Assembly: GCF_006442545.2 (NCBI RefSeq)
Contig: NZ_CP083952.1
Location: forward strand, 682,001 to 746,000
Direction of reading: 5' to 3'
DNA: 64,000 nucleotides
From: Mesorhizobium sp. B2-1-8
GTDB lineage: Bacteria > Pseudomonadota > Alphaproteobacteria > Rhizobiales > Rhizobiaceae
The notes beneath the pieces are model-generated. The model was not told the origin of the DNA. It made no database searches and worked only from the letters and a program-made list of their open reading frames with translations. Below, one piece after another: positions 1-64,000 of this stretch (position 1 is the stretch's first letter; each line of letters begins with the position of its first letter). The translations under genes and the position numbers were made by a program.

Positions 1-618
1 ATCGTCGATCAGCGTGTCGTCATAGATGGCGTCGCCGCTGAAGAACAGGCCGTCGGCCTCGTCGAAAAGCGCGATCGAATCCGGCGAGTGCCCGGGCAGG
101 TGCAGCACCCGAAACCGGCGGTCGCCGAGATCGACCACGTCGCCTTCGTCGAGCGTGCGCGTCAACGGCGCCGGCGCTATCGTATAGTCGGCCGATTTCC
201 AGCCCGGCGCCGGCAATCTCGAGACCGCGCCCTCGAGATCGTGGAACATATAGGCGTAGGTCGCGGCCTCATCCATGCTCTCGAACTGCGCGGCACTCAT
301 CCTTGGCCCGGCCCGCAGCGGAAATTCGTGCAGCGAGCCGACATGATCGAGGTGGATATGGGTGGCGACGACCAGAAGCGGCTTGCCTTCGGGCGTCTTT
401 ATCTGCGGCGCCAGCGGACAGATGCCCATGCCGGTATCGACCAGAAGGTCGGCGTCGCGGCCGGTCAGATGCCAGATGTTGGCGCGAACATAGTCGTGCA
501 CAAACGGTTCGGTCAGCATCGTCGTCCTGTCGTCGACGATGCGCTTGCTGAACCAGCCCGAGTTCACGTGAGAATCCGGATAATTTGCAGGCCCGGCGGC
601 AGGTATGAGCCGGGGCAT
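1..618 (-). CDS. MBL-fold metallo-hydrolase, partial (C-terminus beyond window)
   Basis: Reading the minus strand from an ATG at 618 gives 206 open codons that run off the window at base 1, so the C-terminus is missing. The reading contains the metallo-beta-lactamase metal motif HIHLDH followed by VGS, and further on LPGHSPDS and FFSGDAIYDD, the usual third and fourth metal-ligand regions of the fold. These enzymes bind two metal ions and hydrolyse esters, thioesters or related bonds; the substrate cannot be read from the sequence. The start ATG shares its A with the TGA of the upstream phosphofructokinase gene (TGATG), so the two are translationally coupled and almost certainly co-transcribed. 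The family call is secure, the function open. Confidence 0.85.
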   Translation of the reverse strand, partial: MPRLIPAAGPANYPDSHVNSGWFSKRIVDDRTTMLTEPFVHDYVRANIWHLTGRDADLLVDTGMGICPLAPQIKTPEGKPLLVVATHIHLDHVGSLHEFPLRAGPRMSAAQFESMDEAATYAYMFHDLEGAVSRLPAPGWKSADYTIAPAPLTRTLDEGDVVDLGDRRFRVLHLPGHSPDSIALFDEADGLFFSGDAIYDDTLIDD

Positions 619-1784
619 CAGACGAACGGCTTTCCGACCTTGTATTTTTCCGGCACGAGCCGCTCGAGATAGGCCATGCCGGCATCGGACAGCTGGTTGA
701 CGTCGGGTTTCATGAAATCGTCGGGCATGTGTCGGGTCTTGCCGGCGACGTTCTTCAGCGGAACCTTCTTCAGCACTATCTTGCTGCCATCATACTGCAG
801 CGCCACCGAGCCGCCGCCCTGTTCGGCAACGCCGACGGCGAAGGCGCCGGCATCGAAGGCCTCCTGCGCGTCGACCGCGCTGATGGCACCGACATAGCCG
901 CGCGGCATGTAGCCGAGTGCGTCGACGCGGGCCCGCTTGCCCGGGAGCCCTTCGGCCAATGCCCGTTCGAGCGCCGCCGGCAGGTCGCTGCCCGACAGTT
1001 TGACGTTGCCGTGCTGGTCGCGTTCGAGCTTCTCCGCCGGCACCAGGCTTTCGACCAGCGCCTTGCCATCGGCGGTGCTGACGCCTTCCGACACGGCGAC
1101 GATGCAGCGCTTGTGACGGTCGAGCGTGGCGCGTACGTCGTCGATGAAACCGGCGGCGGAGAACGGCCGCTCCGGAACGTAGACGAGATGCGGGCCGCTG
1201 TCGGGGTCGAGCTGCCAGGCCGCCGCCGCCGCGGTCAGGAAGCCGGCATGCCGGCCCATGACGATGCCGACATAGATGCCGGGCAGCGCGCGAAAATCGA
1301 GATCGACGGACAGGAAGGCGCCGGCGACGAATTCGGCCGCCGAAATGAAGCCCGGCGTGTGGTCGTTTTCCTCGAGATCGTTGTCGATGGTTTTCGGCGC
1401 ATGGACAAAGGCGATCTTGCCGCCGGCGGCGTCGGTTAGGATTTGCTGGGTGCCAGAGGTGTCGTTGCCGCCGATATAGATGAAGGCGTCGGCGCCCGCT
1501 TTTTGCAGGCCCTTCAGGATGACCTCGCAATAGGCGGCATCCGGCTTGTCGCGCGTCGAGCCGAGTGCGGCGCTCGGCGTTCCGGCGATCAGCCGCAGCC
1601 GGTCCTCGGGGATGGCGGAAAGGTCGACATAGTTGCCGTCACGGATGCCGCGCACGCCGTGGATGGAGCCCAGCACCTTGGCGCCGGGATGCCGCTTGCG
1701 AATCTCCAGCGTGGCGCCCACCACCGTCTGGTTGATGACGGCGGTCGGGCCGCCGCCCTGCGCGATAACAAAAGTTCCGGCCAT
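618..1784 (-). CDS. PfkA-family 6-phosphofructokinase, PPi-dependent type
   Basis: A 388-residue phosphofructokinase phosphorylating fructose 6-phosphate to the 1,6-bisphosphate in the cytoplasm. Visible family motifs are GGGPTAVIN near residues 10-18, GGNDT at 105-109, PKTIDND at 130-136 and MGRHAG at 176-181. The Asp in GGNDT and the Lys in PKTIDND stand where ATP-dependent enzymes carry glycines. That pattern is established for pyrophosphate-dependent members, so PPi as phosphoryl donor and a reversible reaction are inferred. Many Rhizobiales lack a classical ATP-PFK, which would make a PPi enzyme relevant to glycolytic or gluconeogenic flux. The downstream metallo-hydrolase overlaps its stop codon. 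Confidence 0.9.
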   Translation of the reverse strand: MAGTFVIAQGGGPTAVINQTVVGATLEIRKRHPGAKVLGSIHGVRGIRDGNYVDLSAIPEDRLRLIAGTPSAALGSTRDKPDAAYCEVILKGLQKAGADAFIYIGGNDTSGTQQILTDAAGGKIAFVHAPKTIDNDLEENDHTPGFISAAEFVAGAFLSVDLDFRALPGIYVGIVMGRHAGFLTAAAAAWQLDPDSGPHLVYVPERPFSAAGFIDDVRATLDRHKRCIVAVSEGVSTADGKALVESLVPAEKLERDQHGNVKLSGSDLPAALERALAEGLPGKRARVDALGYMPRGYVGAISAVDAQEAFDAGAFAVGVAEQGGGSVALQYDGSKIVLKKVPLKNVAGKTRHMPDDFMKPDVNQLSDAGMAYLERLVPEKYKVGKPFV

Positions 1785-1800
1785 TCCTGACGTCTCCCTA

Positions 1801-1915
1801 GAGCATGATGCCGAAAAGTGTGAAGCGGTTTTCGGACGACATCATGCTCTACTTCTTTGATTTAGAGACGGATTCAGATTTCAGGTCGAACGGGCCTGAA
1901 ATCATCCGGCTCTAG
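1801..1915. repeat. Dispersed intergenic palindromic element
   Basis: The intergenic space after the phosphofructokinase start holds a palindrome with perfect 10-bp arms, GAGCATGATG at 1801-1810 and its complement at 1840-1849. It is followed by an AT-richer tail that ends in GGCTCTA. A related GAGCATGATA sequence occurs after the acyl-CoA dehydrogenase gene at about 13979, and a variant lies at 48413-48459. Short palindromes of this kind are scattered between genes of Mesorhizobium and relatives. No coding potential is apparent. Confidence 0.6.
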
Positions 1916-1996
1916 GCGATGGTTTTCAAGGCACCTTGGCCTGTCTTGTCGCCTCGCGCAACGGAAGAGTCTGACGGCCGCAAATCGCGGCCACGA

Positions 1997-2764
1997 TCAC
2001 ATGACGACGACGGGGTTTTTCTTCGATACCCGGCTGTAGAGATCGATGATGTCCTGGTTGATCAGGCGCACGCAGCCCGACGACATCGCCTGGCCGATGC
2101 TCCACCATTCGGGCGAGCCGTGGATGCGGTAGCCGGTGTCCTTGCCATCCTGGTAGATGTAGAGCGCCCGGGCGCCGAGCGGATTGGTCAGGCCGCCGGG
2201 CTGGCCGCCCTGCCACTTCACCAGTTCGGGCTTGCGCTGGATCATTTCGGGCGGCGGCGTCCAGGTCGGCCATTCCCGGCCGTACTGGATGTTGGCGCGG
2301 CCGGACCAGCGGAACCCGTCCTTGCCTATGCCGACGCCGTAGCGGATGGCGTCGCCACCCGGCTGGACGAGATAGAGCATGCGTTCCTTGAGATGCACGA
2401 CGATGGTGCCGGGCGCCTCGCCAGTGGTGTCGACGACGATCTGGCGGCGGAATTCGGGCTTCACCTTGAGATAGGGCACCTCGGGCACGTTGAAGCCGTT
2501 GTCGGTCAAGGAGGCGTACATGACGTCAGGGCTGGTGATGTTCTTGTCGACGCTGATCGAAGGCCGGATCGGCACCGAACCGGTGACCGTATCGTCGAGC
2601 TGGAGTGCCGGCAGGTCGCCACCACCGGAAGTCGAGCAGCCGGCGACGCCGAGCAGCGCCAAAGCGCCCGCCCCGGACAGGACGGCGCGGCGGGAGAGAA
2701 GAAGATCGGTTTCGATTGCGTCGCCGTTTCGCGGCGGCGTCGGACCTTGCGGCAACTCACCCAT
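1997..2764 (-). CDS. L,D-transpeptidase (YkuD domain), lipoprotein
   Basis: About 255 residues from the ATG at 2764; a GTG 33 bases upstream is an alternative start. The N-terminus has a twin-arginine-like segment (LLLSRRAVLSGAGALALLGVAGC) ending in a lipobox, so export and lipid attachment at Cys are likely. The C-terminal half carries the YkuD active-site signature, with HGSPEWWS followed by SSGCVRL, giving the catalytic His, Ser and Cys. L,D-transpeptidases make 3-3 peptidoglycan cross-links or attach proteins to peptidoglycan, acting in the periplasm. Rhizobiales carry many paralogues and growth-pole wall synthesis depends on them, so a single role cannot be assigned. The gene is monocistronic and diverges from the LysE gene. 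Confidence 0.9.
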   Translation of the reverse strand: MGELPQGPTPPRNGDAIETDLLLSRRAVLSGAGALALLGVAGCSTSGGGDLPALQLDDTVTGSVPIRPSISVDKNITSPDVMYASLTDNGFNVPEVPYLKVKPEFRRQIVVDTTGEAPGTIVVHLKERMLYLVQPGGDAIRYGVGIGKDGFRWSGRANIQYGREWPTWTPPPEMIQRKPELVKWQGGQPGGLTNPLGARALYIYQDGKDTGYRIHGSPEWWSIGQAMSSGCVRLINQDIIDLYSRVSKKNPVVVM

Positions 2765-2949
2765 ATACCCAAACCCTACGCTTTCGGCGGGAAGCACGGT
2801 CCGGCCGGATAGCAGGTATTTTCATCATTCATGGTTGATAAAGCGTGAATGCCTTGTGCTGCTTGCGTTTGCAAAAACAAAGATTCGGCCCTTTACATTC
2901 TTCGGGACCCAAGGATTTATCCTCTTCTTTGAGCTCAAAGGAGACGAGC

Positions 2950-3573
2950 ATGTCCTTCGAAAACTGGGCCGCCTTCGCTGCAGCGTCGACCGTCCTTCTT
3001 GTCATCCCGGGCCCGACCATCCTTCTGGTCGTGTCCTATGCGCTGGGCCAGGGCTGGCGCACCGCCTTGCCGATGGCCGTCGGCGTGGCACTGGGCGACT
3101 TCACCGCCATGACGCTGTCGATGCTGGGTATCGGCGCGCTGCTGGCGGCTTCCGCTGGTGTCTTCACCGTGCTCAAGCTGATCGGCGCCGGTTATCTGAT
3201 CTATCTCGGCGTGAAACTGTTCCGCGCCGGCGGCACGCTGAAGGCCGAACCACGCACCGACGCGGTGTCGTCGGCCAGGATGATGGCGCATGCCTGGCTG
3301 GTCACCGCGCTCAACCCGAAGAGCATCACCTTCTTCGTCGCCTTCCTGCCGCAGTTTCTAGACCGGCATGCGAATTTCTGGACGCAGATGCTGGTTTTCG
3401 AGACGACCTTCCTGGCGCTCGCCTTCGCCAATGCCTTCGGCTATGCGCTGATCGCGGCACGCGCCCGCAATGTGGTGCGCAATCCCAGGGCGATCCGTAT
3501 CTTCAACCGCACCGGCGGCACGCTGCTGGTCGGCGCCGGCATCGCCACTGTGGCGATGCGGTCGGGCAACTAG
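2950..3573 (+). CDS. LysE/RhtB-family amino acid exporter
   Basis: A 207-residue integral membrane protein with about six hydrophobic segments. It carries the family hallmark near the N-terminus, VIPGPTILLVVSYAL, where the PGP motif follows the first membrane segment, and has the LysE/RhtB length of about 205 residues. Members export amino acids such as lysine, homoserine or threonine using proton motive force; the substrate is unknown. The ATG at 2950 is preferred over an upstream in-frame start because it is preceded by AAAGGAGACGAGC, a good ribosome binding site, and the extra residues would not fit the family. The gene stands alone between a divergent L,D-transpeptidase and a downstream TPR gene. 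Confidence 0.9.
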   Translation: MSFENWAAFAAASTVLLVIPGPTILLVVSYALGQGWRTALPMAVGVALGDFTAMTLSMLGIGALLAASAGVFTVLKLIGAGYLIYLGVKLFRAGGTLKAEPRTDAVSSARMMAHAWLVTALNPKSITFFVAFLPQFLDRHANFWTQMLVFETTFLALAFANAFGYALIAARARNVVRNPRAIRIFNRTGGTLLVGAGIATVAMRSGN

Positions 3574-3651
3574 CCCGGTTCTCTGGTCGCTTGGCGCCCC
3601 AGCAGTTGATGCTCTAGGATCGGCGCCGGTGCGGCGATCCAGGGACGAGGC

Positions 3652-4977
3652 ATGATGATCAAGGACGACTTCGGCCTGTCATTGTCAGGCGCGACACAGG
3701 GCGGGCTCTCTTCCTACGGCCGAGCTGTGCATGAATTGCAGTGTTTCATCGGCGACCCGGTCAACTCCGTCGATCGCGCCATCGCGCAGGACCCCGGTTT
3801 CGTCATGGCGCATGTCTTCAAGGGCTACCTCTTCGGCCTTGCTACCGAACCGGAGGCGACGGCCGTGGCCAGGGCCTGCCACGAGGCGGCGCTGCCGCTT
3901 GCCGCGACACCGCGCGAGCGGGCGCATGTCTCGGCCCTCGGCCACCTCGCCAACGGCCGCTGGCATCAGACCTCCGATATCCTGCGGGACATAGCGATCG
4001 ATTTCCCCCTCGATGCCGTGGCGCTCCAGGTCGGACACCAGGTCGATTTCTTTACCGGCAACGCCCGCATGCTGCGCGACCGCATCGCCCGCGCCCTGCC
4101 ATCATGGCAGACGGACATGCCGGGTTACCACGCCATCCTCGGCATGCAGGCCTTCGGGCTCGAAGAGATGGGTGAGTATGCGCAGGCCGAAAGACTGGGT
4201 CGCTCAGCGGTCGAGATCGAACCGCGCGACGGCTGGGCGCAACATGCAGTCGCGCATGTGATGGAGATGCAAAGCCGGCAAAGGGATGGCATTGCCTGGA
4301 TGCGTTCCGATCCCGAAGCCTGGACGAAGGAGAGCTTCCTCCAAGTGCACAATTGGTGGCACCTGGCGCTGTTCCACTACGACCTCGGCGAGACCGCAGA
4401 GGTGCTGGCGCTCTATGACGGGCCGATCTACGGCAACAGATCGACGCTGGCGCTCAACATGGTCGATGCATCGGCGATCCTGTGGCGGCTCCATCTCGGT
4501 GGGATCGATGTCGGCGACCGCTGGGTGGCGCTGGCCGCCAATTGGGTGCCCAAGGCCGCCTCCGGCAATTACGCCTTCAACGACGCCCATGCGATGATGG
4601 CCTTCGTCGGCGCCGGGCTCGACGCCCCGGCCCGGACCTTGCTCGCCACCCAGCACGAGGCGATGCGGGGCAATGACGACAACGCCGGCTTCACCAGGGA
4701 TGTCGGCCATCCCCTGACGCTTGCGATCAAGGCGTTCGGAGAGGGCGACTACGCCGAAGCCATCCGACTGATCGGTCCGATCCGGGCCATCGCCCATCGC
4801 TTTGGTGGCAGCCACGCGCAGCGCGACGTCCTCGATCTCACGCTGATCGAGGCCGCCCTGCGCGCCGGCGACGCCGCGCTTGCCCAGGCACTGACGACGG
4901 AGCGCGCGACGGCACGCCCGGACAGTCCGCTGTCGGCGCTGTTTTCTCGACGCGCCGCCGATTTGTCAGAGAATTGA
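3652..4977 (+). CDS. Tetratricopeptide repeat protein, TTC38-like
   Basis: A 441-residue, probably cytoplasmic protein made largely of helical repeats. Segments such as IAQDPGFVMAHVFKGYLFGLA and AERLGRSAVEIEPRDGWAQHA have the spacing of TPR units. The central motif VHNWWHLALFHYDLGE and the overall length match the TPR family related to eukaryotic TTC38. No enzymatic motif is seen, and the biological role of bacterial members is not known to me. It starts 78 bases after the LysE gene and ends about 80 bases before xylB, in the same direction. Whether it belongs to the xylose operon is unclear. Confidence 0.75.
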   Translation: MMIKDDFGLSLSGATQGGLSSYGRAVHELQCFIGDPVNSVDRAIAQDPGFVMAHVFKGYLFGLATEPEATAVARACHEAALPLAATPRERAHVSALGHLANGRWHQTSDILRDIAIDFPLDAVALQVGHQVDFFTGNARMLRDRIARALPSWQTDMPGYHAILGMQAFGLEEMGEYAQAERLGRSAVEIEPRDGWAQHAVAHVMEMQSRQRDGIAWMRSDPEAWTKESFLQVHNWWHLALFHYDLGETAEVLALYDGPIYGNRSTLALNMVDASAILWRLHLGGIDVGDRWVALAANWVPKAASGNYAFNDAHAMMAFVGAGLDAPARTLLATQHEAMRGNDDNAGFTRDVGHPLTLAIKAFGEGDYAEAIRLIGPIRAIAHRFGGSHAQRDVLDLTLIEAALRAGDAALAQALTTERATARPDSPLSALFSRRAADLSEN

Positions 4978-5056
4978 CCCGGAGCGGATCTTGCCTTAAA
5001 AACTGCTCAACCATATTTTTCGGGATCCGAAAAAAATAAGAACGTGGGAGGAAGCC

Positions 5057-6511
5057 ATGTATCTCGGCCTCGACCTGGGCACATCGGGCGTCAAGGCGCT
5101 GCTGATCGATGCCGGACAGGGCGTCATCGGCTCCGGCCATGGTACACTCGATGTTTCTCGGCCGCATCCCGGCTGGTCCGAGCAGGATCCCCTGCACTGG
5201 ATACGCGCCTGCGAGGAGGCGATCGCCGAACTGAAGGCGTCGCATCCCGGGCAATTCGCGGCGGTGAAGGGCATCGGCCTGTCCGGCCAGATGCATGGCG
5301 CGACCTTGCTCGATGCGGCCGATCATGTGCTGCGCCCCTGCATTCTGTGGAACGACACGCGCAGCCACGTCGAGGCGGCCGCGCTCGACGCCGATCCGCG
5401 CTTCCGCACGCTCACGGGCAACATCGTCTTTCCGGGCTTCACCGCGCCCAAGCTCGCCTGGGTCAAGAACAACGAGCCCGCTGTCTTCGCCAAGGTGGCG
5501 AAAGTGCTTTTGCCGAAGGATTTCCTCCGGCTTTGGCTGACCGGCGAACATATTTCGGAAATGTCCGACTCGGCCGGCACGTCCTGGCTCGACGTCGGCA
5601 AGCGCCGCTGGTCCGCGGACCTGCTCGCCGCGACATCGCTTGACGAGAACCATATGCCAGCGCTGGTCGAAGGTACTGCAAAGGCTGGCGCGTTGCGCGC
5701 CGAACTCGCATCGAAATGGGGCGTCGAAGCTGGCATTCCGGTGGCTGGCGGCGCGGGCGACAATGCGGCTTCCGCCTGCGGCATGGGCACAGTCGGCGCC
5801 GGCCACGCCTTTGTTTCGCTCGGCACGTCGGGCGTGCTGTTTGCCGCCAACGCGTCCTATCTGCCGAACCCGGCAAGCGCGGTGCACACCTTCTGCCATG
5901 CGCTGCCCAACACCTGGCACCAGATGGGCGTCATCCTGTCGGCGACCGATTCGCTCAACTGGCTGTCGGAGATCACGGGCAAGGGCGCAGGCGAACTGAC
6001 ATCGGAACTCGGCGATTCCCTGAAAGCGCCGACCGGCGTGTCCTTTCTGCCCTATCTCTCGGGCGAGCGCACGCCGCACAATGATTCCGCCATTCGCGGT
6101 TCCTTCACCGGCCTCGCGCATGAATCGAGCCGCGCCGTACTGACCCAGGCCGTGCTCGAGGGCGTCGCGTTCGCCTTCCGCGACAGCTTGGAGGCGTTGA
6201 AGACGGCCGGCACGACCTTGACGCGCGTGACCGCGATCGGCGGCGGCTCGCGCTCGCGCTACTGGCTGAAGGCGATCGCCACCGCGCTGCAACTGCCCGT
6301 CGACATCCCCGCCGACGGCGATTTCGGCGCCGCCTTCGGTGCCGCCCGGCTCGGCCTGATCGCCGCGACGGGCGCCGATCCGCTCAGCGTCTGCACGGCG
6401 CCGAAGACCGACGCCACGATCGAACCGGATTCGGCACTCGGCGGCGCCTATGCCGATGCCTATCACCGCTACCGGGCACTTTACCCGGCGATCAAAGCAG
6501 TAACCGCGTGA
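5057..6511 (+). CDS. xylB: Xylulokinase
   Basis: A 484-residue FGGY-family sugar kinase phosphorylating D-xylulose to xylulose 5-phosphate, the second step of xylose use. The N-terminal ATPase fold begins YLGLDLGTSGVKALLID; GLSGQMHGATLLD and ILWNDTR are typical xylulokinase substrate and phosphate motifs. The C-terminal lobe has GGGSRSRYWLKAIA and the DFGAAFGAARLG segment. Length matches E. coli XylB. The ATG is preceded by GGGAGGAAGCC. Xylose isomerase lies 670 bases downstream in the same direction, but an antiparallel NTF2-like gene and a repeat pair intervene, so the two may be transcribed separately. No xylose regulator or transporter is present in the window. Confidence 0.95.
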   Translation: MYLGLDLGTSGVKALLIDAGQGVIGSGHGTLDVSRPHPGWSEQDPLHWIRACEEAIAELKASHPGQFAAVKGIGLSGQMHGATLLDAADHVLRPCILWNDTRSHVEAAALDADPRFRTLTGNIVFPGFTAPKLAWVKNNEPAVFAKVAKVLLPKDFLRLWLTGEHISEMSDSAGTSWLDVGKRRWSADLLAATSLDENHMPALVEGTAKAGALRAELASKWGVEAGIPVAGGAGDNAASACGMGTVGAGHAFVSLGTSGVLFAANASYLPNPASAVHTFCHALPNTWHQMGVILSATDSLNWLSEITGKGAGELTSELGDSLKAPTGVSFLPYLSGERTPHNDSAIRGSFTGLAHESSRAVLTQAVLEGVAFAFRDSLEALKTAGTTLTRVTAIGGGSRSRYWLKAIATALQLPVDIPADGDFGAAFGAARLGLIAATGADPLSVCTAPKTDATIEPDSALGGAYADAYHRYRALYPAIKAVTA

Positions 6512-6515
6512 GCAG

Positions 6516-6690
6516 GCGCCAGGCGCCCCCCTCTGCCCTGCCGGGCATCTCCCCCTCTAGGGGGGAGATCACCAGCCTCGGCGGCTGTGCGGGTCCTGTA
6601 AGGTCGGTGAATGGCGAAGGCAGAAAAGCCAGCCAATCTCCCCCCTTGAGGGGGAGATGGCCGGCAGGCCAGAGGGGGGCGCCTCGCACC
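6516..6690. repeat. Inverted pair of REP-like repeats, copy 1
   Basis: Two copies of a roughly 50-base GC-rich unit in inverted orientation flank about 60 bases. The left copy contains CCTCTGCCCTGCCGGGCATC and CTCCCCCTC; the right copy is its imperfect reverse complement, ending CCAGAGGGGGG. The same arrangement recurs at about 16933-17106 and 46505-46675, each time between genes. The layout looks like a mobilised repetitive extragenic palindrome pair, but no transposase lies beside it. Its transcript would fold into a long hairpin and could act as a transcript end for xylB. Confidence 0.8.
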
Positions 6691-6708
6691 CCCCTTCCTA
6701 AGTTAGCC

Positions 6709-7071
6709 TCACTGCGCCGGCACCTTGTCCAGGAAGCCGGTGACGCTCTTCAGGCGGCCGTTCTCGATGACGCCGATATCGGTGCCTTCGATGACGGAAG
6801 GCGTGTCCTCGGGGCCGAGGTTCCAGGAGAAGCGGATTTTGTCGGCAAAGCCGTCCGGCGTGCCCTTCAGCGAGAAGCGGAAGCCGGCAAAGCGCTGCTG
6901 CACGCCGTCGATCAGCGCCGCGACGCCATCATGGCCGTCGCCCTGCATGAGCGGATCGCGATAGCTGACGTCTTCGGTGAAGACAGCCTCGAGCAGGGCT
7001 GCCCGGCGGTCGGCATCGGCTTCGTTCCAGGCGGTGATGTAGTTCTGGGCGATCGTGTCGAGGTCGGTCAT
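6709..7071 (-). CDS. NTF2-like / SnoaL-type small protein
   Basis: A 120-residue protein whose pattern fits the NTF2-like alpha+beta barrel: an N-terminal helix (IAQNYITAWNEADADRRAALLEAVFTEDVSYRDPLM), a central helix (GVAALIDGVQQRFAGFRFSL) and C-terminal strands (VIEGTDIGVIENGRLKSVTGF). Such proteins may be polyketide cyclases, isomerases or binding proteins; no catalytic residues can be assigned. The ATG at 7071 has AGGAGACAGATC in front of it. The gene lies antiparallel between xylB and xylA, which is odd for an otherwise co-directional pair. Its start is only about 110 bases from that of xylA, so the two promoters share this gap. Confidence 0.8.
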   Translation of the reverse strand: MTDLDTIAQNYITAWNEADADRRAALLEAVFTEDVSYRDPLMQGDGHDGVAALIDGVQQRFAGFRFSLKGTPDGFADKIRFSWNLGPEDTPSVIEGTDIGVIENGRLKSVTGFLDKVPAQ

Positions 7072-7184
7072 GATCTGTCTCCTTCATTTGACGGTTTTGA
7101 CATGACCGTTTTCGACCAGCGCCGACGTGAAACCAATTACGCCTGAGGTAATCAGGCAAAACTATCTTGGAGAGGAAGAGAACC

Positions 7185-8510
7185 ATGAGCAGCGGCTTTT
7201 TCGGCGACATCCAGAAGATCAAATATGAGGGACCGGATTCGACCAATCCGCTGGCCTATCGTTTCTACAATCCCGATGAAGTGGTGGCCGGCAAGCGGCT
7301 GGAAGACCATCTGCGCTTTGCCGTCGCCTACTGGCATTCCTTCGCATGGCCGGGCGGCGACCCGTTCGGCGGCCAGACCTTCGACCGTCCCTGGTTCCCC
7401 AAGGCCGGTGACGTCGACACGATGGAACTGGCGAAACTGAAAGCAGACGTCGCCTTCGAGATGTTCTCGCTGCTCGGTGCGCCTTATTTCTGCTTCCACG
7501 ACGCCGATGTGCGGCCCGAGGGCAAGGATTTTTCCGAAAGCGCGGCCCGTCTCGATGAAATCGCCGATTATTTCGCCGGAAAGATGAAGCAGACCGGGGT
7601 CAAGCTTCTCTGGGGTACGGCGAACCTGTTTTCCAACCGCCGTTTCATGTCGGGTGCCGCGACCAATCCCGATCCGGATGTGTTCGCCTACGCCGCGGCG
7701 ACGGTGAAGAGCTGCATCGACGTAACCAAGCGGCTGAAGGGCGAGAACTACGTGCTGTGGGGCGGGCGCGAGGGCTATGAGACGCTGCTCAACACCGACC
7801 TTGCCCGCGAGCAGGAACAGGCCGGCCGTTTCCTGAACCTCGTCGTCGAATACAAGCACAAGATCGGCTTCAAGGGCACGATCCTGATCGAGCCGAAGCC
7901 GCAGGAGCCGACAAAACACCAGTATGACTATGATGTCGCGACCGTCTACGGCTTTCTCAAGCGCTTCGGCCTGGAGAAGGAGGTCAAGCTCAACATCGAG
8001 CAAGGCCATGCCATCCTGGCCGGCCATTCCTTCGAGCACGAACTGGCGCTGGCCAATGCGCTCGGCGTCTTCGGCTCGATCGACATGAACCGCAACGATT
8101 ACCAGTCGGGCTGGGACACCGATCAGTTCCCCAACAACGTGCCGGAGATGGCGCTCGCCTATTACCAGGTCCTCCAGGCCGGCGGCTTCAAGACCGGCGG
8201 CACCAATTTCGACGCCAAGCTGCGCCGCCAGTCGCTCGACCCGCAGGACCTACTGATCGGTCATATCGGCGGCATGGATTCTTGTGCGCGCGGCCTGAAG
8301 GCGGCAGCCCGCATGGTCGAGGACAAGGCGCTGTCGGGTCCGCTCGCCGAGCGCTATGCCGGCTGGAACGGCACCGAGGCCAAGGCGATGCTCTCGGGCA
8401 AGCGGACGCTGGAAGAGATCGCTGAGCGCGTGGTGAAAAAGAAGATCGAACCGCAGCCGCGCTCCGGCCGTCAGGAACTGCTCGAAAACATCGTCAACCG
8501 CTACGTCTGA
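7185..8510 (+). CDS. xylA: Xylose isomerase
   Basis: A 441-residue isomerase converting D-xylose to D-xylulose, a cytoplasmic divalent-metal TIM barrel. The protein starts [15 protein letters not shown]. It contains [10 protein letters not shown] with the catalytic histidine, [13 protein letters not shown], and [16 protein letters not shown] with metal-ligand Glu and Lys. Further on are [17 protein letters not shown] and [20 protein letters not shown], another metal-binding stretch. Length agrees with class II enzymes of about 440 residues. I chose the ATG at 7185 over an in-frame start 18 bases earlier because GGAGAGGAAGAGAACC precedes it at normal spacing. Xylulokinase lies upstream in the same direction. 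A perfect 10-bp hairpin follows the stop. Confidence 0.97.
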
Positions 8511-8517
8511 CGCTGTT

Positions 8518-8546
8518 TGGCCGCCGGCAATCCAGACCGGCGGCCA
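8518..8546 (+). terminator. Hairpin after xylA
   Basis: Perfect 10-bp inverted repeat TGGCCGCCGG (8518-8527) and CCGGCGGCCA (8537-8546) with a 9-base loop, starting eight bases after the xylA stop. There is no T tract, so it is a terminator-like or RNA-stabilising hairpin rather than a classical intrinsic terminator. Confidence 0.6.
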
Positions 8547-8718
8547 TGTGATACGAAAAAGCTTGGCGCGCGGAAACCTTTTGCGCGCCATGCTGAAACC
8601 GACGACAAGGTTTTGCCCCCAGCGCCTCTCAATGACCTCGCTCTTGCCTTCAAACTGCCGTCACGAATCTCGTATAGATATCGCTCGTGGCGGGAGAGGA
8701 AGAAGGAGGCGAACCGAT

Positions 8719-8928
8719 ATGCAGAACGAACGTGAAATCGACGCCCTGCTCTCACCTGGCGAGGCCGGATCGATCATCGACCGGCTGATGGCAATGCCGC
8801 ATCCAAAGCAGGGCGCACGCAGCACCAATGAATGGGATCGCGCCGTTGCCAGCCGCTTCGAGACCCATCTCGCGCGGCAGATGCGCTCGCAGATCGATGG
8901 CGGCAGCGACCATCAGAATGCGGCATAA
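8719..8928 (+). CDS. Small conserved-looking hypothetical protein
   Basis: A 69-residue, charged, soluble-looking protein beginning MQNEREIDALLSPGEAGSIID and containing RSTNEWDRAVASRFETHLARQ. I do not recognise a family. The ATG at 8719 is preceded by AAGGAGGCGAACCGAT, an excellent ribosome binding site, and by an AT-richer stretch that could hold a promoter. That argues for a real gene rather than a chance reading frame. A longer in-frame extension upstream lacks such a signal. It stands alone between xylA and a repeat cluster. Confidence 0.6.
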   Translation: MQNEREIDALLSPGEAGSIIDRLMAMPHPKQGARSTNEWDRAVASRFETHLARQMRSQIDGGSDHQNAA

Positions 8929-8940
8929 ATCCTCTATCCG

Positions 8941-9090
8941 TGCATGTCGTTGCCCCAAAACCGCTGCACGCTTTTGGGCGACCTGCACTACAGCATGTCG
9001 CGGCGAATAGGATTCGCCCGACCTGCTGTAAGTTTCTGATTTTATGCATGTCGTTATCCCGGAACCGAGGACACTTCCGGGCGACATGCA
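8941..9090. repeat. Two tandem imperfect palindromes of the GCATGTCG family
   Basis: Two related palindromic elements lie at about 8941-8987 and 9045-9090. Each begins TGCATGTCGTT and ends near GGGCGACATGCA or a close variant. A third copy sits at 26382-26428. They lie between convergent genes, just after the stop of the downstream regulator, where they could form hairpins in both transcripts. Their dispersed intergenic positions suggest a genomic repeat family rather than a gene-specific site. Confidence 0.75.
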
Positions 9091-10071
9091 TTAACCCCGG
9101 CGAAGCCTGACAGGGGCTTCGCCAAAAGCTCTTGAAAACGCCCTGGAAAAGGCCGCGGCAGACGAGAACCCCGTCCGACCGGCGATATCCGCCATGGCGA
9201 TCCGCGTGTCGACCACGAGCCGGCGCGCGGCACCCAGGCGCAGCCTGAGATAGTAGGCGCCCGGCGTCTCGCCGATCGACTTGCGAAAGATGCTTTCCAG
9301 CGTCCGCGCCGTCACGCCTGCACGTTTTGCAATGGCCTCTATGGTCAGCGGCTGGTCGACATGCGCTTCCATCAGCCGGATGGCTTGTGCCAGGCGCGGA
9401 TCATAGCCATCGAGCCGGCCAAGCGAGACCAGCGGCTGTGCATCGGTCGCCACGCGCGCCTGATCGTAGATGAACGCACTTGCCACATCCAGCGCCACCG
9501 CCATGCCGAGCCGGGTGCGGATCAGATGCAACATCAGGTCCAGGGTCGGCGACGCACCGCCCGTGGTGAACACCGGCCCATCGATGATGTATCGATCGGG
9601 GCGCACGTCGACGCCTGGAAAGGCGGACGAAAAATCCTCCATGTCCTCCCAATGGGTGGTGGCGCTGCGTCCTTCCAGCAAGCCTGCACGCGCCACCAGC
9701 CACGTGCCTGCCTCGACGCCGCCGCAGGCGCGGGCCGACCGGGCCGCGCGGCGCAGGCCGGCAAGCAAGGCTGACGTGGCATAGTTCTGCGTACCGAAGC
9801 CCGCGACCACGACAAGGACATCGGTTGGTTCCGTCGCATCGAACCGGCCGCTGACCGCCACGGGCAAGCCGCATGTTGTGACCGGCGCCTCACCGGTCAC
9901 CGAAACCAGTTTGAAGTCGAACAGGGTTTCACCGGCGATACGGTTGGCGGCACGCAACGGATCGACGGCGCATGCCACGCACATGATGGACGCTCCGGAA
10001 AATACCAGTAGCGTAACCTTGAGCGGCGACTGCTCGGCTCGAAAGATTGTCGTTTTTTCGTTTTTTATCAT
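9091..10071 (-). CDS. GlxA/CdhR-type transcriptional regulator (DJ-1/PfpI domain plus AraC HTH)
   Basis: A 326-residue regulator. Residues about 10-200 form a class-I glutamine-amidotransferase-like (DJ-1/PfpI) domain: VTLLVFSGASIMCVACAVDPLRAAN, then FGTQNYATSALLAGLRRAARS. The last hundred residues are an AraC-family double helix-turn-helix (IEAIAKRAGVTARTLESIFRKSIGETPGAYY, then IAMADIAGRTGFSSAAAFSRAF). The ATG at 10071 is preferred to the longer frame because the fold begins there. This architecture is that of GlxA, GbdR and CdhR; CdhR is the known activator of carnitine catabolism in Pseudomonas. It diverges, across about 80 bases, from a carnitine-type operon, so a carnitine- or betaine-responsive activator is the likely role (inference from context). 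Confidence 0.88.
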   Translation of the reverse strand: MIKNEKTTIFRAEQSPLKVTLLVFSGASIMCVACAVDPLRAANRIAGETLFDFKLVSVTGEAPVTTCGLPVAVSGRFDATEPTDVLVVVAGFGTQNYATSALLAGLRRAARSARACGGVEAGTWLVARAGLLEGRSATTHWEDMEDFSSAFPGVDVRPDRYIIDGPVFTTGGASPTLDLMLHLIRTRLGMAVALDVASAFIYDQARVATDAQPLVSLGRLDGYDPRLAQAIRLMEAHVDQPLTIEAIAKRAGVTARTLESIFRKSIGETPGAYYLRLRLGAARRLVVDTRIAMADIAGRTGFSSAAAFSRAFSRAFGEAPVRLRRG

Positions 10072-10150
10072 GCCGTCTTCGTAAAGCGCAAAGCAGTCTC
10101 CGGCAAGTCGCGCAATGCTACGCTCTCTGTTTGATTGGGAGGAAAATTCC

Positions 10151-11068
10151 ATGCCGCTCGCGATGAACCGTGAGGTTTTCATTACCTGTGCCGTGACCGG
10201 ATCCGGCGGCTCGCAGGACCGCTCCCCGCATGTGCCGCGCTCGCCCAAGCAGATCGCCGATTCGGCGATCGACGCGGCCAAGGCGGGTGCTGCAATCGTC
10301 CATTGCCATGTGCGCGACCCCGAAACCGGCAAGCCCAGGCGCGACGTGCATCTCTACCGCGAGGTGACCGAGCGTATCCGCGCGGCGGACGTCGACGTCA
10401 TCCTGAACCTCACCGCCGGCATGGGCGGCGACATGGTGTTCGGCTCGCCGGAAGCGCCGCTGCCGCTCAACGAAAAAGGCACCGACATGGGCGGCGCCAC
10501 CAACCGCATGGAGCATGTGCGCCAGTGCCTGCCGGAAATCTGCACGCTCGACTGCGGCACCATGAATTTCGCCGAGGCCGACTATGTCATGACCAACACG
10601 CCCGGCATGCTGCGCGCGATGGGCGGCATGATGACGGCGCTCGGCGTCAAGCCCGAGATCGAAGCCTTCGACACCGGGCATCTCTGGTTCGCCAAGCAGC
10701 TGGTCGAGGAAAAGGTGCTGAACCCCGACGCGCTGGTGCAGCTTTGCATGGGCGTGCCATGGGGTGCGCCCGACGACCTCAACACCTTCATGGCGATGGT
10801 CAACAACGTGCCGTCGGCATGGAACTGGTCGGCTTTCGCGATCGGCCGCAACCAGATGGCCTATGTAGCGGCGGCGGTGCTCGCCGGCGGCAATGTCCGC
10901 GTCGGCCTCGAAGACAATCTGTGGCTCGACAAGGGCGTGCTGGCGACCAATGCGCAGCTGGTCGAGCGCGCCGCCTCCATCGTCACCAATCTCGGCGCCA
11001 GGATTTTGGGACCGGAAGAAGTGCGCAAAAAGCTCAACCTGACCAAGCGAGCGCCGATAACGGCATAA
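10151..11068 (+). CDS. Beta-keto acid cleavage enzyme (DUF849), probably dehydrocarnitine-specific
   Basis: A 305-residue DUF849/BKACE-family TIM-barrel enzyme. The family condenses a beta-keto acid with acetyl-CoA, releasing acetoacetate and a new CoA ester; members acting on 3-dehydrocarnitine yield betainyl-CoA. Family motifs seen are FITCAVTGSG at the N-terminus, AGAAIVHCHVRDP with the zinc-ligand His-x-His, the NLTAGMGGDMVFG loop, ALGVKPEIEAFDTGHL, and GGNVRVGLEDNLW near the C-terminus. The ATG at 10151 follows GGGAGGAAAATTCC. First gene of an operon that also encodes carnitine dehydrogenase, which makes dehydrocarnitine the likely substrate. In Pseudomonas the equivalent gene is called cdhC; I infer the substrate from neighbours only. 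Confidence 0.85.
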   Translation: MPLAMNREVFITCAVTGSGGSQDRSPHVPRSPKQIADSAIDAAKAGAAIVHCHVRDPETGKPRRDVHLYREVTERIRAADVDVILNLTAGMGGDMVFGSPEAPLPLNEKGTDMGGATNRMEHVRQCLPEICTLDCGTMNFAEADYVMTNTPGMLRAMGGMMTALGVKPEIEAFDTGHLWFAKQLVEEKVLNPDALVQLCMGVPWGAPDDLNTFMAMVNNVPSAWNWSAFAIGRNQMAYVAAAVLAGGNVRVGLEDNLWLDKGVLATNAQLVERAASIVTNLGARILGPEEVRKKLNLTKRAPITA

Positions 11069-11090
11069 ATTATTCGCAGGGAGGGTTGAT

Positions 11091-11720
11091 ATGACTACCG
11101 TCAAATTCACCGCGATGAAGGATGGCGACAGGGACGACTACGAGTTCCTGACCGCCCATGAAATCGACTATGCGGCCAGGACCGGCGAGCGGCTGCTCGA
11201 CGCCCTGGTGCAGCTCGACGAGGGCCTGTCCGGCTACAAGATTACTCGGCTCGGGCATTCGCTGCAGGCGGCAACGCGCGCCTGGCGCGATGGCGCCGAC
11301 ACCGACTGGATCGCCTGTGCGCTGCTGCACGACATCGGCGACATCTACGCGCCCTACAATCATGACGAATACGCCGCGTCGATCCTGAAGCCCTTCGTGC
11401 GGGAGCAATGCACCTGGGTGGTGGAGAAGCATGGCGATTTCCAGCGCCTCTATTACGCCCATCATCTCGGCGGCAACCGCCATGCGCGCGACCGCTTCGC
11501 CGGCCATGCCTATTTCGACGATTGCGATGCGTTTTGCGAGCGCTGGGACCAGTCGAGCTTCGATCCCGACTATGACACGCTGCCGATCGAATTCTTCCGG
11601 CCCTTCGTGCTCGAAGTCTTCGCTCGTAAGGCCTACGACCCATCAGTCATCCGCGCCGGCGAGCGCGTGCCTCTCACCGATCCCGAAACCGCCAGGACAA
11701 GAACCGGAGCCTCTCAATGA
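11091..11720 (+). CDS. HD-domain protein in the carnitine operon
   Basis: A 209-residue HD-domain protein. Candidate metal ligands are His56 (RLGHSLQ), the doublet His80-Asp81 (CALLHDIGD), His91 (YNHDEY), His114 (VEKHGDF) and an Asp near residue 158-162 (DPDYDTLP). Most HD proteins are phosphohydrolases. A subset (PhnZ, TmpB, inositol oxygenase) are mixed-valent di-iron oxygenases, and TmpB acts on a trimethylammonium phosphonate. The gene sits between the dehydrocarnitine-cleaving enzyme and carnitine dehydrogenase, and its stop overlaps the next start by four bases (ATGA), so it is part of the pathway operon. Whether it is a hydrolase or an oxygenase cannot be decided from sequence alone. 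Confidence 0.8.
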   Translation: MTTVKFTAMKDGDRDDYEFLTAHEIDYAARTGERLLDALVQLDEGLSGYKITRLGHSLQAATRAWRDGADTDWIACALLHDIGDIYAPYNHDEYAASILKPFVREQCTWVVEKHGDFQRLYYAHHLGGNRHARDRFAGHAYFDDCDAFCERWDQSSFDPDYDTLPIEFFRPFVLEVFARKAYDPSVIRAGERVPLTDPETARTRTGASQ

Positions 11721-12811
11721 GCATCATCAACAAGGCGGCCGCCATTGGCGGCGGCGTCATCGGCGCCGGCTGGGTGGCACGGCTGCTCTTGAACGGCATC
11801 GACGTCTCGATCTTCGATCCCGACCCGGAGGCCTCGCGCAAGGTCTCGGAAGTAATGAAGGGCGCGCGCCGCGCCTACAAGCAGATGGTGCCCGGCGGTC
11901 TGCCCAAAGAGGGCAAGCTGACCTTCGCCAAGACGATCGCCGAAGCGGTGGCCGACGCCGATTTCATCCAGGAGAGCGTGCCGGAACGGCTCGACCTCAA
12001 GCACAAGGTGCTGGCCGAGATCGACAGCCATGCGCCTGCCAACGCCATCGTCGGCTCCTCGACCTCCGGCATCAAGCCGACCGACATGCAGGTGGCGATG
12101 AAGAAGCATCCTGAACGGCTGGTCGTCGGCCATCCGTTCAACCCGGTCTATCTGCTGCCGCTGGTCGAGATCGTCGGCGGCGACCAGACTTTTCCGGAAG
12201 CCATCGAGGTCGCCAAGGAAATCTACGCCTCGATCGGCATGAAGCCGGTCGTCATCCGCAAGGAGATCGAGGCCTTCGTCGGCGACCGCCTGCTCGAAGC
12301 CGCCTGGCGCGAGGCGCTATGGCTGATCAAGGACGGCATCTGCACGGTCGAGGAACTCGACGACATCATGCGCTATGGCTTCGGCCTGCGCTGGGCGCAG
12401 ATGGGCATGTTCCAGGTCTATCGTGTCGCCGGCGGCGAAGCCGGCATGCGCCACTTCATGGCGCAGTTCGGGCCGTGCCTGAAATGGCCGTGGACCAAGC
12501 TGATGGACGTGCCGGAGTTCAACGACGAGCTGGTCGACCTGATCGCCACCCAGTCGGACGACCAGGCGCACGGCCTGTCGATCCGCGAGCTGGAAAAGAT
12601 CCGCGACGACAATCTCGTCGCGATCATGGATGCGCTGTCGAAGCAGAACAAGGGCAAGGGCTGGGGCGCCGGCGCGCTGCACAAGGACTATACGAAGCAA
12701 CTGGCCAAGCTGGCGGCGAAGAAGCCGGTGGCTTCAAAGGCAGCGGAACAGGCCAGGGCCGCCAAGCCGGTGAAGAAAGCCGAAAAACCGAAGAAAAAGA
12801 AGAAGGGCTGA
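11717..12811 (+). CDS. lcdH: L-carnitine 3-dehydrogenase (3-hydroxyacyl-CoA dehydrogenase family)
   Basis: A 364-residue NAD-dependent dehydrogenase oxidising L-carnitine to 3-dehydrocarnitine. The N-terminal Rossmann fold has AAIGGGVIGAGWVARLLLNG, and the catalytic region has GSSTSGIKPTDMQ and VVGHPFNPVYLLPLVEIVGG with the active His. FVGDRLLEAAWREALWL and the helical domain that follows match carnitine dehydrogenases. Some rhizobial homologues carry a C-terminal thioesterase domain; here that domain is absent. After about residue 330 the protein ends in a lysine/alanine-rich tail finishing KPKKKKKG. It overlaps the HD gene by four bases and is followed after four bases by acyl-CoA dehydrogenase. 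Confidence 0.87.
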   Translation: MSIINKAAAIGGGVIGAGWVARLLLNGIDVSIFDPDPEASRKVSEVMKGARRAYKQMVPGGLPKEGKLTFAKTIAEAVADADFIQESVPERLDLKHKVLAEIDSHAPANAIVGSSTSGIKPTDMQVAMKKHPERLVVGHPFNPVYLLPLVEIVGGDQTFPEAIEVAKEIYASIGMKPVVIRKEIEAFVGDRLLEAAWREALWLIKDGICTVEELDDIMRYGFGLRWAQMGMFQVYRVAGGEAGMRHFMAQFGPCLKWPWTKLMDVPEFNDELVDLIATQSDDQAHGLSIRELEKIRDDNLVAIMDALSKQNKGKGWGAGALHKDYTKQLAKLAAKKPVASKAAEQARAAKPVKKAEKPKKKKKG

Positions 12812-12815
12812 GACC

Positions 12816-13979
12816 ATGGATTTTGGTCTTTCGGAAGAGCAGAAGCTCATTGTCGAGACGACGCGCGCCTTCGTCGAGAACGAGCTTTATCCGCATGAAC
12901 GCGAGGTCGAGCGCACCGGCGTGCTTCGCCGCGAGCTGATCGAGGAGATCAAGGCCAAGGCGATCGAGGCCGGGCTCTATGCCGCCAACATGCCGGCCGA
13001 TGTCGGCGGCGCGGGGCTCGATACGGTGACCTGGCTGCTCTACGAAAAGGAGCTCGGCCGGGCCAATTACGCGCTGCACTGGACCTGCGTTGCCCGCCCA
13101 TCCAACATCCTGCTCGCCGGCACGCCGGAGCAGCGCGAAAAGTATCTTTTCCCCTGCATCCGTGGTGAGAAATGGGACTGCCTGGCGATGACCGAGCCGG
13201 GCGCCGGCTCCGACCTGCGCGGCATGAAGGCAACCGCCGTGCAGGAAGGCGACGACTGGGTGCTGAACGGCACCAAGCATTTTATCTCGCACGCCGATCT
13301 GGCCGATTTCGCCATCGTCTTCATGGCTTCGGGCGAAGAGGATTCGCCGCGTGGAAAACGCAAGAAGATCACCGCGTTCTTCGTCGACAAGGGCACCAAG
13401 GGCTTCACGGTGCGTGACGGCTATCGCAACGTCTCGCATCGCGGCTACACCAACGCCATCCTCGAGTTCGATGATTGCCGCCTGCCGGCAAGCCAGGTGC
13501 TCGGCGAGGCGCACAAGGGGTTCGACGTCGCCAATTCCTGGCTCGGCGCCACGCGCCTGCAGGTCGGCGCCACCTGCCTCGGCCGCGCCGAGCGGGCGCT
13601 TGGCCATGCCGTCGAATACGCCGCGCAGCGCCAGCAGTTCGGCCAACAGATCGGCAAGTTCCAGGGCGTGTCGTTCAAGCTCGCCGACATGGCGACGGAA
13701 CTCAAGGCCGCCGACCTGATGGTGTTCGAAGCCGGCTGGAAGTACGATCAGGGCACCGTCACCGACCAGGACATGGCCATGGCCAAGCTGAAGGCCACCG
13801 AAATGCTCGCCTTCGTTGCCGACGAGGCGATCCAGATCCATGGCGGCATGGGGCTGATGGACGACCTGCCGCTGGAACGCATCTGGCGCGATGCCCGCGT
13901 CGAGCGCATCTGGGAAGGCACTTCGGAGATTCAGCGACATATTATTTCGCGGGCGCTGCTGCGTCCGTTCGGCGCTTAG
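12816..13979 (+). CDS. Acyl-CoA dehydrogenase, candidate gamma-butyrobetainyl-CoA dehydrogenase
   Basis: A 387-residue FAD-dependent acyl-CoA dehydrogenase introducing an alpha,beta double bond. It starts MDFGLSEEQKLIVETTRAFVENEL. It has the flavin/substrate signature AMTEPGAGSDLRGMKATA, then HGGMGLMDDLPLERIWRDARVERIWEGTSEIQRHII, the C-terminal family signature. Length is normal. The neighbours are a CoA ligase and an enoyl-CoA hydratase of crotonase type beside carnitine dehydrogenase. I therefore infer oxidation of gamma-butyrobetainyl-CoA to crotonobetainyl-CoA, the step known for CaiA-type enzymes run in the oxidative direction. No electron-transfer flavoprotein gene is nearby; the housekeeping ETF would serve. 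Confidence 0.85.
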   Translation: MDFGLSEEQKLIVETTRAFVENELYPHEREVERTGVLRRELIEEIKAKAIEAGLYAANMPADVGGAGLDTVTWLLYEKELGRANYALHWTCVARPSNILLAGTPEQREKYLFPCIRGEKWDCLAMTEPGAGSDLRGMKATAVQEGDDWVLNGTKHFISHADLADFAIVFMASGEEDSPRGKRKKITAFFVDKGTKGFTVRDGYRNVSHRGYTNAILEFDDCRLPASQVLGEAHKGFDVANSWLGATRLQVGATCLGRAERALGHAVEYAAQRQQFGQQIGKFQGVSFKLADMATELKAADLMVFEAGWKYDQGTVTDQDMAMAKLKATEMLAFVADEAIQIHGGMGLMDDLPLERIWRDARVERIWEGTSEIQRHIISRALLRPFGA

Positions 13980-14058
13980 AGCATGATAGCCAAAGCCGGC
14001 ATCCGGTTTTGTCGGGCAAACGAGATCGTTTGTCCTGAGATCGCGCTCAAACGAAAAG
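13978..14058. repeat. Short palindromic intergenic repeat
   Basis: The 79 bases between acyl-CoA dehydrogenase and the CoA ligase begin TAGAGCATGATAGCCAAAG, like the element at 1801. They continue with a small palindrome, AAACGAGATCGTTT, near 14020-14033. It interrupts an otherwise tightly packed operon and is probably a member of the same dispersed repeat family. Confidence 0.5.
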
Positions 14059-16143
14059 ATGACCATGCATAAACTCGAACGTCTCCTGCGCCCGAAATCG
14101 ATCGCCGTGTTCGGCGGCGTGCAGGCCGCCGCCGTCGTCGCGCAATCGATCAAGATGGGCTTTGCCGGCGAGATCTGGCCGGTACACCCGACCAAGGACG
14201 AGGTTGCCGGACGCAAGGCCTACCGCTCGGTCGCGGATCTGCCTGGCGCGCCCGACGCGGCCTTTGTCGGCGTCAACCGGCACCTGACCATCGAGGTGAT
14301 CAAGGCGCTGGCCGAGCGCGGCGCCGGCGGCGCCGTCTGCTTTGCCGCCGGCTTCCTCGAGACCGAAGCCTATGACGAGGACGGCGAACGGCTGCAGGCC
14401 GAATTGGTCGCCGCCGCCGGCCAGATGCCGATCATCGGGCCGAATTGCTACGGCCTGATCAACTATGCCGACGGTGCGCTTTTGTGGCCCGACCAGCATG
14501 GCGGCATCAGGCTGGGCGAGGGCGGCAAGGGCGTCGCCATCATCACCCAGTCCTCCAACATCGCCATCAACATGACGATGCAGAAGCGCGGCCTGCCGAT
14601 CGCCTTCCTGATGACCGCCGGCAATCAGGCGCAGACCGGCCTGTCCGAAATGGCGCTCGGCCTGATCGAGGACGAACGCGTGACGTCGCTTGGACTGCAC
14701 ATCGAGGCCTTCGATTCGGTAGCCGGCTTCGAGCGTCTGGCGGCCAGGGCGCGGGAGCTGAAGAAACCGATCATCGCCATGAAGGTCGGCCGCTCCGAAC
14801 AGGCGCGGCAGGCGACGGTCTCGCACACCGCCTCGCTTGCCGGCTCGGACGCGGCCTCGGGCGCCTTCCTGAGGCGGCTCGGCATTGCGCGTGTCGATTC
14901 CATCCCCGCCTTCATCGAGGCGCTGAAGCTGCTGCACATCACCGGCCCGCTGCCCGGCTACAGGCTCTCATCGATGAGCTGTTCGGGCGGCGAGGCATCG
15001 GTCATGGCCGACAGCGCCGAAGGGCGCTGGGTCAACTTCCCGGTGCTGACGGACACCCATCGCGCCCATGTCAAATCGACGCTCGGGCCGCTGGTCGCGG
15101 TGGCCAACCCGCTCGACTACCACACCTTCATTTGGAACAACGAGCCGGCGATGACCGCCACCTTCACCGCCATGGTGTCGGGCGGCTTCGACCTCAACAT
15201 GCTGGTGCTCGATTTTCCGCGCCCCGACCGCTGCACGGTGACCGACTGGTGGGCGACGCTGCGCGCCTTCGAATCGGCGCTGAAGACCAACAATGCGCAT
15301 GGCGCGATCGTTTCCTCGCTGCCGGAGAACCTGCCGGAGGAATACACCGCCGAGTTGATGGCGCGGGGCATGGTGCCGCTGTTCGGCATTTCCGAGGCGA
15401 TGGACGCCGCGCAGGCGGCGGCCTTCATCGGCTGGGCCTGGCGCGAACCGCAGGCGCAGCCAGTGGATACGAGGGCTGCCGGCGCATCCGATGCGCCGCG
15501 CGTTACGCCTGACGAGGCCGAAGCCAAGGCGCGGCTGATCAAGGCCGGGCTTCCCGTGCCGAAAGGCGAGCGGGCCGGCAATGCGGTCGAGGCGGTGATC
15601 TCGTCCATGGCGCTCGGCTTCCCCGTCGCCCTAAAGGCGCTGGGTGTCACCCACAAGTCCGAGGTCGGCGCCGTCAGCCTCAACCTCAAGGACGCCGAAT
15701 CGGTCAGCACGGCGGCGCATGACTTGCTGCCGCTCGGCACCGGGCTCTATGTCGAACGCATGGTGCGCGACGGCGTCGCCGAATTGATCGTCGGCTTCAC
15801 CCGCGACCCGATGTTCGGCGCTGTCATGACGCTGGGCACCGGCGGCGTGCTGGTCGAATTGCTGCGCGACAGCGTCACGCTGATGCTGCCGGCGACCCGC
15901 GACGACATCGAAGCCGCGCTGCGCGGGCTGAAATTGTTCCCGCTGCTCGAAGGCTATCGCGGCCGGCCGAAGGCCGATGTCCAGGCTGCTATCGACGCCA
16001 TCGCGGGCATCGCCGGCTTCGTGCAGGAGAATGCCGGCGAGATCGAGGAACTCGACATCAATCCGCTGATCGTCTGCACGCAGGGCAAGGGCGCCTGGAT
16101 CGCCGACGCGCTGCTGGTGCTGGGAGAAAACAAGAATGTCTGA
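14059..16143 (+). CDS. ADP-forming acyl-CoA synthetase, candidate betaine:CoA ligase
   Basis: A 694-residue single-chain CoA ligase of the acetate-CoA ligase (ADP-forming) superfamily. The N-terminal CoA-binding domain has RLLRPKSIAVFGG and IWPVHPTKDEVAGRKAY. The succinyl-CoA-synthetase-like domain has IIGPNCYGLINYADG and VSHTASLAGSDAA, with the phospho-His. The C-terminal ATP-grasp domain has GFPVALKALGVTHKSEVGAVSLNL and ELDINPLIV. All domains are intact. In the carnitine operon it most plausibly activates gamma-butyrobetaine or carnitine to the CoA ester (inference); E. coli uses an unrelated AMP-forming ligase, CaiC, for the same purpose. Its last eight bases overlap the next gene. An alternative start lies two codons in. 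Confidence 0.82.
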   Translation: MTMHKLERLLRPKSIAVFGGVQAAAVVAQSIKMGFAGEIWPVHPTKDEVAGRKAYRSVADLPGAPDAAFVGVNRHLTIEVIKALAERGAGGAVCFAAGFLETEAYDEDGERLQAELVAAAGQMPIIGPNCYGLINYADGALLWPDQHGGIRLGEGGKGVAIITQSSNIAINMTMQKRGLPIAFLMTAGNQAQTGLSEMALGLIEDERVTSLGLHIEAFDSVAGFERLAARARELKKPIIAMKVGRSEQARQATVSHTASLAGSDAASGAFLRRLGIARVDSIPAFIEALKLLHITGPLPGYRLSSMSCSGGEASVMADSAEGRWVNFPVLTDTHRAHVKSTLGPLVAVANPLDYHTFIWNNEPAMTATFTAMVSGGFDLNMLVLDFPRPDRCTVTDWWATLRAFESALKTNNAHGAIVSSLPENLPEEYTAELMARGMVPLFGISEAMDAAQAAAFIGWAWREPQAQPVDTRAAGASDAPRVTPDEAEAKARLIKAGLPVPKGERAGNAVEAVISSMALGFPVALKALGVTHKSEVGAVSLNLKDAESVSTAAHDLLPLGTGLYVERMVRDGVAELIVGFTRDPMFGAVMTLGTGGVLVELLRDSVTLMLPATRDDIEAALRGLKLFPLLEGYRGRPKADVQAAIDAIAGIAGFVQENAGEIEELDINPLIVCTQGKGAWIADALLVLGENKNV

Positions 16144-16918
16144 CGTCATTTCGACCCGCCGCGAAGGTTCGATTCTCGAGGTCACGCTCGACCGCCCCAA
16201 GGCCAACGCGATCGACCTGAAGACCTCGCGGCTGATGGGCGAGACCTTCAAAGCGTTCCGCGACGATCCGGAGTTGCGCGTCGCCATCGTCAAGACCGCG
16301 GGCGACAAGTTCTTCTGCGCCGGATGGGACTTGAAGGCCGCCGCCGGCGGCGACCCGGTCGATGGTGACTATGGCGTCGGCGGCTTTGCCGGCCTGCAGG
16401 AACTGCGCGACCTGAACAAGCCGGTCATCGCTTGCGTCAACGGCATGGCGGTCGGCGGCGGCTTCGAGCTGGCGCTGTCCTGCGACCTCATCTACGCGTC
16501 GGATCATTCCTCCTTCGCGCTGCCCGAGATCCGCGCCGGCACGCTTGCCGATGCCGCGACGATCAAGCTGCCGAAGCGAATCCCCTATCATGTCGCCATG
16601 GACCTGTTGCTCACCGGCCGCTGGATGGATGTCGCCGAGGCGCATCGCTGGGGCCTGGTCAACGAGGTGCTGCCCAAGGAAAAGCTCGAGGACCGCGTCT
16701 GGGAGATCGCCCGCCTGCTCGCCAGCGGCCCGCCGCTGGTCTTCGCAGCGATCAAGGAGACGGCGCGGGTGGCGGAATCGCTGACCTTCCAGGATGCGAT
16801 GAACAAGGTGACACGCCGGCAGTTGCCAACGGTCGATGCGCTCTATGGGTCGGAGGACGGTATGGAAGGGTTCCGCGCCTTCGCCGAAAAGCGCGAGCCG
16901 GTGTGGAAGGGGAAGTGA
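16136..16918 (+). CDS. Enoyl-CoA hydratase, candidate carnitinyl-CoA dehydratase (CaiD-like)
   Basis: A 260-residue crotonase-family protein. It has AGWDLKAAAGGD and GGFAGLQELRDLNKPVIACVNGMAVGGGFELALSCDLIYA, which form the CoA-binding oxyanion hole, then FALPEIRAGTLADA with the catalytic Glu, and RWMDVAEAHRWGLVNEVL. The segment from LQEL to the GGGFELALSCD loop resembles carnitinyl-CoA dehydratase CaiD. In this operon it would hydrate crotonobetainyl-CoA to L-carnitinyl-CoA, linking the CoA branch to carnitine dehydrogenase (inference). The start overlaps the CoA ligase by eight bases. It is the last gene before a repeat pair that probably marks the operon end. Confidence 0.85.
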   Translation: MSDVISTRREGSILEVTLDRPKANAIDLKTSRLMGETFKAFRDDPELRVAIVKTAGDKFFCAGWDLKAAAGGDPVDGDYGVGGFAGLQELRDLNKPVIACVNGMAVGGGFELALSCDLIYASDHSSFALPEIRAGTLADAATIKLPKRIPYHVAMDLLLTGRWMDVAEAHRWGLVNEVLPKEKLEDRVWEIARLLASGPPLVFAAIKETARVAESLTFQDAMNKVTRRQLPTVDALYGSEDGMEGFRAFAEKREPVWKGK

Positions 16919-16932
16919 CGCTGCGGAGATGA

Positions 16933-17106
16933 TGGCGCCAGGCACCCCCCTCTGCCCTGCCGGGCATCTCCCCCTCAAGGGGGGAGATTTGCGGTGTTGC
17001 CGACAGCGCTCTTCCGGAAACGTTGGAGGTTGGCGAAAGCCGAGACGACATCCGATCTCCCCCCTTGAGGGGGAGATGGCCGGCAGGCCAGAGGGGGGCG
17101 CCTGGG
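16933..17106. repeat. Inverted pair of REP-like repeats, copy 2
   Basis: Same element as at 6516-6690: left unit with CCTCTGCCCTGCCGGGCATC, right unit its imperfect complement ending CCAGAGGGGGGCGCCTGG, separated by about 60 bases of unrelated sequence. Located between the carnitine operon and an esterase gene. Confidence 0.8.
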
Positions 17107-17134
17107 CGCATTCATTGCTGTCCGGGCTCCCTTC

Positions 17135-18076
17135 ATGACCGACTACAAAACCCTCATCGACGCCGAAACCTGGGCCTTCATCGAGCGGACCAACTCCTAC
17201 TATCCGCCCGATACGATCGACTACACGATTGCCCAGCAGCGCGCGATCTATGACCGCATGTGCCGCGAGTTCTTTGCCGGCTATCCGCAAGGCGTGACGG
17301 CCGAGACGACCGCCATCACCACACCCGCCAACACCATACCAATCCGCATCTATCGCAACGCGACGTCGGACCATGCCGCCATGGTGCTCTATATCCATGG
17401 TGGTGGCTTCATGCTCGGCGGGCTGGACAGCCATGACGATGTCTGCGCCGAGCTTTGCGGCCGCACCGGTCATGAGGTGGTCTCGGTCGACTACCGGCTG
17501 GCGCCGGACCACCTGCATCCAGCCGCTTTCGATGACGCGATGAGCGCCTTCGAATGGGCCGCAGGGAGCTACGACCGCCCGGTGGTGCTCTGCGGCGACA
17601 GCGCCGGCGGCAATTTTTGCGCCGCCGTTGCACACGCCACGCGTGGCCATGCGAAGAAGCCGATCGGCCAGGTGCTGATCTATCCCGGCCTCGGCGGCGA
17701 TCGCTCGCGCGGCTCCTATGTGAGGCATGCCGAAGCGCCGATGCTGACGGTGCGCGACCTCGAATTCTACAAGCACATCCGCACCGGGGGCGTCGACCAG
17801 ACCGGTGACATCACGTTGTCGCCGCTGGCCGATGCCGATTTCGCCAACCTGCCGCCGTCCGTGCTGATTACCGCCGAGTGCGACCCGCTGTCGTCCGATG
17901 GCGAGGCTTATCGCGACCGCATCGTCGCGGCAGGCGGGCGCGCCGCCTGGTTCGAGGAACCCGGCCTGGTGCACGGCTATCTCAGGGCCCGGCACAGCGT
18001 CGGCCGCGCCCGCACCAGCTTCACCCGGATCGTCGACGCGGTGGCCACGCTCGGAAAAGGCGGCTGGACCTGGTGA
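17135..18076 (+). CDS. Alpha/beta hydrolase, hormone-sensitive-lipase family
   Basis: A 313-residue esterase/lipase-like hydrolase. It contains LYIHGGGFMLGG (oxyanion hole), LCGDSAGGNF (nucleophile elbow with the catalytic Ser), TAECDPLSSDGEAY (Asp) and PGLVHGYL (His), so the triad is complete and in family order. Members hydrolyse short-chain esters; the natural substrate is unknown. It follows a repeat pair after the carnitine operon and converges with the GntR gene 18 bases away. The nearby carnitine genes make a carnitine-ester or betaine-ester hydrolase conceivable, but nothing in the sequence supports this specifically. Confidence 0.88.
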   Translation: MTDYKTLIDAETWAFIERTNSYYPPDTIDYTIAQQRAIYDRMCREFFAGYPQGVTAETTAITTPANTIPIRIYRNATSDHAAMVLYIHGGGFMLGGLDSHDDVCAELCGRTGHEVVSVDYRLAPDHLHPAAFDDAMSAFEWAAGSYDRPVVLCGDSAGGNFCAAVAHATRGHAKKPIGQVLIYPGLGGDRSRGSYVRHAEAPMLTVRDLEFYKHIRTGGVDQTGDITLSPLADADFANLPPSVLITAECDPLSSDGEAYRDRIVAAGGRAAWFEEPGLVHGYLRARHSVGRARTSFTRIVDAVATLGKGGWTW

Positions 18077-18094
18077 GGGCAACAACCGTCCCGC

Positions 18095-18913
18095 TCAGGA
18101 CGCCTTGGCCAGAAAACTCTGATAGTCCGATTTCGCCTGCAGCAGGCGCAGCACGTTCTCGCGCGAGCCGCGGACATGGGCGCGGGCCAGGGCGCCGGCC
18201 TTGACGGCGTCGCCGGCGCAAATCGCCTCGACGATCTCGGCATGCTCGTCGCGGGCGATCTTCCATTCGTCGAGCCACAACAGTTCGGTCCAGACATAAT
18301 GCTGGCACTTGTCGAGGATGCTGCACAGCATGCCGTGCAGCATCGCATTGCCGCTGATTTCGGCAATGACGCGGTGCAGGTCGATGCCGACTTCCAGCTC
18401 CTGGAATTTCTCGCGCGTCGTGCGATCGGGAATGGCGGCCAGCCGCTCGCATTCGGCCAGCATGGCGCGCAGCCGCGCCTTGTCCTTGTCGGTCGCGGCG
18501 ACCGCCGCCAATTCCGTCGCATGGCCGTCGAGCAGTTCACGGATGTCGAAGGCCTCACGGAACATGTTGATGTCGAACTCGGTAACGGCATAGCCCTGGC
18601 GCGGCCGGCCGGTGACCAGCCCGTCGCGCTCCAGCCGGTTGAAGGCTTCGCGCACGGGCGTGCGGCTGACATTGAGTTTCGCCGCGATATCGGTTTCGGT
18701 GACGCGCGAGCCCGGCGGGATCTGGCCGGTCACGATCATCGCCTTGAGCGCGGAATAGACCGAGTCGCGCAGGGTGTTTTTGGTTTCCTTGGCCAAGTTC
18801 CGTTCCCAGTTCTCCGGCCGCTTTGGCCGGGCATTGCCTCGTTTGTAGTCGCAGTCGGCGCAATTTGCCACGCCCTGCGGCGCCGTCCCCACCGTCCAAC
18901 TGATCGCGCCCAT
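18095..18913 (-). CDS. GntR-family transcriptional regulator (FCD type)
   Basis: About 272 residues from the ATG at 18913. A TTG at 18796 would give a protein starting right before the winged helix, and a longer frame would overlap the operator region, so the start is uncertain. The DNA-binding domain reads LRDSVYSALKAMIVTGQIPPGSRVTETDIAAKLNVSRTPVREAFNRLERDGLV. The C-terminal half is an all-helical FCD effector domain with IDLHRVIAEISGNAMLHGM and the ARAHVRGSRENVL end. It diverges from an ABC transporter/gamma-glutamyltransferase operon and probably represses it. A perfect palindrome, TTGTATACAA, in the gap fits the FadR-type operator pattern. Confidence 0.88.
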   Translation of the reverse strand: MGAISWTVGTAPQGVANCADCDYKRGNARPKRPENWERNLAKETKNTLRDSVYSALKAMIVTGQIPPGSRVTETDIAAKLNVSRTPVREAFNRLERDGLVTGRPRQGYAVTEFDINMFREAFDIRELLDGHATELAAVAATDKDKARLRAMLAECERLAAIPDRTTREKFQELEVGIDLHRVIAEISGNAMLHGMLCSILDKCQHYVWTELLWLDEWKIARDEHAEIVEAICAGDAVKAGALARAHVRGSRENVLRLLQAKSDYQSFLAKAS

Positions 18914-18951
18914 CGCAGTTGACAACACCGATCTCTCGGCTACATTCGAAA

Positions 18952-18961
18952 TTGTATACAA
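18952..18961. promoter_or_regulatory. Candidate GntR operator
   Basis: Perfect 10-bp palindrome TTGTATACAA in the gap between the GntR gene and the ABC substrate-binding protein gene, 50 bases before the latter's ATG. FadR-subfamily GntR proteins usually bind short palindromes of the TNGTNNNACNA kind, so autoregulation and control of the transporter operon are inferred. Confidence 0.6.
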
Positions 18962-19011
18962 AATCGCATGCCAAATCAAAAACAAATGGGAACACCGGTC
19001 GGAGAACCGAA

Positions 19012-20046
19012 ATGAACAGGACCTTCAGAACTTTCGCGATAGCCGGCCTCATTGCCTCCGTGGCAGCGCCCGCCGTCGCCGCCGACACGATCACCGTCGC
19101 CTCATGGGGCGGCACCTACCAGGAGGCGGAGACCAAGGCTTTCTTCAAGCCGACCGCCGATGCGCTCGGCATCACCATCAAGGAAGACACCACCAACGGC
19201 CTCGACGACGTGCGCCTGCAGGTGACCGGCAATGCCGTGAAATGGGACATCACAGAGCTCGGCGCCGACGAATGCGCGCGCGGCTCGAAGGAAGGGCTGT
19301 TCGAGAAGCTGGATTACGGCGTCATCGACAAGAGCGGCATCAACCCGAAGCTGGTGCATGACGACTGGGTCGGCATTTCCTACACCTCCGTCGTGCTGAT
19401 CTACCGGACCGACGTCTTCGGCGACAAGGGTCCGAAGACCTGGGCCGACTTCTGGAACGTGGAAAAGTTCCCGGGACGGCGCGCGCTGAGCAGCAGCCAG
19501 GCAACGGAGACGCTGAGTGTCGCCGCACTCGCTTCCGGCCTGCCGATCGACAAGGTCTATCCCGTCGACATCGACGGGGCGCTGAAATCGGTCGACAAGA
19601 TCCGTGGCCATGTCGACGCCTGGTGGACCTCCGGCGCCCAGGCCATGCAACTGGTGAAGGACGGCGAAGTCGACATGGCGAGCATCTGGAACGGACGCGC
19701 CGGCACCCTGAAGAAGACAGGCGCGCCGGTCAGCTTCTCCTTCGACCAGGGCGTGCTCACCGCCGACTGCATGGTCATCCCCAAGGGCGCCAAGAACAAG
19801 GAAGCGGCGATGAAGGCGCTGGCCATGTTCGTCAGCCCGCAGCTGCAGGCCAATCTGCCGCTCTATGTCGACAATGGGCCGGTCAACGAGAAGGCCTTCG
19901 AGACCGGCAAGATCCCGCCGGAACGGATCAAGGACATCAACTCGGCGCCGGAGAACGTCAAGAAGCAGGTGTTGCAGGATGCCGGGTTCTGGCGCGACAC
20001 CCTCGTCGAGGCGACGGAAAAGTTCAACAATCTGATCCAGCAATAG
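19012..20046 (+). CDS. ABC transporter substrate-binding protein, PotD/PotF-type
   Basis: A 344-residue periplasmic binding protein with a Sec signal peptide (RTFRTFAIAGLIASVAAPAVAAD). The mature part starts TITVASWGGTYQEAETKAFFKPTADALGI and contains WDITELGADECARG, GISYTSVVLIYRTDVFG and ADFWNVEKFPGRRAL. This is the pattern of the spermidine/putrescine and related cluster-E binding proteins. The ATG at 19012 is chosen because it begins the signal peptide and follows GGAGAACCGA. The ligand cannot be read; polyamines, opines or other amino compounds are possible. It heads an operon with an ATPase, two permeases and gamma-glutamyltransferase. Confidence 0.88.
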   Translation: MNRTFRTFAIAGLIASVAAPAVAADTITVASWGGTYQEAETKAFFKPTADALGITIKEDTTNGLDDVRLQVTGNAVKWDITELGADECARGSKEGLFEKLDYGVIDKSGINPKLVHDDWVGISYTSVVLIYRTDVFGDKGPKTWADFWNVEKFPGRRALSSSQATETLSVAALASGLPIDKVYPVDIDGALKSVDKIRGHVDAWWTSGAQAMQLVKDGEVDMASIWNGRAGTLKKTGAPVSFSFDQGVLTADCMVIPKGAKNKEAAMKALAMFVSPQLQANLPLYVDNGPVNEKAFETGKIPPERIKDINSAPENVKKQVLQDAGFWRDTLVEATEKFNNLIQQ

Positions 20047-20063
20047 GCCGGAACCCTGACATT

Positions 20064-20089
20064 GCGGGGCGGTGCCAGCGCCGCCCCGC
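20064..20089 (+). promoter_or_regulatory. Intercistronic hairpin
   Basis: Perfect 9-bp inverted repeat GCGGGGCGG (20064-20072) and CCGCCCCGC (20081-20089) between the binding-protein gene and the ATPase gene. Such hairpins commonly protect the binding-protein mRNA and give it higher expression than downstream membrane components. Confidence 0.55.
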
Positions 20090-20120
20090 TCCTTCAGTCT
20101 CTGCCCGGGAGAAAACGATC

Positions 20121-21206
20121 TTGTCCATTGCACCATCCGCGCTGCCGATCAGCATGCGCCGGATCGAGAAACGATTTGGCAGCGTGCCGGTGCTGCGCGA
20201 CCTGAACCTCGATGTCGAGGCCGGCGAGTTCCTGACGCTGCTCGGCCCCTCCGGATCGGGAAAGACGACGCTGCTGATGATCCTGGCCGGTTTCGTCAGA
20301 GCCAATGGCGGGAGCATCAAGGTCGGCGGCGACGAGATCATCACCACGCCGCCACACAGGCGCAACATCGGCATGGTGTTCCAGAACTATGCGCTGTTTC
20401 CGCATATGAACGTCTTCCACAACATCGCCTTCCCGCTGAAGCAACGCAGCGTCGCGGCCGCCGAGACGGCGCAGCGGGTGGAGAAGGCGCTGGAGCTGGT
20501 GAAGCTGCAGGGGCTGGGCGAGCGCCGCGTCGACCAGCTTTCCGGCGGCCAGCGCCAGCGCGTGGCGCTGGCGCGCGCCATCGTCTTCGAGCCGCGCATC
20601 GTGCTGATGGACGAACCGCTCTCGGCGCTCGACAAGGGCCTGCGCGAACATATGCAGATCGAACTGCGCGCGCTTCATCGCCGTCTTGGCATGACCACGG
20701 TCTATGTCACGCACGACCAGCGCGAAGCCATCACCATGTCGGACCGCATCGCCGTGATGAATGCTGGCCGCATCGAACAACTCGACAAGCCCGAAACCCT
20801 CTATGCCGCGCCGAAGACGCAATTCGTAGCCGGCTTCATCGGCGAATCGAATTTCATCCCGGTCGAAAGCCGCAACGGGTCGGTCTGGTACCAGGACAGG
20901 CGCATCCAGACCGCGGCACCGACGCCGCTGGCGGGCCCGCATCTGATGGTGGTGCGACCGGAAAAGCTGCGGCTGGTCATGGCAGGCGAGCCGTCGACCG
21001 GCATCAATGTGCTCGATGCGACGGTCAGCGACATCATCTACCAGGGCGACAGTTTCGTCTGCTACGCCAGCCTGAGCGACGGCCGCCAGCTGACGCTGCG
21101 CGACTATTGCCGCAGCGACGTGCTGGCAAGGCTGCCCGCGCCCGGCCAGCCGATCATGCTCGGCCTCGATGCAAAAGACACGATCCTGGTGGCGGCCGAG
21201 GGATGA
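20121..21206 (+). CDS. ABC transporter ATP-binding protein, PotA-type
   Basis: A 361-residue ATPase energising the importer. Walker A is LLGPSGSGKTTL, the Q-loop is NIGMVFQNYALFPHM, the ABC signature is QLSGGQRQRVALARAIV, Walker B is RIVLMDEPLSALDKG and the switch His lies in VTHDQREA. A C-terminal TOBE-type domain follows (MVVRPEKLRLVM, then DIIYQGDSFVCYASL). I take the TTG at 20121, preceded by GGGAGAAAACGATC, as start; the ATG at 20154 is the alternative. The stop overlaps the next permease gene by four bases. Confidence 0.92.
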   Translation: MSIAPSALPISMRRIEKRFGSVPVLRDLNLDVEAGEFLTLLGPSGSGKTTLLMILAGFVRANGGSIKVGGDEIITTPPHRRNIGMVFQNYALFPHMNVFHNIAFPLKQRSVAAAETAQRVEKALELVKLQGLGERRVDQLSGGQRQRVALARAIVFEPRIVLMDEPLSALDKGLREHMQIELRALHRRLGMTTVYVTHDQREAITMSDRIAVMNAGRIEQLDKPETLYAAPKTQFVAGFIGESNFIPVESRNGSVWYQDRRIQTAAPTPLAGPHLMVVRPEKLRLVMAGEPSTGINVLDATVSDIIYQGDSFVCYASLSDGRQLTLRDYCRSDVLARLPAPGQPIMLGLDAKDTILVAAEG

Positions 21207-22129
21207 GCGCGCAATCCGCCCTGCTGAACGAGACTGCCGGCCCGGCGGGGCAGGACCTCAACGCGCAGGCTTTGCGCGCCGATGCGCGGCGCGAGTCATT
21301 GCGGCTGCTGGCGCTGCTGGCGCCGAGCCTGTTCCTTGTCTGCGCCATCATCATCGTGCCGATCGGCTGGCTGTTCTGGCTGTCGCTGTTCGACGAGACC
21401 GGTGCCTTCAGCGCCGCCAATTACGCACGCTTCTTCGAGCAGGCCTCCTACATCAAGACCTTCATCACCACCTTCAAGGTCGCCTTCATCGTCACCGGCG
21501 CCTGCGTGCTTTTGGGCTATCCCCTGGCCTACATGCTGTCGCAGCTGCCGCGCCGGGCGGCGTCGATCTGCCTGATCTTCGTCATCCTGCCGTTCTGGAC
21601 CTCGGTACTGGTGCGCACCTATGCCTGGCTGGTGATCCTGCAGCGCAAGGGCCTGATCAACAGCTGGCTGATCGATCTCGGCGTGATCAGTCGGCCGCTG
21701 TCGCTCGCCAACAATCTTTCCGGCGTGGTCATCGGCATGACGCACATATTGCTGCCGTTTCTCGTTTTACCGCTCTACGCCTCGATGAAGACGATCGACA
21801 CCGACTGCCTGCGCGCCGGCATGAATCTCGGCGCCGGCCCGGCCGCGACCTTCCGGCAGATCTTCTTTCCGCTGTCGCTGCCCGGCCTCGCCTCGGGCGT
21901 GGTCATCGTCTTCGTGCTCTGCCTCGGCTTCTTCGTCACGCCGGCGCTGATGGGCGGCGGCAAGGTGGTGATGTGGGCGATGCGCATGGAACAGACCACC
22001 AGCCTCTATTCCAACTGGGGCGCGGGTGCGGCGCTCGGCGTGGTGCTGCTGGTGGTCACGCTGGCGCTGCTCGGCCTGTTCCAGTGGCTGCTCGGTGCGC
22101 GCGCCACCGGCGTATGGAGTTCGCGATGA
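21203..22129 (+). CDS. ABC transporter permease, PotB-type
   Basis: A 308-residue inner-membrane permease with about six hydrophobic segments after a charged N-terminus. It has the coupling-helix (EAA-like) loop DCLRAGMNLGAGPAATFRQIFFPLSLPG, which contacts the ATPase. Segments LLALLAPSLFLVCAIIIVPIGWLFWLSLF and FVILPFWTSVLVRTYAWLVIL match PotB/PotH proteins. The ATG overlaps the ATPase stop (ATGA), and its own stop overlaps the next permease in the same way, indicating tight translational coupling. Confidence 0.92.
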   Translation: MSAQSALLNETAGPAGQDLNAQALRADARRESLRLLALLAPSLFLVCAIIIVPIGWLFWLSLFDETGAFSAANYARFFEQASYIKTFITTFKVAFIVTGACVLLGYPLAYMLSQLPRRAASICLIFVILPFWTSVLVRTYAWLVILQRKGLINSWLIDLGVISRPLSLANNLSGVVIGMTHILLPFLVLPLYASMKTIDTDCLRAGMNLGAGPAATFRQIFFPLSLPGLASGVVIVFVLCLGFFVTPALMGGGKVVMWAMRMEQTTSLYSNWGAGAALGVVLLVVTLALLGLFQWLLGARATGVWSSR

Positions 22130-22926
22130 GTGACAGTATCGGCCTGCCGATCTCGCACCGGCAACGCCTGTGGCTCTACGGCCTCGGCGGCCTCGTGCTT
22201 GCCTTCCTGATCGCGCCGTCGGTCATCATCGTCATCATGTCGTTTTCGGATTCGACACTGCTGCAATTCCCGCCGCAGCAATGGTCGCTGCGCTGGTACC
22301 AAAGCTATTTCCAGTCGCTGGAATGGCGTGACGCCACCATCGTGTCGGTCAAGGTCGCTATCATGACCGCGCTGGTGGCGACGCCGCTCGGCACCGCGGC
22401 GGCCTACGCGATCAACAGGGGCACGCTGCGCTTCAACGGCACCATCAACGCGCTGCTCACCGCGTCGCTGATCATCCCGGTGATCCTGGTCGGCATCGGC
22501 ACTTTCTTCCTCTATGCGCGCATCGGCCTCAACAACACGCTGACCGGCCTGGTCATCGCGCATACGGTGCAGGCGCTGCCGCTTGTGGTGCTGACGGTGC
22601 TGTCGGGCCTGCGCTCCTACGACATGAACCAGGAGCGGGTGGCGCGCAGCCTGGGCGCGGGGCGCATCGCTGCCTTCTGGCAGGTGACGATGCCGCAGAT
22701 CCGCTTTTCGATCGTCTCTGGCGCGCTGTTTGCCTTCATCACCTCCTTCGACGAAGTTGTCGTCTCGCTGTTCATCTCGGGCGGCGACACCACGACCCTG
22801 ACGCGCCGCATGTTCAACGCGCTGCGCGACCAGATCGACCCGACCATCGCCGCCATCTCGACCTGCCTGATCGTGCTGTCGGTGCTGCTGTTGTCGCTGG
22901 CGCAGATCTTCGGCCGGCGGCATTGA
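22126..22926 (+). CDS. ABC transporter permease, PotC-type
   Basis: A 266-residue permease with about six membrane segments, the second half of the transport channel. The coupling loop reads QERVARSLGAGRIAAFWQVTMPQIRFSI, followed by GALFAFITSFDEVVVSLFISGG, a region typical of PotC/PotI. It overlaps the preceding permease by four bases. The importer is therefore complete: binding protein, one ATPase type and two permeases. Confidence 0.92.
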   Translation: MSDSIGLPISHRQRLWLYGLGGLVLAFLIAPSVIIVIMSFSDSTLLQFPPQQWSLRWYQSYFQSLEWRDATIVSVKVAIMTALVATPLGTAAAYAINRGTLRFNGTINALLTASLIIPVILVGIGTFFLYARIGLNNTLTGLVIAHTVQALPLVVLTVLSGLRSYDMNQERVARSLGAGRIAAFWQVTMPQIRFSIVSGALFAFITSFDEVVVSLFISGGDTTTLTRRMFNALRDQIDPTIAAISTCLIVLSVLLLSLAQIFGRRH

Positions 22927-22974
22927 TTTCATCGGATCCATTCGCTTCAAGTGCCTCAAGGATATCCAGACCAG

Positions 22975-24561
22975 ATGCGTGATTTCCAGTTTCCCGGCCG
23001 CTCGCCGGTTCGTGCCACCGAAGCGATTGCCGCGACATCGCATCCGCTCTCGACGCTTGCGGCCATCGAGATGCTGCGCGCCGGCGGCAATGCCATGGAT
23101 GCCGCCATCTGCGCCGCCGCCGTGCAGGGCGTGGTCGAGCCGCAATCGACCGGGATAGGCGGCGATTGCTTTGTCCTCTATTGCCCCAACGGACAAAGCG
23201 AGGTGCTGGCTTTCAACGGCTCCGGCCGGGCGCCGGCGGCCGCGACCGTCGACTGGTATCTGGAAAAGGGTTTCGACCGCATCCCGCTCCAAGGGCCGCA
23301 TCCCGTCACCGTGCCAGGCGCCATCGACGCATGGTGCCGGCTGCTGGAGGACCATGGCCGCAAGGGCATCGCCGAGGTGCTGGCGCCAGCGATCCACTAT
23401 GCCGAGAACGGCTATGTCGTGCACGACCGCGTCGCCTTCGACTGGGCCGACCCGGAAATCGATCTTTCCGCCGACGAACATTGCGCGCGCATCTTCCTGC
23501 CGGGCGGCAAGGTGCCGACGGCTGGCGACGTGCACCGGCAGCCGGAGCTTGCCGCGACGTTGCGGATCATTGCCAGACAGGGCCGCGCCGGATTCTACGA
23601 GGGCGCGGTCGCCGACGACATGGTGCGCCGGCTCAAGGAATTGGGCGGACTGCATTCGCATGAGGATTTCGCCGCGGCCCGGGGCGACTACGTGGCGCCG
23701 GTCAGCGTCAGCTATGGTGGCCACGAGATCCACCAGATGCCGCCGAACAACCAGGGCCTGACGGCGCTTTTGATGCTGAACGTGCTGTCGGGCTTCAGGC
23801 TCGGCGAGCTCGACCCGAACGGCGCCGAGCGCCTGCACCTGGAGATCGAAGCCGGGCGGCTGGCCTATCGCGACCGCGATCGTTTCGTCGGCGACCAGGA
23901 CCGTGTCCCGGTGCCGGTGAGGGAGCTCCTGTCGGCCGCCTATGCCGATCGGCTGCGCACCGAGATCGACCGCGAGCGCGCCATGACCCATCTTCCGGAT
24001 GTCCAGCTGCCAGGCAGCGACACGGTCTACATCTCCATCGTCGACCGCGACCGCAACGCGGTCTCGTTCATCAACTCGACCTATTATTCGTTCGGCAGCG
24101 GCGTCGTCGGCCCGAAGACCGGCGTGGTGCTGCAGAACCGCGGCTCGAGCTTCCGCCTCGACCCGGCGCACCCCAATGCCATCGCGCCCGGCAAGCGGCC
24201 GATGCACACCATCATGCCCGGCATGGCAACGCGGAACGGCCGCGTGGTGATGCCGTTCGGCGTCATGGGCGGCGGCTACCAGCCGTTCGGCCATGTCCAT
24301 CTTCTGACCAACATGATCGATTTCGGCATGGACCCGCAGCAGGCGCTCGACGCGCCGCGCGTGTTCTACAATGACGGCATGGTGGAAGCGGAGCGCAACG
24401 TGCCCGCCGAGGCGATCGAAGGCCTGCGCCGGCGCGGCCACGCCATCACCGAGCCGAACCACCCGCTCGGCGGCGGCCAGGCGGTGCTGATCGACTGGGA
24501 GAAGGGAACGCTGACGGGCGCCTCGGACCCACGCAAGGATGGGATGGCGCTGGGGTATTGA
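22975..24561 (+). CDS. Gamma-glutamyltransferase family protein
   Basis: About 528 residues; the ATG at 22975 is preferred to a GTG eight codons earlier. The family hallmarks are ATSHPLSTLAAIEMLRAGGNAMDAAI near the start, STGIGGDCFVLY, and PPNNQGLTALLMLNVL. The self-cleavage site should be Thr350 (SDTVYISIVD), followed by NSTYYSFGSGVVGPKTGVVLQNRG and GKRPMHTIMPGM. Such N-terminal nucleophile hydrolases cleave gamma-glutamyl bonds of glutathione or gamma-glutamyl amines. No signal peptide is visible, so it looks cytoplasmic, unlike E. coli Ggt. Its place after a polyamine-type importer suggests hydrolysis of an imported gamma-glutamyl compound (inference). Confidence 0.88.
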   Translation: MRDFQFPGRSPVRATEAIAATSHPLSTLAAIEMLRAGGNAMDAAICAAAVQGVVEPQSTGIGGDCFVLYCPNGQSEVLAFNGSGRAPAAATVDWYLEKGFDRIPLQGPHPVTVPGAIDAWCRLLEDHGRKGIAEVLAPAIHYAENGYVVHDRVAFDWADPEIDLSADEHCARIFLPGGKVPTAGDVHRQPELAATLRIIARQGRAGFYEGAVADDMVRRLKELGGLHSHEDFAAARGDYVAPVSVSYGGHEIHQMPPNNQGLTALLMLNVLSGFRLGELDPNGAERLHLEIEAGRLAYRDRDRFVGDQDRVPVPVRELLSAAYADRLRTEIDRERAMTHLPDVQLPGSDTVYISIVDRDRNAVSFINSTYYSFGSGVVGPKTGVVLQNRGSSFRLDPAHPNAIAPGKRPMHTIMPGMATRNGRVVMPFGVMGGGYQPFGHVHLLTNMIDFGMDPQQALDAPRVFYNDGMVEAERNVPAEAIEGLRRRGHAITEPNHPLGGGQAVLIDWEKGTLTGASDPRKDGMALGY

Positions 24562-24642
24562 GGGATGGGCGAGGCGGTGGCGAGGCGCAGATGGGCAGGT
24601 GTGGCGCTGGTCGCTACTTTTCAGGCGCTGGCGCCGCCCCTC

Positions 24643-24806
24643 ACCTGCCTGCCGGCATCCTCTCCCCGTATAGTGACGGGGAGAGGGGCGCGCCGGTCCC
24701 TCGGCGCTTTCTTGGCAACGCTGGCAGTCGGCGAAGCCATCGGCGGCAGCCCCTTTCTCCCCGTCACTATACGGGGAGAAATGCCCGGTAGGGCAATGAG
24801 GGGCGG
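24643..24806. repeat. Inverted repeat pair of a second REP-like family
   Basis: Two inverted copies of a unit reading CCCCTCACCTGCCTGCCGGC, then TCTCCCCGTATAGTGACGGG. The right copy reads CCCCGTCACTATACGGGGAG and ends in GGCAATGAGGGGCGGCGCC, with about 75 unrelated bases between. Organisation resembles the pairs at 6516, 16933 and 46505 but the sequence differs (core palindrome CCCGTATAGTGACGGG). It fills the gap between gamma-glutamyltransferase and the CoA synthetase. Confidence 0.75.
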
Positions 24807-24860
24807 CGCCAACGTCGACTGGACATTCACAACCACTCGTCTGAAACATAGCCGGTGACC

Positions 24861-26381
24861 ATGAACCAGACCCACTCAGACCTCTCCCGCCGCCTCGTCG
24901 CCGGCGCCGACGATGCGCCTGCCATCCTGGCACCCGACAGACCCACGCTCACCCATGGCGGCCTGCGCGCGCTGATCGCCGCCACCGCCACACAGCTCCA
25001 CGCACTGGGCATCGGCCGGGGCGACCGGGTGGCGATCGTGCTGCCGAACGGGCCGGAGATGGCGACGGCCTTCATCGCGGTCGCTGCCACGGCGGCGACG
25101 GCGCCGCTCAATCCGGCCTACCGGGCCGACGAGCTCGATTTCTACCTGACCGACATCGGCGCCAAGGCGATCCTGGTCGCGGAGACCGAGACTGGACCAG
25201 CGGTGACGGTGGCCGAGCGCCTCGGCATCGGCGTGCTGCGGCTCATCGTGCCTGCTGGCGCGCCGGCCGGCAGCTTCACCATCGAGGGCGAGGCGGTTGG
25301 CCCGCAAGCGGCGCCCGCCATGGCTGGGGACGGCGACATCGCGCTGTTCCTGCACACCTCAGGCACCACGTCGCGGCCCAAGCTGGTGCCGCTCAGCCAT
25401 GCCAATGTCGCGGCCTCCGCCCGCCATATCGGCGCGACGCTCGGCCTGACGGCGGATGACCGTTGCCTCAACATCATGCCGCTGTTCCACATCCACGGCC
25501 TGATCGCGGCGGTGCTGTCCTCGCTGGCCTCAGGCGGCAGCATCCATTGCACGCCGGGCTTCAATGCGTTGCGCTTCTTCCAGTGGTTGGGCGACGCGAA
25601 ACCGAGCTGGTACACGGCCGTGCCGACCATGCACCAGGCGATCCTGGCGCGCGCGGCGCGCAATCCGGACGTGCTGGCGGCGGCACGCCTGCGTTTCATC
25701 CGCTCGTCCTCGGCATCGCTGCCGGCGCAGGTGATGGCCGAACTCGAAGCGACCTTCGGCTGCCCGGTCATCGAGTCCTACGGCATGACCGAGGCCGCGC
25801 ACCAGATGGCGTCGAACCGGCTGCCGCCGGGCTTGCGCAAGCCGGGCAGCGTCGGTGCGGCGGGCGGGCCGGAAGTGGCGGTCATGGCGCCGGACGGGCG
25901 GCTGCTCGAACCAGGCGAGACCGGCGAGATCGTCATTCGCGGCCCCAATGTCACGTCAGGCTACGAGAAGAACCCGGATGCCAACGCCACGGCCTTCGCG
26001 CATGGCTGGTTCCATACCGGCGACCAGGGCGTGCTCGACGAGGACGGTTATCTCCGCGTCACCGGCCGGCTGAAGGAAATCATCAACCGCGGCGGCGAAA
26101 AGATCTCGCCGCTCGAGGTCGACGACGTGCTTATGGATCACCCAGCGGTGGCGCAGGTCGTCACCTTCGCCATGCCGCATGACAAGCTCGGCGAGGAGGT
26201 GGCGGCGGCCGTGGTGCTGCGCGAAGGCATGAGCGCCACCGAGGGCGACATCCGCGCCCACGCCGCGATGCGGCTCGCCGACTTCAAGGTGCCGCGCAAG
26301 GTGCTGATCCTGGACGAGATCCCCAAGGGCGCGACCGGCAAGCTGCAGCGCATCGGGCTTGCCGCCAAGCTCGGGCTCTAA
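24861..26381 (+). CDS. AMP-forming acyl-CoA synthetase, oxalyl-CoA synthetase-like
   Basis: A 506-residue adenylate-forming ligase. The P-loop is LFLHTSGTTSRPKLVPLSH, motif A5 is IESYGMTEAAHQMASN, and WFHTGDQGVLDEDGYLRVTGRLKEIINRGGEKISP is the hinge. The C-terminal lysine lies in IPKGATGKLQRIGLA. TEAAHQMASN with LPPG and KPGSVG after it is characteristic of the Pcs60/AAE3 branch, whose characterised members activate oxalate, so an oxalyl-CoA or related short dicarboxylate ligase is likely (inference). No formyl-CoA transferase or oxalyl-CoA decarboxylase is in the window. A GTG two codons earlier is an alternative start. Confidence 0.82.
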   Translation: MNQTHSDLSRRLVAGADDAPAILAPDRPTLTHGGLRALIAATATQLHALGIGRGDRVAIVLPNGPEMATAFIAVAATAATAPLNPAYRADELDFYLTDIGAKAILVAETETGPAVTVAERLGIGVLRLIVPAGAPAGSFTIEGEAVGPQAAPAMAGDGDIALFLHTSGTTSRPKLVPLSHANVAASARHIGATLGLTADDRCLNIMPLFHIHGLIAAVLSSLASGGSIHCTPGFNALRFFQWLGDAKPSWYTAVPTMHQAILARAARNPDVLAAARLRFIRSSSASLPAQVMAELEATFGCPVIESYGMTEAAHQMASNRLPPGLRKPGSVGAAGGPEVAVMAPDGRLLEPGETGEIVIRGPNVTSGYEKNPDANATAFAHGWFHTGDQGVLDEDGYLRVTGRLKEIINRGGEKISPLEVDDVLMDHPAVAQVVTFAMPHDKLGEEVAAAVVLREGMSATEGDIRAHAAMRLADFKVPRKVLILDEIPKGATGKLQRIGLAAKLGL

Positions 26382-26428
26382 TGCATGTCGCTTGGAAGTG
26401 TCCTCGGTTCCGAGATAGCGACATGCAT
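26382..26428. repeat. GCATGTCG-family palindrome
   Basis: Imperfect palindrome beginning TGCATGTCGCTTGGAAGTG and ending ATAGCGACATGCAT, closely related to the pair at 8941-9090. It lies directly after the CoA-synthetase stop and before the reductase gene. Confidence 0.75.
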
Positions 26429-26448
26429 AGAATCAAAGGCTCACTACG

Positions 26449-27429
26449 ATGAAGATCACCATCTTCGGCGCCGGCGCCATCGGCGGCTATCTCGCGGCCA
26501 AGCTGGCCATTGCCGGCCGCACCGACCTGTCGATCGTCGCACGCGGCGCGCATCTCGAAGCGATCAGGGCAAATGGCCTGCGCCTGATCGAGGACGGCAA
26601 GGAGACGACCGCCCCCGTCCGCGCCGCCGCAAAGGCGGAAGAGCTCGGCGCGCAGGATTACGTCGTGCTGGCGCTGAAGGCGCATTCCGTCGCGCCCGCG
26701 CTCGACCAGATCGCACCGCTGCTTGGGGACCACACATCGGTCGTCACCATGCAGAACGGCGTGCCCTGGTGGTATTTCTACAAGGCAGGCGGCGCGCTCG
26801 AAGGCACAAGGCTGCATCAGGTCGACCCCGGCGGCACGATATGGGACCGGCTCGGCCCGCGGCGCGTCATCGGCGCGGTGGTCTACCCCGCCGTCGAGGT
26901 CGACGCGCCCGGCTTGATCCGCCATGTCGAGGGCAGGCGCTTCTCGCTCGGCGAACCCTCGGGCGAGAAGAGCGAACGGGCCACGCTTCTGGCCGGGGAG
27001 ATGGTCAAGGCCGGGCTGCAGGCGCCGGTGCGCGACGACATACGCGCAGAGATCTGGATAAAACTCTGGGGCAACCTCTCCTTCAACCCGATTTCGGCGC
27101 TGACCGGCAGCACGCTGGCCGCGATCGTCGCCGACGAGGGCACCCGCACGCTCGCCCGCACCATGATGCTGGAAGCGCAGGCGATCGGCGAAAGCCTCGG
27201 CGTGCGCTTCCCCATCGACGTCGACCGCCGCATCAAGGGCGCCGGCGACGTCGGCGAACACAAGACCTCGATGCTGCAAGACCTGGAACGCGGCCGGCCG
27301 ATGGAAATCGATGCGCTGGTGGGCGCGGTGCAGGAGCTCGGGCGGCTGACGGGCAAGCCAACGCCGGCTATCGATGGGGTGCTGGCGCTGGTGAGGAGGC
27401 TGGCGGTGGAGCGGGGGTGTTATGGGTGA
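26449..27429 (+). CDS. Ketopantoate reductase (PanE/ApbA) family protein
   Basis: A 326-residue NADPH-dependent reductase. The N-terminal Rossmann motif is ITIFGAGAIGGYLAAKLA; VTMQNGVPWWYF resembles the family active-site segment; and EIWIKLWGNLSFNPISALTGSTL carries the conserved Lys and Asn. The C-terminal helical domain ends KGAGDVGEHKTSMLQDLERGRPMEIDAL, as in PanE. The canonical reaction is 2-dehydropantoate to pantoate, but the family is broad. At the end of a transport/catabolic operon it may reduce another alpha-keto acid, so I do not use the symbol panE. Confidence 0.85.
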   Translation: MKITIFGAGAIGGYLAAKLAIAGRTDLSIVARGAHLEAIRANGLRLIEDGKETTAPVRAAAKAEELGAQDYVVLALKAHSVAPALDQIAPLLGDHTSVVTMQNGVPWWYFYKAGGALEGTRLHQVDPGGTIWDRLGPRRVIGAVVYPAVEVDAPGLIRHVEGRRFSLGEPSGEKSERATLLAGEMVKAGLQAPVRDDIRAEIWIKLWGNLSFNPISALTGSTLAAIVADEGTRTLARTMMLEAQAIGESLGVRFPIDVDRRIKGAGDVGEHKTSMLQDLERGRPMEIDALVGAVQELGRLTGKPTPAIDGVLALVRRLAVERGCYG

Positions 27430-27523
27430 GGGTGGGCTGAACAGGTAACAGCCCATTCGCCGAACGGTAAATCCGCAGATTCAAAGAAATGCATACCTTC
27501 AAAAACTTTAGTATTCGACGACC

Positions 27524-28417
27524 ATGGGATTCGGGGTTTTTATTCATCGCTCAGATTCGATCTACGACGACAGCCCGGCGGAGCAATATCAGTTCCCAAG
27601 CCAGTATCTGCGTCGCGTCGAGGCATGCGTCGGTGGCTGGATCATCTACTACGAGCCTCGGAAGATCGCGGAGACTCGGGGCTATTTCGCCATGGCCAAG
27701 GTGCAGCAGGTCATCCGTGATCCTGCGATTCAGGGCATGTACCTCGCTCTCATCGAACCGGGAAGTTACCTCGATTTCGTCAATCCGGTTCCGTTCAGCG
27801 GGATGGATGGGCTCGTAGAGCGAGGGTTGCTCAATGATGAAGGGCAGATTTCTGGTCGCGCCCAATCGGCGGTTCGTCCGCTCAGCCCGAGCGATTTCAA
27901 CCGAATTGTCGATCTTGGATTGAACGAGAACGAGCCGCTCCTGCCGCGTGTCGATGAGATCGGTTTTGAGTTTGAAGAGGAGCAGGTTCCATTCCAGTTC
28001 GAGCAGAGCCGCGACCGTGTCGCTTATGTCGGATCAAGGATTGTACGGGACCGCATTTTCCGCCGCATCGTTTTGCGCGCATATGACGAACGCTGTGCGA
28101 TCACGGGACTTAAGCTGATAAATGGTCGTGGCCGTGCGGAGGTTGCCGCAGCCCATATTCGACCTGTCGAAGCGAGCGGGCCAGATATTGTCAGCAACGG
28201 CATTGCACTCTCCGGCACAGCGCATTGGATGTTCGATCGCGGATTGATCGGCCTAAATGATGATCTGGAAATCCTGATTTCACGACAGGTCAATGATCCT
28301 GAGAGCGTAAGGGCGTTCGTCAACAAGTCAGGCCGGGCGCTTACACCCCGTCGACAGCTTGAACGTCCTCATCCTCATTTCCTGCAATGGCACCGCGAGC
28401 ACTGCTTCAAGCGGTGA
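27524..28417 (+). CDS. HNH endonuclease with N-terminal PUA/EVE-like domain
   Basis: A 297-residue protein. The C-terminal third has an HNH-type core: YDERCAITGL, then EVAAAHIRPVEASG, then NGIALSGTAHWMFDRGLIGL. This is the arrangement of putative restriction endonucleases of the COG3440 type. The N-terminal 110 residues (GVFIHRSDSIYDD, WIIYYEPRK, GYFAMAKVQQVI) look like a compact beta-barrel domain of the PUA/EVE kind, which in other nucleases reads modified bases; this assignment is tentative. Base composition is visibly less GC-rich than the neighbours. It stands alone between two transport operons, with no methylase, and may be a solitary modification-dependent defence nuclease. Confidence 0.7.
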   Translation: MGFGVFIHRSDSIYDDSPAEQYQFPSQYLRRVEACVGGWIIYYEPRKIAETRGYFAMAKVQQVIRDPAIQGMYLALIEPGSYLDFVNPVPFSGMDGLVERGLLNDEGQISGRAQSAVRPLSPSDFNRIVDLGLNENEPLLPRVDEIGFEFEEEQVPFQFEQSRDRVAYVGSRIVRDRIFRRIVLRAYDERCAITGLKLINGRGRAEVAAAHIRPVEASGPDIVSNGIALSGTAHWMFDRGLIGLNDDLEILISRQVNDPESVRAFVNKSGRALTPRRQLERPHPHFLQWHREHCFKR

Positions 28418-28454
28418 TGGTTCCGCATTACCGCGTTGGAACGACTTCCACCCC

Positions 28455-29447
28455 TCACCCCTTCCCCACCCGCCCCAGCACCCGCGCATATACCTCCCCC
28501 ACAATCCCGCGCCGAAACACCAGCACGCAGACCATGAAGATCAGCCCGGTGGCGATGGTCACCGGGAAACCTGATGTGGCCAGCGTGTTTTCCAGGCCGA
28601 CGACGAGGCTGGCGCCGATGATCGGGCCGACCATGGTGCCGATGCCGCCCAGAAGCGTCATCAGGATCACCTCGCCCGACATCTGCCAGGTGACGTCGGT
28701 GAGCGTGGCGAACTGGAAGACGATCGCCTTCAGCGAGCCCGCGAGCCCGGCCAGCGCCGCCGACATGACGAAGGCGCCGAGTTTGTAGCTGGCTACGGAA
28801 TAGCCAAGCGAAATGGCGCGGTTCTCGTTTTCGCGGATCGAGCGCAGGATCATGCCGAAGGGCGAATTGACGATGCGCCAGATGGCGAAGACGCCGAGCA
28901 GGACCACGACAAGCACGAAATAATAGATGTTCATCGGGGCGTTGAGGTCGAGGACGCCAAACAGGACGCCGCGCGGCACGCCCTGGATGCCGTCCTCGCC
29001 TTGCGTGAACGTCGCCTGCACGCAGAAGAAGAAGAACATTTGCGACAGCGCCAGCGTGATCATGGCGAAATAGATGCCTTGCCGGCGAATGGCGAAGAAG
29101 CCCATGACGAGGCCGAGCAGTGCGGCGCCCGCCATGCCGAGCAGGATGCCGGCCTCCGGCGGCCAGCCCCAGACCTTGACGGCATGCGCGGTGAAGTAGG
29201 CGGCGCCGCCGAAGAAGGTGGCATGGCCGAACGACAGCAGGCCGGTATAGCCGAGCAGGAGATTGAAGGCGCAGGCAAACAGCGCGAAACACAGCATCTT
29301 CATGAGGAAGATCGGGTAGACGAAGAACGGCGCCGCCAGCAACGCCAGGATGCCGAGCCCGACCAGCACCCATTCGAGCCTTGCCGAGGGTTTGGCCGAT
29401 GCCTCGCGCAGTGTCAGCTCGGCCATGTCGGATGTTTCTTCCGCCAT
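28455..29447 (-). CDS. livM: Branched-chain amino acid-type ABC permease
   Basis: A 330-residue inner-membrane permease of the LivM family with eight to ten hydrophobic segments. Family motifs are NLLLGYTGLLSFGHATFFGGAAY and FFAIRRQGIYFAMITLALSQMFFF, then PFGMILRSIRENENRAISLGYSVASYKLGAF, the ATPase-coupling loop, and LLGGIGTMVGPIIGASLV. It is the last gene of a five-gene operon and its start lies one base after the LivH stop. The substrate of the importer is not necessarily a branched-chain amino acid; this family also moves amides, urea and aromatic acids. Confidence 0.93.
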   Translation of the reverse strand: MAEETSDMAELTLREASAKPSARLEWVLVGLGILALLAAPFFVYPIFLMKMLCFALFACAFNLLLGYTGLLSFGHATFFGGAAYFTAHAVKVWGWPPEAGILLGMAGAALLGLVMGFFAIRRQGIYFAMITLALSQMFFFFCVQATFTQGEDGIQGVPRGVLFGVLDLNAPMNIYYFVLVVVLLGVFAIWRIVNSPFGMILRSIRENENRAISLGYSVASYKLGAFVMSAALAGLAGSLKAIVFQFATLTDVTWQMSGEVILMTLLGGIGTMVGPIIGASLVVGLENTLATSGFPVTIATGLIFMVCVLVFRRGIVGEVYARVLGRVGKG

Positions 29448-29448
29448 G

Positions 29449-30351
29449 TCAGGCGTCCCTTCCGAACAGGCCGGCCGGCCGGACCAAAAGCACGATCGCC
29501 ATGATGACGAAGACCACCAGGTTGGAGGCCTCGGGATAGAAAACCTTGGTCAGACCTTCGGCCAGGCCGAGCATGTAGCCGGTGACGATGGCGCCGAGGA
29601 TCGATCCCATGCCGCCGACAACGACGACGGCGAAGACGACGATGATGAGATCCGATCCCATCAGCGGGCTGACCTGATAGACGGGCGCGGCCAGGATACC
29701 GGCGAGCCCGGCCAGCGCGGAGCCAAGGCCGTAGGTGAGGGTCAAAAGCAACGGCACGTTGACGCCGAAGGCCTGGACGAGACGGGGATTTTCGGTTGCG
29801 GCGCGCAGGTAGGAACCGAGCCTGGTCTTCTCTATCAGCGCCCAGGTGCCGAAGCAGACGATCAGCGAGGCGACCACCACCCAGCCGCGATAGTTGGGCA
29901 AGAACATGAAGCCGAGATTGGTGCCGCCCGCCAGCAGCGGCGGCACGGCGTAGGGGTTTCCCGACACGCCGTAATAGTAGCGGAAGATGCCTTCGAGCAC
30001 GAGCGCGAGGCCGAAAGTGAAGAGCAGGCCGTAGAGCGGATCGGTGTCGTAGAGCCTGGACAGCGCCAGGCGTTCGACGACGACGCCGAACAGGCCGACG
30101 ATCAGCGGCGCCAGGACCAGCGCCGGCCAATAGCCGATGCCGAGATGGGTGAGCAGGAGATAGCCGACGAAGGCGCCGAGCATATATTGGGCGCCATGAG
30201 CGAAATTGATGACGCGCAGCAGGCCGAAGATCACCGCCAGGCCCAGACTCAGCATGGCGTAGAAGGAGCCGTTGATCAGGCCGACCAGCAACTGGCCGAG
30301 CAATGCCTGGATGGGGATGCCGAAGATCATCGTCATGGCGTCATCATACAC
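29449..30351 (-). CDS. livH: Branched-chain amino acid-type ABC permease
   Basis: A 300-residue LivH-family permease. It has LLVGLINGSFYAMLSLGLAVIFGLLRVINFAHGAQYMLGAF, then SYLRAATENPRLVQAFGVNVPLLLTLTYGLGSALAGLAG, the coupling region, and VVVGGMGSILGAIVTGYMLG. All motifs are intact. Its first bases overlap the end of the LivF gene by eight, consistent with one operon transcribed leftward from the binding-protein gene. Confidence 0.93.
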   Translation of the reverse strand: MYDDAMTMIFGIPIQALLGQLLVGLINGSFYAMLSLGLAVIFGLLRVINFAHGAQYMLGAFVGYLLLTHLGIGYWPALVLAPLIVGLFGVVVERLALSRLYDTDPLYGLLFTFGLALVLEGIFRYYYGVSGNPYAVPPLLAGGTNLGFMFLPNYRGWVVVASLIVCFGTWALIEKTRLGSYLRAATENPRLVQAFGVNVPLLLTLTYGLGSALAGLAGILAAPVYQVSPLMGSDLIIVVFAVVVVGGMGSILGAIVTGYMLGLAEGLTKVFYPEASNLVVFVIMAIVLLVRPAGLFGRDA

Positions 30352-31054
30352 CCAGAATTTCGTGGAGCAGCGTCATGCGGTCCGCCAGTTCGCCGGTCGG
30401 AAATCCGGCCACGACCTTGCCGTGTTCCATCAGGTAGAAACGGTCGGCGACACGGCTGGCGAAGCGAAAATTCTGTTCGACCAGCAGGATGGTCATGCCG
30501 CGCTTTTTCAACGTCGCCAGCAGCTCGCCGATGCGCTGGACGATGACAGGCGCGAGTCCCTCGGTCGGTTCGTCCAAGAGCAGCATCTTGACGCCGGTCC
30601 GCAGCATGCGCGCGATCGCCAGCATCTGCTGTTCGCCGCCCGACAGCCGCGTGCCCGGGCTGTTGCGCCGCTCCTTCAGATTGGGGAAGAGATCGAAGAT
30701 TTCCTCGACGCTCATGCCGCCCGGGGCGACGACGGGCGGCAGCACCAGGTTCTCGTCGACGGTCAGCGTCGAGAAGATGCCGCGTTCCTCCGGCACGAAG
30801 CCGATGCCCTGGTGCGCGGTGCGGTGCAGCGGCAGCCGCATCAGGTCGGCGCCGTCGAAGACGACCTTCCCGGTTCGCCGGCGGATCAGGCCCATGATGG
30901 CACGCAATGTCGTCGTCTTGCCGACGCCGTTGCGGCCGAGCAACGTCACCGTTTCGCCGGCAAACACTTCGAGGTCGACGCCGTGCAGCGCATGGCCTTC
31001 GCCATACCAGGCGTTGAGACCGCTGACCGCAAGCAGGGGCGCGGGGCTAGTCAT
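30344..31054 (-). CDS. livF: ABC transporter ATP-binding protein, LivF-type
   Basis: A 236-residue ATPase. Walker A is LLGRNGVGKTTTLRAIMG, the Q-loop is GIGFVPEERGIFSTLTV, the signature is RLSGGEQQMLAIARML and Walker B is MLLLDEPTEGLAP, with LVEQNFRFA carrying the region of the switch residue. These are LivF-type motifs. It pairs with the LivG-type ATPase encoded just upstream, overlapping it by eight bases. Confidence 0.93.
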   Translation of the reverse strand: MTSPAPLLAVSGLNAWYGEGHALHGVDLEVFAGETVTLLGRNGVGKTTTLRAIMGLIRRRTGKVVFDGADLMRLPLHRTAHQGIGFVPEERGIFSTLTVDENLVLPPVVAPGGMSVEEIFDLFPNLKERRNSPGTRLSGGEQQMLAIARMLRTGVKMLLLDEPTEGLAPVIVQRIGELLATLKKRGMTILLVEQNFRFASRVADRFYLMEHGKVVAGFPTGELADRMTLLHEILGV

Positions 31055-31826
31055 CGGCGGTGCCCATATAGGCGACCTTCACGCGCTCGTCGCGGCTGAC
31101 GGTGGCGTAGTCGCCGGCCGCGAGCACCTCGCCGCGCTGCATCACCGTGATCCAGTCGCAGAGATCGGCCACCACGGTCAGATTGTGCTCGACCATCAAT
31201 ACCGCGCGGTCGCTCGCCACCGAGCGGATGAGGGCGGAAACCGTGGCCACGTCCTCATGGCCCATGCCGGCCATCGGCTCGTCCAGCAGCAGCACTTTGG
31301 GATCGAGCGCCAGCGTCGTGGCGATCTCGAGCACGCGCTTCCTGCCATAGGAAAGATCGCCGGCCAGCCTGTTCGTCGCATCGTCGAGGCCGACGGAGCG
31401 CAGCAGCTCCATGGCGCGCGGGGTCAACCGGTCGAGCGCCGCCAGCGAGCGCCAGAACTGCACGCCGAGCCCGGCCGGCCGCTGCAGCGCGACGCGCACA
31501 TTGTCGAGCACGCTGAGGTGCGGAAAGATCGCCGATATCTGGAACGAGCGCACCAGCCCCATCCGCGCCACCCTGGCCGGCGGCGTGCGGGTGATGTCGT
31601 GGCCGAGCAGGTCGATCCTGCCGCTGGTCGGCGCCAGGAATTTTGTCAGCAGGTTGAAGACGGTGGTCTTGCCGGCGCCGTTGGGGCCGATCAGGGCATG
31701 GATGTTGCCATGGCGGACATCCAGGTCGACATTCCTGACGGCGACGAAGCCGGCAAAGTCACGCCGCAGGCCGCGGGCGGAAAGCACCACCCGCGGCTCT
31801 TCCGCGCTCGGATCAGGCGGCACCAT
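31047..31826 (-). CDS. livG: ABC transporter ATP-binding protein, LivG-type
   Basis: About 259 residues from the ATG at 31826. A GTG at 31841 overlaps the binding-protein stop as GTGA and is an equally plausible start. Walker A is IGPNGAGKTTVFNLLT, followed by GLVRSFQISAIFPHLSVLDNV. The signature LSYGRKRVLEIATTLAL and VLLLDEPMAGMGHEDVATV are typical of LivG. It contains the extended loop characteristic of LivG relative to LivF. With LivF it forms the ATPase dimer of the importer. Confidence 0.92.
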   Translation of the reverse strand: MVPPDPSAEEPRVVLSARGLRRDFAGFVAVRNVDLDVRHGNIHALIGPNGAGKTTVFNLLTKFLAPTSGRIDLLGHDITRTPPARVARMGLVRSFQISAIFPHLSVLDNVRVALQRPAGLGVQFWRSLAALDRLTPRAMELLRSVGLDDATNRLAGDLSYGRKRVLEIATTLALDPKVLLLDEPMAGMGHEDVATVSALIRSVASDRAVLMVEHNLTVVADLCDWITVMQRGEVLAAGDYATVSRDERVKVAYMGTADD

Positions 31827-31837
31827 GGCCGCGCCGG

Positions 31838-33046
31838 TCACTGGGCCGCCGTCGGGCAGCCGCTTTCCTTTTCGCTCAGGAAGGCTTCCTTGCCGGGAAT
31901 GGTGGCGAGGTATTTGTAGTAATCCCAATCCTTGGTGCTCTCGCTGGGCGCCTTGACCTGGTAAAGATACATGTCGTGGACCATGTTGCCGTCGGCCTGG
32001 ACCTTGCCATTGGCGGTAAAGACGTCGTTCACCGGCAGCGAATGCAATTGCTTGGCGACCGCTTCGGTCTCGTCGGTGCCGGCCTTGTCGATCGCCTTCA
32101 AATACTGCGTCACCGCCGAATAGGTCGCGGCCTGGATCATGTTCGGCATGCGGTTGGTGCGCTTGAAGAAGCGCTGTCCGAATTCGCGGCTCTTGTCGTC
32201 GCGGTCCCAGTAATAGCCCTCGGTCAGCACGACGCCTTGCGCCGCCTGCAGGCCGAGCCCATGCACCTCGGCCAGCGTGAACAGGAGTGCGGCCAGGCGC
32301 TGGCCGCCCTGCACGATGCCGAACTCGGCCGCCTGCTTGATGGAATTGGAGGTGTCGAGGCCGGCATTGGCCAGCCCGATGACCTTGGCGCCCGACGATT
32401 GCGCCTGCAGCAGGAAGGACGAAAAATCGGTCGCGCCGAGGGGATAACGCACCTCGCCCAGCACCTTGCCGCCATGGCTCTCGACGAACTTGGCGGTCTG
32501 CTCCTTCAGCGAATAGCCGAACGCATAGTCGACGGTGACGAAGAACCAGCTGTCGCCGCCCTGCTGCACCAGCGAGCCGCCGGTGCCCACAGCCTGCGAA
32601 TGGGTGTCATAGGCCCAGTGGAAGCCGTAGGGCGAGCACTGCTTGCCGGTGAGCTCGGTGGTCGCCGCACCGGTGACGATGTCGATCTTCTTCTTTTCCT
32701 TGGAGATCCCTTGCACGGCGAGCGCGACCGAAGAGGTCGTCAGCTCCATGATGGCATCGACCTGTTCGGTGTCGTACCACTGGCGTGCGATGTTGGAGGC
32801 GATATCGGGCTTGTTCTGGTGGTCGGCGCTGATGATCTCGACCGGTGCTCCCTGCACCTTGCCGCCGAAATCCTCGACCGCCATCTTGGCCGCCTCGACC
32901 GACCATTTGCCGCCGAAATCCGCATAGACGCCGGATTGGTCGTTGAGGATGCCGATCTTGACCTTGCCATCGGAAATCTCGGCGGCCGAGGCGGGAATCG
33001 CGGTGGCCGCGAGCAGCGCGGCGGAAACGACATAGCATAGCTTCAT
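31838..33046 (-). CDS. Substrate-binding protein, type-1 periplasmic (LivK/amide family)
   Basis: A 402-residue periplasmic binding protein with a Sec signal peptide (MKLCYVVSAALLAATAIPASAAE). The mature protein starts ISDGKVKIGILNDQSGVYADFGG, then WSVEAAKMAVEDFGGKVQGAPVEIISADHQNKPDIA, the standard start of type-1 peripheral-binding-fold proteins. A good ribosome binding site (GGGAGGAAATAAACTC) precedes the ATG. The sequence resembles members annotated for branched-chain amino acids or aromatic/amide ligands, and I cannot tell which. It heads the operon that continues with LivG-, LivF-, LivH- and LivM-type genes. Confidence 0.9.
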   Translation of the reverse strand: MKLCYVVSAALLAATAIPASAAEISDGKVKIGILNDQSGVYADFGGKWSVEAAKMAVEDFGGKVQGAPVEIISADHQNKPDIASNIARQWYDTEQVDAIMELTTSSVALAVQGISKEKKKIDIVTGAATTELTGKQCSPYGFHWAYDTHSQAVGTGGSLVQQGGDSWFFVTVDYAFGYSLKEQTAKFVESHGGKVLGEVRYPLGATDFSSFLLQAQSSGAKVIGLANAGLDTSNSIKQAAEFGIVQGGQRLAALLFTLAEVHGLGLQAAQGVVLTEGYYWDRDDKSREFGQRFFKRTNRMPNMIQAATYSAVTQYLKAIDKAGTDETEAVAKQLHSLPVNDVFTANGKVQADGNMVHDMYLYQVKAPSESTKDWDYYKYLATIPGKEAFLSEKESGCPTAAQ

Positions 33047-33352
33047 GAGTTTATTTCCTCCCAGTGTGGATGAATCCGGCCGCCCTCAACGATCGTCATC
33101 CGCAAGCACATTAGGAAAATGAGGCGGAAGGGCAAGGGGCGGCCGCGGATTTCATGGCGGCAAGGCCGACCCCATGGCGTGTGACACGAATATGTGAAGC
33201 TCGGCCGGCGACACACCGAGCTTGTTTGAGCCTGGACGGCTTCAACCCCCGGCCGCGACCAGATGGCCGTTGCCGGCATCACTCACCGCCAGTTTCAGCG
33301 GGGCCTCGCCGATCCGGCGGCTGGCGCTGGGGATTTCCTAAATCCGCCGCCG
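33047..33352. other. 306-base gene-free stretch
   Basis: Between the binding-protein start and the downstream lipoprotein stop. The right end (about 33250-33330, minus strand) can be read as a short C-terminal-looking peptide, IGEAPLKLAVSDAGNG and so on, ending at a stop near 33247. In-frame stops lie upstream of it (about 33338-33355), so it may be a gene remnant. The part near 33050-33110 should contain the promoter of the leftward transporter operon; no clear -35/-10 pair stands out. Confidence 0.4.
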
Positions 33353-33835
33353 CTATTTGGCCGCCGGCCTGTGTTGGCGGGCATAGGTTACGCAAGCATC
33401 CACGGTTGAGACACAAAGCGCGTCGCGCCTGTTCGGCAGATTGTTGTCGCCGGCATAGGCAACTTCGGCGACGTGGCCGCCGACCATGCGAACCTGCGTG
33501 TCGCAGTAACCGCCGGGAGCGACATTGACGGAACCGCCGACCGTCGGGATCGCCCCGACGGCCAAGGCAGGAACGACGACGCTGAGATTGCCGCGCTGGA
33601 CGACGCGCTTGTAGGTCCAGATCTGCCCGGACTGACCGACATCCGCGGTGGCGGTCGGAAACCCCGCGCACATTCGAACGTCGGCTTCACTGAGGCCGAC
33701 CATCTCCTTGCGGGCCGCTGCCGCCGTGGGATCGACCTTGGCGATGCGCGACGTGTCGTCGGGAACGACGCAGGAAGACTGGACGACGACGATGAGACCA
33801 GAGAGGGCAAGCTTTCGAATGCAGGAAAATGTCAT
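33353..33835 (-). CDS. Small putative lipoprotein
   Basis: A 160-residue protein with an N-terminal membrane-targeting segment (FSCIRKLALSGLIVVVQSSC), in which Cys could be a lipidation site although the lipobox is weak. The mature part contains VGLSEADVRMCAGFP and GQIWTYKRV, then a glycine/valine-rich central region and several Cys. The pattern 'lipoprotein, then GLSEADVRMCAG' resembles outer-membrane assembly-type small lipoproteins in alphaproteobacteria, but I know no function. The ATG at 33835 is chosen because the signal peptide begins there. It sits immediately downstream of rtcR but there is no evidence of a functional link. Confidence 0.7.
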   Translation of the reverse strand: MTFSCIRKLALSGLIVVVQSSCVVPDDTSRIAKVDPTAAAARKEMVGLSEADVRMCAGFPTATADVGQSGQIWTYKRVVQRGNLSVVVPALAVGAIPTVGGSVNVAPGGYCDTQVRMVGGHVAEVAYAGDNNLPNRRDALCVSTVDACVTYARQHRPAAK

Positions 33836-34000
33836 ACCGATATTGAGATCGCGTGGCGCCCGGCCGCCCTCTCTACCTAGGCAAGCAGGCCGCCGGATCA
33901 ACCCGCATGCCTTCACGAAAAGGTGGCCGAGCAAGCCGCAGAGCTTTTTGACTTGCGCTCGCCGCGGATGAACCCGCCGGCAGCCGACGAAGGACGTCCA

Positions 34001-35596
34001 TCATTTCCGGGCGACGTCCTCGAAGCTCAAGTCGAACCGCATGAGATATTTGCGTAGCCGGTCGGCATCGTTGCCGCTGGTCTTTTGCAGCCGCGAAACG
34101 GCGAACAGTTTTCGGCCGGCGGCGCTGATCGAGTTGCTGTCGCGGCAGACCTCGAGCACGGTGGCAAGTTGCGGCCGATCGAATAGGTCGATCCGGCTTT
34201 GCCGCTCGACACCCAAAGCCTCCACCAGGATGGCCTCGCGGCCGCCGGCATCCCCGGCACGCCACAGCATCGTCAGTCGTTCGATCTCGTCGCGCACGGT
34301 CTCCTCGTTGATGCGGCCGAGCGGCGCCAGTGTCGCCATGCGGGTAATGGATGCCGACAGATCGCGGAAATTGGCACGCCACATCGCCTGCGGCGCGATG
34401 GCGAATTTCAGGTAGAGATCCCGCGCCTCCCTGTTGAAGGTCACGTTCTGGCCCTCGCGTTCGCCGAAGCGGCGCAGCTCGAAGTCGAGGTTGGGCTCGA
34501 TGTCTTCCTTGCGGTCGCGTAGCGCCGGAAGCTGGAAGGTCCAGAGATTCAGACGTGCGAACAAATCCTCGCGGAACCTGCCCTCCTTCACGCCGATCGA
34601 CAGGTCGCGATTGGTGCCGGCCAGAAGCTGGAAATCCGAGATTACGTCCTGGTCGGCGCCCACCGGCAGGAAACGCTTCTCCTCGATGGCGCGCAGGCAC
34701 ATGGCCTGTTCGTCGATGCCGAGTTCACCGATCTCGTCGAGAAACAGCACGCCCTTGTTGGCCGACTTCATCAGCCCGGCGCGTTCGTTCTGCGCGCCGG
34801 TGAAAGCGCCCTTGACGTGGCCGAACAGCGTCGACATCGCCTGGTCGCCGCGCAAGGTCGCGCAATTGACCTCGATGAAGGCGCCGGAAACCTGCCGCTG
34901 CGCTTTCTTGAGTTCGTAGATGCGGCGCGCGAGCTGCGACTTGCCGGCGCCTGTCGGGCCGGTGAGCAGGACGGGCGCGCGCGAGCGGATCGTCACCTTC
35001 TCGATCTGGTCGATCATCTGGTTGAAGGCCGGATTGCGGGTGGCGATGCCAGACTTCAGGAACGACGTCGCCTCGTCGCGCTCCGCGGTAAAGCGTGTAG
35101 CGATCGCATCATAACGCGACAGGTCGAGGTCGATGATCGAGTGGCTGCCGGAGACGTCGTCGCGCCCATCCTTGCGGGGAGAGAGCTGTAGCAGGCGTGC
35201 AGGGATGAAGTGGGCCTCGGTGAGCAGGAACCAGCAGATCTGCGCGACATGCGTGCCGGTAGTGATGTTGACGAGATAATCCTCCTTCTCGGGATCGAAC
35301 ACATAACCCCGGGCAAAATCGCGCAGGCCGGTGTAGACCTCGCTGAAATCCCAGGGGTCTCTCATGCCGATGATATGCGGCCTGACCTCTGTCGCCGGCG
35401 AAACCTGTTCGATGTCGGCGATGATCTGCGTGGCGAGCTGCCGGGACTGTGTCCCGTGAATGAGTTCCAGGCGGTCAATGAACAATCCCTGCTGCTGGCA
35501 CAGCGCAACCGTCGGCCGCCATTTCTTCCAGCGGTCGTCGGTGCGACCCGCATCGAGCGTCGTCCCGAGAATACCTATAGCGACCCGTCTTCGCAT
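34001..35596 (-). CDS. rtcR: Sigma-54-dependent regulator of RNA repair, RtcR
   Basis: A 531-residue bacterial enhancer-binding protein. Residues about 1-180 form the RtcR sensor, a CARF-type Rossmann fold starting RVAIGILGTTLD and containing YLVNITTGTHVAQICWFLLTEA. The AAA+ domain has Walker A GPTGAGKS (213-220), the sigma-54 contact motif GAFTGA (263-268) and Walker B VLFLDEIG (283-290). A C-terminal helical DNA-binding region has SNSISAAGRKLFAVSRLQKT. RtcR represses itself through the sensor until it binds RNA ends generated by damage, then activates rtc operons with sigma-54. It diverges from rsr across a 207-base gap containing a sigma-54 promoter. Confidence 0.95.
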   Translation of the reverse strand: MRRRVAIGILGTTLDAGRTDDRWKKWRPTVALCQQQGLFIDRLELIHGTQSRQLATQIIADIEQVSPATEVRPHIIGMRDPWDFSEVYTGLRDFARGYVFDPEKEDYLVNITTGTHVAQICWFLLTEAHFIPARLLQLSPRKDGRDDVSGSHSIIDLDLSRYDAIATRFTAERDEATSFLKSGIATRNPAFNQMIDQIEKVTIRSRAPVLLTGPTGAGKSQLARRIYELKKAQRQVSGAFIEVNCATLRGDQAMSTLFGHVKGAFTGAQNERAGLMKSANKGVLFLDEIGELGIDEQAMCLRAIEEKRFLPVGADQDVISDFQLLAGTNRDLSIGVKEGRFREDLFARLNLWTFQLPALRDRKEDIEPNLDFELRRFGEREGQNVTFNREARDLYLKFAIAPQAMWRANFRDLSASITRMATLAPLGRINEETVRDEIERLTMLWRAGDAGGREAILVEALGVERQSRIDLFDRPQLATVLEVCRDSNSISAAGRKLFAVSRLQKTSGNDADRLRKYLMRFDLSFEDVARK

Positions 35597-35706
35597 TTTA
35601 TCCCGTGATATAAGAGTCGATACAATTGGATTATATTACAGGCTTCTTCTCGCGAAGCGCCAGATGCAAAAGGTTTAGTCCGTGATTTTTGTTTCTCAAT
35701 AAAATC

Positions 35707-35714
35707 AATCGATT
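35707..35714. promoter_or_regulatory. Candidate RtcR upstream site
   Basis: The 207-base gap between rtcR and rsr is AT-rich for this genome. It contains a perfect 8-bp palindrome, AATCGATT, about 50 bases upstream of the sigma-54 element, the distance expected for an enhancer-binding-protein site. No longer dyad is obvious, so this is a weak candidate. Confidence 0.3.
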
Positions 35715-35755
35715 ATGCGCGATGAGGCGACCTGAAGCAGCCCCGCTCTTCAAAC

Positions 35756-35771
35756 TGGCACGCAGCTTGTA
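35756..35771 (+). promoter_or_regulatory. Sigma-54 promoter of the rsr-Y RNA-rtcB operon
   Basis: TGGCACGCAGCTTGTA matches the -24/-12 consensus TGGCACGNNNNTTGCW except for T in place of C in the -12 element. Spacing is exact and the invariant GG and the TTG core are present. Transcription should start near 35782, about 20 bases before the rsr ATG. This is the promoter RtcR is expected to activate. Confidence 0.85.
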
Positions 35772-35803
35772 ATGCTGCTGGTGTGAAATGAAGGATCAGA
35801 ACA

Positions 35804-37363
35804 ATGGCGAACAAATCCGTGTTTGCGACGAGTGCAGGAAAGCTGCTCCCGCCGGCTGACGCCAAAAACCGTGAGGGTGCCCGGGCTTACCGCCTATCGC
35901 CCGAGCAGTCTCTGGCGCAGCTGGCGGCGACGGGAACGTTCAACGCCACCTTCTACGCCGAGCCGCGTGAGCAGCTGGACGAGGTGCTGAAGCTTGCCTG
36001 GCAGGTCGAGCCGGGGTTCCTGGCACGCACCGCCGTCCACGCTTTCGAGCAGGGCTACATGAAGGACATGCCGGCGCTGCTGCTGGCCGTTCTCTCCTCG
36101 ATGCAGGGCGACGAGTTCGACCGTGCTTTCGGGCGCATCGTCCGGAACGGCAAGATGCTGCGCAACTTCGTGCAGGTCATGCGTTCGGGCGCCACCGGCC
36201 GCAAGTCGCTCGGCACGCGGCCGAAGCGCCATGTCCAGGCCTGGCTCGAGCAGGCGGCCGACTTCGAGATCATGCGGGCCGCGGTCGGCAACGATCCGTC
36301 GCTGGCCGATGTCGTGAAGATGGTTCACCCGAAGCCGAAATCGGCGTCGCGTGAGGCGCTTTATGGCTATCTCCTGGGCAAGCCGCACGACGTGGCCGTG
36401 CTGCCGGACGTGGTGAAGGCATTCGAAGCCTTCAAGCGCGATCCATCGCTGCCTGTGCCTGAGGTGCCGTTCCAGATGCTGACCTCGATGCCGCTGTCGC
36501 GTGAACATTGGGTGCAGATCGCGCAAACGGCCGGATGGCAGATGCTGCGGCAGAACCTGAACACCTTTGCCCGCAATGGCGTGTTCGAAGTGGAAGGGTT
36601 CGGCGAGAAGCTGGCGGCGCGTCTGCGCGATCCCCAGGAGGTCCCGCGCGCCCGGGTGTTCCCGTATCAGCTGATGGTGGCGTTCACCGTGGCCGATGCG
36701 AAAGTGCCTGGCGTGGTTAGGGACGCGCTGCAGGATGCGATGGAAATCGCGCTCGGCAACGTGCCCCGGATCAAGGGCAACGTGGTGGTGTGTCCAGACG
36801 TTTCGGGCTCAATGAGCTCGCCCGTCACCGGCTACCGCCAGGGCGCGACGTCGGCCGTGCGTTGCATCGATGTGGCCGCCCTGGTGGCCGCCGCACTGCT
36901 GCGACGCAACCCGACGGCCAGGGTGTTGCCGTTCGAGAACGATGTGGTTGATGTCAGCCTCAACGCTCGCGATACGGTGATGACCAACGCCGCCAAGCTT
37001 GCCACCGTCGGTGGTGGCGGGACCAACTGTTCGGCTCCGCTGGCGCGGCTGGTGCGCGAGAAGGCCGATGTCGACCTGGTGGTGTTCGTGTCGGACAACC
37101 AGTCCTGGGTGGATGCCTCGGCGCATGCGCATCAGGGGACGGCGACGATGCAGGAATGGCAGAAGTTGAAGGGGTTGAACCCGGCAGCCAAGCTGGTCTG
37201 CATCGACATCCAGTCCCATGCGACGACGCAGGCCAAGTCGCAGGCCGACATCCTGAATGTCGGTGGCTTCTCCGACCGCGTCTTCGACGTGGTTGGGACG
37301 ATGTTGTCGTCGAGCGGCGACCCGGACCATTGGGTGCGCACGATCGAGGCGATCGAACTCTGA
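35804..37363 (+). CDS. rsr: Ro60 orthologue, TROVE-domain RNA-binding protein
   Basis: A 519-residue ring-shaped RNA-binding protein. The TROVE HEAT-repeat domain covers roughly residues 25-325 (YRLSPEQSLAQLAATGTFNATFYA, then FDRAFGRIVRNGKMLRNFVQVMRSG). A von Willebrand A domain follows, with an intact MIDAS, Asp332-x-Ser334-x-Ser336 (CPDVSGSMSS), and GGGGTNCSAPL further on. Bacterial Ro proteins bind noncoding Y RNAs on the ring surface, and structured RNA ends enter the ring, often with exoribonucleases such as PNPase. It is preceded by a sigma-54 promoter and followed by an array of Y-RNA-like units and rtcB, the arrangement known from enterobacterial rsr-yrl-rtc operons. Confidence 0.96.
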   Translation: MANKSVFATSAGKLLPPADAKNREGARAYRLSPEQSLAQLAATGTFNATFYAEPREQLDEVLKLAWQVEPGFLARTAVHAFEQGYMKDMPALLLAVLSSMQGDEFDRAFGRIVRNGKMLRNFVQVMRSGATGRKSLGTRPKRHVQAWLEQAADFEIMRAAVGNDPSLADVVKMVHPKPKSASREALYGYLLGKPHDVAVLPDVVKAFEAFKRDPSLPVPEVPFQMLTSMPLSREHWVQIAQTAGWQMLRQNLNTFARNGVFEVEGFGEKLAARLRDPQEVPRARVFPYQLMVAFTVADAKVPGVVRDALQDAMEIALGNVPRIKGNVVVCPDVSGSMSSPVTGYRQGATSAVRCIDVAALVAAALLRRNPTARVLPFENDVVDVSLNARDTVMTNAAKLATVGGGGTNCSAPLARLVREKADVDLVVFVSDNQSWVDASAHAHQGTATMQEWQKLKGLNPAAKLVCIDIQSHATTQAKSQADILNVGGFSDRVFDVVGTMLSSSGDPDHWVRTIEAIEL

Positions 37364-37367
37364 AAAC

Positions 37368-37394
37368 GGTCCCGGCGGCGCGCCCGCCGGGACT
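37368..37394 (+). promoter_or_regulatory. Strong hairpin between rsr and the Y RNA array
   Basis: Perfect 10-bp inverted repeat GTCCCGGCGG (37369-37378) and CCGCCGGGAC (37384-37393), plus a flanking G-T pair, beginning five bases after the rsr stop. No T tract follows. It could protect the rsr mRNA 3' end after the Y RNAs are cut away, or reduce read-through into the array. Confidence 0.6.
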
Positions 37395-37409
37395 ACCGGA
37401 ACAAAAACA

Positions 37410-37545
37410 GGGCATGACGAATGCCGATGGAACTACAGGCTGTTCACCTCCAGGTCGCGGGTTCGAATCCCGTCGGGTCCGCCACTATGGACCCGTAGCT
37501 CAGCGGATAGAGCGGGACGTTTCATCAAACCTTGTCGTCATGCCC
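37410..37545 (+). ncRNA. Y-RNA-like unit 1 (Arg-type tRNA mimic, opened at anticodon loop)
   Basis: Ends pair perfectly over 11 bp: GGGCATGACGA (37410-37420) with 37535-37545. After an internal loop (AUGCC against AAACCUUG) a second stem pairs 37426-37433 with 37519-37526. The interior is a circularly permuted tRNA. First comes the T arm (GCGGG, loop TTCGAAT, CCCGT; 37457-37473), then acceptor strand CGGGTCC (37474-37480), a loop G-CCA-CTAT, and the other acceptor strand GGACCCG (37489-37495). The D arm GCTC/GAGC with GG in its loop is at 37498-37513. The acceptor is a perfect 7 bp and a CCA is retained inside the closing loop. The sequence is close to bacterial tRNA-Arg. The Y stem replaces most of the anticodon arm. 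Confidence 0.85.
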
Positions 37546-37601
37546 GACGGCATTACGCGGTTTCGGCCGCAACTGAATAGGAAAGGAACTGAACAAACAG
37601 C

Positions 37602-37731
37602 GTGACGAATGCCTGTGGAACTACATCCTAACTTTCGGGTCGCGGGTTCGAGTCCCGCCGGAGCTGCCAATCGGCTCCGTAGCTCAGTCGGCAGAGCAGA
37701 AAGGCAGTTTTCGCAGAAATCTTGTCGTCAC
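37602..37731 (+). ncRNA. Y-RNA-like unit 2 (tRNA mimic with anticodon stem kept, anticodon loop replaced)
   Basis: Terminal stem GTGACGA (37602-37608) with TCGTCAC (37725-37731). Internal loop is AUGC against AAAUCUUG; second stem is 37613-37620 with 37709-37716 (eight pairs, two G-U). The permuted tRNA module has T arm GCGGG, TTCGAGT, CCCGC (37642-37658). The acceptor 37659-37665 pairs with GGCTCCG (37673-37679), seven pairs with one U-G, around a loop G-CCA-ATC. D arm GCTC/GAGC (37682-37697) has GG in the loop. A 5-bp anticodon stem is still present: GAAAG (37699-37703) with CTTTC (37632-37636). The Y stem thus stands exactly where an anticodon loop would be. Confidence 0.83.
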
Positions 37732-37742
37732 ACCCGAACAAA

Positions 37743-37873
37743 GCCGCGGCGAATGCCGGATGGAACTACAGCAACATGAACGGGATGCTCCGTGAGGTTC
37801 GACTCCTCACCTTGCAGGCGCTCTCTGGCACGAGCGGGACTCCCGGTGTTTCATCATCCCTTGTCGCCGCGGC
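37743..37873 (+). ncRNA. Y-RNA-like unit 3 (tRNA mimic with minimal acceptor)
   Basis: Terminal stem of 10 perfect pairs, GCCGCGGCGA (37743-37752) with 37864-37873. Internal loop is AUGCC against AUCCCUUG; second stem is GATGGAAC (37759-37766) with GTTTCATC (37848-37855), identical to that of unit 1. T arm is GTGAGG, loop TTCGACT, CCTCAC (37792-37810). D arm is GCTC/GAGC at 37820-37835 with GG in the loop. Between them only CCTTGCAGG remains, a 3-bp stub instead of a 7-bp acceptor, and no CCA. An extra small hairpin, CGGG-ACT-CCCG (37835-37845), follows the D arm. Confidence 0.8.
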
Positions 37874-37884
37874 GACCGAACAAA

Positions 37885-38009
37885 TGGCGAATGCAGGCAG
37901 GACTACAGGTAGCGCGCCCGTCGAAGGACGGGAGGTCGGGTGTTCAAATCACTCTCCCGCTCTCTGGAGCGGGGTGGCGCAGTCACCGTCTTGCCGATCC
38001 TTGTCGCCA
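37885..38009 (+). ncRNA. Y-RNA-like unit 4 (Pro-type tRNA mimic, opened in the D loop)
   Basis: Terminal stem TGGCGA (37885-37890) with TCGCCA (38004-38009). Internal loop is AUGCA against GAUCCUUG; second stem is 37896-37903 with 37988-37995 (eight pairs, one G-U). Here the tRNA is cut in the D loop. D-stem strands GCGC are at 37912-37915 and 37977-37980, and the D-loop pieces GGTA and AGTC border the Y stem. The anticodon arm survives as CCCGTC-GAAG-GACGGG (37917-37932), its loop cut to a tetraloop. T arm is GGGTG, TTCAAAT, CACTC (37938-37954). Acceptor 37955-37961 pairs with 37968-37974 and is closed by a short loop without CCA. TGGCGCAGTC and GGTAGCGCG match tRNA-Pro. Confidence 0.82.
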
Positions 38010-38019
38010 GCCGATTGAA

Positions 38020-38115
38020 CGGGCGAATGCCTGCGGGAATACATTGGTATCTGGCGGTTCGAATCCGCCCGTCGATCGGTTGATCGATCGGTTTCTCGCT
38101 TCGATTTGTCGCCCG
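38020..38115 (+). ncRNA. Y-RNA-like unit 5 (minimal: T arm plus acceptor hairpin)
   Basis: Shortest unit, 96 bases. Terminal stem CGGGCGA (38020-38026) with TCGCCCG (38109-38115). Internal loop is AUGCC against UCGAUUUG; second stem is 38033-38039 with 38093-38099 (seven pairs, one G-U). Only a T arm (GGCGG, TTCGAAT, CCGCC; 38053-38069) and a closed acceptor-like hairpin GTCGATC/GATCGAT with loop GGTT (38071-38088) remain. There is no D stem and no anticodon arm. A TTGGTA at 38044-38049 resembles a D-loop remnant whose GG could still dock on the T loop. Confidence 0.75.
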
Positions 38116-38134
38116 CCGCAGAGAAGGGAATGAA

Positions 38135-38266
38135 TGGCGAATGCAGGCAGGATTACAGGATAGAGCATCCGCGGCGAAAGCGGCGGAAGGTCGGATGTTC
38201 AAGCCATCCCTTCCATCCCACTGGGACGGAAAGTAGCTCAGTTTGTCTTGCCGACACTTGTCGCCA
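38135..38266 (+). ncRNA. Y-RNA-like unit 6 (tRNA mimic opened in the D loop, anticodon arm kept)
   Basis: Terminal stem TGGCGA (38135-38140) with TCGCCA (38261-38266), as in unit 4. Internal loop is AUGCA against GACACUUG; second stem is 38146-38153 with 38245-38252 (eight pairs, two G-U). D-stem strands are split: GAGC at 38163-38166 and GCTC at 38236-38239. Between them lie an anticodon-like arm CCGC-GGCGAAA-GCGG (38169-38183) with a 7-base loop, a variable region AAGGTC, and T arm GGATG, TTCAAGC, CATCC (38193-38209). The acceptor 38213-38219 pairs with GGGACGG (38223-38229), with one A-C mismatch. GGATAGAGCATCCGC and GTAGCTCAG are typical of Arg/Lys-type tRNAs. Confidence 0.8.
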
Positions 38267-38276
38267 GACCGAATAA

Positions 38277-38420
38277 GGACGAATGCCTGCGAGACTACAG
38301 GTAGACGCGGCCCGCTCCGAAGCAAACAAGCAAGCGGGTGCCGAAAGGCGTGAGGGTTCGTATCCCTCCTTCGCATCTTCGCGAAGTGGCGGAAAAATGT
38401 CTCGCATTCCCTTGTCGTCC
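38277..38420 (+). ncRNA. Y-RNA-like unit 7 (Leu-type, class II tRNA mimic, opened in the D loop)
   Basis: Terminal stem GGACGA (38277-38282) with TCGTCC (38415-38420). Internal loop is AUGCC against UUCCCUUG; second stem is a perfect 8 bp, TGCGAGAC (38288-38295) with 38399-38406. D-stem strands are CGC at 38306-38308 and GCG at 38389-38391. An expanded anticodon-like hairpin CCCGCT/AGCGGG with a 16-base loop spans 38311-38338. A class-II variable arm GCC-GAAA-GGC lies at 38340-38349. T arm is GAGGG, TTCGTAT, CCCTC (38352-38368); its loop has T where A58 is normally invariant. Acceptor is CTTCGC/GCGAAG (38369-38386). GTGGCGGAA, GGTAGACGCG and TGCCGAAAGGCGTG are tRNA-Leu signatures. Confidence 0.82.
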
Positions 38421-38461
38421 GTCCGCAATGCGCAGTGCTTGATGTATCGAAAGTGAAGGAC

Positions 38462-39865
38462 ATGACCGAGATTTTGAGTGGACAGGATTTGATCGACGCC
38501 GGCATGCCGCAGGGCAAATGGTTCGGCAAGGCGCTGGCCGCCGCCAATGCGGTGCTGGAGAAGGGTGGATCGCAGGGCGATGCGCTGGAGGCCGCGCGCG
38601 CTTTCGCGCCGCCGCCCGCCATTCCGCTGCATGCGGCTTCCTCGATGCCACTGCACCTCAACATCGAGGCCGAAACGCCTGACGAAGCCGCCAATGTCGA
38701 AGCGGTGATGCGCTCGATGACCGAGCTGATGCGCACGCCGGTGATCCGCGCCGGCGCCATCATGCCGGACGCCTGCCCGGCTGGTCCGGCGGGCACGATT
38801 CCGGTCGGCGGCGTCGCCGTGTCCGAAGGCATCCACCCCGGCATGCATTCTGCCGACATCTGCTGCTCGATGGCGATCTCGGTATTTCCCGGCGTGGCGC
38901 CCGTCGCGCTGCTCGATGCCATTCATGGGGTCACCCATTTCGGACCGGGCGGGCGTCCGCGGGGCCAGCAGATCCGGCCGGCCAAGGAGATCTTCGAGCG
39001 TTTCGAGGCCAACCCCTTGCTGCGCGACCTGACCAGTGCCGCGATCGAGCATTTCGGCACGCAGGGCGACGGCAACCATTTCGCCTATGTCGGCACGTTG
39101 AAGTCGAGTGGCGAGACGGCGCTGGTCACCCATCACGGCTCGCGCTCGCCTGGCGCGCGGCTCTACAGCAAGGGGATGAGGATCGCCGAGGGCGTCCGCA
39201 AGACGCTGTCGCCGGAAACCTTGCCGCAGAACGCCTGGATCCCGGCCGACACGCGGGAAGGCGATGAGTATTGGGACGCCCTGCAAACGATCCGCGAATG
39301 GACCAAGGGCAACCATATGCTCATCCACGACCTAGCGGCCGAAAAGCTGTCGGCGAAGGTGTCGGACCGGTTCTGGAACGAGCACAACTTCGTCTTCCGC
39401 CGCTCGGATGGGCTATTCTACCACGGCAAGGGCGCCACACCGGCATTCGACAACTGGGCCGACGACGCCACCGATCTGACGCTGATCCCGCTCAACATGG
39501 CGGAACCGGTGCTGATTGTACGTGGCAAGAACGCGGTGCACGGGCTTGGCTTCTCGCCTCACGGCGCCGGGCGCAATTTCTCGCGCACCCAGCACCGGCG
39601 CATGCAGGCGGGGCGCAGCGACGCCGATATCTTCGCGCAGGAGACGAAGGGCATCGATGCTCGCTTCTTCTCCGGCGTGACGGATATTTCGGAGTTGCCG
39701 AGCGCCTACAAGAACGCGGCCTCGATGCGCCGCCAGATCGAGCATTTCGGTCTGGCGGAGATCGTCGACGAAGTGCTGCCTTATGGCTGCATCATGGCCG
39801 GCGACTGGGAGGCGAACGCGCCATGGCGCAAGAAGTGGGAAGCGCGCCAGCAACAGGGGCGCTAA
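38462..39865 (+). CDS. rtcB: RNA ligase RtcB family protein
   Basis: A 467-residue RtcB-family ligase, which joins RNA 3'-phosphate or 2',3'-cyclic phosphate ends to 5'-hydroxyl ends using GTP and Mn2+. Metal and catalytic motifs are present: HSADICCSM around residues 129-137 (Asp132 and Cys), QGDGNHFAYVG at 201-211, THHGSRSPG around 223-231, and SPHGAGRNFSRTQ near the C-terminus with the guanylylated His. The first motif differs from the common GFDIGCG form, so this belongs to a divergent RtcB subgroup. The ATG at 38462 has TGAAGGA upstream. It lies 41 bases after the last Y-RNA-like unit, completing an rtcR/rsr/Y RNA/rtcB locus. No rtcA cyclase gene follows. Confidence 0.93.
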   Translation: MTEILSGQDLIDAGMPQGKWFGKALAAANAVLEKGGSQGDALEAARAFAPPPAIPLHAASSMPLHLNIEAETPDEAANVEAVMRSMTELMRTPVIRAGAIMPDACPAGPAGTIPVGGVAVSEGIHPGMHSADICCSMAISVFPGVAPVALLDAIHGVTHFGPGGRPRGQQIRPAKEIFERFEANPLLRDLTSAAIEHFGTQGDGNHFAYVGTLKSSGETALVTHHGSRSPGARLYSKGMRIAEGVRKTLSPETLPQNAWIPADTREGDEYWDALQTIREWTKGNHMLIHDLAAEKLSAKVSDRFWNEHNFVFRRSDGLFYHGKGATPAFDNWADDATDLTLIPLNMAEPVLIVRGKNAVHGLGFSPHGAGRNFSRTQHRRMQAGRSDADIFAQETKGIDARFFSGVTDISELPSAYKNAASMRRQIEHFGLAEIVDEVLPYGCIMAGDWEANAPWRKKWEARQQQGR

Positions 39866-39903
39866 CCCCGACCGGATGCGGGCTGCAAGCTCGCATCCGG
39901 TGA

Positions 39904-40773
39904 TCACTGGTCCCGCAACTGCCTCCGCCGCCAGGCGGCTGGGGCCTCGCCGATCCGCTCGCGGAAGAAGCGTGAGAAATAGGCCGGGTCGTCGAAGCCG
40001 ATCTCGTAGGCGATGTCCTCGACCGTGCGCACGGTGAACAGCAGCAGACGCTTGGCTTCCAGCAGTCGGCGATCGCCGACCACCCGCTTGACGCCACTGC
40101 CCAACACCGCGTGCGCGGCCTTGTCGAGCAAATGCGGCGTGGTGGCGAGAGCCTCGACGTAGCGGTCGACCGGCCAATTCTCGCGGAAATGCGCATCGAC
40201 AAGCCGGCGCAAGCCAAAGGCCAGTGTCGCATCGGAAGACGCCGTGGCGGCCACTCTCGCGGGCGCAAGACGCGCAATATGGGAGAGCGCGACGACGATC
40301 AGCGCCGGCAGCACCTTGTCGTTGCCCGCCTGCGCCTCGGCGTACTCGGCGGCGATCATGTCCAGCACCGTCGCCAGTCTTTGCCATGCAGCGTGCTGCG
40401 GGAAGGCGTCGGCGAAGACCGGCCGGTCCAGCGGCAGCAGGCTGTCGCCGGCGAGCGTGGCCAACGCATCGTCGGCGACGGATACGACGATGGCGTCGGT
40501 GCCTGGCCCGATCGAAAAACCATGCACGACATTGCTCGGCACGAAGCTGACGGCCGGCGCCGAAAAGTCCCAGGACCGATCCTCGATGCGGTAAGTACCG
40601 GAACCGCTGGTCCAGTAGGTGATCTGGCCCATTTGCGGGTGCTTGTGCGCGGCAACCTGACCGAGGTGAATGTTGCTGCGCGCAAGCACTGTCTCGACAT
40701 GAAGGAAGCCGACATCGAGCGGCCGCACCGGTTCGCCGTAGACGAAGAAATCGGGAATCGAATTCTGACTCAT
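39904..40773 (-). CDS. hpaA: AraC-family regulator, HpaA/PobR-like
   Basis: A 289-residue activator. The N-terminal half has a cupin-type sensor (LGQVAAHKHPQMGQITYWTSGSGTYRIEDRSWDFSAPAVSFVPSNVVHGF). The C-terminal AraC domain has VDRYVEALATTPHLLDKAAHAVLG and a second helix-turn-helix VEDIAYEIGFDDPAYFSRFFRERIGEAPAAWRR. The ATG at 40773 is chosen because the cupin domain follows it directly. It diverges from hpaB across about 95 bases, the same layout as hpaA with hpaBC in enterobacteria, where HpaA activates the 4-hydroxyphenylacetate hydroxylase genes. The symbol rests on this context and the domain layout. Confidence 0.82.
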   Translation of the reverse strand: MSQNSIPDFFVYGEPVRPLDVGFLHVETVLARSNIHLGQVAAHKHPQMGQITYWTSGSGTYRIEDRSWDFSAPAVSFVPSNVVHGFSIGPGTDAIVVSVADDALATLAGDSLLPLDRPVFADAFPQHAAWQRLATVLDMIAAEYAEAQAGNDKVLPALIVVALSHIARLAPARVAATASSDATLAFGLRRLVDAHFRENWPVDRYVEALATTPHLLDKAAHAVLGSGVKRVVGDRRLLEAKRLLLFTVRTVEDIAYEIGFDDPAYFSRFFRERIGEAPAAWRRRQLRDQ

Positions 40774-40867
40774 GGTGCCGGAAAAAGTCCAATCGGTTTT
40801 GCCGTTCCGTCCATATCCGATCCCCCGCGGAGGCGCTAGGGTTGCGATACCAAGTGGAGGAGCATCA

Positions 40868-42412
40868 ATGCGATCAGAAGATTTTCGCGCGGATAAAGCG
40901 CGCCCGTTCACCGGGGCCGAATACCTGGAGAGCCTGCGCGATGGACGCGAGGTCTATATCAATGGCGAACGCATCGCCGACGTCACCGCGCACCCCGCCA
41001 TGCGCAACTCGGCGCGGTCGCTGGCGCGGCTCTATGATGTGCTGCATGACGGCAAGCGTCGTGAGACGCTGACCTCGCCGACCGACACCGGTTCGGGCGG
41101 CTACACCCACAAATACTTCCGCGTCGCCAAATCCTCCGGCGAACTCGCGGCCCAGCAGACGGCGATCGCCGAGTGGTCGCGCATGTCCTATGGCTGGATG
41201 GGGCGCACGCCTGACTACAAGGCGGCGCTGATGAACACGCTCGGCGCCAATGCCGACTGGTACGGACCGTTCAAGGACAATGCGCTGGCCTGGCACAAAC
41301 GTGCGCAGGAAGCCGTGCTGTTCATGAACCACGCCATCGTCAACCCACCAATCGACCGCCACAAGCCGGCCGAGCAGGTGAAGGACGTGTTCGTCCACAT
41401 CACCAAGGAAACGGATGCCGGTATTTTCGTTTCCGGCGCCAAGGTGGTGGCGACGTCCTCGGCGCTGACGCACTACAATTTCCTGGCGCAAGGCTCCGCG
41501 ACGGTCACCGAGGATCCGTCGCTGTCGGTGATGTTCATCGTGCCGATGAACGCGCCGGGGATAAAGATGTTCTGCCGCGTTTCCTATGAGCAGACCGCCA
41601 ATACCGTGGCGGCACCGTTCGACTATCCCTTGTCGTCGCGCTTCGACGAGAACGACGCCATCCTGGTGCTCGACAACGTCTTCATCCCCTGGGAGGACGT
41701 GCTGGTGCTGCGCGATGCGCAAAAGATCCTGTCCTTCCATCCGGCGTCGGGCTTCATGCACGGCTATTGTTTCCAGGGCTGCACGCGCTTCGCCGTCAAG
41801 CTCGATTTCCTCGCCGGCCTGCTGGCCAAGGCATTGCGCGCCACCGGCGGCGACGCCTTTCGCGGCAACCAGGCGGCACTGGGCGAAGTCATTGCTCTGA
41901 GGCACATGTTCTGGAGTTTCTCCAATGCCATGGCCCACAACCCGATCCCGTGGGCGAACGGTGCGGTGCTGCCCAATCTCGATGCCGCGCTCGCCTATCG
42001 CACCTTCATGTCGGAGGCCTATCCGCGCGTCATCGACACGGTGCGCCGGGTGGTCGCGTCGGGGCTGATCTACCTGCCGTCCTCGGTGCGCGACTTCAAC
42101 AATCCCGAGATCGACAAATATCTGACGCAATATGTGCGCGGCTCCAACGATATGGGCCATGTCGAGCGCATCAAGATCATGAAGTTGCTGTGGGACGCGA
42201 CCGGCACCGAGTTCGGCGGCCGCCATGCGCTCTATGAACTCAACTATGCCGGCGCGCCGGAAGAGGTGCGGCTGCAGGTACTGAAGGGCGCCGAGCGCGG
42301 CGGGCAGCTGAAGGCGATGGAGGAACTCGTCGATACCTGCATGGCCGACTATGACGAGAACGGCTGGACAGGCGACACCTGGCTGCCGCCGCTTGGCTCG
42401 ACGGCCGGGTGA
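40868..42412 (+). CDS. hpaB: 4-hydroxyphenylacetate 3-monooxygenase, oxygenase component
   Basis: A 514-residue FADH2-dependent hydroxylase converting 4-hydroxyphenylacetate to 3,4-dihydroxyphenylacetate (homoprotocatechuate) in the cytoplasm. It starts [35 protein letters not shown]. It has the family segments [31 protein letters not shown] and [29 protein letters not shown]-like text, and FPIPWEDVL-like [12 protein letters not shown]. Length fits HpaB. TGGAGGAGCATCA precedes the ATG. The stop overlaps the flavin reductase region, so hpaB and hpaC form one unit. The gene diverges from the AraC-type regulator. Confidence 0.94.
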   Translation: [514 protein letters not shown]

Positions 42413-42417
42413 AGCCG

Positions 42418-42927
42418 ATGGCCGCGCAGATTTCGAAGGCCGATTTCCGCGACGCCATGGCGAGGGTCTGCGCGCCGGTCAACATCATCACCACCGATGG
42501 GCCGGCGGGACGCGGCGGCTTCACCGCCACCGCCATGTGCAGCGTCTCCGACGAGCCGCCGACGCTGCTTGTGTGCATGAACGGACGTTCGACGCAGGCG
42601 GCGATGTTCCTGGCCAACCGGCGCTTCTGCGTCAACGTGCTGACGCATGACCATATGCACCTGGCCGGAAAGTTTGCCGGCGCGACCAGGGACATGGCGG
42701 CCCGTTACGAGGCCGCGCGCTGGCAGACACTGGCCTCGGGCACGCCGGCACTGTCGGACGCCATCGTCAACTTCGATTGCGAGATCGAGACCGTGCACCT
42801 CGTCGGCACGCACAATGTCATGGTCGGCCGCGTCATCGACGTCAGGCACGGCAGCGGCGGCTCGGCGCTGCTCTATGTCGACCGCAACTACACACAGCCG
42901 ACGCGATTGGGGAGTTTCGGGGGGTGA
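42418..42927 (+). CDS. hpaC: Flavin reductase component of 4-hydroxyphenylacetate 3-monooxygenase
   Basis: A 169-residue NAD(P)H:flavin oxidoreductase supplying reduced FAD to HpaB. Family features are DFRDAMARVCAPVNIITTDGPAGRGGFTATAMCSVSDEPPTLLVCMN, the flavin-binding core, then RRFCVNVLTHDH and NFDCEIETVHLVGTHNVMVGRVIDV. An ATG at 42418 and a GTG at 42409 that overlaps the hpaB stop are both possible starts; I list the ATG. Direct coupling to hpaB supports the role. Confidence 0.92.
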   Translation: MAAQISKADFRDAMARVCAPVNIITTDGPAGRGGFTATAMCSVSDEPPTLLVCMNGRSTQAAMFLANRRFCVNVLTHDHMHLAGKFAGATRDMAARYEAARWQTLASGTPALSDAIVNFDCEIETVHLVGTHNVMVGRVIDVRHGSGGSALLYVDRNYTQPTRLGSFGG

Positions 42928-42958
42928 GCAGGAGCGAACGGCCCTGACCGCGGAGCGG

Positions 42959-43387
42959 TCAACTCTCGCCGTCGATCAGGCTCTCCAGGAGATCGAGCAG
43001 CTGCTCCAGCCGCTCGTGGCCGAACCGCTGCTCGATGTCGTCGTAGATGACACGCCTCTCCGGCGACAGCGCGTCGATCAGCGCGGAGCCCGCCGGCGCG
43101 ATGGTCAGCACGACGCGGCGGCCGTCGCCTTCCGCCTTGTTGCGGGTGATGAATTTCCGGCCCTCGAGCGCCTTGATGATGCGGGTCAGACTGGGCGGCA
43201 GCACGGAGGCGCGATCGGCAAGCTCGGTCGCCTCGACCGGCCCGGCCTCGCTCAGCACGCGCAGCACGCGCCATTGCTGCTCGGTCACGTCATGCGCGGC
43301 AAGCATCGGGCGAAACCGCGCCATCACTGCTTCGCGGGCGTGAAGCAATGCCATCGGCAAGGAGCGACGAGTGTTTTCCGGCAGCAA
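42959..43387 (-). CDS. hpaR: MarR-family repressor of homoprotocatechuate degradation
   Basis: A 142-residue MarR-type winged-helix protein. LPMALLHAREAVMARFRPMLAAHDVTEQQWRVLRVLSEAGPVEATELADRASVLPPSLTRIIKALEGRKFITRNKAEGDGRRVVLTI has the HpaR N-terminal signature (ALLxARE, then FRP, then TEQQWR) and the wing DGRR. HpaR represses the meta-cleavage genes and is released by 4-hydroxyphenylacetate or its hydroxylated product. The reading frame opens with TTG at 43387; an ATG 33 bases further in is an alternative start. It diverges from the hpaF-E-D genes, with a perfect 12-bp palindrome in the gap. Confidence 0.88.
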   Translation of the reverse strand: MLPENTRRSLPMALLHAREAVMARFRPMLAAHDVTEQQWRVLRVLSEAGPVEATELADRASVLPPSLTRIIKALEGRKFITRNKAEGDGRRVVLTIAPAGSALIDALSPERRVIYDDIEQRFGHERLEQLLDLLESLIDGES

Positions 43388-43521
43388 GAAGCAGCGCCCC
43401 CAATAATGCGGTGGTCAGCGGATTTCGGCCCACATGGACCAATGTCGAAACCCGACCTTTCCATCCCGTATCGTCGCCTCCAGCCCGATGCAAGACTTGA
43501 CTTTGGGGGTAGGTCATGTAA

Positions 43522-43533
43522 TTAACGCGTTAA
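43522..43533. promoter_or_regulatory. Candidate HpaR operator
   Basis: Perfect 12-bp palindrome TTAACGCGTTAA in the 180-base gap between hpaR and hpaF, 34 bases before the hpaF start. MarR proteins bind such short dyads. Position fits repression of hpaF-E-D and autoregulation. Confidence 0.65.
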
Positions 43534-43567
43534 CTACAACAATGCGACAAACCAGGGACGAAACGCG

Positions 43568-43954
43568 GTGCCGCACTTCTCCATCGAGTATTCGGCCAAT
43601 CTCGATGCCAAGGTCGATATGGATGAATTGTGCGCGCTGGTGTTGCGCACGGTGCTGGACACCGGTCTGTTCGAGACCGGCGCCGTGCGGGTGCGGGCCT
43701 TTCGCGCTGACGCCTACGCCATTGCCGATCACCTGCCGGAAAACGCCTTTCTCGATATGTCGTTTCGCATCGGTGCCGGCCGCAGCGCGGAGGACAAGAA
43801 GCGGACCGGCGAGGCCGTGTTCGCGGCGATTAGTCAATTTCTCCGCCGCTTGTTCGAGACTCCGCATTTCGCCTTGTCGCTGGAGATCAGGGAAATCGAC
43901 CCGGTGCTGAGCTGGAAGAAGAATGCAATCCACCCGCGGCTGCGCGACAAGTGA
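43568..43954 (+). CDS. hpaF: 5-carboxymethyl-2-hydroxymuconate delta-isomerase
   Basis: A 128-residue tautomerase-superfamily enzyme isomerising 5-carboxymethyl-2-hydroxymuconate in homoprotocatechuate breakdown. The protein begins MPHFSIEYSANLD; after Met removal Pro1 is the catalytic base, as required by the family. LENAFLDMSFRIGAGRS-like text and EIREIDPVLSWKKNAIH at the end match CHMI. The start is GTG at 43568. It is followed after 12 bases by hpaE. Confidence 0.9.
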   Translation: MPHFSIEYSANLDAKVDMDELCALVLRTVLDTGLFETGAVRVRAFRADAYAIADHLPENAFLDMSFRIGAGRSAEDKKRTGEAVFAAISQFLRRLFETPHFALSLEIREIDPVLSWKKNAIHPRLRDK

Positions 43955-43966
43955 CGGAAGACTGAC

Positions 43967-45484
43967 ATGTCCGATCTCGAAGGCAATCTGAAAAAGGCGC
44001 ACGCCTACCTCGCCCGCTTCAAGACCGACGGCGTGCTGAACCAGATCGGCGGCGAGGCGGTGCCGGCCGCCGACGGCTCGACCTTCGAGACGCTGTCGCC
44101 GGTCGATCTGCAGCCACTGGCCAAGGTCGCGCGCGGCGACGCCGCCGACATCGACCGTGCGGCCAAAGCGGCGAAGGGGGCTTTCCCGGCCTGGGCCGCC
44201 TTGCCGGGCGAGGCGCGCAAGAAGCTGTTGCACAGAATCGCCGATGCGATCGAGGCGCGCGCCGAGGAGATCGCCTTCGTCGAGTGCATGGACACCGGCC
44301 AGGCGCTGAAGTTCATGGCCAAGGCCGCGTTGCGGGGCGCCGAAAACTTCCGCTTCTTTGCCGACCGCGCGCCGCAAGCGCGCGACGGCGAGACGCTGCG
44401 GACCCCGGGCCAGGTCAATATGACGACGCGGGTGCCGATCGGGCCGGTCGGCATCATCACGCCGTGGAACACGCCGTTCATGCTGTCGACCTGGAAGATC
44501 GCGCCGGCCTTGGCCGCCGGCTGCACCGTCGTTCATAAGCCGGCTGAGTTCTCGCCGCTCAGCGCGCGGCTGCTTGTCGAGATCGCCGAGGAGGCCGGCC
44601 TACCGAAAGGGGTGTGGAACCTGGTCAATGGCCTCGGTGAATATGCCGGCAAGGCACTGACCGAGCATCCCGACATCAAGGCGATCGGCTTCGTCGGCGA
44701 AAGCCGCACCGGCTCGATGATCATGCGCCAAGGCGCCGATACGCTGAAGCGCGTGCATTTCGAGCTCGGCGGCAAAAACCCGGTGATCGTCTTCGCCGAC
44801 GCCGATCTCGAACGCGCGGCGGATGCGGCGGTGTTCATGATCTATTCGCTCAACGGCGAGCGCTGCACCTCATCGTCGCGGCTGCTGGTGGAAGCCCCGG
44901 TCTATGACCGGTTCACCGATCTGGTGGCGGAGAAGGCAAAGCGCATCAGGATAGGCCATCCGCTCGATCCGAAAACCGTGGTCGGGCCGCTGATCCATCC
45001 GGTGCACGAGGAAAAGGTGCTGTCCTATATCGAGATCGGCAAATCGGAAGGTGCCGTGGTCGCCGCCGGCGGTGGCAAGTTCGCCGGCCCCGGCGGCGGC
45101 TGCTATGTCAGCCCGACACTGTTCACGGGCGCCACCAACAGGATGCGCATCGCCCAGGAAGAAATCTTCGGACCGGTGCTGACCGCCATCGCTTTCAAGG
45201 ACGAGGCGGAGGCGCTGGCGCTGGCCAACGACACGCAATACGGCCTGACCGGCTATCTCTGGACATCGGACGTCACCCGCGCCTTCCGCTTCACCGAAGC
45301 GCTGGACGCCGGCATGATTTGGGTCAATTCGGAGAATGTACGCCATCTGCCGACGCCGTTCGGCGGCGTCAAGAATTCCGGCATCGGCCGCGACGGCGGC
45401 GACCATTCCTTCGATTTCTACATGGAGACCAAGAACATCGCCTTCGCCACGTCAGCGCACGCGATCCAGAAACTCGGCGGCTGA
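43967..45484 (+). CDS. hpaE: 5-carboxymethyl-2-hydroxymuconate semialdehyde dehydrogenase
   Basis: A 505-residue NAD-dependent aldehyde dehydrogenase oxidising the ring-cleavage product of homoprotocatechuate. Motifs are VGIITPWNTPFMLSTWKIAPALAAGCTVVHKPAEFSPL, HFELGGKNPVIVFADADLE with the general-base Glu, and NGERCTSSSRLLVE with the catalytic Cys. The end reads PFGGVKNSGIGRDGGDHSFDFYMETKNI, which resembles HpaE closely. Neighbouring hpaF and hpaD support the specific call over a generic aldehyde dehydrogenase. Confidence 0.93.
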   Translation: MSDLEGNLKKAHAYLARFKTDGVLNQIGGEAVPAADGSTFETLSPVDLQPLAKVARGDAADIDRAAKAAKGAFPAWAALPGEARKKLLHRIADAIEARAEEIAFVECMDTGQALKFMAKAALRGAENFRFFADRAPQARDGETLRTPGQVNMTTRVPIGPVGIITPWNTPFMLSTWKIAPALAAGCTVVHKPAEFSPLSARLLVEIAEEAGLPKGVWNLVNGLGEYAGKALTEHPDIKAIGFVGESRTGSMIMRQGADTLKRVHFELGGKNPVIVFADADLERAADAAVFMIYSLNGERCTSSSRLLVEAPVYDRFTDLVAEKAKRIRIGHPLDPKTVVGPLIHPVHEEKVLSYIEIGKSEGAVVAAGGGKFAGPGGGCYVSPTLFTGATNRMRIAQEEIFGPVLTAIAFKDEAEALALANDTQYGLTGYLWTSDVTRAFRFTEALDAGMIWVNSENVRHLPTPFGGVKNSGIGRDGGDHSFDFYMETKNIAFATSAHAIQKLGG

Positions 45485-45498
45485 CCGGAGGAAACCAG

Positions 45499-46479
45499 AT
45501 GCCCTTGCCCAAGCCCAACCTCTATCCGGCCTTCAACATCGTGCGGCTGAGCCATGTCGAACTGGCCGTCACCGATCTCGCCAAATCCCGAGCTTTCTAT
45601 GTCGATACGCTCGGCCTGCAGGTCACCGACGAGACATCAGGCGCCATCTACCTCAGGGCCATGGAGGAGCGTGGCCATCACTGCATCGTGCTGAAGACGG
45701 CGACAACGGCGGAAGCGCGCGATCTCGGTTTCAAGGTGTATTCCGAAGAAGACCTCGACAAGGCCGAGCATTTCTTCAGGGGCAAGGGCATGCCGGTCGA
45801 ATGGGTCGAGCGTCCCTACCAGTCGCGCACCTTCCGCACGCGTGACCCGCACGGCATTCCGCTCGAATTCTACGCGACGATGGAGCGCTTGCCGCCGATC
45901 CACCAGAAATACGCGCTCTACAAGGGCGTCAAGCCGTTGCGCATCGACCATTTCAACTGCTTCTCGCCTGATGTCGACGAGTCCGTCGCCTTCTACAACG
46001 AGCTCGGTTTTCGCGTCACCGAATACACCGAGGACGCCAGCAGCGGGAAGCTGTGGGCGGCCTGGACGCACCGCAAGGGCGGCGTCCATGACATCGCCTT
46101 CACCAATGGCGTCGGCCCGCGCCTGCACCATGTCGCCTTCTGGGTGCCGACGCCGCTCAACATCATCGACCTGCTCGACCTGATGGCGACGACCGGGTAT
46201 CTGCCGAACATCGAGCGCGGCCCCGGCCGGCACGGCATTTCCAACGCGTTCTTCCTTTATGTGCGCGATCCCGACAACCACCGCATCGAGATCTATTGCT
46301 CGGACTACCAGACGGTCGATCCCGACCTCGAGCCGATCAAATGGGATCTGAAGGACCCGCAGCGCCAGACGCTGTGGGGCGCGCCGGCGCCGAAAAGCTG
46401 GTTCGAGGAGGGCAGCGTTTTCGCGGGTGCAGAGGTGCGGCAGCCGGGCTTGGCGGCGTCGCCGATCATCGCGCCGTAA
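45499..46479 (+). CDS. hpaD: 3,4-dihydroxyphenylacetate 2,3-dioxygenase (vicinal-oxygen-chelate type)
   Basis: A 326-residue extradiol ring-cleaving dioxygenase opening homoprotocatechuate at the 2,3 bond. It has two VOC modules (LSHVELAVTDLAKSRAFYVDTLGLQ and RIDHFNCFSPDVDESVAFYNELGF). Metal ligands are His151, His210/211 and Glu264 (HRIEIYCSDY), in the positions known for the Brevibacterium/Arthrobacter homoprotocatechuate dioxygenases. It is therefore the VOC type, not the LigB type used by E. coli HpaD; the symbol refers to function. GGAGGAAACCAG precedes the ATG. Confidence 0.92.
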   Translation: MPLPKPNLYPAFNIVRLSHVELAVTDLAKSRAFYVDTLGLQVTDETSGAIYLRAMEERGHHCIVLKTATTAEARDLGFKVYSEEDLDKAEHFFRGKGMPVEWVERPYQSRTFRTRDPHGIPLEFYATMERLPPIHQKYALYKGVKPLRIDHFNCFSPDVDESVAFYNELGFRVTEYTEDASSGKLWAAWTHRKGGVHDIAFTNGVGPRLHHVAFWVPTPLNIIDLLDLMATTGYLPNIERGPGRHGISNAFFLYVRDPDNHRIEIYCSDYQTVDPDLEPIKWDLKDPQRQTLWGAPAPKSWFEEGSVFAGAEVRQPGLAASPIIAP

Positions 46480-46504
46480 GGGATTTTGATTTTATGTCAG
46501 CGTT

Positions 46505-46675
46505 CTGTGTCGCCCCCCTCTGTCCTGCCGGACATCTTCCCCTCAAGGGGGGAGATCGGACTTCATTTCCGCTTTCTCCAATCGTCGACGCCGCAAGGAA
46601 AGCGCTAACGCCGGAGCCAGCCAATCTCCCCCCAAGAGGGGGAGATGTCCGGCAGGACAGAGGGGGGCGCCGTAG
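46505..46675. repeat. Inverted pair of REP-like repeats, copy 3
   Basis: Left unit CCCCTCTGTCCTGCCGGACATC, then TTCCCCTCAAGG; right unit its imperfect complement ending GGCAGGACAGAGGGGGGCGCC. Third member of the family at 6516 and 16933, here with a C-to-T type change in both arms (TCCTGCCGGACA) that preserves pairing. It separates hpaD from hpaG. Confidence 0.8.
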
Positions 46676-46723
46676 AACTCCGGCCTGGCCAGCATCGAAC
46701 AACACAGATGGCGGGGTGGCCGC

Positions 46724-47593
46724 ATGAATGCCCGGCTCGCCACCTTCACCATCGACGGCAAGACACGCTACGGCGCAATCACCGAGAAAGGCGTCGTCGA
46801 CCTCTCCGCCCGCCACGGCCAGTGGCCGACATTGCGCGAAGTGATCGAGGCCGGCGCCTTGCGGCGGCTGGCTGAAGAGGCAGGCACCCTCGCCGCCGAT
46901 TTTCCGCTCGACGCTATCACTTACGACATCCCCATCCCCTCGCCGGAAAAGATCATCTGCGTCGGCGTCAATTTTCCCGACCGCAACGAGGAGTACAAGG
47001 ACGGCCAGGCAGCCCCCTCGAACCCCTCGCTGTTCATCCGCTTCGTCAACTCCTTCGTCGGTCATGGCGCGCCGCTGGTACGGCCGCCGGAGTCGCCACA
47101 GCTGGATTATGAGGGCGAGATCGTCATCGTCATCGGCAAACCCGGCCGGCGCATCGCCGAGGCAGACGCGCTCGGCCATATCGCGGCATTGTCGCTGTGT
47201 AACGAAGGCACCATCCGCGACTGGGTGCGGCATGCAAAATTCAACGTCACGCAAGGCAAGAACTTCGACTGCACCGGTTCGATCGGCCCGTGGCTGGTGC
47301 CGTTCACGGACGAGGCGCAGATCGCCGACATCGCGCTCACCACGCGCGTCAACGGCGAAGTGCGCCAGCAGGACCGCACCAGCCGGATGATCTTTTCCTT
47401 CCGCAAGATCATCAACTACATCTCGACATTCACCACGCTGGCGCCCGGCGATATCATCGTCACCGGAACCCCGACCGGCGCTGGCGCTCGCTTCGAGCCG
47501 CCGGTCTGGCTGAAGCCGGGCGATTTGATCGAGGTGGAGGCCGACGGCATCGGTATGCTCAGAAACGGCGTCGTCGACGAGGCGGAAGCATGA
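46724..47593 (+). CDS. hpaG: Fumarylacetoacetate hydrolase family protein, HpaG-type decarboxylase
   Basis: A 289-residue FAH-family enzyme. KIICVGVNFPDRNEEY opens the catalytic domain, DYEGEIVIVIGKPGRRI carries the metal-ligand glutamates, and LCNEGTIRDWVRH and DIIVTGTPTGAG follow as in 5-oxopent-3-ene-1,2,5-tricarboxylate decarboxylase/isomerase. Single-domain size differs from the two-domain E. coli HpaG and agrees with many other bacteria. The downstream hpaH overlaps by four bases (ATGA), which supports the pathway role. The broader family includes unrelated hydrolases, so substrate is inferred from context. Confidence 0.82.
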   Translation: MNARLATFTIDGKTRYGAITEKGVVDLSARHGQWPTLREVIEAGALRRLAEEAGTLAADFPLDAITYDIPIPSPEKIICVGVNFPDRNEEYKDGQAAPSNPSLFIRFVNSFVGHGAPLVRPPESPQLDYEGEIVIVIGKPGRRIAEADALGHIAALSLCNEGTIRDWVRHAKFNVTQGKNFDCTGSIGPWLVPFTDEAQIADIALTTRVNGEVRQQDRTSRMIFSFRKIINYISTFTTLAPGDIIVTGTPTGAGARFEPPVWLKPGDLIEVEADGIGMLRNGVVDEAEA

Positions 47594-48396
47594 CCCCAAG
47601 CCAAGTGGAAGACGCGGCCGACCGGCTGTTCGAGGCCGAGCGCTCACGCCGCCAGATCCGGCTGCTCAGCCTCGATTTTCCCGAGGCGACGATGGAGGAC
47701 GCCTATCGCGTGCAGGCCGCGCTGGTGACGCGCAAGATCGATGCCGGGCTGAAGCCGAGAGGCTGGAAGATCGGCCTGACGTCCAAGGCGATGCAATATG
47801 CGCTGGCCATCGACACACCGGATTCGGGCGTGCTCTTCGACGACATGTTCTTCAATGACGGCGCCACGATTCCCGCCGGCCGTTTCATCCAGCCGCGCGT
47901 CGAGGCCGAGATCGCTTTCGTCATGAAGGCGCCGCTGAAGGGGCCCGGCGTGACCATCTTCGACGTGCTCAACGCCACCGACTACATCACGCCGGCGCTG
48001 GAAATCCTCGACACGCGCATCGAGCGCGTCAATGCCGAGACCAAGAAGGCGCGCACCTTCTTCGATACGATTTCGGACAATGCCGCCAATGCCGGCATCG
48101 TCATCGGCGGCAGGCCGCAACGGCCCGATGAAGCCGACATGCGCTGGATCGGCGCCATCGTCTCGCGCAATGCCGAGGTCGAGGAGACCGGGCTTGGCGC
48201 CGGCGTGCTCAACCATCCGGCGATGGGCATCGCCTGGCTGGCCGACCGGCTCGCCCGCTACGGCCTATCGATCGCGGGGGGCGAAGTGGTGCTGTCGGGG
48301 TCCTTCGTGCGGCCCGTCGAGGCGCGGCCCGGCGACACCATTGTCGCCGATTTCGGCGGCTCGGGAACGGTCAGCATCCACTTCGCAAAGGGCTGA
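47590..48396 (+). CDS. hpaH: 2-oxo-hept-4-ene-1,7-dioate hydratase
   Basis: A 268-residue hydratase/decarboxylase-family enzyme adding water to 2-oxohept-4-ene-1,7-dioate. It has GWKIGLTSKAMQYALAIDTPDSGVLFDDMF, then FIQPRVEAEIAFVM with the metal-binding Glu-x-Glu, TPALEILDTRIERVN and GVLNHPAMGIAWLADRLARYG. The motif IDTPDSG is seen in HpaH. It is the last hpa gene here. The aldolase HpaI that should follow is absent from the window, as is a transporter. Confidence 0.9.
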   Translation: MTPSQVEDAADRLFEAERSRRQIRLLSLDFPEATMEDAYRVQAALVTRKIDAGLKPRGWKIGLTSKAMQYALAIDTPDSGVLFDDMFFNDGATIPAGRFIQPRVEAEIAFVMKAPLKGPGVTIFDVLNATDYITPALEILDTRIERVNAETKKARTFFDTISDNAANAGIVIGGRPQRPDEADMRWIGAIVSRNAEVEETGLGAGVLNHPAMGIAWLADRLARYGLSIAGGEVVLSGSFVRPVEARPGDTIVADFGGSGTVSIHFAKG

Positions 48397-48412
48397 CGGT
48401 TCTTAGTCTAAC

Positions 48413-48459
48413 GCAATTCCGGACAGAAAACCGCTTCACACTTTTCCTGGAATTGCTCT
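48413..48459. repeat. Short palindromic intergenic repeat
   Basis: ACGCAATTCCGGACAGAAAA, then CCGCTTCACACTTTTCCTGG and AATTGCTCTA. The arms GCAATTCC and GGAATTGC pair. It resembles the element at 1801 (shared AAACCGCTTCACACTTTT-like core on the opposite strand) and lies between convergent hpaH and the kinase gene. Confidence 0.65.
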
Positions 48460-49480
48460 ACTCGCCTCGCAGATAGGCAATGACCACATCGGCCGCGATA
48501 TCGGACATGCGCAGGCCGACCTCCCTCGTAATGTCGCCTTCGACACGGCTTTGCACCCAGCCCAGAAACGCGAAGGCCCGCAGCGCGGCGAACAGCGGCA
48601 GCGCGGCGATGTCGCGCACGGTCAACTCGCGCTGCTGCCGGTAGCCTTCCAGCAGCGATGCCTCGATCAGCGGATAGAGCGGCTCGTCGCGGTTCTGGTA
48701 GAGCGCGACGGCAAGGTCGTACATGTGCCAGCCAAGGCCGCAATCGTCGAAGTCGATGATGCGCACCGCACCGTCATGGATGAGCACATTCTCGCGCACC
48801 AGATCGGCATGGATGATGCCGAAATTGCGGGCGCTGCGTTCATGCTCCGACAGCGCCTTCACGGCCTTTTCCCGGGCCTGGAAAACCAGGTCGCGGCGCG
48901 CGCCGTCGAGGAAGGGCGAGGTCTCGAAGCGTCCCCAATTTGGGGCCGCGCCGAAGAAGCCGTCGAAATCCCAGGCATGGCGGGCGAAGCCGGCAGGCGG
49001 CACCCAGGCGGCGGTGACTGTATGCATGTGGGCGACGCTTCGACCGATCGCCATGAAGACCTGCTTCAATTGTTCCGGCGCATAACCCAGCGGCACGCCG
49101 CGCGCACCGACGGCGCGGCCTTCGAGCCAGCTCAGACAATCGATCTGGCGCGGTTGCGCCAAGGCGGCGGTGCTCACGAGCACGAACGGATCGCCGGCCT
49201 GCGTTGCGATCGGAGACGGCGTGGCGACGCCGGCGGCTTGCAGAAAGCTCATCCATTGCAATTCCCCGCGCAGCGCGGCATCCGTGTGATAGCCAAGCCG
49301 GTGCACGCGCATCACGGCCGGCCGACCGCCGGGCAGGTGAACCCGGAAGACCGCATTCTCCCGGTATTTCAAGAGCTCCGGTTGCCCGTGGCGAACGCCC
49401 CAATGTTCGAGCGCGCGACTGGCAAGGTCGGTCACGTCAGCTGCCGTTTCCGGCTCGGCATGCGTCGAGACAGCGTTCAC
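48458..49480 (-). CDS. Aminoglycoside phosphotransferase-family small-molecule kinase
   Basis: A 340-residue APH/choline-kinase-fold protein. Motifs are YRENAVFRVHLPGGRPAVMRVHRLGYH (nucleotide-binding strand and Lys/Arg region), FGIIHADLVRENVLIHDGAVRIIDFDDCGLG (catalytic loop HxDLxxxN and the DFD metal motif) and WHMYDLAVALYQ. Such kinases phosphorylate choline, ethanolamine, homoserine, hydroxylysine or aminoglycosides. The GTG start at 49480 overlaps the stop of the upstream class-III PLP enzyme by four bases. Kinase plus class-III PLP lyase is the hydroxylysine/phosphoethanolamine arrangement, so a hydroxylysine-like or ethanolamine kinase is more likely than antibiotic resistance (inference). 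Confidence 0.82.
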   Translation of the reverse strand: MNAVSTHAEPETAADVTDLASRALEHWGVRHGQPELLKYRENAVFRVHLPGGRPAVMRVHRLGYHTDAALRGELQWMSFLQAAGVATPSPIATQAGDPFVLVSTAALAQPRQIDCLSWLEGRAVGARGVPLGYAPEQLKQVFMAIGRSVAHMHTVTAAWVPPAGFARHAWDFDGFFGAAPNWGRFETSPFLDGARRDLVFQAREKAVKALSEHERSARNFGIIHADLVRENVLIHDGAVRIIDFDDCGLGWHMYDLAVALYQNRDEPLYPLIEASLLEGYRQQRELTVRDIAALPLFAALRAFAFLGWVQSRVEGDITREVGLRMSDIAADVVIAYLRGE

Positions 49481-50778
49481 GCCGGCACTCCGCCGACTTC
49501 GCCGAGCACCTCGTCGAGCGTTCCGATCAGCAGATCGGCATTGTCGCGGGAGAAGGGCATTGGCGGGCGGATCTTCAGCACATTGCCATGAATGCCGGTC
49601 TTGCCCATCAGCACGCCACGGTCGCGCATGGCGTTGATGACGCGGCCGGCGATATCGGACGCCGGCTCGCGGGTCTGGCGGTCGTGGACAAGCTCGGCGC
49701 CGAGGAACAGGCCGGCTCCCCTGACTTCGCCGATGCAATCATGCCGATCGGCCAGCGGCCGCAGCAGCTCGAGCGCGTAGGCGCCGACATCGCGCGCATT
49801 GGCGACGAGGTTTTCGTCTTCCAGGACATCGAGGACCGCATTGGCCACCGAGCAGGAGACCGGATTGCCGCCAAAGGTGTTGAAGTAACGGAAGGCGTTG
49901 CGGAAGGTAGCCAGGATATCTTTCGTTGTGACCACGGCGGCGACCGGATGGCCGTTGCCCATCGGCTTGCCCATGGTGACGATGTCGGGCACGAAACCGG
50001 CGCGCTGGTGGCCCCAGAAATGGCTGCCGGTGCGGCCGAAACCGGGCTGAACCTCGTCGGCGATCATTAGACCGCCCGCCTCGCGCACCGCCGATACGGC
50101 GTCGTCGAAAAAGCCGTTGGGAAGTGACGGAAAACCTTCATTGGCGAGCAACGGGCACAGGATCATGCCGGAAAGGCCTATGCCTTCCCTGGCCAGCGAG
50201 GCGATGGCTTCGCGCACGGCGTCGCCGAAAGCCTTGCCATTGGCCATCGCATCGGGATGGCGAAAACTGTCAGGCGCCGGCACCAGCCTGACATGGTGGG
50301 CGCGGCCGCCGACCGGCGGCATGCGGGTCGAGAGCTGCGAAACCGCTGTGGTGTTGCCGTGATAGGTGGCGTCGGTGGCGATGATACCCATCTGGCCGGA
50401 GACCGCCTGCGCCATGCGCAGCGCGATGTCATTGGCCTCGCTGCCGGTGCAGGTGAGGATCGCGGTCGACAGGCTGGCATCGAAGGTCGCGGTCAGCCGC
50501 TCGACATAGTCGAGGATGGCGGTGTGGAGATAGCGCGTGTGGGTGTTGAGCAGGCTTGCCTGCCGGCACAGCGCCTCGACCACATGCGGGTGGCAATGGC
50601 CGACATGCGCGACATTGTTGTAGGCGTCGAGATATTTTCGGCCATCGGCATCATGGAGCCAGACGCCTTCGCCGCGCACCAGGTGCACGGGCTCGTCATA
50701 GAACAGTTGCGATTTCGCGCCGAGCAGGCGGGAACGCCGGCTAACCAGCGCCTCGTCGGCCATTTTTTGCTGAGCCAT
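49477..50778 (-). CDS. Class-III PLP enzyme, AGXT2L/phospho-lyase-like
   Basis: A 433-residue fold-type-I PLP protein. It has AYNNVAHVGHCHPHVVEAL, then TCTGSEANDIALRMA (cofactor phosphate), LMIADEVQPGFGRTGSHFWGH with the Asp to pyridine nitrogen, and PDIVTMGKPMGNGHPVAAVV with the Schiff-base Lys. The sequence around VQPGFGRTG and GKPMGNGHP is typical of the AGXT2L group. Characterised relatives are ethanolamine-phosphate and 5-phosphohydroxylysine phospho-lyases rather than true aminotransferases. Pairing with a kinase gene, translationally coupled, supports a phospho-lyase. The ATG at 50778 is preferred over TTG and GTG codons just upstream because of CGGAG eight bases earlier. Confidence 0.85.
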   Translation of the reverse strand: MAQQKMADEALVSRRSRLLGAKSQLFYDEPVHLVRGEGVWLHDADGRKYLDAYNNVAHVGHCHPHVVEALCRQASLLNTHTRYLHTAILDYVERLTATFDASLSTAILTCTGSEANDIALRMAQAVSGQMGIIATDATYHGNTTAVSQLSTRMPPVGGRAHHVRLVPAPDSFRHPDAMANGKAFGDAVREAIASLAREGIGLSGMILCPLLANEGFPSLPNGFFDDAVSAVREAGGLMIADEVQPGFGRTGSHFWGHQRAGFVPDIVTMGKPMGNGHPVAAVVTTKDILATFRNAFRYFNTFGGNPVSCSVANAVLDVLEDENLVANARDVGAYALELLRPLADRHDCIGEVRGAGLFLGAELVHDRQTREPASDIAGRVINAMRDRGVLMGKTGIHGNVLKIRPPMPFSRDNADLLIGTLDEVLGEVGGVPA

Positions 50779-50800
50779 CACCAAAACTCCGTTGTGTCCG

Positions 50801-52150
50801 TCAGACCTTCGACAGGCCCGCGTCGATCGCCTCGCCGATCCTGGTAACGTCCGCGGCGCCGATGATCAGCGGCGGCGACAGGATGATGGTGTTGCCGGAG
50901 ACGCGCAGCATGACGCCGGCCTCATAGGCAGCCTCGGAAACGACGGCCATGGTCTTCTTGTCGGCGGCCTTTTTCGTCGCGCGATCGGAGACCAGTTCCA
51001 CCGCCGCCATCAGGCCCTTGTACCTGACGTCGCCGACCATCGCGTGCTTCGCCTTCAGGCCTTCCAGCACCGCCGCAAGCTCGACGCCGCGCGCGGCCGC
51101 GTTCTCGTTCAGGCGCAGCCGTTTGGTCTCGGCAAGCGCCGCCAGCCCGGCCGCGCAGCCGACCGGGTGGCCGGAATAGGTATAACCATGGCCGATCGCG
51201 CCGAAACTGGTCTTGTCGGCCTCGAAGGCGTCGGCAACCCTGGCGCCGATCAGGGTCGCGCCGAGCGGGAAATAGCCCGAGGTGATCGCCTTGGCGATGG
51301 TCATGAAATCCGGTTTTACACCGGACAGCCGCGAGCCCGACCAGGCGCCGGCGCGGCCGAAGCCGGTGACCACTTCGTCGGCGATCAGCAGGATCTCGTG
51401 GCGGTCGCAGATTTCGCGCACCAGCGGCATGAAGCTCTCATGCGGAACGATGACGCCGCCCGCACCCAGCACCGGCTCCATGATGAAAGCGGCGATGGTG
51501 TCGCCGCCCTGGAAGGCGATCTCGTCCTCCAGCGCCTTGGCGCACAGTTTCGCCAGCCGCGCCGGATCGGTTTCGTCGAACGGGTTGCGGAAGGTCCATG
51601 GGGCGGGAATATGGAAGACGCCGGGCAGCAGCGGTTCGTAGTTGCGGCGGAAATTGGCGTTGCCGTTGACCGAGGCGCCGCCGAAATGCGTGCCGTGATA
51701 GCCCTTCTTCAAGGCGAGGAATTTGGTGCGGTCGCCCTGGCCGCGGATCTTCCAGTATTGCCGGGCCAGCCGCAATGCCGTTTCGACCGAATCGGAGCCG
51801 CCGGAGGTGAAGAAGGTCCGCACCATGCCCTCCGGCTCGAACCACTCGGAGAGCTCATAGGCGAGCTCGATCGACGGCCCGGTCGAGGTGCCGCGAAAGC
51901 CCGAGTAGTAAGGCAGCGCGCCGAGCTGGTCGGCGATCGCTCTCTTGATCGGATCGCAGCTGTAGCCGAGGTTGACGTTCCACAACCCGCCGACGGCGTC
52001 GAGCACGGTGTTGCCGGCGATGTCGGTGACCATCACGCCCTCGCCCTTCATGATCACCTTTGGCGGGTTGGCCCGCATCTCGGCCGGATGCGCCATCGGG
52101 TGCCAGATCGGCTTGGCATTCTTCTCGGTGAGGAAATTGATGTCGCGCAT
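50801..52150 (-). CDS. Class-III aminotransferase (omega-amino acid:pyruvate type)
   Basis: A 449-residue PLP aminotransferase. GLWNVNLGYSCDPIKRAIADQLGALPYYSGFRGTSTGPSIELA, then FFTSGGSDSVETALRLARQYW, IAAFIMEPVLGAGGVIVP, LLIADEVVTGFGRAGAWSGS and MTIAKAITSGYFPLGATLIG (Schiff-base Lys) are all intact. This pattern is shared by beta-alanine:pyruvate, taurine:pyruvate and related omega-transaminases; the amine donor is unknown. It lies 22 bases upstream of the phospho-lyase-like gene on the same strand, so both are likely in one operon led by the IclR gene. Confidence 0.88.
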   Translation of the reverse strand: MRDINFLTEKNAKPIWHPMAHPAEMRANPPKVIMKGEGVMVTDIAGNTVLDAVGGLWNVNLGYSCDPIKRAIADQLGALPYYSGFRGTSTGPSIELAYELSEWFEPEGMVRTFFTSGGSDSVETALRLARQYWKIRGQGDRTKFLALKKGYHGTHFGGASVNGNANFRRNYEPLLPGVFHIPAPWTFRNPFDETDPARLAKLCAKALEDEIAFQGGDTIAAFIMEPVLGAGGVIVPHESFMPLVREICDRHEILLIADEVVTGFGRAGAWSGSRLSGVKPDFMTIAKAITSGYFPLGATLIGARVADAFEADKTSFGAIGHGYTYSGHPVGCAAGLAALAETKRLRLNENAAARGVELAAVLEGLKAKHAMVGDVRYKGLMAAVELVSDRATKKAADKKTMAVVSEAAYEAGVMLRVSGNTIILSPPLIIGAADVTRIGEAIDAGLSKV

Positions 52151-52170
52151 CGCAAGGCTCCGCAAATGTC

Positions 52171-52839
52171 TCAGGCAACTGGAACGAGGTCGAAATGGCC
52201 GAGTGCCTCGGCATAGGAATAGGCCGGCCGGGCAACGTCGAAATGAACCGTGCGCATGCCGGCGGCACGGCCGCCATCAACATTGCGCTGCTGGTCGTCG
52301 ACGAAGACGCAGGCGGCGGCCGGCAGGCCAAGCGCTTCGGTGACGAAGGCGTAGGCACGCGGATCGGGTTTGAGGATGCCGGTATAGGTGGCGTCGACGA
52401 TCACGTCGAACAGGCCGAGCAGCGGCAGACGCTGGCGGAAGCCGGCGCCGTAGAACAGGTCGAGTTCGTTGGAAAGGATCGCCAGGCGAAAGCCCGCGGC
52501 ATGGACGGCGCGGATGGCGCGCTCGGCTTCGGGTCGCACCACTTTTTCGGGCTCGGCGCCTCGTGCGCGCCGAACGAAGGTTTCCATCGCCTGCCAGTCC
52601 TCGCCGACGAGGCGGCCGACCTCCCCGGTGCGCGTTCGCCAATAGTCGCGTTCGCTGATCTCGTCGGCCTGCATGGCCAGCCACAGCGGATCCGAGTCCG
52701 GATCGAACGGCCCGCGCCAATTCAGCGTTCCTGACGCCAGGCCGAGCGCCTGTTCGGTCAGGGCGTGGGTCTCGAACAGCGTGCGGGTGACGACGCCGCC
52801 GAAATCGAGGACCAGCGCCTGGGCGGGAATGGCACTCAC
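52171..52839 (-). CDS. HAD-superfamily hydrolase
   Basis: A 222-residue haloacid-dehalogenase-type phosphatase. Motif I is LVLDFGGVVTRT, motif II LAILSNELD, motif III Lys in GILKPDPRAYAF, and motif IV CVFVDDQQRNVDGG. In motif I the second acidic residue of DxD is Gly, as in the YihX/epoxide-hydrolase-N-terminal subgroup, some of which still act as phosphatases. Its start overlaps the stop of the Tm-1-like gene by four bases. Likely removes phosphate from a pathway intermediate of the same operon (inference). Confidence 0.85.
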   Translation of the reverse strand: MSAIPAQALVLDFGGVVTRTLFETHALTEQALGLASGTLNWRGPFDPDSDPLWLAMQADEISERDYWRTRTGEVGRLVGEDWQAMETFVRRARGAEPEKVVRPEAERAIRAVHAAGFRLAILSNELDLFYGAGFRQRLPLLGLFDVIVDATYTGILKPDPRAYAFVTEALGLPAAACVFVDDQQRNVDGGRAAGMRTVHFDVARPAYSYAEALGHFDLVPVA

Positions 52840-54113
52840 GCGGCGACCTCCTTGGCAGGCGTGCCGCGCGGGACAATGCCTTCCTCGACCCAGCGGTCGA
52901 AGATTTCGAGCGCCTTGGCGACGAAGCCGTCGCTGTTGATGTGGGCGTCGATCTCGTGGAACTCTACTTGCGCGGGAATGGCCTTGCGCATTTCATCGAC
53001 GAAGGCGGCATGCGCTTCGGGCTCATGGAGTGGCTCGCCCTCGGCGTCCCATTCCTGGATGCCACGGGAAGGCAGGATCAGGGCGGAACGGCCCTTTGCC
53101 ATGCCGAGCTTGGCGGCGATGGTCCGGGCGACCTCGCGGCGGTCATCCGCATCGACGGTAACCGAAGCAATCAGCCTGTTGTGAGCGTGAAACGGGCGTT
53201 CGGAAAATTTAGCCGGCAAAGCCTGCCAGGTCGGCAGGTCAACCATGTCGATCGCGCCTGGCGCCGCGATCTGCGGGACGCCACGGGCGCCGGCATTCTC
53301 CAGCCGGTCGATGCCGGAACTAACGACGGAGCCGGCCAGATGGTTGGTGATCTCCTGCAGGCTGAAGTCGAAGACGGCGCAGAAATGATCCTGGCCGGCG
53401 ATCGATTCGAAAGCGCGGCCGCCCATGCCGGTGGTGTGGAAGACCGCGACATCATAGCCGCGCTGTTCCAGCGCCGGCTTCAGCGTCTTCATATAGCGAA
53501 GGCAGGAGCTGCCGAGCGAGGTCATGCCGATGGTCGGGCCGGTCGCCGCAGCCGAGGCCCGTGAGGCGAGTGCCAATTTCGCCGCGCCGACGACTGCGCC
53601 ACAGGCCTGCGACAGGACCAGCTTGCAGATCGAGTTGAGGCCATAGAGCCCACCCGCCCACAGGATCATCATCAGGTCGGGCGCGACGCGCTCCGGCGGG
53701 ATGAGGTGCGAATAGGCAATGGTGGAGACGACGAATTTCGGCACGCCGAGCGGCAGGCTGAGCGCGACATCCAGCGCCAGATCGGTTCCCATCGAGCCGC
53801 CGATGGCGATGAAGGCGTCGATCTCGCCGGCTTGGTGCAGCTTGCGCACCAGCTGCACGGCGCCGCCGGCCATTAGCGTCATGGCGGTGTTCTCGTCACC
53901 GCTCGCGACGATCTCGCCGATCGTGACATCCACGGCGCGGGCGACCGCGTGCTTGTCATGATCGGGGCTATAGGGCGGGTCGCCCAGCACACTGACGTCC
54001 ATCATCACGGCGCTGCCGCCCGATGCCTCGATGCATGCTTTCATGAACAGCAATTCGTCGGCCTTGGTGTCGCCGGTGCCTATGACCAGGATGCGGGGCG
54101 TCTGTTCGGACAT
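52836..54113 (-). CDS. Tm-1-like (UPF0261) protein
   Basis: A 425-residue protein of the UPF0261/Tm-1-like family. It has ILVIGTGDTKADELLFMKACIEASGG, then VSVLGDPPY, IDAFIAIGGSMGTDLALDVALSLPLGVPKFVVSTIA and a C-terminal domain with VDADDRREVARTIAAKLGMAKGRSALILPSRGIQEWDAEGEPL. The N-terminal half of the plant homologue binds ATP; bacterial functions are not established to my knowledge. Both flanking genes overlap by one to four bases (IclR stop with this ATG, and this stop with HAD), so it is embedded in the operon and likely has a metabolic role. Confidence 0.85.
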   Translation of the reverse strand: MSEQTPRILVIGTGDTKADELLFMKACIEASGGSAVMMDVSVLGDPPYSPDHDKHAVARAVDVTIGEIVASGDENTAMTLMAGGAVQLVRKLHQAGEIDAFIAIGGSMGTDLALDVALSLPLGVPKFVVSTIAYSHLIPPERVAPDLMMILWAGGLYGLNSICKLVLSQACGAVVGAAKLALASRASAAATGPTIGMTSLGSSCLRYMKTLKPALEQRGYDVAVFHTTGMGGRAFESIAGQDHFCAVFDFSLQEITNHLAGSVVSSGIDRLENAGARGVPQIAAPGAIDMVDLPTWQALPAKFSERPFHAHNRLIASVTVDADDRREVARTIAAKLGMAKGRSALILPSRGIQEWDAEGEPLHEPEAHAAFVDEMRKAIPAQVEFHEIDAHINSDGFVAKALEIFDRWVEEGIVPRGTPAKEVAA

Positions 54114-54883
54114 CAGGCCTGCCTCCTCAGCGCTTGCAGATTATCGCCGTTGAGCCGCATCGAAATCTCCCGCGCCACGGCCACGGCCGCAAGTCCTCTT
54201 TCCACGATGTCAGCCGCTGTCGTCCTGGCTTTCGGCGCCGCCACCGCGATCGTGCCGAGCGCGAACCCGTCCGCCGCCAGGATTGCCGCCGCGACGCTGA
54301 TGACGCCTTCTTCCAGGCCCTGGTCGCAGATCGAATAGCCGCGCTCGCGTGCCTCGCCCATGGAGCGGGAGATAGCGGCCGGCTCGGTCAGCGTGTGCGC
54401 CGTGAAGGCGTCCAGGGGGCCAGCCAGGCATCCTTTGACGGCGTCGTCCCTGGCGAAGGCCAGATAGACGATGCCCGAGGCGGTCGAATGCAGGGGCAGA
54501 AGCTGGCCGATATCGACATTGACCCGGTTTGCCCGTGCCGGATGCTCGACATGGACGGTGACCAGCCTGTCGACGCCGAATTCCGACAGATGCACGGTCT
54601 CGGCCGTGGCACTTGCCAGATCCCGCACCAGCGGCACCGCGGTCCGCAGGAAGGGAAAGCGGGCCTCGCGGATGCGCGCCAGCCGCGATAGGCCGGCGCC
54701 GAGCCGATAGTGCCGTGTGGCCGCATCCTGCTCGACGAGACCATGGCCGGTCAGCGCGACCAGCAGGCGCCGTGTCGTCGCCTTGTCGAAACCCGACCGG
54801 CGCGCCAGGTCCGAGAGCCCGAGCTCGGGCTCGGCCACGGTGAACAACTCCAGAAGCGAAATCGCCTTGCCGACCGTACTCAA
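54113..54883 (-). CDS. IclR-family transcriptional regulator
   Basis: A 256-residue regulator. The winged helix is TVGKAISLLELFTVAEPELGLSDLARRSGFDKATTRRLLVALTGHGLVEQD. The effector domain has TVHLSEFGVDRLVTVHVEHPAR, LPLHSTASGIVYLAFA and GLEEGVISVAAAILAADGFALGTIAVAAP, the IclR C-terminal pattern. I take the TTG at 54883 as start because GGGAGGA stands five bases before it and the HTH begins immediately; an ATG 81 bases upstream would add an unrelated stretch. First gene of the leftward operon and divergent from an APC permease, so it probably controls both. Confidence 0.86.
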   Translation of the reverse strand: MSTVGKAISLLELFTVAEPELGLSDLARRSGFDKATTRRLLVALTGHGLVEQDAATRHYRLGAGLSRLARIREARFPFLRTAVPLVRDLASATAETVHLSEFGVDRLVTVHVEHPARANRVNVDIGQLLPLHSTASGIVYLAFARDDAVKGCLAGPLDAFTAHTLTEPAAISRSMGEARERGYSICDQGLEEGVISVAAAILAADGFALGTIAVAAPKARTTAADIVERGLAAVAVAREISMRLNGDNLQALRRQA

Positions 54884-54969
54884 TGCATCCTCCCTGAGCG
54901 GGCAATCAATTAACGTGTGAATTAACTTGACAGGAAGCCGCTTTGTTTGCAAGTCTATATTCAAAATAA

Positions 54970-54988
54970 TGGTTCAAATAATGAACCA
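54970..54988. promoter_or_regulatory. Candidate IclR operator
   Basis: Perfect inverted repeat TGGTTCA-AATAA-TGAACCA in the gap between the IclR gene and the permease gene. IclR-family proteins often bind GGTTC-type dyads. A TTGACA at 54927-54932 is a possible -35 element for rightward transcription, but I do not see a well-spaced -10. Confidence 0.7.
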
Positions 54989-55054
54989 CATCCAGAGCGT
55001 ATGGGACAGGCCGATCGGCCGGCAAGCCAAACGGCTTGCAAACAGGAGGGACCA

Positions 55055-56503
55055 ATGTCAGCAATTTCGGAAACGGCGCCGGCCAACAGGCTGCGCAAGA
55101 ACAGTCTGGGTGTCGGCGCCATCACCTTCATGGTGATCTCGGCGGCGGCGCCGCTCACCGCGGTCGCCGGCGGCACGCCGCTCGGCATGCTGATGGGCAA
55201 TGGCGCCGGCTTTGCCGGCACCTATCTGATCGTGACGGTGCTGCTGCTCCTGTTCGCGGTCGGCTATGTCGCCATGTCGCGCCATGTCGGCAATGCCGGC
55301 GCCTTCTACGCCTACGCGGCGCGCGGCCTCGGCGGTCTGGCCGGCGGCGCCACGGCGCTGATTGCCATCCTGTCCTACAATGCCATGCAGATCGGCGTCA
55401 TGGGCCTGCTCGGCGCTGCCACCTCCGGGCTGTTCGCCGGCTGGGGCATCAACCTGCCCTGGTGGGTGTGGAGCTTCATCGCCATCGCCATCGTCGCCGT
55501 GCTCGGTTATCGCCAGGTCGATCTGTCGGCCAAGATCCTGACGGTGCTGGTGCTGTGCGAATACGCCGTGGTGCTGATCCTTGATCTCACCATCCTCAAG
55601 ACCGGCGGCGACAGCGGCCTTTCGGCGGCTCCGTTCAGCTGGAGCCAGATCACATCAGGCGCGCCGGCCATAGCCATCCTGTTCTGTTTCGCCGCCTTCA
55701 TCGGCTTCGAGGCGACGACGATCTACGCCGAGGAAGCCCGCGACCCCAAGGTCACCATTCCGCGCGCCACCTATTTCTCGGTCGTCCTGATCGGCGTCTT
55801 CTACACGGTCACGGCCTGGCTGATGGCGGTCGGTGCCGGCGTCGACAAATTGCTGCCGGCGCTGCAGGGCCTGCAGGATCCGACGACTTTCCTGTTCGGC
55901 CTGTCCGACCGCTACTCCGGAACGCTGCTGACCCACGCGATGAGCATCCTGTTCGTGTCGAGCCTGTTCGCCGGCGTGCTGGCATTCCACAATGCCGTTG
56001 CCCGCTACATCTACGTTTCCGGGCGCGAGAAGCTGCTGCCGCAGTCGATCGGCGTGACGCATTCGGCACATCAGAGTCCGCATGTCGCTTCGGTCATCCA
56101 GAGCGTGCTCGCCGCTGTCGTCGTCGGGCTGTTCGCCGTGCTCGGCCTCGATCCCGTGCTGGCGCTCTTCTCGTGGCTGACCAATGTCGCGACGCTCGGC
56201 GTCATCGTGATGATGGCGGTCGCCTCGCTCGCCGTGGTGATGTACTTCCGCGCCAACCCGTCGGCCCAGGAGAATGCCGTAAAGACCACGCTCCTGCCCG
56301 GGCTGACCTTTATCGCCTTCGCCGTCATCATCTACCTGATCGTCATCAATTTCGGCAGCCTGTCGGGAGCCGGCGGCTTCCTCGGCGTGTTCCTGCCGGG
56401 GCTGGTGCTGATCGCGGCGGTGATCGGACTGCTGCTGGCGGGTGCGTTGAAGAGCCGGGATCCGGTCGCCTTCGAAAGCCTCGGTTTGCCGCTGAAGGAT
56501 TGA
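55055..56503 (+). CDS. APC-superfamily amino acid permease
   Basis: A 482-residue inner-membrane transporter with about twelve hydrophobic segments. VGAITFMVISAAAPLTAVAGGTPLGMLMGNG is TM1 with the glycine-rich break. CFAAFIGFEATTIYAEEARDPKVTIPRATYFSVVLIGVFYTVTAWLMAVG is the highly conserved APC segment 6-7. The ATG at 55055 is preceded by AACAGGAGGGACCA. Substrate should be an amino acid or amine, plausibly the one degraded by the divergent operon or by the P450/aldehyde dehydrogenase genes downstream. Confidence 0.92.
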   Translation: MSAISETAPANRLRKNSLGVGAITFMVISAAAPLTAVAGGTPLGMLMGNGAGFAGTYLIVTVLLLLFAVGYVAMSRHVGNAGAFYAYAARGLGGLAGGATALIAILSYNAMQIGVMGLLGAATSGLFAGWGINLPWWVWSFIAIAIVAVLGYRQVDLSAKILTVLVLCEYAVVLILDLTILKTGGDSGLSAAPFSWSQITSGAPAIAILFCFAAFIGFEATTIYAEEARDPKVTIPRATYFSVVLIGVFYTVTAWLMAVGAGVDKLLPALQGLQDPTTFLFGLSDRYSGTLLTHAMSILFVSSLFAGVLAFHNAVARYIYVSGREKLLPQSIGVTHSAHQSPHVASVIQSVLAAVVVGLFAVLGLDPVLALFSWLTNVATLGVIVMMAVASLAVVMYFRANPSAQENAVKTTLLPGLTFIAFAVIIYLIVINFGSLSGAGGFLGVFLPGLVLIAAVIGLLLAGALKSRDPVAFESLGLPLKD

Positions 56504-56524
56504 ACGACCGGTTTCAAAGCATCC

Positions 56525-56549
56525 AGGGGCGGCGCGAGATGCCGCCCCT
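56525..56549 (+). terminator. Hairpin after the APC permease
   Basis: Perfect 9-bp inverted repeat AGGGGCGGC (56525-56533) and GCCGCCCCT (56541-56549) between the permease stop and the P450 start, without a T tract. It may end or attenuate the permease transcript, or simply stabilise it. Confidence 0.5.
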
Positions 56550-56573
56550 CCGACCTCAAAAGGAGCGGCCGGT

Positions 56574-57773
56574 TTGAGCTTTGCCGAAAACATCACCGTC
56601 GAGGCGCTGGAAGCGGACCCCTACCCGATCTATGCCGAAATGAGGCGCAGCGCGCCGGTCGCCTTCGTGCCGTCGGTAAATCTCTGGTTCGTCACCCGTT
56701 GGAACGATGTCGAGCTGGTGGCGAAGTCGCCCGACATCTTCTCGGCAATCATCACCAATGGCGTATCGCCCGTCGAGCGCTCCTTCGGCAAGCCGACCAT
56801 CCTGACCAGCGATGGCGCGGTGCACAAGGACCTTCGCCAGGGCGTCGATCCGAAATACCGGCCGCGCACCGTCGCCTCCTATGCCGGCGATCTCGTGTGC
56901 TCGATCGCCGAGCCCTATCTCGACGCGATCGCCGAGCGCGGTTCGGCCGAACTGATGGCCGATTATTTCGAGCCGGTGTCGTCGCTCAGCCTGGCGCGCT
57001 CGCTCGGTCTGACAGACATCGACATGCCGACCCTGCGCCGCTGGTTCTATGGGCTCGCCCAGGGCGCCATCAATTTCGAGAACGACCCGAAGCGGCAGCA
57101 AATCGCCGACGCGATCGGCGCCGAGGTCGGCGATGCCGTGATGCCGACGCTGGAAAGGCTCGTCCGCGAGCCCGACGATTCCGCGCTGTCGCACATGCTG
57201 CATGACGGCATGCTCGAGGGCAAAACCCGGTCCTTCGACCTCCTGATGCCTACCATAAAGGTGATCCTGCTTGGCGGCATGCAGGAGCCGGGCCACGGCG
57301 CCGGCTCGATCCTTGTCGGCCTGCTCCGGAATCCCGACCAGTTGCGGCAGGTGCTCGACGATCCCGAAACTTTCGTGCCCAAAGCCGTCGACGAAGGCCT
57401 GCGCTGGGTGGCGCCGATCGGTACGCAGACGCGCGAAACGACCCGTGCGGTCGAGATCGGCGGGGCGACGATTCCCGCTGGCGCGCCGGTCGCCGCACTC
57501 GTCTCCTCGGCCAGCCGCGACGAGAGCCGCTTTGCCGATCCGGACCGCTTCGACATAAACCGCGACGAGGGCAATCACGCTGCCTTCGGCTTCGGCCATC
57601 ATTTCTGTTCCGGCCGGTTTTTCGCGCGCGAGCAAATGTGTCTCGCGGTAAGGCTGCTGCTTCAGCGTTTCCCCGATCTCAGGCTGGTGCCCGGCAAGGA
57701 GCCGGTGTTCCGCGGCTGGGAGTTCCGGGCGCCAACCACATTGTATGTCAGTTTCGGAGCCGGTTCCCCATGA
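56574..57773 (+). CDS. Cytochrome P450
   Basis: A 399-residue soluble bacterial P450. The heme loop is FGFGHHFCSGRFFAREQ with ligand Cys345, the ExxR motif is EGLR at 274-277, and the sequence from LDPETFVPKAVDEGL onward is typical. The I-helix oxygen-activation motif, normally A/G-G-x-D/E-T-T/S, reads GGMQEPGHG here: the acid is kept (Glu238) but Thr is replaced by Pro239. The TTG at 56574 with AAAAGGAGCGGCC upstream is the start. The stop overlaps the aldehyde dehydrogenase start (ATGA), so hydroxylation or N-demethylation followed by aldehyde oxidation is likely. No ferredoxin or ferredoxin reductase gene is adjacent. Confidence 0.9.
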   Translation: MSFAENITVEALEADPYPIYAEMRRSAPVAFVPSVNLWFVTRWNDVELVAKSPDIFSAIITNGVSPVERSFGKPTILTSDGAVHKDLRQGVDPKYRPRTVASYAGDLVCSIAEPYLDAIAERGSAELMADYFEPVSSLSLARSLGLTDIDMPTLRRWFYGLAQGAINFENDPKRQQIADAIGAEVGDAVMPTLERLVREPDDSALSHMLHDGMLEGKTRSFDLLMPTIKVILLGGMQEPGHGAGSILVGLLRNPDQLRQVLDDPETFVPKAVDEGLRWVAPIGTQTRETTRAVEIGGATIPAGAPVAALVSSASRDESRFADPDRFDINRDEGNHAAFGFGHHFCSGRFFAREQMCLAVRLLLQRFPDLRLVPGKEPVFRGWEFRAPTTLYVSFGAGSP

Positions 57774-59257
57774 TCAGTCAAAATGCCATCGACACACTGC
57801 GCAGGACCGAGATCGGTGCGCGCGGCCTGTTCATCGATGGAGCCCAAGCGGAGGCGGCAAGCGGCGCGACACTGCCTGTCATCTCGCCGATCGATGGCCG
57901 CGCCTTCGCCAGCATCGCCGACGGCAATGCAGCCGACATCGACCGCGCCGTGCGCTCGGCGCGCAAGGCGTTCGAGAAGGGTTCATGGTCGCGCGCCGCT
58001 CCTGTCTTTCGCAAGAAGGTGCTGACCAGGCTCGCCGAGCTGATCGAAAAGCATGTCGACGAGCTGGCCGTGCTCGGCGTGCGCGACAACGGCACCGAGA
58101 TCGGCATGGCCTACAAGGCCGAACCGCTGTCGGCCGCCGGCACCATCCGCTACTATGCCGAAGCGATCGACAAGGTCTATGGCGAGATCGCGCCGACGGC
58201 CGACAACGTGCTCGGGCTGATCCACAAGGAGCCGCTCGGCGTCGTCGGCGTCATCGTTCCGTGGAATTTTCCGCTGATGATCGGCGCCTGGAAGATCGCG
58301 CCGGCGCTGGCCGCCGGCAATTGCGTGGTGGTCAAGCCTCCGGAGATCGCCTCGCTGACGTTGCTGCGGCTGGCGGAACTGGCTGCCGAAGCCGGGCTGC
58401 CGGCGGGCGTGCTCAATGTCGTCACCGGCCGGGGCGCGGTCGCTGGAGAGGCGCTTGGCCTGCACATGGATGTCGACGCCATCGCCTTCACCGGCTCTGG
58501 GCCGGTCGGCCGGCGGCTGCTTGAATACTCCGCCCGCTCCAATCTGAAACGTGTCTTCCTCGAACTCGGCGGCAAATCGCCCAACCTCGTCTTTGCCGAT
58601 GCGCCTGACCTGAAACAGGCGGCGGTCGTCTCGGCCAACGGCATCTTCCGCAATTCCGGCCAGGTCTGCGTCGCCGGCTCGCGCCTTCTCGTCCAGTCGT
58701 CGGTCTATGATCGCTTCATGGACGAACTGCTCTCGGCGACCACAAGGCTGAAGGTCGGCGACCCGCTCGATCTCGGCAGCGATGTCGGTGCCGTGTCGAG
58801 CGCGGAACAGCTGGACAAGAATCTCGGTTTCGTCGCCAAGGCCACGGAAGAAGGCGCAAGGCTGGTCACCGGCGGCGAACGGATCCTGGCCGAGACCGGC
58901 GGCAGCTACATGGCGCCGACGATCTTCGAAAGCGTGACGCAGGAGATGCAGCTTGCCCGCGAGGAGGTATTCGGGCCGGTGCTCGGCGTCATGCGCTTCG
59001 AGACCGAGGAAGAGGCGGTGCGCCTCGCCAACGCGACCGTCTACGGGCTGGCGTCGGCGGTGTGGAGCGCCAATCTCTCCACCGCGCACCGCATGGTGCG
59101 CGCCATCAACGCCGGCGTCGTCCACGTCAACACCTATGGCGGCGCCGACATCACCGTGCCGCTGGGTGGCGTCAAGCAGTCCGGCTTTGGCCGCGACAAG
59201 TCCCTGCATGCACTGGAGAAATATCTGGAGCTGAAGACAGCCTGGATCGCGCTTTGA
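57770..59257 (+). CDS. Aldehyde dehydrogenase
   Basis: A 495-residue NAD(P)-dependent aldehyde dehydrogenase. LGVVGVIVPWNFPLMIGAWKIAPALAAGNCVVVKPPE is the cofactor motif, VFLELGGKSPNLVFADAPDLK carries the general base, and IFRNSGQVCVAGSRLLV the catalytic Cys. The end reads PLGGVKQSGFGRDKSLHALEKYLELK. The sequence is near the PuuC/betaine-aldehyde/gamma-aminobutyraldehyde group. Overlap with the P450 gene points to oxidation of an aldehyde released by that enzyme. Confidence 0.92.
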   Translation: MISQNAIDTLRRTEIGARGLFIDGAQAEAASGATLPVISPIDGRAFASIADGNAADIDRAVRSARKAFEKGSWSRAAPVFRKKVLTRLAELIEKHVDELAVLGVRDNGTEIGMAYKAEPLSAAGTIRYYAEAIDKVYGEIAPTADNVLGLIHKEPLGVVGVIVPWNFPLMIGAWKIAPALAAGNCVVVKPPEIASLTLLRLAELAAEAGLPAGVLNVVTGRGAVAGEALGLHMDVDAIAFTGSGPVGRRLLEYSARSNLKRVFLELGGKSPNLVFADAPDLKQAAVVSANGIFRNSGQVCVAGSRLLVQSSVYDRFMDELLSATTRLKVGDPLDLGSDVGAVSSAEQLDKNLGFVAKATEEGARLVTGGERILAETGGSYMAPTIFESVTQEMQLAREEVFGPVLGVMRFETEEEAVRLANATVYGLASAVWSANLSTAHRMVRAINAGVVHVNTYGGADITVPLGGVKQSGFGRDKSLHALEKYLELKTAWIAL

Positions 59258-59349
59258 GAGCCCGCCGGTTTTCGCTGAGACTCCGAGGCATCAAGGTCGG
59301 CGCCACTATGCGTAATTTGGGAACCACAACGATTTCCGGGTAAGCCGGG

Positions 59350-60486
59350 CTAGCGCCTCAATCTCACCCCTTCCGGATCGAAGAATGGCATCGGCGCCAC
59401 CACCGCGCGCGTCGGCTTTCCGTCGATGTCGATGCTGAGCTCGGTGCCGATGGCGGTGAACGGCAGCCGCAGATGCGCTGTCGCCAGCACCTTGCCCAGG
59501 GAATAGCCATGGTCGCTGTAGGTGACGACGCCCACATCCTCGCGATCGGCCATCACCCGTGCATCGGTCGCGGCTGATTTGTCGCCGTCGAGGATCAGGC
59601 CGGTCCAGCGTTCGCCGAGGCCCCTGTCGCCCACCTTGAGCAGCGCTTCGCGGCCGACGAAATCGCCTTTGTCGAACTTGATCCAACGGTCGAGGCCGAC
59701 ATGGAACGGCGTGCGGGTCTCGTCCATGTCGATGCCATGCGCCGGATAGGCCTTTTCCAGGCCGAGCGTGAACATCGCCAGCACGCCATAGGGTTTCAGG
59801 CCGAAGTCCGCTCCCGTCCGCATCAGGGCCTCCCAGACCGAGGTCGCCTCGTCCGCAGGCACGAACAGTTCGAAGCCGAGCTCGCCGGTCACGCCGGTGC
59901 GCGAGATCAGCACCCTGGTTTCGCCGACACGCCCCGATGTGAACGCCCAGCGCTTCAAGCCATCAAGATCGGCCTCCGAGACCAGTGCCTTCAGGAGTTC
60001 GCGCGAGCGCGGGCCCTGGATGGTCGGGAAGGCGACCGCGGCGGTGATATCGGTGACATAGGCTTTTCGCGCCTGCGCGTGATGCTGGAGCCAGGGCAGC
60101 ATCTTCAGGCGGTTGACCGACCCAGTCACCAGCATGAAGTGCTCGGGTGCCAGCCGGAACACGGTGAGGTCGTCCATGATGCCACCATCCTCCCGGCAGA
60201 CCGTGGAATAGCGGACCTGGCCGGCTTTCATGGCGGCGGCATCATTGACGATGACGTGGTTGACCAGCGCTTCGGCGTCCGGACCCTTGATGTCCATCTT
60301 GCCCATGGTGCTGAGGTCCTGGACACCGACATTCTCACGAGTGTTCAGGTGCTCGTCGGCGATGCCGGAATAGTATTTGGCCGAGATGAAATCGCCGCCG
60401 ACCCGGCCCATGGTCGCACCCAGCCCGACGATGCTGCTGTAGAAAGGGGAACGCCGCTCGGCCAAGGAAGTCTCCACGCTTGTCAT
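59350..60486 (-). CDS. GcvT-family aminomethyltransferase / demethylase-type protein
   Basis: A 378-residue protein of the glycine-cleavage T family. YYSGIADEHLNTRENVGVQDLSTMGKMDIKGPDAEALVNHVIVND resembles GcvT, DGGIMDDLTVFRLAPEHFMLVTGS contains the folate-binding Asp region, and ISRTGVTGELGFELFVP is the T-protein signature. Relatives transfer methyl or methylene groups from glycine, dimethylglycine, sarcosine or DMSP to tetrahydrofolate. The ATG at 60486 is chosen because a longer frame adds an Arg-rich, unlikely segment. It converges with the aldehyde dehydrogenase gene. A role in one-carbon release from methylated amines is inferred. Confidence 0.85.
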   Translation of the reverse strand: MTSVETSLAERRSPFYSSIVGLGATMGRVGGDFISAKYYSGIADEHLNTRENVGVQDLSTMGKMDIKGPDAEALVNHVIVNDAAAMKAGQVRYSTVCREDGGIMDDLTVFRLAPEHFMLVTGSVNRLKMLPWLQHHAQARKAYVTDITAAVAFPTIQGPRSRELLKALVSEADLDGLKRWAFTSGRVGETRVLISRTGVTGELGFELFVPADEATSVWEALMRTGADFGLKPYGVLAMFTLGLEKAYPAHGIDMDETRTPFHVGLDRWIKFDKGDFVGREALLKVGDRGLGERWTGLILDGDKSAATDARVMADREDVGVVTYSDHGYSLGKVLATAHLRLPFTAIGTELSIDIDGKPTRAVVAPMPFFDPEGVRLRR

Positions 60487-60592
60487 TGGAAAATACGTGC
60501 TTTTGGATCGCCGGCGGAGACGGAAACGACATGCGCTGCGCCGATCCCGGCGGGAACTCGGTCGACCTCTCGTGAGCTTACGGCGATTGTTG

Positions 60593-60976
60593 CTAGCGAT
60601 CACGCTTTTCGACTGCGTTCAAAGCAGCCAAACCCTGCGGAGCCAGCTCTCCTCCAACCAGATATGTTTGGATCAGTTGCTCATCCTGTGAGCTCCTATA
60701 GGCGGGAGGAATGCCTCTTACCTGACTTGGCATGTCCCAATCGAGTGGCCGCTCCCTAAGCGAGAACCACTTACATCGCCTCATCTCGATCCAGTGCCGC
60801 CGGAAAGACAAACAGTTTTCTAGCATGTCGTCTTCATAGCCGAACTCTACGCCACAACAGGGGCATATATCGTGGGTCGGCTCCTTGCCGCTTTCTCCCC
60901 ATGGCACATCAGGAAATTGATCAAGGCCACAAACGCGGCACTTGAATCTGTCCTGAGCATTATTCGAGCTGTCCAT
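60593..60976 (-). CDS. Small zinc-ribbon protein of unknown function
   Basis: A 127-residue protein with two Cys pairs, FKCRVCGLDQ and ICPCCGVEFGYED, likely binding one zinc ion, followed by FRRHWIEMRRCKWFSL. It resembles proteins annotated only as cysteine-rich CPCC-type. The base composition is noticeably lower in GC than the surrounding genes, and it sits at the end of the hydantoinase operon, overlapping hyuB by 17 bases. That combination suggests a recently inserted gene. Start at 60976 is chosen because upstream sequence lies inside hyuB. Function unknown. Confidence 0.7.
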   Translation of the reverse strand: MDSSNNAQDRFKCRVCGLDQFPDVPWGESGKEPTHDICPCCGVEFGYEDDMLENCLSFRRHWIEMRRCKWFSLRERPLDWDMPSQVRGIPPAYRSSQDEQLIQTYLVGGELAPQGLAALNAVEKRDR

Positions 60977-62660
60977 CCAGGGCGACCCCAAACAATTCCT
61001 TGGCCTGTTCTGATGTATAGTATCCCAGCCTGACATCCTCGGCGACCTGTTTCGGATCACGCTCACTCGGATCGCCATAGCCGCCACCGCCCGGCGTGCC
61101 GACGCGCACGCGGTCGCCGGCCTTCAGCGGGATGTCCTGCTCCTTGGAGAGGTGCGGCGGTATGTGTTGCCCGCCATTGCGGAAGACGGTCACGCTGTTG
61201 GGCTCGCCGTCCCCACCGCCGAGGGCGCCTTGCGGGCCGAAGCGGCCGTGATCCATGACGAAAGAGGCACGCGCCTCGCCGCGCAGAATCTCGACCTCAT
61301 AGGCGAGGCCGAAACCGCCGCGATGCTTGCCGGCGCCGCCCGAGCCTTCGCGCAAGGCATAGTGCCGGTAGAGCACCGGAAAGGCCTGCTCCATGATCTC
61401 GACCGGCGGCGACTTGGAGATGCCGATGGTCGAGCAGCCATTGGTCAGGCCGTCATGGCCTGAATTGCCGCCATAACCGCCGCCGGAGATCTGGTACATG
61501 ACGTAGTCACGGCCGCGCGCCGGGTCGTTGCCGCCGAGCGCGAAATTGCCGCTGGAGCCTGCTGGAGCCGCCGTCACCTTGTCGGGCAGCGCCTGCACCA
61601 TGGCCGCGAACACCGCCTCGGCGATGCGCTGCGAGACCTCGGCCGCACAGCCCGAGACCGGACGCGGGTATTTCGCGTCGAGGAAGGTGCCTTCCGGCCG
61701 CTTGACCTGGAGCGGCTCGAAGGCGCCGGCGCTGATCGGCACGTCCGGGAAGATATGGCGCATGGCGAGATAGACGGACGACAATGTCGTCGCCAGCACG
61801 CTGTTCATCGGCCCGGCACAGGGCTTTGACGAACCGGCGAAATCGAAGGTCAGCGTGTCGCCCTTTTTCTCGACGGCGAGTGCGATAGTCAGCGGTTCGT
61901 TGACCACGCCGTCGGAATCGACAAAAGCCTTGGAGCGGTAGGTGCCGTCAGGAATGGCCGCGATGTTGGCGCGCATCTGTTCGGCGGCACGGCGGCGCAG
62001 TTCGGCGATCGCCTCGACGACGGTTTCGTCTCCGTAACGATCCAGGATTCCATTGAGCCGATCCTGGCCGATCAGCAGCGCGGCGGCCTGGGCCCTGATG
62101 TCGCCGATGCGCTGATCGGCAACCCGGATGTTGGAGCAGATGATGGCGTAGATTTCGGAATCGAGCACGCCCTTCTTGAACAGTTTTACCGGCGGCAGCC
62201 GCAGGCCTTCCTGCTCGACGGCGGTTGCGGACGCGGAGAAGCCTCCCGGAACGGAACCGCCGATATCGGGCCAATGGCCGGTGTTCGACAGCCAGCAGAA
62301 GATCTTTTCACCGCGATAGACCGGCATGGCGAAACGCACATCCATCAGATGCGTGCCGCCGAGATAGGGATCGTTGACGATGTAGATGTCGCCCGGCTCC
62401 GGAGCCAGGCAGCGGCCGTCGGCGATCATCTCGATGACCGTCCTGGTCGAATATTGCATGACGCCGACGAACACCGGCAGGCCCTGACTGCCCTGTGCGA
62501 TCAGCGAGCCGTCTACCGCTGAATAGATGCCGTCCGAGCGGTCATTGGCCTCGGCGATCACCGGCGAGAAGGCGGCACGCGAAAAGGTCAGGTCCATTTC
62601 GTCGCAGACCTGCTGCAGGGCCGCCTGGAGAACCGAAAGGGTAATGGCGTCGAGCTTCAT
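60960..62660 (-). CDS. Hydantoinase B / 5-oxoprolinase subunit
   Basis: A 566-residue HyuB-family protein. LDAITLSVLQAALQQVCDEMDLTFSRAAFSPVIAEANDRSDGIY opens the family, and DIYIVNDPYLGGTHLMDVRFAMPVY, CWLSNTGHWPDIGGSVPGGFSASAT and FGLAYEVEIL follow. GDRVRVGTPGGGGYGDPSERDP near the end is the usual C-terminal signature. HyuA and HyuB together hydrolyse hydantoins, 5-oxoproline or N-methylhydantoin with ATP. The ATG at 62660 lies one base after the HyuA stop. Confidence 0.92.
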   Translation of the reverse strand: MKLDAITLSVLQAALQQVCDEMDLTFSRAAFSPVIAEANDRSDGIYSAVDGSLIAQGSQGLPVFVGVMQYSTRTVIEMIADGRCLAPEPGDIYIVNDPYLGGTHLMDVRFAMPVYRGEKIFCWLSNTGHWPDIGGSVPGGFSASATAVEQEGLRLPPVKLFKKGVLDSEIYAIICSNIRVADQRIGDIRAQAAALLIGQDRLNGILDRYGDETVVEAIAELRRRAAEQMRANIAAIPDGTYRSKAFVDSDGVVNEPLTIALAVEKKGDTLTFDFAGSSKPCAGPMNSVLATTLSSVYLAMRHIFPDVPISAGAFEPLQVKRPEGTFLDAKYPRPVSGCAAEVSQRIAEAVFAAMVQALPDKVTAAPAGSSGNFALGGNDPARGRDYVMYQISGGGYGGNSGHDGLTNGCSTIGISKSPPVEIMEQAFPVLYRHYALREGSGGAGKHRGGFGLAYEVEILRGEARASFVMDHGRFGPQGALGGGDGEPNSVTVFRNGGQHIPPHLSKEQDIPLKAGDRVRVGTPGGGGYGDPSERDPKQVAEDVRLGYYTSEQAKELFGVALDGQLE

Positions 62661-62661
62661 T

Positions 62662-64000
62662 TCAGGCCTCGCCAATGTCGATGACGATGTTGCCGTCGGC
62701 GTCCGGTCGCGCGCGGTCGCCGGGTTCCAGCACGGTGGTTGCGTCCATCTGTTCGAGGATCGCCGGCCCTTCTATGACAGCGTCGAGCGGCAGCTTTTCC
62801 CTGATATAGACCGGCGTGTCATACCAGCGTCCGCCATACCAGACCGGCCTGATTTCGCGCCGCGCCTCTTCGAGCGTCTTTGACCGCCCGGCCGGGTCGA
62901 TCAGTCGCGACAGATCGATCGCCGGGCGCACGCCGGTGACCGAGGTGTTGAGATTGACGAGGTTGGCGCGGATTTCCGGCAGTTCTACCTTGAAGCGGGC
63001 GAAATAGGCCTTTTCGAACAGGGACTGCAATTCGTGCCGGGTCACCGACGAGGACGGCAACGGCACGTTGATGATGTGGGTCTGGCCGACGAACTGCATG
63101 TCGGCGGAGTGAGTGACGCGGATCGTTTCCGGCTTCACCGCTTCCTTGGCGATCAGCTCCTCGCCTTCGTTCCGGTGCCGTTCCAATACCTGGTGGAGCC
63201 GGGCTTCATCGAGCACAGCCACGGGCTGGTTGATGGTGTTGACGAAGTCGTGGCGCAGATCGGCGACGACGCAGCCGAGCGCGTTGGTGATGCCGGGACG
63301 CGCCGGCACCAGCACTTTGGGCAAGCCGAGTTCGCGGGCGAGCGCCGTGGCATGCAATGGGCCCGCGCCGCCGAAGGCGAATAGGGCGAAGTCGCGGGGG
63401 TCGTGGCCGCGCGACACCGAGACCATGCGGATGGCGCCGGCCATCTTCATGTTGCCGAGCCTGAGCACCGCGCCCGCGGCCTCGACACCCGACAGGCCCG
63501 TCGCCTTGCCGATCCTGTCCTCGAAGATGCCGGTGACGCGCTCCGACGTGACCGGATTGTCGACTGCGAGCAGCTTCTTCGGCGCCAGCCGGCCGAGCAC
63601 CAGATTGGCGTCGGTGATCGTCGGCTCGGTCCCGCCGCGCCCGTAACAGACCGGGCCGGGATTGGCGCCCGCACTTTCCGGACCGATCTGGATCAGGCCG
63701 GCCGCATCGACGCGGGCGATCGAGCCGCCGCCGGCGCCGACCGTATGCACCGCCACCATCGGCACATGGATCGGCATGGCGTATTCGATCTCGATCTCGT
63801 TCGAAACAGCCGGCTCGGCGTTGCGGATCAGCGCCACGTCGGTCGAAGTGCCGCCCATGTCGTAGGTGACGAGATTTTGGAAGCCGGCGCGCTTGCCCGT
63901 ATAGGCGGCGGCGATGACGCCGGAGGCGGGGCCCGACATCACGGTCTTGGCCGATTCACGTGTGACGAAGCGCGCCGAGATCATGCCGCCATTGCCGTTC
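62662..64000 (-). CDS. Hydantoinase A / 5-oxoprolinase subunit, partial
   Basis: The minus-strand frame continues through base 64000 without a stop, so the N-terminal part lies outside; about 446 residues of a usual 680-700 are visible. SARFVTRESAKTVMSGPASGVIAAAYTGKRAGFQNLVTYDMGGTSTDVALI is the ATPase core with the family motif DMGGTSTDV, followed by HTVGAGGGSIARVDAAG and LFAFGGAGPLHATALARELG. Substrate unknown; neighbours acting on methylated amino compounds make N-methylhydantoin or carboxysarcosine-type chemistry a reasonable guess only. Confidence 0.92.
   Translation of the reverse strand, partial: NGNGGMISARFVTRESAKTVMSGPASGVIAAAYTGKRAGFQNLVTYDMGGTSTDVALIRNAEPAVSNEIEIEYAMPIHVPMVAVHTVGAGGGSIARVDAAGLIQIGPESAGANPGPVCYGRGGTEPTITDANLVLGRLAPKKLLAVDNPVTSERVTGIFEDRIGKATGLSGVEAAGAVLRLGNMKMAGAIRMVSVSRGHDPRDFALFAFGGAGPLHATALARELGLPKVLVPARPGITNALGCVVADLRHDFVNTINQPVAVLDEARLHQVLERHRNEGEELIAKEAVKPETIRVTHSADMQFVGQTHIINVPLPSSSVTRHELQSLFEKAYFARFKVELPEIRANLVNLNTSVTGVRPAIDLSRLIDPAGRSKTLEEARREIRPVWYGGRWYDTPVYIREKLPLDAVIEGPAILEQMDATTVLEPGDRARPDADGNIVIDIGEA

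Follow-up and report, generated by a model that had tools for sequence, protein, structure and literature searches.

A tandem array of seven Y RNAs with differing tRNA-mimic heads between rsr and rtcB in Mesorhizobium sp. B2-1-8

The window, a 64,000-nucleotide stretch of Mesorhizobium sp. B2-1-8 DNA, carries genes for the regulator RtcR, the bacterial Ro60 protein Rsr and the RNA ligase RtcB, and the 1.1 kb between rsr and rtcB is occupied by a seven-unit Y RNA array (U1 to U7) lying entirely on the plus strand (Table 1). The assignment of the RtcR domain to the CARF type is taken from excerpts of PMC7790460, and rtcR adjoins rsr in 15 of 16 fetched rsr loci. The promoter-like site upstream of rsr is the sole one-mismatch match to the sigma-54 pattern in the window, where zero-mismatch matches are absent. 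Matches with at most two mismatches number 25 against 28.5 expected by chance, a count not above chance, so the site is supported by its place and quality rather than by number. The open reading frames in the spacer are only mechanical, and the spacer was rejected as a coding region. ARAGORN found no tRNA in the window, and a stem scanner found nothing on the window's reverse strand and three further places on the plus strand outside the array.

Table 1. Genes and predicted RNA features from rtcR to rtcB, in window coordinates
Feature	Position	Strand	Description and parts	Basis	RF02553 (YrlA) score, bits
rtcR	34001..35596	-	CARF-type regulator with sigma-54 activation domain	Pfam RtcR 268.7 bits, Sigma54_activat 167 bits	
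Promoter-like site	35756..35771	+	TGGCACGCAGCTTGTA, sigma-54 (-24/-12) type, upstream of rsr	pattern match, one mismatch	
rsr	35804..37363	+	bacterial Ro60, 519 aa	Pfam vWA_Ro60 71.5 bits	
U1	37410..37545	+	Ro stem and YrlA-type head, tRNA-Arg-like; T arm ~37457-37473; acceptor hairpin 37474-37495 with encoded GCCA; D arm 37498-37513	RF02553, fold	74.7
U2	37602..37731	+	Ro stem and YrlA-type head; T arm ~37642-37658; acceptor 37659-37679; D arm 37682-37697	RF02553, fold	69.1
U3	37743..37873	+	Ro stem, 6-bp T arm (37792-37810) and hairpin 37819-37836; without acceptor		18.7
U4	37885..38009	+	Ro stem and whole cloverleaf permuted at D loop (D-type); D strands 37912-37915/37977-37980; anticodon-arm hairpin 37917-37932, GAAG loop; T arm 37938-37954; acceptor hairpin 37955-37974	fold, covariation	30.8
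U5	38020..38115	+	Ro stem, T arm (38053-38069) and acceptor-like hairpin (38071-38088) only	RF02553	46.3
U6	38135..38266	+	D-type; anticodon-arm hairpin 38168-38187, GAAA loop; T arm 38193-38209; D 5' strand 38236-38239	fold, covariation in 12 sequences; included in R1 model	29.3
U7	38277..38420	+	D-type with long variable arm (38340-38349), tRNA-Leu-like; D stem of 3 pairs; anticodon-arm-like hairpin 38310-38339; T arm 38352-38368; acceptor 38369-38386	fold	27.5
Linkers, U2-U7	37732-37742, 37874-37884, 38010-38019, 38116-38134, 38267-38276	+	short, A-rich; candidate endonuclease sites	sequence	
rtcB	38462..39865	+	RNA ligase	Pfam RtcB 110 bits	

Sequence and covariance-model alignment place an Rsr (Ro60)-type stem with a conserved internal loop in all seven units, and each unit is predicted to join this constant stem to a tRNA-mimic head of its own. 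The starts proposed in an earlier note, made from the sequence alone, were all confirmed, and the ends were refined to those in Table 1. The common design that it described also held. In all seven units the terminal stems, 6-11 bp long and each of its own sequence, are paired along their whole length. The 5' stem ends in GA followed by AUGC, CUUG (UUUG in U5) precedes the 3' stem, and a second stem of 7-8 bp leads to a T arm whose loop motif is UUCG or UUCA. The earlier note had treated the units as one kind, however, and had overlooked the acceptor, D, anticodon and variable arms of the heads, which fall into at least four architectures. A cis-acting structured spacer that governs rsr/rtcB mRNA stability or polarity, with no separate RNAs, would suit a position between two same-strand genes and the finding that the only terminator-like site in 35500-38600 lies on the opposite strand. 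The complete Rsr-type module in every unit argues against it, as does the fact that Rfam and published work alike treat YrlA and YrlB as RNAs in their own right, and this explanation is very improbable.

The predicted heads form a graded series, from a T arm with an acceptor, through T and D-like arms and then T, acceptor and D arms, to a whole cloverleaf and a whole cloverleaf with a variable arm. The YrlA model (RF02553) matches all seven units over their full length, with E values from 4e-17 to 0.67, with its gathering score of 69 reached by U1 and U2 and U3 to U7 falling below it, and YrlB (RF02565) matches no window unit up to E 1. By their folds, U1 and U2 are classical YrlA RNAs with a T arm, an acceptor and a D arm. 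In four relatives the acceptor loop of U1 is enlarged and measures 36-94 nt. The insert was judged not to derive from a dispersed repeat, the tested motif being single-copy in both genomes (L068, L074). U3, with an RF02553 score of only 18.7 bits, was placed by an alignment of 16 (A9) and a consensus fold, and its hairpin, CGCUC-UCUGGCAC-GAGCG with GG in the loop, is probably the counterpart of a D arm. For U5, the consensus fold (alignment A10, n=14) predicts just two pairs of the acceptor-like hairpin. Folding-energy z values of -1.6 to -3.3 across the units are moderate evidence taken alone, and shuffled sequences folded as well as the native one in 14/200 cases for U5, 9/200 for U2 and 0-3/200 for the remaining units. 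The identity and anatomy of the seven units as Y RNAs with tRNA-mimic heads are almost certain.

Heads were termed D-type when a D stem formed between both head ends and an anticodon-arm hairpin, a T arm and an acceptor hairpin were present, an arrangement found by fold in U4, U6 and U7. In these three units the head is predicted to be a tRNA with a circular permutation in its D loop, and the Ro stem emerges at the place that residues 16-17 of that loop would occupy. U4 and U6 keep the elbow residues, and in all three a short loop caps the acceptor, leaving no free 3' end. The 7-nt anticodon loop required by tRNA criteria (RF00005) is absent, a tetraloop standing in its place in U4 (GAAG) and U6 (GAAA) and a larger variable loop in U7. 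In permuted tRNA genes, the 3' half precedes the 5' half. The units show the same order, and in U1 GCCA lies directly 5' of a 4-nt linker followed by the 5' acceptor strand, as might be expected of precursors of permuted tRNAs that mature to working tRNAs. However, a 7-nt anticodon loop appears in the fold of none of the window's units, GCCA is absent from the acceptors of U4, U6 and U7, and the U1 acceptor loop is enlarged in the four relatives noted above, so that such precursors have a negligible probability. Functional permuted tRNAs were rejected for want of an anticodon loop.

Covariance models extended the D-type class beyond the window. Model R1 was built from U4/U6-type units and gives 128 bits (4.3e-36) for U4, itself part of the model, and 48.6 bits (1.5e-11) for U7, which lies outside it. 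Alignment to covariance models yielded 53 D-type units in 33 of 81 sources (the window and the best 80 of 119 relatives of its Rsr), U7 not being counted, and 16 of the 53 lie outside the Mesorhizobium group. These alignments were used because our own topology classifier left many units unassigned ('?' or '-'), and they lean towards the structure of the model. The count derives from 65 passing rows (55 with four and 10 with three D-stem pairs), from which 12 were dropped: eight judged to be flanking tRNA genes (L092 twice, L107, L099, L101:2002, L117, L085:3959 and L141, with an Rfam check covering L101:2002 alone) and four ambiguous ones (L104, L131, L143 and L113). Loci that share the topology bear the labels Alphaproteobacteria, Burkholderiales, Verrucomicrobia and Acidobacteria. 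In 11 loci searched with Rfam, every D-type unit falls below the YrlA threshold, and Rfam reports six YrlA in these loci against 58 units by the new model.

Restored to tRNA order, 44 of the 53 D-type units fold with exactly three hairpins, the middle loop being 4 nt in 33 of these 44 and 7 nt in two. Tertiary-core residues, located by motif in the 50 D-type units without a Leu arm, are largely retained: A14, R15 and the D-loop GG in all 50, U8, U54, U55 and R57 in 49, C56 in 46, C48 in 45 and A58 in 43. A second model, R2, was made from 16 D-type units re-joined in tRNA order and hand-chosen from the 53; all come from alphaproteobacterial loci, none is Leu-type, and U4 and U6 of the window are included. 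Run on 48 loci holding host RF00005 places, R2 returned tRNA places in all of its best 38 rows (34 distinct of 49), with 32 rows at E<=2e-9 and the first row outside such places at E 0.53.

Compensatory changes point the same way. In U6 (12 sequences), 97.6% of pair cells are paired and 11 cells are changed on both sides, a number reached by 0/500 shuffles, with two-sided changes in three of the eight anticodon-arm pairs. In U4 (14 sequences), 99.6% of pair cells are paired and six cells are two-sided (3/500 shuffles as high). Some controls failed: further pair types in U4 are not above shuffles (311/500 as high), and the number of pairs with a two-sided change was reached by 30/500 (U4) and 26/500 (U6) shuffles. 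In alignment A4 the acceptor helix is off by one column between U4 and U6. For 16 D-type units in tRNA order, the unconstrained consensus is a cloverleaf in which 13 of 21 pairs are changed on both sides in at least one sequence. Covariation in relatives, the absence of which the earlier note had named as a refutation, is present in the U4 and U6 alignments, and the note's proposal of Y RNA/tRNA chimeras with selected structure is supported by Rfam, the covariance models and these compensatory changes.

R1 finds Y units in 80 of the same 81 sources; its matches in L114 lie only upstream of rsr, and L121 gives no match. Array sizes were counted as covariance-model matches plus scanner-only units, and since the relatives are the best 80 of 119, the counts describe this Rsr neighbourhood. 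The earlier note had called seven units exceptional against a usual one or two. Seven is indeed the largest array found (8/81 sources), but one or two is not the rule, at least three units occurring in 64/81; arrays of four to six are common, and a Mesorhizobium peculiarity was rejected on this ground. The Mesorhizobium group has five to seven units in 18/18 loci, one of them labelled Microvirga. Rsr and D-type units co-occur: in a family draw of 297 genomes, 17 are Rsr-positive, and R1 reaches at least 75 bits in 13, of which 12 are Rsr-positive. Rsr itself is patchy, being absent in four of five genomes of the window's genus in that draw, and no Rsr relative was found among IMG/VR viral contigs. 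The literature excerpts name a single Y RNA for Deinococcus and, for Salmonella, the pair yrlB and yrlA; a Salmonella-like locus holds a third unit between yrlA and rtcB, without Rfam listing.

In some loci the units are only 54-77 nt long, with scant room for a head. This would suit a gate in which only the Ro stem matters, covering the RNA-binding surface of Rsr, and the heads lend stability, folding or modification; excerpts of PMC6340977 report that Y RNAs block RNA binding to Ro60 and Rsr. However, compensatory change preserves the heads, and the tertiary residues of tRNA are retained by D-type heads across loci with the labels Proteobacteria, Verrucomicrobia and Acidobacteria, which renders the gate improbable.

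The units resemble YrlA in the Rsr-type stem, AUGC/CUUG internal loop, second stem, T arm, closed acceptor hairpin and position beside rsr, whereas in U4, U6 and U7 the D loop, not the anticodon, is the site of the Ro stem and an anticodon-arm hairpin is retained, and U7 has a long variable arm. YrlB and short Y RNAs share the Ro-type stem beside rsr but differ from the seven window units, all of which have a T arm. By description, the Y RNA of Deinococcus RYPER may be likened to them as a Y RNA held by Rsr. With tRNAs and permuted tRNA genes, the units share the cloverleaf, D-loop GG, UUC loop, U8/A14 and R15/C48; they differ in lacking an anticodon loop, in the closed acceptor and in a Ro stem that lies within the D loop or replaces the anticodon arm. 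The array is a variant of the known Y RNA class, and the whole-cloverleaf heads permuted at the D loop are probably its new part. A literature search for permuted tRNA together with Y RNA found no paper, and an earlier account of D-type heads or larger arrays is possible. One locus offers a graded series of tRNA mimics that includes a topology below the Rfam 15 threshold.

Resemblance to particular tRNA isotypes is uneven. U1 is closest to tRNA-Arg (80.5; maximum of 60 shuffles 38.1), as it is in 10/10 loci with the matched pattern (18 tried), and Leu is best for U7 in 9/9 of its alignment. U4 is Met-like in 14/17, with Pro or Thr in L077, L078 and L081, and resembles a non-initiator CAU gene. 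U6 is mixed (of 17, Met 7, Arg 3, Asp 3, Trp 2, Gly 1 and Thr 1), and U2 favours no single isotype (Asp 52.0, Asn 48.7). Against host tRNAs, U5 matches weakly (38.4; maximum of 60 single-base shuffles 34.3) and U3 does not match (34.2; corresponding maximum 34.4). Several heads may copy a generic tRNA because isotype matching is uneven; strict isotype mimicry by every unit was rejected, U2, U3 and U6 being without it.

The best explanation of the locus, held with moderate confidence, is a single polycistronic cassette of seven Y RNAs that are tRNA-damage-induced, Rsr-tethered tRNA look-alikes. RtcR and sigma-54 would turn the operon on as broken tRNAs accumulate, the transcript may be cut within the A-rich linkers, and Rsr would grip the stem of every Y RNA. 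To tRNA-acting enzymes, such as damaging nucleases, modification enzymes and decay enzymes, the heads could then present uncleavable, non-chargeable and non-decoding tRNA bodies; these enzymes would be competed for or brought to Rsr while RtcB reseals cut tRNAs. That competing for or holding such enzymes is the main role is a somewhat more tentative proposal. According to excerpts of Hughes 2020 (PMC7790460), the Salmonella operon responds to tRNA cleavage, fragments of YrlA were not detected in Salmonella, and the authors suggest that YrlA may inhibit the nuclease competitively. The tRNA-damage trigger is itself debated, since excerpts of PMC9650030 report that in E. coli tRNA fragments bind the RtcR CARF domain, not full-length RtcR, and are insufficient to activate RtcR in vitro.

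As the main rival, the heads may be RYPER adaptors through which Rsr gains PNPase and possibly further RNases, with seven variants setting substrate specificity or dosage and the tRNA shape a mere binding surface. This is plausible, though doubtful. The Deinococcus Y RNA tethers Rsr to PNPase by experiment (excerpts of PMC7790460, PMC8394870 and PMC8058203), and the Rsr-type stem and T arm are kept in all seven window units, but adaptors alone leave unexplained the tRNA-Leu-like variable arms, the Arg-like head with GCCA and the loopless anticodon stem. Several points tell against the look-alike role: isotype matching is uneven, a tether or adaptor would work without any isotype detail and is the function with a precedent from experiment, and decoys have no need to be tied to Rsr. 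The role of Y RNA heads is now directly testable, the array being a ready-made deletion series of tRNA arms.

A bolder form of the look-alike reading, and an unlikely one, is that the array encodes a library of isotype-tuned tRNA decoys shown by Rsr, which would absorb anticodon nucleases or other tRNA-attacking effectors while RtcB repairs; its members would be the Arg-like U1, the CAU-Met-like U4, the Leu-like U7, the elbow-only U3 and the minihelix U5. If true, such a library would shield the cell by means of RNA from toxins that target tRNA or from phage-defence nucleases. A post hoc overlap exists between the isotypes of the array and those in excerpts of PMC7790460, which list toxins that cleave tRNA-Arg and tRNA-Met among the activators of the E. 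coli operon and report that, of three kinds tested, Salmonella RtcR bound halves of tRNA-Leu best.

Seven tandem Y RNA units (U1-U7) lie between rsr and rtcB at the positions the earlier note had proposed, and the sequence bears out its account of their ends: all seven units carry Rsr (Ro60)-type terminal stems (Ro stems) of 6-11 bp that differ in sequence and pair in every case. The 5' side of every unit reads GA-AUGC, and the 3' strand is preceded by CUUG in six units and by UUUG in U5. The note's assignment to the Y RNA/tRNA chimera class is also right, as the Rfam YrlA model (RF02553; gathering score 69) matches 7/7 units over their full length in the window. Only U1 and U2 reach the gathering score (see table); in the weak matches, the Ro module fits and the tRNA-like remainder of the unit (the head) does not. 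A genome-wide RF02553 search listed five of the seven units and four other places at ≤25.1 bits; U3 and U6 were absent from that listing. The array units belong to the known Y RNA class, within which the heads of what we term D-type units are a new form. What stands out is the range of architectures, the D-loop-permuted whole-tRNA mimics in particular; no earlier description of these mimics was found in the accessible literature, and they go unrecognised by Rfam 15 at threshold.

Features of the rsr-rtcB region, with best scores against host tRNAs, and fetched loci (L-numbers) with D-type units outside the Mesorhizobium group, assigned by record title
Feature	Position or locus	RF02553 (bits)	Best host tRNA (score)	Shuffle maximum
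-24/-12-like site	35756
rsr	35804-37363
U1	from 37410	74.7	Arg (80.5)	≤38.1
U2	from 37602	69.1	Asp/Asn (52.0/48.7)	35.2
U3	from 37743	18.7	no match (34.2)	34.4
U4	from 37885	30.8	CAU gene (55.5)	37.5
U5	from 38020	46.3	weakly Val (38.4)	34.3
U6	from 38135	29.3	same CAU gene as U4 (45.3)	34.8
U7	from 38277	27.5	Leu (44.1)	38.1
rtcB	from 38462, after array
D-type, Rhizobium	L083, L085, L086
D-type, Burkholderiales or beta proteobacteria	L100, L101, L120
D-type, Verrucomicrobia, Pedosphaera or PVC	L095, L096, L098, L133, L136, L137
D-type, Acidobacteria or Bryobacterales	L105, L109

Unconstrained minimum-energy folds of U1-U7 yield four head architectures. The heads of U1 and U2 follow the YrlA pattern of T arm, closed acceptor and full D arm, the Ro stem taking the place of the anticodon arm, and that of U5 consists of a T arm and acceptor, nothing more. 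U3 combines a 6-bp T arm with a hairpin whose loop, UCUGGCAC, offers GG, suggesting a D-arm counterpart; across 16 U3-type sequences, two-sided changes occur in the T stem, and all five pairs of the hairpin are invariant. In U4, U6 and U7, the D stem arises from pairing between the two ends of the head, which places the exit of the Ro stem in the D loop (D-type), and inside this D stem lie an anticodon-arm hairpin, a variable region (in U7 a variable arm, GCC-GAAA-GGC), a T arm and an acceptor hairpin. The minimum-energy folds of several relatives depart partly from this arrangement.

Comparison among relatives supports the D-type pairing. In 12 U6 sequences, 97.6% of pair cells are paired, falling to ≤57% when the partner is slid, and 11 cells are changed on both sides, a number reached in 0/500 shuffles; the two-sided changes involve 5 pairs, equalled in 26/500. 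In 14 U4 sequences, 99.6% are paired, with 6 two-sided cells (3/500) in 2 pairs (30/500), and pair types are no more numerous than in shuffles (311/500); relatedness among sequences remains in all these shuffles. Between rows of the U4 kind and of the U6 kind, one D-stem pair, about 70 columns apart, changes from C-G to A-U or the reverse and is paired in 17/17 rows. A covariance model built from 17 D-type units of these two kinds (R1) gave 314 matches at E≤0.1 in the window and the best 80 of 119 Rsr relatives (81 sources); the 300 listed all lie on the plus strand, with loci oriented by rsr, as do all 319 matches at E≤0.01 obtained in three batches. Matches lie downstream of rsr in 79/81 sources and are absent from L121. 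The D-type pairing criterion was passed by 65 aligned rows, from which 12 were excluded (eight judged tRNA genes, four ambiguous). The 53 kept comprise 37 in all 19 Mesorhizobium-group sources (the window and 18 loci, one labelled Microvirga) and 16 in 14 sources outside this group.

Rewritten in tRNA order, 44 of the 53 D-type units fold into exactly three hairpins, with middle loops of four bases in 33, seven in two, and 3, 5, 6 or 8 in the remainder. The consensus fold of sixteen re-ordered units, made without constraint, is a cloverleaf in which 13/21 pairs show two-sided changes and acceptor pairs are broken in several rows. A model built from these sixteen, with no tRNA included (R2), recovers tRNAs: in 48 host loci, its best 38 rows all coincide with RF00005 places (34 distinct of 49), and two other rows have E values of 0.53 and 3.1. 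In the window, R2 scores U6 at 54.3 and U4 at 43.8, both part of the model; the next matches are one within U1 (11.2 bits, E 0.29) and two others scoring 9 bits. Tertiary residues, located by motif, are retained in the 50 D-type units without a Leu arm: A14, R15 and GG in 50, U8 in 49, U54, U55 and R57 in 49, C56 in 46, C48 in 45 and A58 in 43. R1 matches at 19-30 bits in locus flanks were judged tRNA genes, and at L101:2002-2122 Rfam places two neighbouring tRNAs beneath one match; a head consisting of one tRNA's 3' portion and then another's 5' portion would be expected to match in this way. One D-type unit is in part (L100:8092-8150) classed as tRNA by Rfam at 31.7 bits.

Several units also resemble particular isotypes when compared with 47 distinct host tRNA sequences and 60 single-base shuffles per unit (table). 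Among relatives, U1 is Arg-like in 10/10 matched loci (18 tried), U4 Met-like in 14/17, U7 Leu-like in 9/9 and other Leu-type units in 3/3; U6 is mixed. Downstream of rsr, 18/80 loci carry the Leu signature GGYAGACGC, 12 of the Mesorhizobium group and six labelled as Burkholderiales genera or, once, Proteobacteria, in which the variable-arm helix is longer and differs among loci. TGGCGG[AG] is also downstream in 17/18, and 9/18 pass all motif checks.

The earlier note's view of a seven-unit array as exceptional overstated its rarity. By covariance model and scanner, seven units, the maximum, occur in 8 of the 81 sources, six in 13, five in 12, four in 22, three in 9, two in 12, one in 3 and none in 2, but three or more occur in 64/81. 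Eleven loci contain 6 YrlA by the Rfam threshold, none of them D-type, versus 58 units by R1 at E≤0.01. On Rhizobium etli plasmid pA, R1 recognises four units in the space that follows rsr; one of them is D-type and scores 89.7 bits. The array in Cardiobacterium hominis (five units, L114:5191-5970) is upstream, not downstream, of rsr.

The window's Rsr is 92-93% identical to its best named relatives (Mesorhizobium) and 94% to the best locus. rtcR, which has a sigma-54 domain besides its Pfam RtcR match (268.7 bits), is oriented divergently to rsr, the -24/-12-like site is the sole one-mismatch match in the window, and an AraC-type gene on the opposite strand comes after rtcB. Among 16 same-family rsr loci, 15 have an adjacent rtcR and 13 an adjacent rtcB (one contig-split locus counted). 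Rsr is present in 17/297 family genomes, including this one, and absent from 4/5 of its own genus in that draw. R1 matches of at least 75 bits occur in 13/297, 12 of which have Rsr; five further genomes have best matches of 35-39 bits. The thirteenth (G108:C13:44000-54000, L166) has rtcB and five Y units; the 10 kb fetched gave no match to rsr or rtcR, and other genes occupy their places. Upstream of this array are another gene and a 689-aa gene, whose product presumably resembles AIPR-type abortive-infection proteins. Two loci (L180, L181; genomes G126, G026) have rsr, rtcR and three R1 matches each, with no rtcB match in 7.5 kb.

According to PMC7790460, the Salmonella operon responds to tRNA cleavage, the RtcR CARF domain binds cyclic-phosphate 5' tRNA halves, and YrlA, of which no fragments were seen, may competitively inhibit the nuclease. 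In an E. coli study (PMC9650030), tRNA fragments bound the CARF domain, not full-length RtcR, and in vitro activation was not seen. PMC8394870 describes Y RNA as a tether between Rsr and PNPase, and YrlA as a modification substrate for DusA and TruB. We favour the reading that the heads would occupy tRNA-acting enzymes, with a role as PNPase adaptors close behind, since an adaptor needs no Leu variable arm or Arg-like head, and the consistently missing part is the target loop of anticodon nucleases. Insertions at sites corresponding to tRNA functional tips argue against charging or decoding. The anticodon-arm loop of the Leu-like U7 at L071:8482-8669 contains a dispersed palindromic repeat (core: 63 genomic copies at ≤1 mismatch; reversed control 0), and the acceptor loop of the Arg-like U1 has grown from 4 to 36-94 nt in L068, L072, L074 and L076; in two genomes, the motif tested is single-copy.

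Other unit forms were also observed. In two YrlA-like units (L110:7639-7879, L103:7853-8060), the Ro stem reaches 22 and 14 bp, respectively, and the acceptor region contains long inserts, and L100, L108, L119, L131 and similar loci contain 54-77 nt units, little beyond a Ro stem, beside tRNA-headed units. Two contigs deposited as wastewater phages (L185, L186) appear to carry a Salmonella rsr-yrlB-yrlA-rtcB locus in which YrlA and rtcB are separated by a third Y unit (L185:925-1033, also L186:1078-1186; R1 44.7 bits, E 7e-12) that folds into a T arm, an acceptor and one further hairpin; Rfam up to E 0.001 gives YrlB and YrlA only. The phage collection holds 333 records with Rsr relatives (Mycobacterium 168, Streptomyces 123), and Myxococcus phage Mx1 has an R1 match (L187:7138-7266; 25.2 bits, E 7e-6) about 1.5 kb after its Rsr gene.
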